The notes: generated by a model from the letters alone, not told the origin. Shown: positions 1 through 23,729, counted from the stretch's first letter. The stretch is DNA of 23,729 bases from a virus (IMGVR_UViG_3300026320_000028:1-23729), one strand, 5' to 3'. A program made the numbers and translations.

Positions 1-567
1 CGCTTGGTAAAACGTCGTAGGAGCGTTACCAGACGAACCCAATGCAAATACGTCATCAGACTCCGCCATATCACTAAGCAAATGTAGAAAATAAAATGGG
101 TTAACATATTTACCTCGTTGTTCTCCATCCAGTTCAAGACGGAAGTATTTATATAAGGCTTTGCACCATGCAAGCCATTTGCCATCCTCGGCGTTTATGT
201 TGCCGCCAATCCTAGCGACATCAGCTTCGATAGTATAAAATCTTTCTGGTAACTTGTTCAATTCCGCAGCGTCCACATCGTAAACCCATATCTCGGCATT
301 CGGCGCGAATCTATCATAATCATATGCCACTTGTTCGCCATCTAATCGTGCGCCGAAGCAATAAAGATGAGTGGCTTTCTGTTGAATGATGTTAGCCGCG
401 CGTTGGCCGAAGATACCGGGGCGTCCACAAAAGACAGGACTATCCTCTGGCAATAAATCCGCCGCCATCCAAGTTGTAAGTATTGGTATGTTGAGACTGC
501 AAAGATGTTCAATCAGTGCGGGATTATTCCTTACCCCATTTCCGAGTAAGATAACGGGCTTATTCAT
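1..567 (-). CDS. Acetolactate-synthase-like ThDP enzyme, central and start of C-terminal domain (partial)
   Basis: Reading leftward from the ATG at 567, the frame stays open to the window edge (189 codons), so the C-terminus is missing. It starts MNKPVILLGNGVRNN and contains GRPGIFGQRAANI and FAPNAEIWVYDVDAAEL, the pattern of the central domain of thiamine-diphosphate enzymes of the acetolactate synthase type found in polysaccharide gene clusters. The end (VFALGSSGNAPTTFYQ) looks like the beginning of the cofactor-binding PP domain. The start overlaps the stop of the upstream gene as ATGA, so translation is probably coupled. The upstream gene encodes the N-terminal domain of the same enzyme, so the pair looks like one enzyme split at a domain boundary. 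Family is confident; substrate is unknown. Confidence 0.8.
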   Translation of the reverse strand, partial: MNKPVILLGNGVRNNPALIEHLCSLNIPILTTWMAADLLPEDSPVFCGRPGIFGQRAANIIQQKATHLYCFGARLDGEQVAYDYDRFAPNAEIWVYDVDAAELNKLPERFYTIEADVARIGGNINAEDGKWLAWCKALYKYFRLELDGEQRGKYVNPFYFLHLLSDMAESDDVFALGSSGNAPTTFYQA

Positions 568-1082
568 AGTTCCGCCATCTGAACGTCCATAGGAATATCT
601 AACCACACCGGGCCGGGGCGTCCTCCCCTGGCAATCTCAATGCAACTATCCAAGGTATAAAGAATATCCGATGAACTTTCCTCGTTATAGAAACCCCAGC
701 AATGCTTTGTCATAGGCTGCACCATCTCAATCGTCGGCCCTTCCTGCGTTCCGCGCGTCCTCATTCCCGGCAATGCCATCCATTTCGTCATCACTTGCCC
801 AGAGATAAATAATACCGGTACCGAATCAGACCACGCGGCAAGGCATGGCGTCATAGCGTTTGTAGCGCCAGGTCCAGAAGTCACAAGACACACACCGAAG
901 CCATGATGCTGGGCGTAACCGACTGCCGCGAAGCCCGCGCCTTGTTCATGGAGACAACATACCGCGTTAATCCCTGATTGCCCGAGCGCGTCAACAAGAG
1001 GGGCGCAGCCTCCACCAGGTAAATAGAATACATGATTGACTTCGGATTTCAGGCGGGCAAAAATTGCATCGGCGACTCTCAT
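564..1082 (-). CDS. Acetolactate-synthase-like ThDP enzyme, N-terminal PYR domain
   Basis: 172 residues covering only the N-terminal pyrimidine-binding domain of an acetolactate-synthase-like enzyme, a family usually about 550 residues long. CLHEQGAGFAAVGYAQ carries the conserved glutamate that activates the thiamine cofactor, and LVTSGPGATNAM and DSVPVLFISGQV are hallmark strings. It ends with RPGPVWLDIPMDVQ, the normal end of this domain, and then stops. The following gene (start 567, ATGA overlap) continues with the central domain in another frame. Known relatives in polysaccharide clusters include enzymes that transfer a two-carbon unit from pyruvate to a keto-sugar (YerE type); that role here is only a possibility. 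The start overlaps the preceding stop by ATGA. Confidence 0.85.
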   Translation of the reverse strand: MRVADAIFARLKSEVNHVFYLPGGGCAPLVDALGQSGINAVCCLHEQGAGFAAVGYAQHHGFGVCLVTSGPGATNAMTPCLAAWSDSVPVLFISGQVMTKWMALPGMRTRGTQEGPTIEMVQPMTKHCWGFYNEESSSDILYTLDSCIEIARGGRPGPVWLDIPMDVQMAEL

Positions 1083-1306
1083 ATCTCGATTATCTCATTC
1101 TCCACGCCCATGGCGCGAATATTGGCTATGAGTCTTTGGCGTTGTCCTTGTGCCATTATGACTATCGGCGCGTCGTTATCTGGGCGTTCCAATACCGGCT
1201 TGCCATTATAGATTTGTCCGCGATATGCAGGATCGTTGTCGATATAGTTCAGCACTTGGAAGTCTTCATCTACCAGAGATAAGATATGCCACACAATATC
1301 ACTCAT
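1079..1306 (-). CDS. C-terminal domain of the C-methyltransferase in a shifted frame
   Basis: The coding signal continues past the stop of the methyltransferase gene (1318) in the -1 frame. This frame reads INIWGMSDIVWHILSLV, then YIDNDPAYRGQIYNGKPVL and APIVIMAQG, which resembles the Rossmann-like C-terminal domain of zinc-binding sugar C-methyltransferases. An ATG at 1306 follows the upstream stop by 11 nt, but the first strand of the domain (INIWG) lies upstream of it. A frameshift within one original gene is therefore more likely than an independent gene. The stop makes an ATGA overlap with the start of the next gene, which supports this frame being translated. The frame is open back to 1519; a TTG at 1372 is another possible start. 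Confidence 0.5.
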   Translation of the reverse strand: MSDIVWHILSLVDEDFQVLNYIDNDPAYRGQIYNGKPVLERPDNDAPIVIMAQGQRQRLIANIRAMGVENEIIEI

Positions 1307-1317
1307 TCCCCATATGT

Positions 1318-2055
1318 TTATCGGCTGGGTGATAAATCCAAGCGCAAGGAGTATTCTGTGTTCATGTTCCAATATATGGTCGCTTGATTGTTGTGCCACA
1401 TCCAGCCTTTTGAAATGCACCTGATAGCGAGGCCGTATCTCCTGCCCAAGTCTAAAAGGTTGCGAAGTGTGAAGTGATTCAAATGCTTTGTATTGAAGTC
1501 CAAGATGGGCATCTTCCAACGATTGAGTAAGCCGGTTGCGTCAGGTACGTCTACAATTAGAAGGCCATCGGGCGCGAGGGCTTGTGTTAATTGTTTCATC
1601 GTCTTATGTAAGTCATAGATATGTTCGAGGACATGGGAGGCGTAGATAATGTCGCAGTTATCAGGAAGTTTATCGGATGGGCCGATGTTATAGGATTTCT
1701 TTCGCCCAGCTTCATGCATCATATCCACTATGATACTTAATCCATCATCACCAGCACCTCCAAAATCTATAAATATTTGCCAATGTTCTATCTGCCCCAT
1801 TATCATTATGGCATCTTCCATTAGACGCGCTTGATTGTCTGAATTGCTTACCCCATATCCATAATACTTTGTATAGTATTCGTCCAACATGGCTTGATTG
1901 AAGTCGCCATCCCCGAATATCATGCCGCAGCGATCACATGTGTACCAGGTTATCTTCTCGGGCAGGGGCCAATGGTCGGGTGTTTTATAATTCATTGAGA
2001 ATATTTCTTTGCGCCAAGTGGGGCCGCCAGTGCAAACAGGGCAGGGTCTAGCCAT
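1318..2055 (-). CDS. Zinc-binding SAM-dependent C-methyltransferase, C-terminally interrupted
   Basis: 245 residues from the ATG at 2055, chosen because it gives an 8-nt overlap (ATGGCTAG) with the preceding stop; a longer frame starts at 2109. The N-terminus has two CxxC pairs (C5/C8, C40/C43), the zinc-binding domain of sugar C-methyltransferases. IFIDFGGAGDDG near residue 100 is the SAM-binding loop, and ASHVLEHIYD near 140 with LLIVDVPD near 165 are typical of this class. Such enzymes usually act on NDP-keto-deoxysugars. Relatives are near 400 residues. Here the frame stops after SLRLDLSPSR while the expected C-terminal domain continues in the next frame, so the gene is split or frameshifted around 1320-1375. 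Confidence 0.75.
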   Translation of the reverse strand: MARPCPVCTGGPTWRKEIFSMNYKTPDHWPLPEKITWYTCDRCGMIFGDGDFNQAMLDEYYTKYYGYGVSNSDNQARLMEDAIMIMGQIEHWQIFIDFGGAGDDGLSIIVDMMHEAGRKKSYNIGPSDKLPDNCDIIYASHVLEHIYDLHKTMKQLTQALAPDGLLIVDVPDATGLLNRWKMPILDFNTKHLNHFTLRNLLDLGRRYGLAIRCISKGWMWHNNQATIYWNMNTEYSLRLDLSPSR

Positions 2056-2308
2056 TTGGCACCGCGAAACTAAAAAGAAGATTCTCTTTCGCCAACGCAA
2101 TCGCATCATCGAGATCGTAAATCGGAATCCCCATGAATTGTCCTAATTCTTTTCTTTTTTCTATACCACAGCCAGCACAGAAAACGCCATAATTATTATG
2201 TTGAACATTGGGATTACCACAATAAGCACATTCGCGCCCCGTTTTCATTTGTTCAGCAAGTTTTCGGGAAATCAAAATATACTTATTTGTTATTGGGTAG
2301 TTATCCAT
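2048..2308 (-). CDS. Small zinc-ribbon protein
   Basis: 86 residues with no recognised family. A CxxC pair at CAYCGNPN and a second at FCAGCGIEKR form a classic four-cysteine zinc ribbon in the middle of the protein, followed by a short charged tail ending LLFSFAVPNG. It overlaps the radical SAM gene upstream by 8 nt (ATGGATAA) and the methyltransferase downstream by 8 nt, so it is translationally embedded in the metabolic cassette. It could be an accessory or carrier protein for the neighbouring enzymes, but that is a guess from position. Confidence 0.65.
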   Translation of the reverse strand: MDNYPITNKYILISRKLAEQMKTGRECAYCGNPNVQHNNYGVFCAGCGIEKRKELGQFMGIPIYDLDDAIALAKENLLFSFAVPNG

Positions 2309-3311
2309 TCCTTATTCTTTCCACAAACTCTTCTCGGTTTGCATCGATATTGTCTGGCAGGGCCTGCATGTAATCGCAGTTCTTGCAGGCTGCGTTCTCG
2401 TGCTTGTGTCCAGTAAGGTGCATCAGGCGGAAGGCTTTCAATTTCTCACCATGCCATATATCCATTATACTCTCGTCCTTCACATTGCCCAGCTTGTGAA
2501 GATGAAAGGCGTCATCGTTGCATATACTCACATCGCCATTGCTATTCACGGCCAGCATGTAAAGCACCAAGGGACAGGCAATCTTCTCTTGACGCGGTGT
2601 GCCATCGAATGATTGATTTGTTCCCAGCTTGAAATCAAATACCTCAGACGTACTCCAACCATGCAAGCCCTCGATGGCTATATAGTCACATCTGTCCCCG
2701 AAATCCTGAATGAATTTGTCTTTCTGTTCCTGTGTCAATCCTACGTCTGCAATCTTGGTGGATACTTTTGTATTTGTACCGCGGCTTCGCTGGTATAAGT
2801 CTAATACCCCCGCGCGATATTTCTCGTAATCGACGCGGACTTTAGCGATATCAAAGAACATCTGTGAGTTAATACCTGTGACACTGACTCCGATCATATC
2901 CAGGCCGCAATCCACTAGCTTGCTGTTCAGTTCAGGCCCGAGTAGTTGCCCGTTCGTCTTTACCCAAATGCTTTCAGTAATTTGGGCATCGCGTATATAC
3001 CGCACCATGTCGGGAAAGTGTTTGTTGAGTAATGGTTCACCGTCTTTATAGAGATTAGCGCGCTTGGCCTTCTTGCCGAAGCCTTTGAAATCATCCACTA
3101 CCTTACAGAATAATTCATAAGACATAAACGTCGGCTTGCGCCCATATTGCTTCAGTAAATCAGGGTGTCCAGTCGGACAGAACTCACACTTGTAATTGCA
3201 CGGATCACCCGTGTCTATGAAGATAGTCCATGGTGCCGGCAATGGTACTACATCGATCAATCTTTCTCTACGTTCGCCGCGGAGATCGCGGGCTTGGATT
3301 ATCTCAGCCAT
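2301..3311 (-). CDS. Radical SAM/SPASM domain protein
   Basis: 336 residues. The radical SAM cluster motif CxxxCxxC is at C38, C42 and C45 (PCNYKCEFCPTG), and KDGEPLL near residue 90 matches the GGEP motif. The C-terminal part has the SPASM pattern: C246 in ACPLVL, NGDVSICNDD with C264, and ACKNC at C309/C312, which would bind one or two auxiliary iron-sulfur clusters. LGNVKDESIMDIW is the usual SPASM linker. Family members modify peptides, sugars or other small molecules. No precursor peptide is obvious nearby, and the neighbours (methyltransferase, SDR, ThDP enzyme) favour a sugar or polysaccharide substrate, by inference. The start follows the previous stop by 6 nt. Confidence 0.9.
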   Translation of the reverse strand: MAEIIQARDLRGERRERLIDVVPLPAPWTIFIDTGDPCNYKCEFCPTGHPDLLKQYGRKPTFMSYELFCKVVDDFKGFGKKAKRANLYKDGEPLLNKHFPDMVRYIRDAQITESIWVKTNGQLLGPELNSKLVDCGLDMIGVSVTGINSQMFFDIAKVRVDYEKYRAGVLDLYQRSRGTNTKVSTKIADVGLTQEQKDKFIQDFGDRCDYIAIEGLHGWSTSEVFDFKLGTNQSFDGTPRQEKIACPLVLYMLAVNSNGDVSICNDDAFHLHKLGNVKDESIMDIWHGEKLKAFRLMHLTGHKHENAACKNCDYMQALPDNIDANREEFVERIRNG

Positions 3312-3317
3312 TATTAC

Positions 3318-3563
3318 TCATAGGGGTGCGCCACACTGACAGCAATTGCCATTCGTAATTGCGTTCCCTGAACCACAATGAGAACAAGAGATTATAACTT
3401 TCTTAGCATTGATATACATCTTTTCCCATAAGGCATCAAAATCAAAGGAGTCTGCCATGCTAGACCAAGTAATGGCCTTGGATCCTGACGCGCCCGAAAT
3501 CATAATCTTGTCAGCATCCTCCACTGTAGTTACTTCAATTAAATCAGATACTTTCCTACCCAT
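3318..3563 (-). CDS. Small protein with tail-fibre-like motif and C-terminal zinc ribbon
   Basis: 81 residues from the ATG at 3563, chosen because it overlaps the SDR stop by 8 nt (ATGGGTAG); an in-frame ATG at 3584 would add seven residues. The N-terminal half (KVSDLIEVTTVEDADKIMIS followed by GSKAITW) resembles a short module common in phage tail-fibre and virion proteins, in which a K-V/I-S-D-L start is followed by a D-x-hydrophobic-hydrophobic-I-S stretch and a K-x-I-T end. The C-terminus has CSHCGSGN and CCQCG, a four-cysteine zinc ribbon. A virion-associated role is possible, but the gene sits between two metabolic enzymes. Function unknown. Confidence 0.6.
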   Translation of the reverse strand: MGRKVSDLIEVTTVEDADKIMISGASGSKAITWSSMADSFDFDALWEKMYINAKKVIISCSHCGSGNAITNGNCCQCGAPL

Positions 3564-4251
3564 TCTTTGCCAGCCATCCTCCATCGACTACGATGGTTTG
3601 TCCATATACATTTGTTGAGTTGATAAGATACATCAAGGCGTCGGCCACTTCCTCGGGCTTACCAAATCTACCAGAGGGTGTGATGCTTTCCAATAACTTG
3701 CGGCGTTCCGGGGCCATATCTTTCACCATGTCGGTATCTGTGAGTCCTGGGGCGATAGCATTCACGTGGATAAGAGGCGCCCATTCGATAGCCAGCGCGC
3801 GCGTGAGGCCGAGTAATGCGTGCTTCGCTGCGACGTAACCGACGATATTTCTCGCGCCTTGAAAGGCGGCTGTTGAAAGGATATTGACGATATGGCCGCC
3901 TGAATTAAACATAATATTAGCGGCCTGTTTTGATAACTCAAAGGGGGCAAGCACCATTAACTCAATAGCGTTTTTCATTTCTGTGTGTAGATACTTTCCT
4001 GCGGGGTTTTGGGCACCTGCGTTATTAACAAGTATATCCATGCGCCCAAACTTATCAGCCACGCGTTCCACTATATTCCCATGAGGTAGATATAAATCAT
4101 TCCGCAAATCCGCCTTGATAAACAAATCGCATCCTTTCGGTGCGTCCCCTCTCCCCACTACTGCTACCTTAATATCGTTCAATCGTAACTCACGCACCAT
4201 GGCGAGGCCGATGCCGCGAGTGCCGCCAGTGACGAGGGCAACTCTACTCAC
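3556..4251 (-). CDS. Short-chain dehydrogenase/reductase (SDR)
   Basis: 231 residues, normal length for a classical SDR. The NAD(P)-binding TGGTRGIG is at residues 8-15, NNAG at 76-79, the catalytic serine near 126, YxxxK at Y139/K143 (GYVAAKHALL) and the NAIAPG turn near 164. All catalytic residues are present, so it is probably an active NAD(P)H-dependent oxidoreductase of the FabG-like type. It starts with GTG, overlapping the upstream stop by 8 nt (GTGAGTAG). SDRs in polysaccharide clusters often reduce keto groups on modified sugars, which would fit the ThDP and methyltransferase neighbours. The substrate cannot be deduced. Confidence 0.92.
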   Translation of the reverse strand: MSRVALVTGGTRGIGLAMVRELRLNDIKVAVVGRGDAPKGCDLFIKADLRNDLYLPHGNIVERVADKFGRMDILVNNAGAQNPAGKYLHTEMKNAIELMVLAPFELSKQAANIMFNSGGHIVNILSTAAFQGARNIVGYVAAKHALLGLTRALAIEWAPLIHVNAIAPGLTDTDMVKDMAPERRKLLESITPSGRFGKPEEVADALMYLINSTNVYGQTIVVDGGWLAKNG

Positions 4252-4495
4252 CTTTTACCAACCATTCAGGCCAATCCTTCATGCCAGTAATCCATTCGAT
4301 GCGTAGGCCCCATGAATAAATCAAACGTGAATGTAGCTTTCTTCCAATCCAGCGTAGTAATTTAGAGCGTTCGTGGATGTACCAATATCCATTCCATATT
4401 GAAGGATGAACCACGGCTAGATATGGGGATGGGTGCGCCGATGCCTTATATAATTCCTTTATAGCTTTCTCGAAGTCCTCAAAGGATAATGTCAT
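4244..4495 (-). CDS. Small uncharacterised protein next to head genes
   Basis: 83 residues, no recognised family. It is rich in aromatic residues (IWNGYWYIHE, YSWGLRIEW, WPEWLVKGE). The string SPYLAVVHPSIW resembles a stretch seen in some phage capsid proteins, but the protein is far too short to be a capsid. It has an 8-nt overlap with the SDR start and an ATGA overlap with the shifted end of the preceding gene (TGA 4494-4492). Position between the minor head protein and the cassette suggests a structural accessory role, unproven. Confidence 0.6.
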   Translation of the reverse strand: MTLSFEDFEKAIKELYKASAHPSPYLAVVHPSIWNGYWYIHERSKLLRWIGRKLHSRLIYSWGLRIEWITGMKDWPEWLVKGE

Positions 4496-4522
4496 TCTCC
4501 CTTCGCAATTCTCTTGGCTTCT

Positions 4523-4747
4523 TCAAGAATCTGGCGAGTCTCTCTCGCGAAAGGCTTCCTCATAGAGCTCGGGATTATCCATCTTCATCTCAAGCTCTAC
4601 CATGTGAGATTCACCATTAGGCTTGGTTATCCAAACATCAATCCTGATTTTATTAGGGATAATATGGATTTCCTCCCTGATTTTATAGATTGTCATTTCT
4701 GAAATGATATTAAGGATTTTGGTAATAGCCTGAGATAATTCATCCAT
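4523..4747 (-). CDS. Small uncharacterised protein, probable frameshift near C-terminus
   Basis: 74 residues in the open frame, starting MDELSQAITKILNIISEM and starting at the TAATG junction with the minor head gene. The frame ends RERDSPDS at 4523. If one base is skipped near 4545, the next frame reads FARETRQILEEAKRIAKGE and stops at 4492, giving an amphipathic helix end and an ATGA overlap with the next start at 4495. That looks like the authentic C-terminus, so the sequence carries either an extra base or a +1 frameshift site. A GAGAGAGA run lies at the join. Function unknown. Confidence 0.6.
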   Translation of the reverse strand: MDELSQAITKILNIISEMTIYKIREEIHIIPNKIRIDVWITKPNGESHMVELEMKMDNPELYEEAFRERDSPDS

Positions 4748-5709
4748 TACTCACCAATCAATTCTCCCAGCGTGGCCGGGACTGTCATTGTTCCATAGAC
4801 TTGAGAATCTACGGTCTTGGATAATTGGCTAAACTCAAACTTGCCTTGCTGCCAGGCGTCGTACTTACCGGGCCCGAGAAATGCGGCTTGTTCTTCAGGA
4901 GATAATCCATTGAACCAATCCTCGCCAGATGGTATATCGCCTGTAATTCCTTCAATATAAGGAATGGCCGCACATCTACAATTATAGTGACCGTCGAGAG
5001 TTTCATCAAGGGGATGGATGGTGCCGTGCTCTGCCGCGCACGCTTCGCAAGTATCACCGTCGAGTTCTGCATACCATACCCAGCCAGTTACTATTCCATC
5101 AGACGCCATGTAATTAGCCCGCGAAGCATCGCGATAAGAATATAACTGGACTGTCCTTGTATTGCGAAGGGCATCGGTGAGTCCTCCACCGAAGGCATCC
5201 TGGATCATGGACGCGATTTTGCGAGGATTGAATCCCTGTGATACGCCGTCAATAATGGATTGAACCACATTAGAAACTGTGCCATCCGTAATTAACTTAA
5301 GTCGCGCATATAGCGGGCCATCGGGAGAGAGATAGGATAATAGCGGTCGGATGACGGAAGAATTCAGTCCGATAAAGCCGGGATCTGCGAGATTAATAAG
5401 TTGCCTTGAGTCTCCAATTCCCTGACCGATAGAGGCTAAGGCTACCGCGCCGATCGTAGTTTCAAGATAGATGGTGAAACGGTCCAGTTCCTCGTTCGCG
5501 TGCCTTATCAGTCTTTTATATTGCGGCAGCGATTCAACTTCTGATTGAGTAGGATTATCCAGTTGTTCAATCGCGAGAGTTAATGCATCTATATCCCCTT
5601 GCAAGCGATCATACATTACCAGATAGGCATGGCTAATAGCCTCCAAGTTTGAGGCGTCTTTGGATAATAGATTAGCTTTCTGTTGCTTAACGAGTTGGAG
5701 GAGTTGCAT
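4747..5709 (-). CDS. Phage minor head / head morphogenesis protein (Mu gpF / SPP1 gp7 type)
   Basis: 320 residues. The diagnostic C-terminal motif is present at residues 213-250: WYAELDGDTCEACAAEHG with C221, C224 and H228, then H232, and GHYNCRCAAIPY with H241, C244 and C246. This Cys/His pattern defines the Mu F-like head morphogenesis domain. The N-terminal half is helical. Relatives are minor capsid proteins that join the portal during prohead assembly and may be carried with the DNA. The gene follows the portal with a 23-nt overlap, which is the standard order. It ends at TAATG, starting the next small gene. Confidence 0.92.
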   Translation of the reverse strand: MQLLQLVKQQKANLLSKDASNLEAISHAYLVMYDRLQGDIDALTLAIEQLDNPTQSEVESLPQYKRLIRHANEELDRFTIYLETTIGAVALASIGQGIGDSRQLINLADPGFIGLNSSVIRPLLSYLSPDGPLYARLKLITDGTVSNVVQSIIDGVSQGFNPRKIASMIQDAFGGGLTDALRNTRTVQLYSYRDASRANYMASDGIVTGWVWYAELDGDTCEACAAEHGTIHPLDETLDGHYNCRCAAIPYIEGITGDIPSGEDWFNGLSPEEQAAFLGPGKYDAWQQGKFEFSQLSKTVDSQVYGTMTVPATLGELIGE

Positions 5710-7258
5710 TCGCTTGTGCTATTCTGGCACTAGCTGTGCCTTGTACTTGTAATGCTGTCCCGCGTGCTTGATTAAAGCCTTGGCCCTGATTGAAATTGCG
5801 AAGTATCTGTGCGCCTATGTCGCCGTTGTTCTGATTGGCCTTAGCTTGTTCATCAGCCAGTGCCTTTTGTATATCCTCCCATGATTTTCCATAACGCATG
5901 AACCAACGTTGGGCCACCGTCTCTTTATCAACGATGCCTAAGTTCAATGCTTTCTCGTCGGTTGTGATTTCCTCAGTAATATTCACTGGCAGAGGATTGC
6001 CCCATTGAATCTCACCCGGGTTCGATGCCTCAGCCGCATTGCCAGCAAGCACCAAGAGGCGGCGATTCAATTCCTTCAGCGCATCACCATATAATTGACG
6101 TTTGGTATCGTTCTTATCGATTGCATCGGACCATAGAATTTGTAAGCCGAAGTTTGTCAACGCACCTAATTTATCTGCCATCGAGGAAATATCCACCTCA
6201 CGCGATATATCAAAGACTCCTTGCCGCATATCCAACGCGAAGGAACGGGATGAGGCGAGATCCGATTGCATCTCAAGATTGAAGACTTTTGCGTCTTTGT
6301 TTGGGATGGCATGAAATGAACCTGGCATGGTTGGCACGGCTTGCATTTCAGATAAAGTTAATCCCGTTCCGATAGTCTCAGGATGGGCGTGGAACTTAAT
6401 AATCTTGCCTGTATTCGACATGACGAAGTTGGCTTTATCCTGCACATTAATAGCATCGTCAATATCGCTATCACCATAGCAGGATTTGAGGGATGGTAAG
6501 TTCTTCCAATGAATGATGGGAGGGAAGTCATAGGGCCAGGCTTGAGAGTCAACCTTCTGTCTCTGGCTTCCACTTTGTTCCCAGTAATCTACCAACCAGG
6601 TAACTGCATTGTCGGATGTTTCCTCGTTGGGGTTCTTATACTGCCCAACTACATTACCCGCCGAATCAAAGCCGTACGTCACATCGGACCGGACGGTTAT
6701 CTCCCAATAAGAGACTTGTCCGATCTTATATTGAATGACATACATCTCAACTTCGTTCATATCCTGCGGGTCAGTCTTAATGCGAATGACCTCGGGATCA
6801 ATAGCTACCAAGCGAGGATATTCCTTGCCAGTATATGGATCAATCAATTCCTCGGGTTGTATCTTAAAGTATGGAGTTCCGTAGACTGCCCCATGCAGGC
6901 CGGCTTGATAGAGAATGATTTCTTTCTTATTCAAATCCCACACTGTATCAAGATATTCTTGCTGGGCTGTACTTCCTTCTGGTAACTTGAATTTAATTCC
7001 CCCGCGATATAGACGAGACACCGATCTATCGACCGCCAGGCCGATGAAGTTCATCGTAATGTTGTCGTCAGTAACCGAACCAGTCACAGGATCTATCTTG
7101 GTTCTAAGCTGCTTCCTCTGATTGCCTGAGTAGTAATGGCCCAGGATGTTATATCCCTGCCCCATCTGGTCATTGATATAGGGCGCTATTCGTTGGCCCA
7201 GCCAGTCACCGAAGCCGTTGAATACGTTATTGAAATAAGTTGAAATGATATTAGCCAT
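5687..7258 (-). CDS. Phage portal protein (SPP1 gp6-like)
   Basis: 523 residues, a typical portal length. The N-terminus is helical, followed by FIGLAVDRSVSRLYRGGIKF, then the beta-rich wing region (YPRLVAIDPEVIRIKTD, MYVIQYKIG) and the clip/stem region with DDAINVQDKANFVMSNTGKI, a pattern seen in SPP1 gp6-type portals. The tail is Q/N/A-rich, which is common. The portal forms the dodecameric ring for DNA entry and docks the terminase. It lies between TerL (7 nt upstream) and the minor head gene. An AGAGG ribosome binding site overlaps the TerL stop. Confidence 0.9.
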   Translation of the reverse strand: MANIISTYFNNVFNGFGDWLGQRIAPYINDQMGQGYNILGHYYSGNQRKQLRTKIDPVTGSVTDDNITMNFIGLAVDRSVSRLYRGGIKFKLPEGSTAQQEYLDTVWDLNKKEIILYQAGLHGAVYGTPYFKIQPEELIDPYTGKEYPRLVAIDPEVIRIKTDPQDMNEVEMYVIQYKIGQVSYWEITVRSDVTYGFDSAGNVVGQYKNPNEETSDNAVTWLVDYWEQSGSQRQKVDSQAWPYDFPPIIHWKNLPSLKSCYGDSDIDDAINVQDKANFVMSNTGKIIKFHAHPETIGTGLTLSEMQAVPTMPGSFHAIPNKDAKVFNLEMQSDLASSRSFALDMRQGVFDISREVDISSMADKLGALTNFGLQILWSDAIDKNDTKRQLYGDALKELNRRLLVLAGNAAEASNPGEIQWGNPLPVNITEEITTDEKALNLGIVDKETVAQRWFMRYGKSWEDIQKALADEQAKANQNNGDIGAQILRNFNQGQGFNQARGTALQVQGTASARIAQANATPPTR

Positions 7259-7265
7259 ACTGCCT

Positions 7266-8564
7266 CTAGTTGTAAAATGGATTTTCGACTACTTCCACTT
7301 TGCCAATATAATCGCTGTCATCTTCATAAGCATAACGAGTCGCGTCAATCAAATGGTTATTGCGATCCACCGGGACAGGAAGTCCGCCACTTCTCACAAC
7401 CGCGCCGCCTGCATCCTCTTTCCATTTGTAGGTTGAAAATTCATTCTGTGCATTAATGCACTTCTTGTCTATTATAATCCTTTGCTGCTGTAGCCATTGG
7501 ATACCATGGACGATTGAGTCTTTGCCCTTCTTCGCGCCGGCTGCCTCAACGCCGTGTTGTCTTAATTCTTTAATCCCCTTTGGTTCTGCACTATCAAATA
7601 CTATTCGTTCAGACCCTATAATGTTCTTTACTCTCTCTGCCAGTATATCATTTGTTAAGCCTAATTCGTAGAGCTCATCGAATATGTAAATCGTTTTGTG
7701 CTTCTTGTCATAATGGCTTGATATGATAGCCGCGGGGTCAGTCGAGAAACCGAAGTCGCCGCCATTGCGCTTGTTCGTTCGCTGTTCTAATGGTAGATTG
7801 TATTCACCATCCTCAAGTAAATCAGCCACTATCCAATTCGTGAAAATGACATTCCCAAGCACACCCCAATTGCCGAGGGTGTAGACATTGAAAAAGTATG
7901 GATCACTCTCATTCTCGAGGTCGGCAATATCGTCTTTCTCGAGAAAGCGATTATCTTTATAAGTGGTTTTTAGAACTGTCAGTCTCTCGCTGTGATAAGC
8001 TGTCTGTCCATCCGCCCAACCCAAGCCGGAGAAATACGCCTTGAATACCCAATGATTCTTGAATATCGGATTGAACAGCAAGGTAATTGTCTTTCTTATA
8101 TCACCTTCCACTTTCCCCCTTTGACGTTTCATCAATTGCTTTATGGAGTTTTGGTTTGTCTCTGTGGCTTCCTCCACAATTATGTCAGTAAGTACACCTT
8201 TTTTAAAGGCAATGGATTTAAGCTTTTCAACGTCATCCAAGCCCGCGAATACTGCCTGGTATCCGTTCTTACAAGTCACTGTGCCATCTGTTTTATTGAT
8301 ATTGAATAAGTCATCCAATCCCCACTCGGATATGACTTTAGCCACCTCTGTAGCTACTGATCCACGAATGGACGTCTTAGTCTGACGGCAGATAAGATAA
8401 TTATGTCCGCCTTGCAAGAGATGGTAAATGGTTCTCTGGCCGACAATGAACTTGCTTTTACCAGATGAAGCCCCTCCGAAGTATATCTGTATGCGTGCTT
8501 GATTATCTAATTCCGGGATATATATGTCATTAATGGCCGACTTGGGGATATTGACGTTAATCAT
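7266..8564 (-). CDS. terL: Terminase large subunit (TerL)
   Basis: 432 residues, a two-domain packaging motor of the Terminase_3 (SPP1/PBSX) type. Walker A is FGGASSGKS (residues 29-37, K36), and Walker B with the catalytic glutamate is DIIVEEATE (E131/E132). The C-terminal nuclease acidic residues are D270 (GGDFGFSTDP), D324 (VFDSAEPKG) and D407 (NHLIDATRYA). All key residues are present, so it should be active. The start overlaps the TerS stop by 8 nt (ATGATTAA). Confidence 0.96.
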   Translation of the reverse strand: MINVNIPKSAINDIYIPELDNQARIQIYFGGASSGKSKFIVGQRTIYHLLQGGHNYLICRQTKTSIRGSVATEVAKVISEWGLDDLFNINKTDGTVTCKNGYQAVFAGLDDVEKLKSIAFKKGVLTDIIVEEATETNQNSIKQLMKRQRGKVEGDIRKTITLLFNPIFKNHWVFKAYFSGLGWADGQTAYHSERLTVLKTTYKDNRFLEKDDIADLENESDPYFFNVYTLGNWGVLGNVIFTNWIVADLLEDGEYNLPLEQRTNKRNGGDFGFSTDPAAIISSHYDKKHKTIYIFDELYELGLTNDILAERVKNIIGSERIVFDSAEPKGIKELRQHGVEAAGAKKGKDSIVHGIQWLQQQRIIIDKKCINAQNEFSTYKWKEDAGGAVVRSGGLPVPVDRNNHLIDATRYAYEDDSDYIGKVEVVENPFYN

Positions 8565-9087
8565 CCGTCAGCTTTACGTTTATTGTGAGGTTCGCGTCCT
8601 TCAATTTTCCGCCCATTTTCAATATATTTGTTTGAGCTGCATCAGCGGCATAGAGTTCGAGTTCCAATTCATGGATTTCCTTGTCCTCACCATCTTTGGT
8701 TTTGGCCTGAATAATGGTTGTCTTTTGCTTGAACTTCTTTATCAGCTTCGTAAGTCCCTTGTCCTTGGCGGATTTCAAGTCCAATGAACCCCCAACCGAT
8801 GTTATCTCCATCAGTTCACCTATGTCCCCACGCGCTATATCTGATTGATAAGCGATGGCCTCATCAGCCGCCATTTGTCCTACCGCAATACGTCGATTTA
8901 CCTCGGCCCTAATGTTAGGCTTTGCTAGGAACTCAGCAACGCTTGATCGTGCCGAATCGTATCCTGATTTAGGATGTGTCTCTAGCCAAGCACGAGTGCC
9001 ATTCATGTGCAGAAAATATCTATTCAATACGGCTTTATCTTTGGGGGTTAAGGGTTTTTCTTCTGGTTTCTTTTCTTTCTTTGTCAT
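8557..9087 (-). CDS. terS: Terminase small subunit (TerS)
   Basis: 176 residues. After a lysine-rich start, LTPKDKAVLNRYFLHMNGTRAWLETH is the helix-turn-helix entry of the Terminase_2 family, followed by SARSSVAEFLAKPNIRAEVN, the family signature. The C-terminal part should form the oligomer core and the TerL contact (ELELYAADAAQTNILKMGG). TerS recognises the packaging site and loads TerL. No cos or pac site could be identified from the sequence. It is directly upstream of TerL with an 8-nt overlap. Confidence 0.92.
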   Translation of the reverse strand: MTKKEKKPEEKPLTPKDKAVLNRYFLHMNGTRAWLETHPKSGYDSARSSVAEFLAKPNIRAEVNRRIAVGQMAADEAIAYQSDIARGDIGELMEITSVGGSLDLKSAKDKGLTKLIKKFKQKTTIIQAKTKDGEDKEIHELELELYAADAAQTNILKMGGKLKDANLTINVKLTDD

Positions 9088-9108
9088 AGCCTATAGTATA
9101 TCCCTCTT

Positions 9109-9288
9109 TCATCCTTCCTTAGTCTTTATCATGGGAGGCTCATGTGGCAGAGGTAAGCCGGGGATTGATTGCTTTAGTCTCTCTGCCTTCTCGATGAGTA
9201 ATAGATGTTCCTCGCAAGTTAATGGGTTAGGAGGCAATATGGGATTGCTTGTAATCACCAGTAAGAGGAGGAATATAATATGCTTCAT
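9109..9288 (-). CDS. Secreted or membrane-anchored microprotein
   Basis: 59 residues from the ATG at 9288, which overlaps the upstream stop as TAATG. It begins MKHIIFLLLLVITSN, a signal peptide or anchor, followed by a proline-rich stretch (PILPPNPLTCEEH) and a charged helix ending PMIKTKEG. There is no proper lipobox before the cysteine (PLTC has T at -1), so a Rz1-like lipoprotein is not supported. It is the last of four coupled microgenes ahead of TerS. Function unknown. Confidence 0.6.
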   Translation of the reverse strand: MKHIIFLLLLVITSNPILPPNPLTCEEHLLLIEKAERLKQSIPGLPLPHEPPMIKTKEG

Positions 9289-9434
9289 TATCGTTTTGGA
9301 GTGTCGAGATTCATATATAGTAAATTGAGCAGACAAAGCGCTAGGCCCACTAATGCGGAAACAATATGTCCGCTTATGAATTGTTGTAATCCCGTAGCTA
9401 TGCAGGCGCCCGCCAGAAAGGCATGGAGTTTCAT
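9288..9434 (-). CDS. Small two-helix membrane protein
   Basis: 48 residues, starting MKLHAFLAGACIATGLQQ and ending LLYMNLDTPKR. Two hydrophobic stretches (about 5-17 and 25-41) suggest a hairpin membrane protein. A strong ribosome binding site (GGAGG) precedes the ATG, which overlaps the upstream stop as ATGA. The downstream gene starts within its stop (TAATG). A small holin-like or membrane accessory function is possible but not shown. Confidence 0.65.
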   Translation of the reverse strand: MKLHAFLAGACIATGLQQFISGHIVSALVGLALCLLNLLYMNLDTPKR

Positions 9435-9601
9435 ACGTCCTCCTTTCTCGGCAATCTCGCCAGTATCTCACCATTCAACATAATAGGCACATTCCTTTGT
9501 GTTGGTAGATTATATCCCAGTCCTCTATCTGTGCATTCGTTGAGGAGGAAGGCTGAAAGATAGAGAATTAGAAATAACTGGGCGATGATGTTATGAATCA
9601 T
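9431..9601 (-). CDS. Small single-pass membrane protein
   Basis: 56 residues from the ATG at 9601, chosen because it overlaps the previous stop as ATGA; a GTG at 9625 is a longer alternative. The N-terminus has one membrane segment (IIAQLFLILYLSAFLLN), and a polar tail ends EILARLPRKEDV. It is the second of four tightly coupled microgenes between the membrane/HTH gene and TerS. No family recognised. Confidence 0.6.
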   Translation of the reverse strand: MIHNIIAQLFLILYLSAFLLNECTDRGLGYNLPTQRNVPIMLNGEILARLPRKEDV

Positions 9602-9771
9602 ATCTGCGATGTTAAATGGTAGCACTTATGGACTTTGCACCAATAGGCCCGGCATTCCTTGTGCCGTGGATCGCCTTGTTCTTTAATTCTCTTCAAGGCC
9701 CATTCAGCGCCATGTTTTGTAAAGCAGGCTTTTGTCTTTCCATTGATAGGTAGGCAGGGCTTTTTTGCCAT
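9598..9771 (-). CDS. Small Cys/His-rich phage protein
   Basis: 57 residues: MAKKPCLPINGKTKACFTKH at the start, and ECRAYWCKVHKCYHLTSQ at the end. The C-x-x-x-x-C-x-x-H-x-C-x-H spacing and the YHLTS ending match small zinc-finger-like proteins common in phage genomes, which are usually uncharacterised. The basic middle (KRIKEQGDPRHK) could bind nucleic acid. The stop overlaps the next start as ATGA. Confidence 0.7.
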   Translation of the reverse strand: MAKKPCLPINGKTKACFTKHGAEWALKRIKEQGDPRHKECRAYWCKVHKCYHLTSQI

Positions 9772-9777
9772 GTCATA

Positions 9778-10533
9778 TTATCCGATTTTTGGCAATTCTT
9801 TTATGGATTGCCAGGGCCTGTCACCTTTTTTGATTCTTGACTTCCAGTTGCCCGCCGTGCCATTGCTGACACCGAGTTGCCTTTGAATTGCCTTCCGACC
9901 ATTGGCAGAAATATAGGCAATATCTTCAGCTGACAATTCGCCCCATTTTTTCTCAGTCACTTGTCCATCAACGGTTGTCAGATTTGTAGATTGCGGAGGG
10001 GCATCTGGTAATAAACGCAGGGCAGCCACTTCAATGCGAACCGCTATAACACCTGTCACGTTCTGGAATAGGCCAGCTACTGCCTTGGTGATGCGTTGCC
10101 ATGCTGTTAGCTTGCCCTTCCATGCTTCGTCTACTGAGGCTTGAAGCCTTCCCAGATAGGCAACCCCAAGAGTCGGGATAGCGCCAAATAATAAGGCCGT
10201 GATTTGCATTCCATAACGAAGCCAAACCGGACCTATGCCAAGGAAATTGCTGTTCGGGGTAATCAATTGCGAAGCGGATAGATCGCGGATCAACTCGAAT
10301 TCATTGAAAATCAAATCTACTGCGAGGAACATACGCGCAGCATCCTTTGCGGCCTTTTGAGTAGTTTCATTAAATCCAGTGTAATACATGCTGACATAGA
10401 CACCTCCAGCTATGCCGAGAGAGAAGGGCCAGCCCATAAAACCTACATGAAGGGCATCGGCTATGTAAAAGGCCACGCGGTAGACAGTGATGACAATAAA
10501 GAAAAAGCTAAGATGTTCTGCGATCTTACGCAT
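9778..10533 (-). CDS. Membrane protein with C-terminal helix-turn-helix
   Basis: 251 residues from the ATG at 10533, which overlaps the upstream stop by 8 nt (ATGCGTAA). There are about four hydrophobic stretches: near 9-26 (SFFFIVITVYRVAFYIA), 33-51, a weaker one near 68-80, and 108-127 (ITALLFGAIPTLGVAYLG). The cytoplasmic C-terminus, about 200-235, reads EDIAYISANGRKAIQRQLGV followed by SNGTAGNWKSRI, a clear helix-turn-helix. The arrangement suggests membrane-tethered DNA binding. No family was recognised with confidence. Confidence 0.7.
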   Translation of the reverse strand: MRKIAEHLSFFFIVITVYRVAFYIADALHVGFMGWPFSLGIAGGVYVSMYYTGFNETTQKAAKDAARMFLAVDLIFNEFELIRDLSASQLITPNSNFLGIGPVWLRYGMQITALLFGAIPTLGVAYLGRLQASVDEAWKGKLTAWQRITKAVAGLFQNVTGVIAVRIEVAALRLLPDAPPQSTNLTTVDGQVTEKKWGELSAEDIAYISANGRKAIQRQLGVSNGTAGNWKSRIKKGDRPWQSIKELPKIG

Positions 10534-10816
10534 CACCGCCTGCTTTCTTCTCTAACTCATCAATTCTGGCCTTGAGTGCATTAATAATAACAGCTACAGC
10601 ATAATCATTCACCCATCCCGGTTCGCGCATCAATGTGGTGGTAGTCGCCTTGTCGCGATTCAAATCGTAGAGGATGCCATCGGCAGGTTGCTTGATAAAT
10701 TTTGAGATGTGGGCACCGCTAATTCCTTCAAGATTCTCAAAGACGACAATCCCCTTCGCTTCTTGTTCTTGAATCATGGAAAGTTTCTTTTCCTGAATTT
10801 CAGTTCGTTCAGTCAT
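10526..10816 (-). CDS. Small coiled-coil protein of unknown function
   Basis: 96 residues from the ATG at 10816, chosen because AAAGGA lies 9 nt upstream; an in-frame ATG at 10945 would overlap the HNH gene heavily. Helical ends (RTEIQEKKLSMIQEQEAKG, and INALKARIDELEKKAGGDA) flank a central region with ISGAHISKFIKQPADGILYD. Probably oligomeric. No family recognised. It ends in an 8-nt overlap with the membrane/HTH gene. Confidence 0.6.
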   Translation of the reverse strand: MTERTEIQEKKLSMIQEQEAKGIVVFENLEGISGAHISKFIKQPADGILYDLNRDKATTTTLMREPGWVNDYAVAVIINALKARIDELEKKAGGDA

Positions 10817-10830
10817 GCGATTATTCCTTT

Positions 10831-11232
10831 CTAATTTATGAAGTCGATTCTGTATCGTAATTTCAAGGGCAGACTTTCCAGCCATTCCTTCATATGCTGG
10901 CCGCCGAAGCGCGTACATTGAATTGCAAAGAATTTCTTCCGCCATTCCAAGGTATTGAATTTCCTCAAATGGACGTGTTCAAAATGATTCACCAGCACCA
11001 GATTCTCTGGAACGTCCAATTCCGGGTGATCCTTCATCCGTCCAATAAGGCAATGGTGGGCATCCTCTCCGCGTTCCTGGCATTCGCCACATTCACACAG
11101 TGGACCTCTTTGACGAACGAATGCTGCTTTATCGAAGTTCACCATAACGGCCTTAGACTTAGGCACCGACTTCTTCTTTTCCTTGCGGACAGCAAGAGGC
11201 TTAGGAACTGCGCGCTTATTCAGGAGGGGCAT
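10831..11232 (-). CDS. HNH-like nuclease protein
   Basis: 133 residues. A basic N-terminus (KKKSVPKSKAVMVNF) is followed by CECGECQERGEDAHHCLIGR, then PENLVLVNHFEHVH. The arrangement of cysteines, the double histidine, the asparagine near NLVLV and the final His-x-His is the beta-beta-alpha metal pattern of HNH proteins. The C-terminus (KKFFAIQCTRFG) is family-neutral. Phage HNH proteins near terminase genes often assist packaging cleavage, which could apply here since TerS is about 2 kb downstream. It overlaps the methyltransferase-like gene by 13 nt. Confidence 0.65.
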   Translation of the reverse strand: MPLLNKRAVPKPLAVRKEKKKSVPKSKAVMVNFDKAAFVRQRGPLCECGECQERGEDAHHCLIGRMKDHPELDVPENLVLVNHFEHVHLRKFNTLEWRKKFFAIQCTRFGGQHMKEWLESLPLKLRYRIDFIN

Positions 11233-11834
11233 ATGTCACCCCATTGGGAGGCCATAGCATCGGCTATACCTTGATAGGTTTCTGATCTATCGCGCTTACG
11301 GGTTGGCGATTTAGCCATGCGCCACACTCTTTCCCATGATTTACGCTCAGGTGTTCCATGTGGCGGTGGCGGACCAACCTCGTTGGTGTGAACCAATGCC
11401 GGGAGATTATATGTTTTTATGCCTGTTTTCTTTACCTCCCGGTGCCCGAAGTTATGAGGCTGGATATATTGAGGCTTTCCGATTCGTGTCCATAGAGTGC
11501 TTGCGGGATTTTCAAATGCACAGCCTATGCGGGCATACTTCTTTGCCAACCCCCACAGGTCATTGGCCCATTCCAAAGTTGCGAGTCGTGCTTGATAGCC
11601 GGGTTTTCCTTCCGCGTACCATTTATTGCCGCATACGGCCATTTCGGTACATTCGTAATGCAGGATGATAATATCCCAAGGCCCATAATTGATTACCGCC
11701 TCTTTGACATCCATTTGCAGGTGCGGGCCTCCGTTACGGGCCGGAACAAGATCGTTTGAATATGCCTCATGGCCCAGCTTGAGAAAGGCATCACGCACCT
11801 TGCCGCTTTCTTCGCAACCGACAAGGATTCTCAC
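11220..11834 (-). CDS. Phage DNA cytosine-methyltransferase-like protein with altered PPC motif
   Basis: 204 residues with a GTG start overlapping the previous stop as GTGA; a GGGGAGG ribosome binding site precedes it. MRILVGCEESGKVRDAF is the SAM-binding N-terminus of the short phage Dcm-like family, FENPASTLWTRIGKPQYIQP is the ENP region, and ETYQGIADAMASQWG is the family C-terminus. The catalytic loop normally reads HPPC followed by T; here it reads LHYECTEMAVCG, so both prolines are gone while cysteine 62 remains. The fold is confident. Activity or target may differ from standard 5-methylcytosine formation. Confidence 0.8.
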   Translation of the reverse strand: MRILVGCEESGKVRDAFLKLGHEAYSNDLVPARNGGPHLQMDVKEAVINYGPWDIIILHYECTEMAVCGNKWYAEGKPGYQARLATLEWANDLWGLAKKYARIGCAFENPASTLWTRIGKPQYIQPHNFGHREVKKTGIKTYNLPALVHTNEVGPPPPHGTPERKSWERVWRMAKSPTRKRDRSETYQGIADAMASQWGDICPS

Positions 11835-11974
11835 CTCCCCTCAGCTTTCCGTATCATGGCAGTTTCATACTTTCTCCAAGACTCATATCCCATGGATTTA
11901 GCCACCTTGTTGAGGGTGGCTAATCGTTTGGCTTGCTTCTCACGGGACGTTAAGGGAAGTTTCTTATTTGCCAC
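11831..11974 (-). CDS. Small basic protein
   Basis: 47 residues with a GTG start at 11974 that overlaps the preceding stop by 11 nt. It begins MANKKLPLTSREKQAKRLA and ends AMIRKAEGR. Very basic and helical, with a middle section AKSMGYESWRKYE, so it could bind nucleic acid. The stop overlaps the methyltransferase-like gene start by 4 nt (GTGA). No family recognised. Confidence 0.55.
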   Translation of the reverse strand: MANKKLPLTSREKQAKRLATLNKVAKSMGYESWRKYETAMIRKAEGR

Positions 11975-12113
11975 GGGAGGCTTTCAATTCTGCAAGTAAA
12001 CGGACGCGTTGTTCATGGGCCTGCTTGGCATTCTCAGTCTTGCCGAAGCGGATATAAGCCTTTTCTGCCTTACGTGCAAATTTCAACATTCCTTTGATTT
12101 GTGAAATAGTCAT
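11964..12113 (-). CDS. Small basic helical protein, first gene of the operon
   Basis: 49 residues, MTISQIKGMLKFARKAEKAY at the start and LLAELKASRGK at the end. It has a clear AAGGAG ribosome binding site 8 nt before the ATG and lies about 25 nt downstream of the -10 box of the promoter at 12138-12166. It is therefore the first gene of the leftward transcript towards the packaging genes. High lysine/arginine content; no family recognised. Confidence 0.6.
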   Translation of the reverse strand: MTISQIKGMLKFARKAEKAYIRFGKTENAKQAHEQRVRLLAELKASRGK

Positions 12114-12137
12114 GATGTTTTCTCCTTGAATAGCCTA

Positions 12138-12166
12138 ATATTACAGCAAGTTAGCTAACTTGTCAA
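12138..12166 (-). promoter_or_regulatory. Leftward sigma70-type promoter
   Basis: On the minus strand, TTGACA (12161-12166) is followed by a 17-nt spacer and TAATAT (12138-12143). The -35 is perfect and the -10 matches four of six, with a TG just upstream. It would start the transcript for 12113 and the packaging genes beyond. The -35 overlaps the stop of the gene ending at 12163. The spacer contains a palindromic operator. Confidence 0.7.
12147..12162. promoter_or_regulatory. 16-bp palindromic operator
   Basis: CAAGTTAGCTAACTTG is a perfect 16-bp palindrome occupying most of the spacer between -35 and -10 of the leftward promoter and touching the -35 box. A dimeric repressor bound here would block polymerase. 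No other copy was noticed in the window. Confidence 0.65.
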
Positions 12167-12390
12167 GGGGCAAAATACATCACTTCCTCTACGTCCTCCT
12201 CCAATAGTGGCATAAGCACATCGATACTTCCCTGCGCTACCGGGAGTCTCACATAGCCCTTCATTTGTCTATCCTCCCACTTCCAGATATAGGGGCGGAA
12301 GAATATTTGAACATCTAGGGAATTGGATAAGCCAATGGTGTGTGCGTTTTCAATTACGCGGTATTGCGTGAGGGGCTTATTAGTTAGCAT
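12163..12390 (-). CDS. Small uncharacterised protein
   Basis: 75 residues, MLTNKPLTQYRVIENAHTIG at the start, with a beta-rich middle (VQIFFRPYIWKWEDRQMKGY) and an acidic end (LLEEDVEEVMYFAP). No family recognised. The ATG overlaps the upstream stop by 11 nt. Its stop codon lies in the -35 box of the next promoter. Confidence 0.55.
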   Translation of the reverse strand: MLTNKPLTQYRVIENAHTIGLSNSLDVQIFFRPYIWKWEDRQMKGYVRLPVAQGSIDVLMPLLEEDVEEVMYFAP

Positions 12391-12634
12391 CCTTTACCTC
12401 TCTTTTTGTTAGTTCAATTTCCATTCTTTCCATTCGTTCTTTATGTTTGCGGACGCGATATTGTTCGTAAGCTTCTTCTGGTTCCAAATATCGAAATGTC
12501 TTATGGATAACAGGATTTTTCTTTGTTGGGCATCCATCCTTGCGCCATTGAATTATCCACGTTTCTAAATCAAATGCGTTCATGGTATTAAAGGGTGATT
12601 CGGCGGGGTGAATATCTGTCATTTGTTGAGTCAT
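12380..12634 (-). CDS. Small uncharacterised charged protein
   Basis: 84 residues. The middle contains FDLETWIIQWRKDGCPTKK, and the C-terminal helix is highly charged (YRVRKHKERMERMEIELTKR). No family recognised. It starts at a TAATG junction with the preceding gene, so translation is probably coupled; a second in-frame ATG follows four codons later. Confidence 0.55.
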   Translation of the reverse strand: MTQQMTDIHPAESPFNTMNAFDLETWIIQWRKDGCPTKKNPVIHKTFRYLEPEEAYEQYRVRKHKERMERMEIELTKREVKDAN

Positions 12635-12867
12635 TATATATCTGTCCAGTCTGGAACATCCGGTTCCTCTATTTCAGCTTCAGCGCGTTCTATCTTCGCG
12701 CCTAAGTCAATTGCTTTCTTTGTGCAATAGGCGAAATTTCCGCGAGAATCGATGGCTTGATATTCCCTTGCCAGAGATAGCCACTCATCCGCCGTCTGAT
12801 CGTCGCGCAGGTTAAGCATCTTCTTCTTTTGGTTGAGTATGGCTTGTGATTCAAATACATCACTCAT
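12634..12867 (-). CDS. Small acidic helical protein
   Basis: 77 residues, starting MSDVFESQAILNQKKKMLNL and ending EEPDVPDWTDI. Predicted mostly helical, with an acidic tail. Possible accessory of the neighbouring gene, with which it shares an 8-nt overlap (ATGAGTGA). No family recognised. Confidence 0.55.
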   Translation of the reverse strand: MSDVFESQAILNQKKKMLNLRDDQTADEWLSLAREYQAIDSRGNFAYCTKKAIDLGAKIERAEAEIEEPDVPDWTDI

Positions 12868-13312
12868 GTTCCGACCTTTCCCGAAGTATATCTATTTTGC
12901 TTCGGATGACGACTTTTTGATTTGGTATCTCTTCTCTCATCGTGGCGGCTTTGCCTCGTGCTACATTGATTAAACTCTGCGGACCGGCCACCGTATGAGG
13001 CCATGTTCCGCCATGAGTCTTTGCATATTCTACATAATCCGCGTGGAGGGCGATTATTACCGCAACTCCTTTCTCTCCACATGCTTGTTTTACATCCTCT
13101 AATGCGGCGCACCAGAATGAGTATTGACTCTTCTCTCGCTTCTTAGGCTTTCCCGGAAGTGAGAACAGCCAGGTGTCGCGCAGGCATTCCGCATAATCCC
13201 ATAAATGTGCTGGATATTCGTGAAAGTCTCCTCGGAATAAATCTACGTTGTAGCTTGTTGCTTCATTCGTCGGCTTTTCGTCTATTTCTTTGTGGCAATG
13301 CGGACATAACAT
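12860..13312 (-). CDS. Zinc-motif protein of unknown function
   Basis: 150 residues from the ATG at 13312, chosen for its AAAGGA ribosome binding site; the frame stays open upstream to a TAG at 13519. It begins MLCPHCHKEIDEKP, a CxxC zinc motif. The body includes DYAECLRDTWLF, EKSQYSFWCAALEDVKQACG, and THGGTWPHTVAGPQSLINVA; the last is faintly like the C-terminal domains of phage replication-initiator proteins. That reading is weak. See the separate entry for the sequence upstream of the start. Confidence 0.6.
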   Translation of the reverse strand: MLCPHCHKEIDEKPTNEATSYNVDLFRGDFHEYPAHLWDYAECLRDTWLFSLPGKPKKREKSQYSFWCAALEDVKQACGEKGVAVIIALHADYVEYAKTHGGTWPHTVAGPQSLINVARGKAATMREEIPNQKVVIRSKIDILRERSEHE

Positions 13313-13330
13313 CTTGTTTTCCTTTCTCTC

Positions 13331-13405
13331 CACCTTTGGGCGGAGGCTTGAGATTGACGCGTTGGTGCCTTGTAATTTGCTGACTTCACGCATCACCTTT
13401 GGGCG
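13331..13405. repeat. 12-bp direct repeat pair
   Basis: CACCTTTGGGCG (plus strand) at 13331-13342 and again at 13394-13405, 63 nt apart. The spacing is a multiple of three, and both copies read RPKV in the frame extending upstream of the 13312 gene, so they may be coding remnants or a duplicated binding site. Confidence 0.5.
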
Positions 13406-13516
13406 TATGGCTGTCGATTGCTTGCTAGTGGTGCTTCCTATTAGCCCGTAGTGCTTCGCCTGTTGAAACGCATCTATTCCGCGTAGGCCGTTAGGAACGT
13501 TCGTATGGTGCCAGTA

Positions 13517-13630
13517 CTATTTTACATCTAGTCGATGTTTATTCTCGGCGTGCCCTTCGTTGTCCGTAAGGGTATGTGATCTAATTTCGGTTCGCCACTC
13601 CCGCCCTGTGTTGCGGTCAGCCGCACCCAT
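13517..13630 (-). CDS. Possible 37-residue ORF ending in TAG
   Basis: ATG at 13630, starting MGAADRNTGREWRTEIRSHT and ending NKHRLDVK before TAG. No ribosome binding site is visible (the upstream sequence is C-rich), so the start is doubtful. After the TAG the same frame continues open into the 13312 gene. It could be a small gene, a pseudogene fragment or chance. Confidence 0.2.
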   Translation of the reverse strand: MGAADRNTGREWRTEIRSHTLTDNEGHAENKHRLDVK

Positions 13631-13663
13631 AGGGAGGTTTGCCTTATATTTAATTATAGCTTC

Positions 13664-13679
13664 GGCGCCAGGCAGCGCC
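13664..13679. other. Small GC hairpin downstream of the nuclease gene
   Basis: GGCGC (13664-13668) pairs with GCGCC (13675-13679) around a CAGGCA loop. On the minus strand it follows the stop of the 13685 gene, but no T-run follows, so it is not a convincing intrinsic terminator. It may stabilise the mRNA end. Confidence 0.35.
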
Positions 13680-13684
13680 TAGCG

Positions 13685-14083
13685 TTATTTATCGAATGTG
13701 TTCAGGAATTTAGTAACAACCTCCTTTACATTCTTTGGGGATTTTGGCATTTTCCATTCACCCTTGAATCGACCTTCGCTTACCTTACAGGCCGCAACGT
13801 CTATATCTTGATTTGGGTCCATCGCGTCATGATGGGCAATAATTACAATGCAAGGCTTGACCTTCTGTAAATCATCACACATCCGCTCGAGGGCTAGTTT
13901 CTGTCCTGCCGGTATAGGGGTTTCCATATATTTCGTTTCGATAATCACATAACATTTATTGTGATATTCAATCAGGCCGTCTATATCGGTTGGGGTTATT
14001 TTTCCGAATTGAAGGCCTGAAAAATCTCGCAATTGCTTTGCGCGGTCACGGAAGTTAATTACGCCTCGATTCGCGCTATCCAT
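13685..14083 (-). CDS. PD-(D/E)XK-type nuclease-like protein
   Basis: 132 residues. GKITPTDIDGLIEYHNK is followed by CYVIIETKYM and GQKLALERM. D33/D35, then E49 and K51 after a hydrophobic strand, give the D-(X)n-ExK signature of small PD-(D/E)XK enzymes, and the downstream glutamine helix supports it. It may act in recombination or DNA processing; RecT, encoded elsewhere in the window, is a plausible partner. A strong GGAGG ribosome binding site precedes the ATG, inside the end of the methyltransferase gene (25-nt overlap). Confidence 0.7.
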   Translation of the reverse strand: MDSANRGVINFRDRAKQLRDFSGLQFGKITPTDIDGLIEYHNKCYVIIETKYMETPIPAGQKLALERMCDDLQKVKPCIVIIAHHDAMDPNQDIDVAACKVSEGRFKGEWKMPKSPKNVKEVVTKFLNTFDK

Positions 14084-14970
14084 CCGAAGCCTCCAAAATG
14101 TTCTATAAATCTATCTATATTTTTACCTGTATAAATAATAGCTTGACCTTGCAATGGCGAACCTAATTCTCCCTCTGGGCTTATAAACTTAATGCGTCCA
14201 GTAGGAAAACAAACAGCGCAAGCAATCTCGATTATCTTTGAAAACCAGACTGTTTCCGTGGCATTATTTACTAAGACTATACCCTCTGATATGTCATGGT
14301 CGTTGAATGACTGCACAAATTTATCAATGAATGGAGTTACCAAAGCCGTACTATATGGAGGATTCATCCAAACCCGTCCAGTCCACTTTTTATTAAGGCC
14401 ATTGGTTTCTTCGGTGTAATATTTCCTTGCGCCGATAATCTTGTTTGCAATAGAATTAGACGCCGGATCTAAGTCAATCTCGCCCATAACAGAAATTGCC
14501 GCATGAATGAAAATCGGCGGAGTGTACCATTCTGTTTCACCTGTATTGAAAGACACATGAGGATTTTTAGCCAGTTTTTGAAGCCCTGAAGCTGTTATCT
14601 CTTTACCATTCGACAAGCAAGAATCCACCCATTGAGAGAATGCCTCATCCGGTACTTTAGATTCAAGTTGCCAGCGGCTACTTTCATGCTTGTCTATTCC
14701 TTCCGGTAGCGCGGTACCATCATGGTACTGCGTGCCCGAATCTCCGCCCTTGTGATTTATATTCTCTGATAGCCACTTACCGGCTTTGCGTTCGGCTTTG
14801 AGTTGAAATACCTTTGCCTTTTGTGCTGCCTCATGAAATCCCTGGGCATCTGCGAAGATCTGCATGGCCGAAGCGCGGTCCCTGAGATTGATCATCTCGT
14901 GAATATCCGATGCGCGCTCTAAGGCTTTTTCCGCCTGGTTGATTTCGGTTATCGCTGTGCTTTGTGGCAA
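14059..14970 (-). CDS. Phage N6-adenine DNA methyltransferase (Dam-like)
   Basis: 303 residues from the TTG at 14970, chosen because AAGGAG lies 7 nt upstream; a GTG at 15036 opens the same frame but adds residues unlike the family. The N-terminal 70 residues form a helical domain (NQAEKALERASDIHEMINLR, AERKAGKWL) seen in many phage regulators. The catalytic part has TEWYTPP near 148, EIDLDPAS near 165, and RVWMNPPYS with NPPY at 203-206, then VLVNNATETVWF. This is the phage adenine methyltransferase family, which can protect DNA against restriction. A near-consensus promoter lies just upstream. Confidence 0.9.
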   Translation of the reverse strand: MPQSTAITEINQAEKALERASDIHEMINLRDRASAMQIFADAQGFHEAAQKAKVFQLKAERKAGKWLSENINHKGGDSGTQYHDGTALPEGIDKHESSRWQLESKVPDEAFSQWVDSCLSNGKEITASGLQKLAKNPHVSFNTGETEWYTPPIFIHAAISVMGEIDLDPASNSIANKIIGARKYYTEETNGLNKKWTGRVWMNPPYSTALVTPFIDKFVQSFNDHDISEGIVLVNNATETVWFSKIIEIACAVCFPTGRIKFISPEGELGSPLQGQAIIYTGKNIDRFIEHFGGFGWIARIEA

Positions 14971-15075
14971 AGTAAAAGCTCCTTCATGTGACTTGCGCCT
15001 GCGGTGGCCGATGAGAAAGGCCAGCACAAGCCACACAAAGGGGCTTTTACTGTCTCATCAATTTCCGCAAGTTCA

Positions 15076-15103
15076 ATTATAGCGTTCTACTTCAAAATGT
15101 CAA
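15076..15103 (-). promoter_or_regulatory. Near-consensus leftward sigma70 promoter
   Basis: On the minus strand, TTGACA (15098-15103) and TATAAT (15076-15081) are separated by 16 nt, both perfect hexamers. Transcription would begin near 15069, about 100 nt before the TTG start at 14970. It drives the adenine methyltransferase and the nuclease gene. It is the strongest promoter-like sequence found in the window. Confidence 0.85.
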
Positions 15104-15133
15104 CCCCTGTCCATCCGCGTGATTGCAAGGGGG

Positions 15134-15319
15134 TCAGGCCGCTTTAATCAATTTAGTCAGCCGTTCTACAGCTTCCATCATCGAGTCGCCTGTACTTCCC
15201 ATCTTTTCATCATCCTTTATCGCCAAGATGTAAAAGTACGATCCCGAGTAAGCGAAAGTGATTTCATATCCCTGTTTTGTTAGATATTCTAAATTTGAAA
15301 TTGGTTTGGTGTCACTCAT
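15134..15319 (-). CDS. Small uncharacterised protein
   Basis: 61 residues from the ATG at 15319, chosen because AAAGGA lies 8 nt upstream; a longer frame from 15493 would overlap the zinc-ribbon gene by 170 nt. Starts MSDTKPISNLEYLTKQGYEI, with a beta-hairpin-like YSGSYFYILAIKDDE and a C-terminal helix (MMEAVERLTKLIKAA). No family recognised. Last gene before the promoter at 15076-15103. Confidence 0.6.
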   Translation of the reverse strand: MSDTKPISNLEYLTKQGYEITFAYSGSYFYILAIKDDEKMGSTGDSMMEAVERLTKLIKAA

Positions 15320-15323
15320 CGTC

Positions 15324-15596
15324 TCATTCCTTTCGTGTCGGGGGTACGGTTTTCTCATAAGCCCGCATGTGATCCCCGCAAGTTCGACGATAGCCATTGG
15401 GTGTTGGAAATCCGCAACTCGCATAACGTTCACAGTCGGGTTCATCGCATATCTCAGTGAAGCCGAAAACTCCTTTACACACTGGGCATCCATCTATAGT
15501 TTGTTCTGCGTCGAACGGATTGACGGCCTCAAGTAAATCCTTCTCTAGGGTAATTTCATCGCAATTTTCACATTTCCACTTTCTGTTTTCTTTCAT
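15324..15596 (-). CDS. Cysteine-rich zinc-ribbon protein
   Basis: 90 residues with at least four zinc-type motifs: KCENCDE, GCPVCKG, CDEPDCERYASCG, and RTCGDHMRAYE. GAAAGGA precedes the ATG. The pattern suggests several bound zinc ions and probable nucleic-acid or protein binding. No family recognised. One of a run of small cysteine-rich genes at 15-17 kb. Confidence 0.6.
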   Translation of the reverse strand: MKENRKWKCENCDEITLEKDLLEAVNPFDAEQTIDGCPVCKGVFGFTEICDEPDCERYASCGFPTPNGYRRTCGDHMRAYEKTVPPTRKE

Positions 15597-15892
15597 TTCG
15601 TTTCCTTTCGTGTGAAGGCATCAGGGGGCGACTTGCGTTGATTTCTCAGTAGACATTCCATCCATTGAACACCAACGGCCACAACATGAACGAGTTCAAT
15701 ATCTAGCGTACCTTTGGCTTTACCGCCGAAAACATCATGTAAAGCCGCCTGCGCTACCTCGCCGACTTCCTCGGTCAGAATAGCAAGCCATGAGAAATTA
15801 TCATGATCCTGGATGCCCCATTTCTCATTTTGTTTGAAACGCTCTTTTTTGATAAGCTCAAACACATTGAACAAATCTTCCCATCCCGGCAT
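15593..15892 (-). CDS. MazG-like nucleotide pyrophosphohydrolase
   Basis: 99 residues from the ATG at 15892; an earlier ATG at 15970 would add 26 residues overlapping the preceding gene. The core is ERFKQNEKWGIQDHDNF, then WLAILTEEVGEVAQAALHD and DIELVHVVAVGVQW. The EExxE and ExxH/D metal-binding helices are those of the all-alpha MazG/dUTPase superfamily. Such phage enzymes hydrolyse NTPs or dNTPs to the monophosphate and may alter nucleotide pools or ppGpp levels. Ribosome binding site is weak. Confidence 0.82.
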   Translation of the reverse strand: MPGWEDLFNVFELIKKERFKQNEKWGIQDHDNFSWLAILTEEVGEVAQAALHDVFGGKAKGTLDIELVHVVAVGVQWMECLLRNQRKSPPDAFTRKETK

Positions 15893-15902
15893 GTTCTCTA
15901 TT

Positions 15903-16235
15903 TCACTTCGGTTCAATGTGTGCCTCTTTCTGTGCGAGCCATGCCTGAATGATTCTTCCTCGAATTTCATGTTCTATTACTGTTCTGGAAAATGGCGGAT
16001 TAGGAATATAAATCAAAATAGACTCCCAAATAATATTTACCGCTAATTCAATCAATTCGTAGTTTGTTTTCTCCTCTGCCTGTGCGAGACGGGCAGCAAG
16101 GGCTTCCATGCGTTTTATTGCCTCGTCCCTGCCACATGAACAATGTCGATCACCTGAGAATATATGAATCGCACAGGTTGTTGTGTGATTTTTCAAAAAT
16201 TTTTCATATGGCGCAAGTTTCGCAACAGTCGGCAT
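15903..16235 (-). CDS. Small uncharacterised protein
   Basis: 110 residues from the ATG at 16235, supported by a GGAGG site 8 nt upstream (an ATG at 16280 is the longer option). Has a CSCGRDEAIKRMEALAARLA stretch after HIFSGDRH, with a coiled-coil helix and then IIWESILIYIPNPPFSRTVI. It overlaps the small gene 16204-16314. No family recognised. Confidence 0.55.
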   Translation of the reverse strand: MPTVAKLAPYEKFLKNHTTTCAIHIFSGDRHCSCGRDEAIKRMEALAARLAQAEEKTNYELIELAVNIIWESILIYIPNPPFSRTVIEHEIRGRIIQAWLAQKEAHIEPK

Positions 16236-16314
16236 GGCAATCCCCTCCTGTTCTTTCGTCTGTGTGTGGTTCTTCATCAAACCATTCCCAGCAAATTATA
16301 CAGAAATATTTCAT
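16204..16314 (-). CDS. Small cysteine-rich microprotein
   Basis: 36 residues: MKYFCIICWEWFDEEPHTDE then GGDCHADCCETCAI. Two CxxC-like pairs suggest a tiny zinc ribbon. Start is TGATG-coupled to the preceding gene, and a GAGAGGA site lies just upstream. It overlaps the next gene's start by 32 nt in another frame. No family recognised; modest confidence because it is so short. Confidence 0.5.
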   Translation of the reverse strand: MKYFCIICWEWFDEEPHTDERTGGDCHADCCETCAI

Positions 16315-16586
16315 CATTCCTCTCTTTCCAAGTAGGCGCGGATGCGGGCAGACATTTCTGTAGTAGAAGCCCCCATTGCATCATACAATTCTTTCAGCAA
16401 GGCGTTAGTCTCTGAGAGTTTGTTTTCTGACAACACATAAAGATTTTTAGCGTTTTCGAGTGTATCAATTACAAAACACCTCTCGCACTTCCAGCCAACT
16501 TCTGAATCGCAAGTACAGCAAACTATAGCCTCTAGATTTATTGCAATGTAAATATCTTCTAAAATACATCGTGTATTTGTGTCCAT
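16314..16586 (-). CDS. Small cysteine-rich protein
   Basis: 90 residues from the second of two adjacent ATGs, which has the better spacing from AAAGGA. CCTCDSEVGWKCERCF is a four- or five-cysteine cluster, followed by a coiled-coil-like helix (ENKLSETNALLKELYDA) and MSARIRAYLEREE. No family recognised. Confidence 0.55.
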   Translation of the reverse strand: MDTNTRCILEDIYIAINLEAIVCCTCDSEVGWKCERCFVIDTLENAKNLYVLSENKLSETNALLKELYDAMGASTTEMSARIRAYLEREE

Positions 16587-16622
16587 CATCTTTCCTTTCT
16601 CTGCTTCCTGCGTAAGCGGCTG

Positions 16623-16928
16623 TTAGGCCGCGTTATCGCCTGTGTTAACATCCGTTTTTTTTAGACTGTTTACTTGTTCTTTCGGATTCCAGTTATCGGG
16701 TTTTTTATTGTATTTAGCTAGGTCTGAAAATTGATCGGCCCAGAACTTCATGCCATATTCTATCCAGTCTTTTCGTAACAATTCCAGCCTTGCGGGACGG
16801 TCTTGTGGATATAGAGTTGCATCACTATATCCAAATTCGCAACCGCAACAAGCACAAATCTCAAAGGTATGGTGATCTGGATTATCGTCGAGTCCGTCCC
16901 ATCCACAAACAGGGCATTGATATTTCAT
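16623..16928 (-). CDS. CPCC-type cysteine-rich protein
   Basis: 101 residues. MKYQCPVCGWDGLDDNPD, then FEICACCGCEFGYSDATLY, is the pattern of the cysteine-rich CPCC family (C-x-x-C, then E-I-C-x-x-C). The remainder, with LRKDWIEYGMKFWADQ, is typical too. AAAGGAAAT precedes the ATG. The family is widespread in phages and bacteria; function unknown. Confidence 0.7.
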   Translation of the reverse strand: MKYQCPVCGWDGLDDNPDHHTFEICACCGCEFGYSDATLYPQDRPARLELLRKDWIEYGMKFWADQFSDLAKYNKKPDNWNPKEQVNSLKKTDVNTGDNAA

Positions 16929-16977
16929 TCTATATTTCCTTTATATTGCATAAGTCATGGGGCAGGATTTAGATATG

Positions 16978-17058
16978 TTACCTACCGTTAAGAATAGATT
17001 TGTGTGCCTGTTCTAAACAACCAAACGCCTCTACTTGTGCCGCGCGCACAACGCCCAT
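16978..17058 (-). CDS. Possible 26-residue peptide
   Basis: ATG at 17058, 5 nt after the preceding stop; MGVVRAAQVEAFGCLEQAHK then SILNGR. Helical and compact spacing favour a real microgene, but the ribosome binding site is weak and nothing resembles it. Otherwise the 16929-17063 gap is empty. Confidence 0.35.
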   Translation of the reverse strand: MGVVRAAQVEAFGCLEQAHKSILNGR

Positions 17059-17063
17059 GAATG

Positions 17064-17258
17064 TTAACGTCCGTCTTTGGGCTGGGCTTCTTCTAAGTGT
17101 TTCATCATCCTGCTTTCTAATTCTTGTAATCTGCAACAAACTACATATAAGGCCATTCTGAGTTCAGCGATTGTCTTGGCCGAATTTATTCTTTTCCACA
17201 TATCGGCTGAATAGTCACCACTCATAATTCTTGGAGGATCGAATTTATTGTCTGTCAT
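17064..17258 (-). CDS. Small uncharacterised helical protein
   Basis: 64 residues: MTDNKFDPPRIMSGDYSADM at the start, then a helical tail (LYVVCCRLQELESRMMKHLE). AAAGGA lies upstream of the ATG. No family recognised. Confidence 0.55.
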   Translation of the reverse strand: MTDNKFDPPRIMSGDYSADMWKRINSAKTIAELRMALYVVCCRLQELESRMMKHLEEAQPKDGR

Positions 17259-17286
17259 TCTCTATTTTTCCTTTCACTAAGGTGGG

Positions 17287-17387
17287 ACACAGGGCTAGGT
17301 CGGCATTCAGTCGGTTTGTGAGTTTGCCATCCTGAGCGGAGCAGATTCTCACCTAGTCCCTGTGTGCATACGGCCCTATTGTGGCCG
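17287..17387. ncRNA. Structured intergenic element (candidate RNA or leader)
   Basis: The 136-nt gap 17259-17394 holds no ORF but two inverted repeats. Arms 17287-17300 and 17351-17365 pair over 14 bp with a single bulged T, enclosing 50 nt. A second hairpin has CGGCC (17371-17375) and GGCCG (17383-17387) with a CTATTGT loop. CCTAGTCC also occurs twice (17352-17359, 17394-17401). A leftward transcript from the 17698-17726 promoter would fold here between two genes. It could be a small RNA, a processing site or a translational control element. No T-run is present. Confidence 0.45.
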
Positions 17388-17394
17388 GGGATGC

Positions 17395-17589
17395 CTAGTC
17401 CAGCAATCCTCTTACCATTGCCTCTTTAATCTGAGAGACGCCCTTTTTGATATCCGATTTCTGGGCTTCTTCAAAACGCTCAATAAGAGTCGCAATATGA
17501 ATATGTGCGTCACTTGACAAAGGTTCCATGCCGGCCAAGCGTCGTTCATTCAACCAAGCGATATATACGGTTTTCAAATCAGTCACCAT
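17395..17589 (-). CDS. Small uncharacterised protein, first gene of the leftward operon
   Basis: 64 residues, starting MVTDLKTVYIAWLNERRLAG and ending QIKEAMVRGLLD, helical. AGGAAA precedes the ATG. It is the first leftward gene from the divergent control region, in the place where a repressor or antirepressor is often found, but no helix-turn-helix is recognised. Confidence 0.6.
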   Translation of the reverse strand: MVTDLKTVYIAWLNERRLAGMEPLSSDAHIHIATLIERFEEAQKSDIKKGVSQIKEAMVRGLLD

Positions 17590-17622
17590 CGTTTCCTACT
17601 TTCCTATGAATTATTCCCTGGG

Positions 17623-17663
17623 GCCTCGTCGCCGCTTTGCCGCAGCCGCTGACACGACGAGGC
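17623..17663. other. 5'-leader hairpin of the leftward transcript
   Basis: GCCTCGTCG (17623-17631) and CGACGAGGC (17655-17663) are perfectly complementary over 9 bp with a 23-nt loop. The hairpin is in the 5' leader of the transcript from the promoter at 17698-17726, just before the ribosome binding site of the gene at 17589, so it could modulate its translation. Confidence 0.5.
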
Positions 17664-17697
17664 TTGAAGGAGGAGAAGAGAAATCACCTTCGCGCTT

Positions 17698-17726
17698 ATA
17701 TTACGACAATCCGCTAGGAAAGGCAA
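17698..17726 (-). promoter_or_regulatory. Leftward promoter of the divergent region
   Basis: On the minus strand, TTGCCT (17721-17726) and TAATAT (17698-17703) are separated by 17 nt. Both boxes match four of six. The -10 is the same hexamer as in the 12138-12166 promoter. The palindrome at 17737-17752 lies just upstream of its -35. Confidence 0.5.
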
Positions 17727-17736
17727 GAAAATCCAG

Positions 17737-17752
17737 TAGTACTTAAGTACTA
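17737..17752. promoter_or_regulatory. 16-bp palindromic operator between divergent promoters
   Basis: TAGTACTTAAGTACTA is a perfect 16-bp palindrome directly abutting the rightward -35 (17753) and ten bases from the leftward -35. This is the layout of a regulator that controls both directions. Its sequence differs from the operator at 12147-12162, so a different protein probably binds. Confidence 0.65.
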
Positions 17753-17780
17753 TTGAGTAATATTCGTAAATGCATATACT
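17753..17780 (+). promoter_or_regulatory. Rightward promoter of the early operon
   Basis: TTGAGT (17753-17758) and TATACT (17775-17780) are 16 nt apart; the -10 matches five of six and the -35 four of six. Transcription would begin near 17787 and leave a leader of about 80 nt before the first gene at 17865. Confidence 0.55.
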
Positions 17781-17864
17781 AATAGGGTGTCGGCTTGGTC
17801 ACGCCTGGCAATTGGGGATGTTTCCACGGTCGGCATATTTCAAGGAAACAAGGAGAAAAATAGC

Positions 17865-18080
17865 ATGACATTTCTACAAGATACCCTCACTACACAGGAA
17901 CAGCAAGTCATCGATTTCTACCGCGCCCATCCATTATCAGACTGGGAGGATTGCGCGCAGGCCCTCGGCATTAAAGATTTCGACGCGTTGAACATCTCTA
18001 TCAATTTAGAGATGCGTCACATCCTAATGAGCCGCGAAGAAATTTTTACCATCCGTTGTTTCAAAGTAAGGGAGATATAA
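17865..18080 (+). CDS. Small uncharacterised protein, first early gene
   Basis: 71 residues from the ATG at 17865, preceded by AAGGAG; a GTG at 17787 gives a longer frame but lies at the predicted transcript start. MTFLQDTLTTQEQQVIDFYR is followed by SDWEDCAQALGIKDFDALNI, a stretch that could form a small helix-turn-helix. Function unknown. The next gene's ribosome binding site lies inside its end. Confidence 0.6.
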   Translation: MTFLQDTLTTQEQQVIDFYRAHPLSDWEDCAQALGIKDFDALNISINLEMRHILMSREEIFTIRCFKVREI

Positions 18081-18081
18081 C

Positions 18082-18270
18082 ATGTTCCGAGTTAATCAAT
18101 CCGTCACCACGCCTAAAGGCAAAGGCATAGTTCAAGGCGTCTATCACGATGGTAGGTATATCGTCAGACTTCCCATTGACGAACAAACGAAGAAATATTC
18201 AGATCATTGCCTAACCCCGAATGCTACGATAAGCGGGCTATGGACTTTTAAGGAATCCGATCTCAAATGA
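18082..18270 (+). CDS. Small beta-barrel protein (KOW/SH3-like)
   Basis: 62 residues: MFRVNQSVTTPKGKGIVQGV then YHDGRYIVRLPIDEQTKKY, a compact glycine- and lysine-rich beta pattern like small KOW/SH3-type folds found in phage early genes. GGGAGAT precedes the ATG. The stop overlaps the next start as ATGA. Function unknown. Confidence 0.6.
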   Translation: MFRVNQSVTTPKGKGIVQGVYHDGRYIVRLPIDEQTKKYSDHCLTPNATISGLWTFKESDLK

Positions 18271-18437
18271 CAATTATTGAATATCTTGAAAAGGTAGTGG
18301 CTGAAGGAAAAGGAACTCTGCCGGTGGGCAATCTAATTACTCATGCAGAGCTCTTGAACCTCATCAAAACCGGTGAGTTTAAATGGGGGCCTATCCTGCA
18401 CGAAGAGAAAAAGATGATTTTTGAAAAGGAGAATTAG
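18267..18437 (+). CDS. Small uncharacterised early protein
   Basis: 56 residues: MTIIEYLEKVVAEGKGTLPV at the start, WGPILHEEKKMIFEKEN at the end. It is coupled to the previous gene by ATGA and ends one nucleotide before the RecT ATG; AAAAGGAGA at its end is the RecT ribosome binding site. No family recognised. Confidence 0.6.
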   Translation: MTIIEYLEKVVAEGKGTLPVGNLITHAELLNLIKTGEFKWGPILHEEKKMIFEKEN

Positions 18438-18438
18438 C

Positions 18439-19491
18439 ATGACATTTACCCCCGAAGAATCCATGAAGGCACAAGAAGAGATGGCCCTACTTTCCCCCGA
18501 GGAACAAAGCCGTATACGCGCTGAACAAGTCGAAGCCTACGAAGCCTCCCAGACAGCGCTTGGAAAAATTCGTGCTTATGCTTCGATGGCCGAGGTCCAG
18601 AAACGCTTTATCAATCTCTTGGGTGATCGAGATGGCCGGGCATATGTTGAAGCCATTGTGATAGCAGTCTCAGCAAATGAAGGGTTGCAGAAATGCACTC
18701 CCAAGTCAATCATGATTCAGGCCATGCGCGCAGCCTCTCTCAAGTTGTCGGTTGATCCCGCGTTGCATCAGGCGCATTTAGTACCGTTCGGAAATCAAGC
18801 CACTCTGATCGTGGATTATCACGGCTTAGTTCAGCTTTCAGTCAATACCAATTATTATTCCATTCCGCCAAATGTCGCTGAGGTCTTTGAAGGGGAAGTG
18901 GTTAAGATTGATCGCTTCTCCGGTAAGGTGGATATTGACGAGTCTCTGAAGGTTAAGGGCGGCGGAGTAATTGGTTGGTGCGGTTACTTCAAAGCCAAGA
19001 ATGGAACTGAACGCTGGCTGTATATGACGAACGAGGAATGCGATGCCCACGGAGAGAAATACAATCCGAACGGCTTCAAGAATCCGAAAGGCGTATGGTC
19101 CAAAGAACGCGACAAGATGCGCCGCAAGACTGTTCTTCGTTTGATTGTCTCGCGCTGGGGAAACTTCTCTCCACAAGTTCAAAACGTCATTCGCCAGGAA
19201 GAAATCATTGACGGCGATACATCCGAGATGCCTGACGATTCCAATATTCCAATGCCTGAAACAAAGCCTCGCAGATCCGAAAAGGAACTCATGGGTGAGA
19301 TGTACGGCAACCCTTCTCCAATTCCCGATAAATTATGGATTGAATGGGGCCTGCTTTACGCCCGGGCTACGACTCAAGAAGTGCCGGTAGTTGATGTTCA
19401 GCGCGAAAATACAACCATCGAGGACCTCAAAGCCTATATGGCCGAAATCCTCCCTTATGTGATTGACGCAGAAAGGCAAGCGGAGTCATGA
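18439..19491 (+). CDS. recT: RecT-family single-strand DNA annealing protein
   Basis: 350 residues from the ATG at 18439, preceded by AAAAGGAGA; a TTG at 18421 would add six residues. After a charged N-terminus (residues 1-50) comes the RecT core: SIMIQAMRAASLKLSVDPAL, then QAHLVPFGNQATLIVDYHGL and the beta strands near VFEGEVVKIDRFSG. RKTVLRLIVSRWG near 220 is also typical. RecT proteins anneal complementary single strands and promote phage recombination, normally with an exonuclease partner. No RecE-type gene is adjacent; the PD-(D/E)XK gene at 13685 and the exonuclease at 20980 are candidates elsewhere. Confidence 0.92.
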   Translation: MTFTPEESMKAQEEMALLSPEEQSRIRAEQVEAYEASQTALGKIRAYASMAEVQKRFINLLGDRDGRAYVEAIVIAVSANEGLQKCTPKSIMIQAMRAASLKLSVDPALHQAHLVPFGNQATLIVDYHGLVQLSVNTNYYSIPPNVAEVFEGEVVKIDRFSGKVDIDESLKVKGGGVIGWCGYFKAKNGTERWLYMTNEECDAHGEKYNPNGFKNPKGVWSKERDKMRRKTVLRLIVSRWGNFSPQVQNVIRQEEIIDGDTSEMPDDSNIPMPETKPRRSEKELMGEMYGNPSPIPDKLWIEWGLLYARATTQEVPVVDVQRENTTIEDLKAYMAEILPYVIDAERQAES

Positions 19492-19733
19492 TCCTCGTTA
19501 ATGAATACTCAAATCGAACCGTCCCCAATTCTTTGTGTCCGAAGTGTGCATCACCTTTAATTGTAAAGACTACCGCAGATCGTATACCGGGTGGAGAGGT
19601 GCAGAATGTCAGAAACTTCATCGGATGTTCAGCCTATTTTTCAACCGGCTGCAACTACCGTACCAAGTTCACCGCCGAGACTCAAAAGGCGCTAGATGAG
19701 TTCGTTGTCGAAGTGGAAGAGATAGGTATTTAA
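19488..19733 (+). CDS. Topoisomerase-type zinc-ribbon protein
   Basis: 81 residues, ATGA-coupled to RecT. SLCPKCASPLIVKTTADR is followed by FIGCSAYFSTGCNYRTKF, the four-cysteine C4 zinc ribbon of bacterial topoisomerase I C-termini, found here alone. It probably binds single-stranded DNA or RNA and may accompany RecT in recombination. Confidence 0.75.
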   Translation: MILVNEYSNRTVPNSLCPKCASPLIVKTTADRIPGGEVQNVRNFIGCSAYFSTGCNYRTKFTAETQKALDEFVVEVEEIGI

Positions 19734-19778
19734 TCATTACCGGGCTGCGCTATGGTACACGCAGAGAAAGAGATAACA

Positions 19779-19922
19779 ATGAAATATCTAATCGTTTGGA
19801 ATGCGGGCTGGTGGGGCATGTGTGGGGTATGGGCATTCCATAATGCCTATTTGAAAATTCTCTGCGGCATAATCTCATTGTCCATATACACCATCGCCCT
19901 CGTAACATCTAGGGAGGAATAA
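19779..19922 (+). CDS. Small membrane protein
   Basis: 47 residues: MKYLIVWNAGWWGMCGVWAF then IISLSIYTIALVTSREE, two hydrophobic segments. An AGAAAGAGA site precedes the ATG, and the next gene starts at TAATG. It lies between the zinc-ribbon gene and the terminator. Function unknown. Confidence 0.5.
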   Translation: MKYLIVWNAGWWGMCGVWAFHNAYLKILCGIISLSIYTIALVTSREE

Positions 19923-20002
19923 TGTTCCCCTCTAAATATCACGAATGGGCTTATGCCTTCGGACTTCTCGTATTGGTATTGATCACTTTGGCGAGGAGGT
20001 AG
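19922..20002 (+). CDS. Single-pass membrane microprotein
   Basis: 26 residues: MFPSKYHEWAYAFGLLVLVL then ITLARR, one membrane helix with a basic end. TAATG-coupled to the previous gene. Very short, but coupling and hydrophobicity support it. The following 20003-20092 holds only weak hairpins, the best with A- and T-runs at 20021-20053 but mismatches. Confidence 0.4.
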   Translation: MFPSKYHEWAYAFGLLVLVLITLARR

Positions 20003-20092
20003 GCTTTACCAGACGTTTTGCCAAAAAAGCCTCTAGTGAAGGCGGTTTTTAGGACATTTTTTCAAACTGCCATGTAACACCCCATGGAACTC

Positions 20093-20124
20093 AAAAACCT
20101 CCGATTTCAAGATCGGAGGTTTTT
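20093..20124. terminator. Bidirectional intrinsic terminator
   Basis: AAAAACCTCCGAT (20093-20105) pairs perfectly with ATCGGAGGTTTTT (20112-20124) around a TTCAAG loop. With an A-run on one side and a T-run on the other, it terminates in both directions. It separates the rightward early operon from the leftward gene set ending at 20145. Confidence 0.93.
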
Positions 20125-20144
20125 ATATTTAGAACCGTTTGTTA

Positions 20145-20441
20145 TTACGAACTTTTGGTATAGAGATAGGTAAGCTGATTGCCTGATGCGATCACGAACA
20201 AAGCCTTGAGTAGATCGAATACTCCGTCGGTGCTACAAGCTAAAGTAATATTGAATTGTCCGGCGTAGGGGCTACAGGCCAGTCCAAAGTAGATCCCGGC
20301 TGTTACAACAACAATAGCCAGCATGGTCAAGCCTTTGTTCGACTGACTATCAAGCCAGTCCTTCGCGGCGGGAACGAACTTGAACACCAGCGAGAGAATC
20401 ACCCCTACGATACCAAGTAGAACAACTGCAAGGTCGGTCAT
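20145..20441 (-). CDS. Holin-like membrane protein
   Basis: 98 residues with three hydrophobic segments: near 4-22 (LAVVLLGIVGVILSLVF), 38-56 (LTMLAIVVVTAGIYFGLA) and 76-88 (FDLLKALFVIAS). A polar loop (PAAKDWLDSQSNKG) and a charged C-terminus (TYLYTKSS) complete a class I holin-like pattern. TAGGAG precedes the ATG. No endolysin with a recognisable catalytic domain is nearby; an SH3-type gene is 2 kb upstream in the same direction. Confidence 0.65.
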   Translation of the reverse strand: MTDLAVVLLGIVGVILSLVFKFVPAAKDWLDSQSNKGLTMLAIVVVTAGIYFGLACSPYAGQFNITLACSTDGVFDLLKALFVIASGNQLTYLYTKSS

Positions 20442-20449
20442 ATTTACTC

Positions 20450-20599
20450 CTATTTCTTATTTTGCGCAGAATTGCGCGGGTCACATATTACACAAATTTT
20501 AGCATGTTTTCGGATTTTTGCCCGCAGTTTCGCCTTGGAGAATTTAGATTTAGCGCGGATGAGTTTATCCTGGAGATCTACTGCGATGGGGCAGGTCAT
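20450..20599 (-). CDS. Small basic protein
   Basis: 49 residues: MTCPIAVDLQDKLIRAKSKF then KAKLRAKIRKHAKICVICDP. Strongly basic, with a CxxC near the end. ATGA overlap with the gene upstream; stop 8 nt before the holin-like start. No family recognised. Confidence 0.55.
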   Translation of the reverse strand: MTCPIAVDLQDKLIRAKSKFSKAKLRAKIRKHAKICVICDPRNSAQNKK

Positions 20600-20967
20600 G
20601 CGATTCGCGGTATATCGAATATTGAGTGATAGATAATCAATCCCAGCCTTTGCGCCTCAATAACTTCCTTATCGGCCCCTGAGCTCTCGCCTGGCAATCT
20701 GAGAAGCGCGTCACAGACTCTCAACCACTCCATATCATAGTCAAGCCAGAATTGATATTCATGTTGCCTCACCAAATGCCAGAAGGCCGTAAGATGCGGA
20801 ATGTATGGAACATGTCCGAGGTTTGAGACGTAATCGCCTTCATGGATTGCTATTTGAACATTCGCAATAATGTCTCCCTTGGAATATGGGCCAGCTATAT
20901 AAATCTTCATCCTTGGTGATTTGTTCATTTCCACTATCTTTATCAACTTCAAGTCGGGAAGTACCAT
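20596..20967 (-). CDS. DUF4406-type (nucleoside deoxyribosyltransferase-like) protein
   Basis: 123 residues from the ATG at 20967, supported by AAAGGA 7-8 nt upstream; a conserved-start alternative lies at the ATG at 20910 (MKIYIAGPYSKGD). IYIAGPYSKGDIIANVQIAI, then HVPYIPHLTAFWH and LPGESSGADKEVIEAQRLGL, match the Rossmann-like fold with the catalytic-type GESxGAxxE end. Related enzymes exchange bases on deoxynucleosides; this group is common in phages, and its exact reaction is not established. Confidence 0.8.
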   Translation of the reverse strand: MVLPDLKLIKIVEMNKSPRMKIYIAGPYSKGDIIANVQIAIHEGDYVSNLGHVPYIPHLTAFWHLVRQHEYQFWLDYDMEWLRVCDALLRLPGESSGADKEVIEAQRLGLIIYHSIFDIPRIA

Positions 20968-20979
20968 CGTAAATCCTTT

Positions 20980-21861
20980 CTATACTATGTCTTTCAATTC
21001 TTGTAATTCATCAAGCAAGATTTGCAAATCGCTATCTTGCTGCTTTTCGTAGGCGTTTTGTTCCTCACGTGATCCAACAAGAGAACCATAATGCGGCTTC
21101 TTGCCGCTCCAGGGAGTGAGTTTCTCAAGGACGCGTTTGCCCTCTACCGTGTCACCGATATTATAATCCTGTATTCTTTTGAGAGTTTCTTTGTCTCCTT
21201 TCAGAGCCATGTTCCAGTCATCGTTTGTAATGGCTTCCTTCGGCCTGAAGCCCAGCCTTTGCGCGATATAATCCAGCCCATTATCCTCGAATTTGAACTT
21301 CTGGCGGGCTATCAAAAGAGTGTCGATTGTCTTTTTATTTACTATGGGGGGGAGGTCGTAATATAGGAAACGTGCAAAACAATGCTTTATATCAAATCTG
21401 TTTACATTGTGCCCCGCGATAATGTCAGTGGCGTTCATCAAGCTATGGAGTTTCTTGATAATCCTCTCGTCACTATTTGTCCGGCTGTTGGTAAAGTCGT
21501 TCCAATCCTTCGCCTCTTTTGAGTTAATGCATTCAGACCATACTTGATCCTGCCCGATGTAGGATGCTGACCAACTCATGATGTATCTTTCTTTGACGAG
21601 GTTTTTGATATTTAGATATTCCCCATATACTTGCTTGCCGTAATTGTAATAAACTGATTTCGATACTTCTATGTCGATATAAAGGATGTTTGCCTTTATT
21701 CGTTCGGGAATGGGAAGGGGTGGAGATTCTTCCTCTTGTGGATGGCCACAGAAAATGCAAAGGAAAACCCTATGTCCATTTCTATGAGTTATTTGTATTC
21801 CCGTGCGTTTGTCAATCTTGGCCCGCCAATGACGGCGAGTACAATTATCGCAATAACGCAA
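20980..21861 (-). CDS. DEDD-type 3'-5' exonuclease with N-terminal zinc ribbon
   Basis: 293 residues with a TTG start. An N-terminal zinc ribbon has C4/C7 and C35/C38 (CDNC, CIFC). The exonuclease domain shows ILYIDIEVS with D63/E65 (ExoI), AGHNVNRFDIK with D157 (ExoII) and DYNIGDTV with Y233/D237 (ExoIII, DEDDy type). It is like the proofreading domain of family B/A polymerases but stands alone. The C-terminus is charged (DELQELKDIV). No DNA polymerase is present in the window. A role in recombination or DNA end processing is possible. Confidence 0.85.
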   Translation of the reverse strand: MRYCDNCTRRHWRAKIDKRTGIQITHRNGHRVFLCIFCGHPQEEESPPLPIPERIKANILYIDIEVSKSVYYNYGKQVYGEYLNIKNLVKERYIMSWSASYIGQDQVWSECINSKEAKDWNDFTNSRTNSDERIIKKLHSLMNATDIIAGHNVNRFDIKHCFARFLYYDLPPIVNKKTIDTLLIARQKFKFEDNGLDYIAQRLGFRPKEAITNDDWNMALKGDKETLKRIQDYNIGDTVEGKRVLEKLTPWSGKKPHYGSLVGSREEQNAYEKQQDSDLQILLDELQELKDIV

Positions 21862-21871
21862 TCAGCCTCTC

Positions 21872-21955
21872 TTAATCCCTGTGATGGCGCTTATGCCACA
21901 TATCATTCAGTATAAGAAGAAAACTTGCAATACAAAGATAAATGATGAGTGGCAT
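21872..21955 (-). CDS. Single-pass membrane microprotein
   Basis: 27 residues: MPLIIYLCIASFLLILNDMW then HKRHHRD, one membrane helix and a basic tail. TAATG-coupled to the gene upstream. Tiny but with clear coupling. Function unknown. Confidence 0.45.
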   Translation of the reverse strand: MPLIIYLCIASFLLILNDMWHKRHHRD

Positions 21956-22305
21956 TATGCATCCACCATCTTGATAGTTGCCTCTAATATAATCGGTGTT
22001 GGCAGGGTGGCGAATTTCGCCTTCAATTCAAAAGGGCCGGTTTGGCGTTGTTCCGATGCTTGATATTTTAAATATAAGTCGGCTATCTTCTTATCGTATT
22101 CCGCCCTCATGATCTTTGTGGCTTCTTTCTCGGCCCTAAGATCATTCGTCAACTCATCCAATAAGCCTTGAAGAGTCTGTGCGTATGTTCCGGTGTCTTG
22201 TCTCTTACTAAAAGCCCGCTGAAGCGCCAGTAAAAGAATTGGGCCTAATACTGCCACAATAAGCGCGCCAATGATCGTCTGGATTAGAGGGGAGGTTAAG
22301 TCCAT
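21955..22305 (-). CDS. Membrane-anchored coiled-coil protein
   Basis: 116 residues. A membrane helix near 10-28 (IIGALIVAVLGPILLLALQ) is followed by a coiled coil (residues 45-85: LDELTNDLRAEKEATKIMRA). The tail ends ILEATIKMVDA. The shape resembles phage spanin (i-spanin-like) or holin accessory proteins, but no pairing lipoprotein was recognised. TAATG coupling leads to the microprotein downstream. Confidence 0.6.
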   Translation of the reverse strand: MDLTSPLIQTIIGALIVAVLGPILLLALQRAFSKRQDTGTYAQTLQGLLDELTNDLRAEKEATKIMRAEYDKKIADLYLKYQASEQRQTGPFELKAKFATLPTPIILEATIKMVDA

Positions 22306-22320
22306 ATCTTAAATTATACC

Positions 22321-23130
22321 TTAAAGGGGCGCTTGGGTCTTCATTACCCAATTTGTGAAAAATTCGATGCGCCAGCCTGTTTGTCGCTGTAAACAGATGA
22401 ATCCGAATCGATTATCCCAGTTAATTTGTGCCCAAACGTCGGGGCCTGAACATTGATAGTTGACTATATTAGCAATATCTCCATAATTCAAAGCCCCTAA
22501 GACATAGCCCGAGGGATTAGGTTGCAATCTAACATGCAAATCTCCTGAGGCAAAGAGAGATCCGCGCGCCGTAACTTGTACTGCCAGTCCGCCTGGCGGG
22601 ATTTCCGGGAACTTCTCTATCCTCGATCGATGTATCCATAACTCGGAATATTTCATCAGGGGAATATAAGCATCAAGTCCTATGCCTAGTTTCAAGAACC
22701 CGCCGCGCTTTCTCACCGCGCAGAATTTGTGTATATATTGTGGATAATTCCAATAGTCCAATGGGGAGGAAGTCTGCGGGACTTGTGTGAAAGATAGAGC
22801 CCTTATTCTATTCCAGTCTCCCTCGACTCTATCTATGTCTATTAGATTTCCACCGAAGGAAAGACTCTCGGCATTGGGAGGAAAGTTAATCCATCCAGCA
22901 TCGGGAATCATGATGGCTTTATAAGCGCGCTTGCCATTAATTTTAAGAAGCAAATCTTTATACTCTTGTGTAATGGGAATCTTATGCCCCTTAAATAATC
23001 TTTTAGACTCATCTGATAATGTAACTGTCTCGGGAGGATTAGATTTCCCGTTCCAATATTGAGACTTGGAACGAGACCTAAATTCCATATCAGCGCGCTG
23101 AAAGTCATGTAAAAGGCGGGCGTAAGTCAT
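22321..23130 (-). CDS. SH3-domain-containing protein of unknown function
   Basis: 269 residues. The C-terminal part has a bacterial SH3 pattern: GDLHVRLQPNPSGYVLGALN, then YGDIANIV and WAQINWDNRFGFICLQ. The N-terminal two thirds (KGHKIPITQEYKDLLLKING, AIMIPDAGWINFP) match no recognised lysin or peptidase domain. A cell-wall or tail-associated function is plausible because SH3 domains usually bind peptidoglycan. ATGA-coupled to the LuxR-type gene. Confidence 0.6.
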   Translation of the reverse strand: MTYARLLHDFQRADMEFRSRSKSQYWNGKSNPPETVTLSDESKRLFKGHKIPITQEYKDLLLKINGKRAYKAIMIPDAGWINFPPNAESLSFGGNLIDIDRVEGDWNRIRALSFTQVPQTSSPLDYWNYPQYIHKFCAVRKRGGFLKLGIGLDAYIPLMKYSELWIHRSRIEKFPEIPPGGLAVQVTARGSLFASGDLHVRLQPNPSGYVLGALNYGDIANIVNYQCSGPDVWAQINWDNRFGFICLQRQTGWRIEFFTNWVMKTQAPL

Positions 23131-23357
23131 AGTCTATATTCCTTGTTCATATCTTCTGGGATCAAGCTATTTTCATAACAATAAATCACAATTTGCGATC
23201 TATTATACAGCCCCAATTTTTGCCTAATAAAAAGTCCGTATTTATAGACATCATTCACAGATACACCCATCTTGTCCGCTATCTGTGCATCTGTTAGTCC
23301 ACTTGCGATCAACAATATGACTTCTGATTCTCTGCGAGAAAGCTTTAATGTACTCAT
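23127..23357 (-). CDS. Solo LuxR/GerE-type helix-turn-helix protein
   Basis: 76 residues. LSRRESEVILLIASGLTDAQ, IADKMGVSVNDVYKYGLFIR and QKLGLYNRSQIVIYC cover the whole four-helix GerE DNA-binding domain with the family E-x-x-V-L and I-A-x-x-(L/M)-x-V-S motifs. No receiver or ligand-binding domain is attached. A phage transcription regulator of this type next to tail genes may control late or lysis genes. TAATG-coupled to the LamG gene. Confidence 0.88.
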   Translation of the reverse strand: MSTLKLSRRESEVILLIASGLTDAQIADKMGVSVNDVYKYGLFIRQKLGLYNRSQIVIYCYENSLIPEDMNKEYRL

Positions 23358-23729
23358 TATGAATATGCACTTGTTGGCGGAGTGAAAGTGGTTGTCCAGC
23401 GGGCAATGCCTTTACTAACACGTAATTCATCTATCCAACCATTGAAATTCTGTAGCGTCCTAGTATTACCATTCGCGCCTATTACGGGAGCTGCGGTTTC
23501 GTTTATATAACTTGTTGTATCGGGGGTATATGTAGACCCTTCTTGTGTCCCGTTTAGAAAAAGTTTTGTATTTGTTCCTGAACGGGCAAGCGCAATATGA
23601 TACCAGGCCCCTGTTGTCAAGGCGGTTGTTCCTGTTATTTGAGTTGCTCCATTGACCGAAAAAATAATAACATTTGCTGCCGATATTTGTATTTGCGGGC
23701 ATGTGGTTGATCCGCTCCCAGAAGCCCTT
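23357..23729 (-). CDS. LamG/concanavalin-type tail protein (partial, N-terminus beyond window)
   Basis: The open frame covers 23357-23729 and continues off the window. It holds ALTTGAWYHIALARSGTNTK, LFLNGTQEGSTYT and FNGWIDELRVSKGIARWTT followed by a TPP ending, the LamG-type carbohydrate-binding module common in tail and receptor-binding proteins of environmental phages. It probably binds host surface glycans. The TTG at 23620 is internal to the gene, not its start. It ends at TAATG of the LuxR-type gene. Confidence 0.85.
   Translation of the reverse strand, partial: RASGSGSTTCPQIQISAANVIIFSVNGATQITGTTALTTGAWYHIALARSGTNTKLFLNGTQEGSTYTPDTTSYINETAAPVIGANGNTRTLQNFNGWIDELRVSKGIARWTTTFTPPTSAYS

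Follow-up and report, generated by a model that had tools for sequence, protein, structure and literature searches.

A predicted nucleotide-sugar pathway with a domain-split YerE-like enzyme in the head operon of a tailed-phage lineage

Why should a phage head operon contain what resembles the enzymology of sugar biosynthesis, and where would the product of such a pathway be placed? The question is raised by a linear IMG/VR record of 23,729 bases, referred to in its entirety as the window, whose minus-strand genes run from TerS through TerL, portal and a MuF-like protein, past two small ORFs, and into a series of enzymes from an SDR oxidoreductase to a ThDP enzyme, the last of which runs off the left end of the contig (Table 1).

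A sugar-enzyme cassette behind the minor head gene

An earlier note on this DNA had proposed that an SDR, a radical SAM/SPASM protein, a zinc C-methyltransferase and a ThDP enzyme form a polysaccharide-type cassette fused to the head operon. Domain calls from Pfam and NCBIfam bear out all four families at 1-4251, and PHROGs profiles, applied in addition to the head genes, place the set downstream of the portal (phrog_64) and MuF minor head (phrog_115) genes. The window stops inside the ThDP enzyme, before E1, epimerase, capsid and glycosyltransferase (GT) genes.

Table 1. Head genes and cassette genes in the window
Feature	Coordinates	Strand	Support
TerS, terminase small subunit	8557-9087	-	phrog_51, 1.7e-12
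TerL, terminase large subunit, PBSX type	7266-8564	-	TIGR01547, above cut-off
Portal protein	5687-7258	-	phrog_64, 6.3e-25
MuF-like minor head protein	4747-5709	-	phrog_115, 1.3e-16; TIGR01641, barely above cut-off
Small protein, no function assigned, none seen in relatives	4523-4747	-	sequence
Small protein, no function assigned, none seen in relatives	4244-4495	-	sequence
SDR oxidoreductase	3556-4251	-	adh_short_C2, 9e-40
Small zinc-ribbon-like CxxC protein	3318-3563	-	sequence; ATG at 3563 yields 8-nt overlap
Radical SAM + SPASM, BtrN-like twitch domain	2301-3311	-	Pfam, 4.8e-11 and 7.5e-15
Small two-CxxC (zinc-ribbon-like) protein, 86 aa	2048-2308	-	sequence; no match in Pfam search
C-methyltransferase-like, N-terminal CxxC...CxxC + SAM domain, cut by frameshift	1318-2055	-	Methyltransf_23, 8.5e-17
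C-methyltransferase C-terminal domain, other frame	1079-1423	-	tblastn, 54-67% to the C-methyltransferases (CMT) of L002, L007 and L008, each one continuous ORF
ThDP enzyme N-terminal half, PYR domain	564-1082	-	TPP_enzyme_N, 6.5e-31; HEQ motif, E = residue 46
ThDP enzyme C-terminal half, M domain + PP start, off contig end	1-567	-	TPP_enzyme_M, 3.5e-18

The 8-nt overlaps at 4244/4251, 3556/3563, 2301/2308 and 2048/2055 are exact, as is that between TerS and TerL at 8557/8564, and they attest to compact gene packing. The further proposal, that they record a special stitching of the cassette into the operon, did not stand: an overlap of the same length is found at 12860/12867, which identifies it as the general style of this phage rather than a cassette-specific mark, and other junctions overlap by 1 or 4 nt. 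All cassette and head genes lie in one same-strand operon, and a simple scan, in itself weak evidence, found no strong terminator between MuF and the cassette. Expression of the cassette is probably late in infection.

The zinc methyltransferase could be upheld as to family but not as a single intact gene. By DNA alignment with L002, L007 and L018 (relatives are given L numbers), 43 nt are missing between 1424 and 1423, and this deletion shifts the frame so that, in the contig as assembled, the zinc/SAM part and the C-terminal domain are read in different frames. The L007 protein is intact: a single chain carries the zinc-cysteine N-terminus, the SAM domain and the C-terminal domain. Its matches to sugar 3-C-methyltransferases of the TylC3/TcaB9 type, 5t64 and TcaB9, are weak (6e-5 to 1e-4).

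Recurrence and inheritance of the cassette

With the PYR protein and the radical SAM enzyme as queries, the cassette or variants of it were recovered on at least 20 IMG/VR contigs, representing about 17 clearly different sequences; a portal-based search for relatives found none. Per-gene identity to the window's cassette is mostly 50-73% (55-66% for the SDR within the main group of cassette phages). In every contig where head genes are present the cassette lies inside the head operon, usually in the order TerL, portal, MuF, SDR, radical SAM, CMT, ThDP_N, ThDP_C, E1, epimerase, and then protease/capsid or scaffold plus capsid. The block is found instead between portal and MuF in L024, L025 and L106, and its internal gene order is altered in L010 and L022. 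Relatives thus add to the window's set an RfbH-type E1, a short NAD-epimerase and, past the capsid gene, a GT.

The run MuF-SDR-radical SAM-CMT-ThDP recurs in independently assembled contigs, L018 for example, and the same gene order in independent assemblies excludes chance. Recurrence of the head-cassette junctions also disposes of contamination by host chromosome, one of two findings that the earlier note had named as fatal to its reading; the other, that the enzymes co-occur in no other phage or sugar cluster, is contradicted by the many phages and bacterial clusters that share them. Many phages retain the arrangement, with the cassette in the interval from portal/MuF to capsid, which supports the note's core proposal of sugar-synthesis genes built into the head operon.

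The cassette is absent from L066, the closest complete terminase relative showing head genes (74%), where a single small zinc-ribbon-like ORF is all that was recognised between MuF and the scaffold and capsid genes; it is also absent from L077, L109 and L112. That so close a terminase relative as L066 lacks it argues that the cassette is, as judged from gene content, an accessory module of the head operon with preferred sites therein. Trees of the radical SAM enzyme, SDR and E1 group the main phage cassette in well-supported clades, with bacterial relatives beside them. Vertical descent of the entire cassette can be rejected, as L010 combines a foreign fused ThDP enzyme and a divergent CMT with SDR, radical SAM enzyme and E1 of the phage type. 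Values of dN/dS for cassette genes are about 0.03-0.32, within the range of head genes, many dS being near saturation; two capsid values (G4A pairs) that resemble alignment failures were left out.

The enzymes and their predicted product

The ThDP enzyme of the earlier note is present, although not as one gene: two ORFs, overlapping by 4 nt (ATGA), encode it. Instead of a single PYR-M-PP chain, the window and most relatives have one gene for PYR and another for M-PP; the M-PP protein of relatives is 364-401 aa long, and the window's halves are without most of the linker that connects PYR to M in the fused form. The full-length C-half homolog of L007 scores 147.6 bits with JanthE (8rph) versus 87.7 with the best acetolactate synthase, and the fused L010 enzyme 272.5 versus 252.0. 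The PYR half by itself scores highest with acetolactate synthase II and does not discriminate, so that the assignment comes from the M-PP half together with the fused form; by these scores the enzyme is YerE-like, with JanthE, a YerE-like enzyme (PMC12188165), as its closest solved relative. YerE attaches the acetyl branch of yersiniose A (PMC12247030; PMC4753412).

The position of the split varies. It falls between PYR and M-PP in the main clade, L024 and L091, between PYR-M and PP in L106, and between PYR and PP in L025, where the M domain is absent; fused genes occur only in L010, the bacterial loci examined and distant viral loci. The split genes form one phage clade in the ThDP tree, the bacterial ones examined and that of L010 being fused. 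In L007 and L003 the two halves are separated by a GIY-YIG gene. Insertion of a homing endonuclease as the general cause of the split was nevertheless rejected, since most split contigs have no endonuclease and L007 nests among them; this nesting indicates that the split is probably older than the endonuclease. Repeated, differently placed cuts in a YerE-like enzyme would surprise a specialist, judged against the open-licence literature.

The radical SAM enzyme has seven cysteines (38, 42, 45, 246, 264, 309 and 312) that are invariant in 16 homologs, comprising CX3CX2C and four auxiliary-cluster residues. The spacing of the latter (18/45/3) is the same as in BtrN, to which the alignment is ungapped, and an AlphaFold model (pLDDT 90) has BtrN (4m7t) as its top Foldseek match, followed by DesII and BlsE and, lower in the ranking, SpeY, enzymes of sugar, aminocyclitol and nucleoside pathways. 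By cysteine pattern and modelled fold the enzyme is BtrN-like; BtrN converts a cyclitol hydroxyl into a ketone (PMC9012708). Among 50,697 deposited phage records it had one match, at 24%. A CxxC...CxxCGAP protein occupies the interval between SDR and radical SAM genes in L024, as does the small zinc-ribbon-like protein in the window.

The gene following ThDP_C in relatives, past the window's end, belongs to the RfbH/E1 family (CDP-6-deoxy-L-threo-D-glycero-4-hexulose 3-dehydratase), whose substrate is CDP-4-keto-6-deoxyglucose. The L007 protein exceeds the curated RfbH cut-off (456.3 against 423 bits) and aligns lengthwise with E1 (3bcx), which together with its His-to-Lys variant (3bb8) is the closest solved structure. 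The catalytic His that replaces the PLP Lys (SFYPAH) and the iron-sulphur cysteines (CxC-x7-C) are present in 11 of 11 E1 homologs examined. A model of RfbG (CDP-glucose 4,6-dehydratase) had no match in the 8 phage records searched, which implies that the host must usually supply the CDP-sugar precursor; a cytidylyltransferase-like gene was found only in L024 among those 8, and L106, outside that search, has a 4,6-dehydratase-like SDR.

Bacterial clusters of polysaccharide type, where homologs were likewise to be sought, do contain cassette enzymes. The contig L028, from a Sedimenticola MAG, encodes RfbF (glucose-1-phosphate cytidylyltransferase), RfbG, E1, a fused ThDP enzyme, a NeuB-like protein, an epimerase, an SDR and the same radical SAM enzyme, and L027, L028, L030 and L031 all resemble surface-polysaccharide clusters, with GT2 and NeuB-like genes. 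The YerE-like ThDP enzyme, the BtrN-like radical SAM enzyme, E1 and the L028 gene set together point to a CDP-linked, C-branched sugar, and our best guess is a 3,6-dideoxy (3-deoxygenated) form.

Destination of the sugar

A GT or GT-like gene lies past the capsid gene in 7 of the 7 different cassette contigs that extend there (L002, L007, L010, L015, a second strain within the L015 record, L020 and L024). The call derives from Pfam/PHROGs and homology for L002 and L024; the L010-type protein has weak PHROGs matches and no Pfam match, and the top Foldseek match of its model is the collagen-modifying LH3 (GT-A), a weak match given a pLDDT of 50. The GT does not strictly accompany the cassette: two cassette-less relatives have one past the capsid gene, a GT4 in L066 and, as assessed by eye, a GT in L128. 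In the phage records searched, many of which are fragments, neither a Wzx-type flippase (PF01943) nor an O-antigen ligase (PF04932) was found, and tyrosine-integrase families had no match. Adjacency of capsid and GT genes, with no flippase or ligase found, favours the virion over the host surface. We therefore read the locus as a nucleotide-sugar pathway in the head operon of a tailed phage whose product would be transferred most likely to the capsid or another head protein, and give this reading a probability of roughly 0.55; glycosylation of the virion, and there probably of the capsid, is in our judgement favoured, with a change to the host surface as its chief competitor.

The counter-argument is that in bacteria such sugars end up on surface polysaccharide. 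The branched CDP-sugar could instead be destined for the host, a late change in LPS or glycolipid serving to free virions and to block rival phages. O-antigens are known to contain YerE-type sugars (PMC12247030; PMC4753412), the bacterial counterparts look like surface clusters, and L025 carries an additional NeuB-family protein and a NeuC-like one. This destination is nonetheless rather unlikely: the export and ligation functions that are missing from the searched phage records qualify the term polysaccharide as applied to the phage cassette, apt as it is for the bacterial clusters; the cassette lies among late head genes, with the GT gene adjoining that of the capsid; and a surface change made shortly before lysis would presumably be less useful. 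Less probable still, the sugar might decorate another late part of the virion (tail fibres or the LamG-containing protein) or the phage DNA, the head position reflecting timing only; a single same-strand late operon and a LamG-type protein encoded at the opposite end of the contig are compatible with this, whereas the GT gene lies beside the capsid gene and away from tail genes, and the window, a partial genome, showed no recognisable hydroxymethylated-base gene. Finally, a functionless passenger decaying after its departure from a bacterial polysaccharide locus, to which the frameshifting deletion in the window's methyltransferase, the cassette-less L066 and the divided ThDP genes could be ascribed, is very improbable in view of low dN/dS throughout the cassette in several pairs, retained active-site motifs, and the substitution of a fused, bacterial-like ThDP enzyme in L010 while SDR, radical SAM enzyme and E1 were kept, which suggests that the function is needed.

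Under the favoured reading, modification of the capsid or another head protein, E1 would remove the 3-hydroxyl from host-made CDP-4-keto-6-deoxyglucose, and the two-chain YerE-like enzyme would extend the keto sugar by a branch of two or more carbons taken from an alpha-keto acid. A ring hydroxyl may be oxidised or otherwise remodelled by the radical SAM enzyme in the manner of BtrN, the C-methyltransferase may place a methyl beside a ketone, and the SDR and epimerase may reduce or epimerise an intermediate. Transfer of the finished sugar would then fall to the GT encoded past the capsid gene, with the major capsid protein, or another protein of the head, as the most likely acceptor. In its fullest form the scheme is only tentatively put forward: that the lineage uses a heteromeric YerE and a radical SAM dehydrogenase to make a 3-deoxygenated, branched nucleotide sugar of its own, times this with head assembly and coats its capsid with the product, and that phages have more than once divided the ThDP enzyme into domain subunits, at differing points.

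Every enzyme of the cassette comes from a known family, and modification modules in head operons are already known in phages. Virion glycosylation is known in few phages and has mostly been discussed in terms of host-made sugars being transferred; on the open-licence literature, a specialist would be surprised to find genes for de novo synthesis of a branched sugar within a head operon. If the reading is true, the phage itself genetically programs the chemistry of its particle coat, with a suggested role in stability, adsorption or evasion. The predicted natural split of a YerE-type carboligase is also of interest for biocatalysis.

Among known systems, the yersiniose A pathway (YerE, ErwE, JanthE) similarly combines a YerE-like ThDP enzyme with an E1-type CDP-6-deoxyhexulose 3-dehydratase and reductase-type enzymes; the cassette differs in being phage-borne within a head operon, in dividing the ThDP enzyme into two chains, and in adding a BtrN-like radical SAM enzyme and a C-methyltransferase. 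Synechococcus cyanophages likewise carry RfbH-like dehydratases, at about 28-31% identity, and account for most of the E1-like genes (about 28-34% identity) in the 50,697 deposited phage records, but these belong to large phages and are distant in sequence from the head-operon cassette. A split enzyme has a parallel in phage Aeh1, where mobE divides nrdA (PMC2988022) and one enzyme is likewise made as two chains; an endonuclease marks the split in L007 and L003, whereas the cassette split also exists without one. Flagellin glycosylation islands beside fliC in Enterobacteriaceae (PMC4875605) also place GT and sugar genes next to the structural gene to be modified and form a variable accessory insert, although the target is a bacterial flagellum rather than a virion. 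Virion glycosylation by mycobacteriophages has been described (Freeman 2023, as cited in PMC12691614). In the mycobacteriophage Corndog (cluster O), sugar-modifying genes also interrupt the head operon, an O-methyltransferase, two glycosyltransferases and an N-acetylglucosaminyltransferase lying between portal and capsid protease, and capsid modification has been proposed (PMC4351075); the Corndog module is described as transferring and methylating sugars, whereas the cassette described here is predicted to build the nucleotide sugar itself, through E1, a YerE-like ThDP enzyme and a radical SAM enzyme.

Variation within the cassette

In the window, the methyltransferase gene lacks 43 nt that three other viral cassette contigs (L002, L007 and L018) have, and the frameshift arising from this deletion leaves the C-terminal domain of the enzyme out of frame. 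A fused ThDP enzyme and a divergent methyltransferase adjoin phage-type SDR, radical SAM and E1 (RfbH-type dehydratase) genes in contig L010, which is a gene replacement within the cassette. The split point of the ThDP enzyme differs among phages, falling at three domain boundaries (L025, L091 and L106), with the L025 enzyme being without the central domain; GIY-YIG homing-type nuclease genes, 58% alike, separate the two halves in L007 and L003.

Features of the window and of related viral cassette contigs
Contig	Position	Feature
Window	1423/1424	Methyltransferase deletion
Window	23127-23729	LamG-type and LuxR-type HTH genes, same strand
L003	1127-1834	GIY-YIG nuclease
L007	11002-11915	Insertion separating radical SAM from C-methyltransferase: HNH-like and RNA-ligase-like (RLIG1) genes
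L007	13666-14652	GIY-YIG nuclease
L010	4979-9334	Gene replacement
L010	13455-14174	Protein 3' of capsid gene
L025	1100-2250	ThDP enzyme
L091	14045-15678	ThDP split point
L106	18573-20257	ThDP split point

The protein encoded after the capsid gene

This L010 protein, with homologs in L007, L015 and L020, has no Pfam match and is related to phrog_1574 (unknown function); it and its homologs are possibly GT-A glycosyltransferases.

Genome extent, assembly and distant contigs

Because LamG-type (tail/structural PHROGs) and LuxR-type genes occupy the far end of the window on the same strand, the phage genome probably extends beyond both window ends. The 80,305-base record of L015 (G004; loci L037-L040) carries head operon and cassette in two differing versions separated by about 55 kb, a pattern that would fit the joining during assembly of two related genomes, each about 55 kb long. 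On L067, a contig of 7.6 kb, TerS/TerL occur twice, with the copies inverted relative to each other; this is perhaps an assembly artefact. Three viral contigs (L004, L005 and L006; records up to 194 kb) encode glycosyltransferases, fused ThDP and DegT-type enzymes and epimerases, gene sets distant from the window-type cassette.
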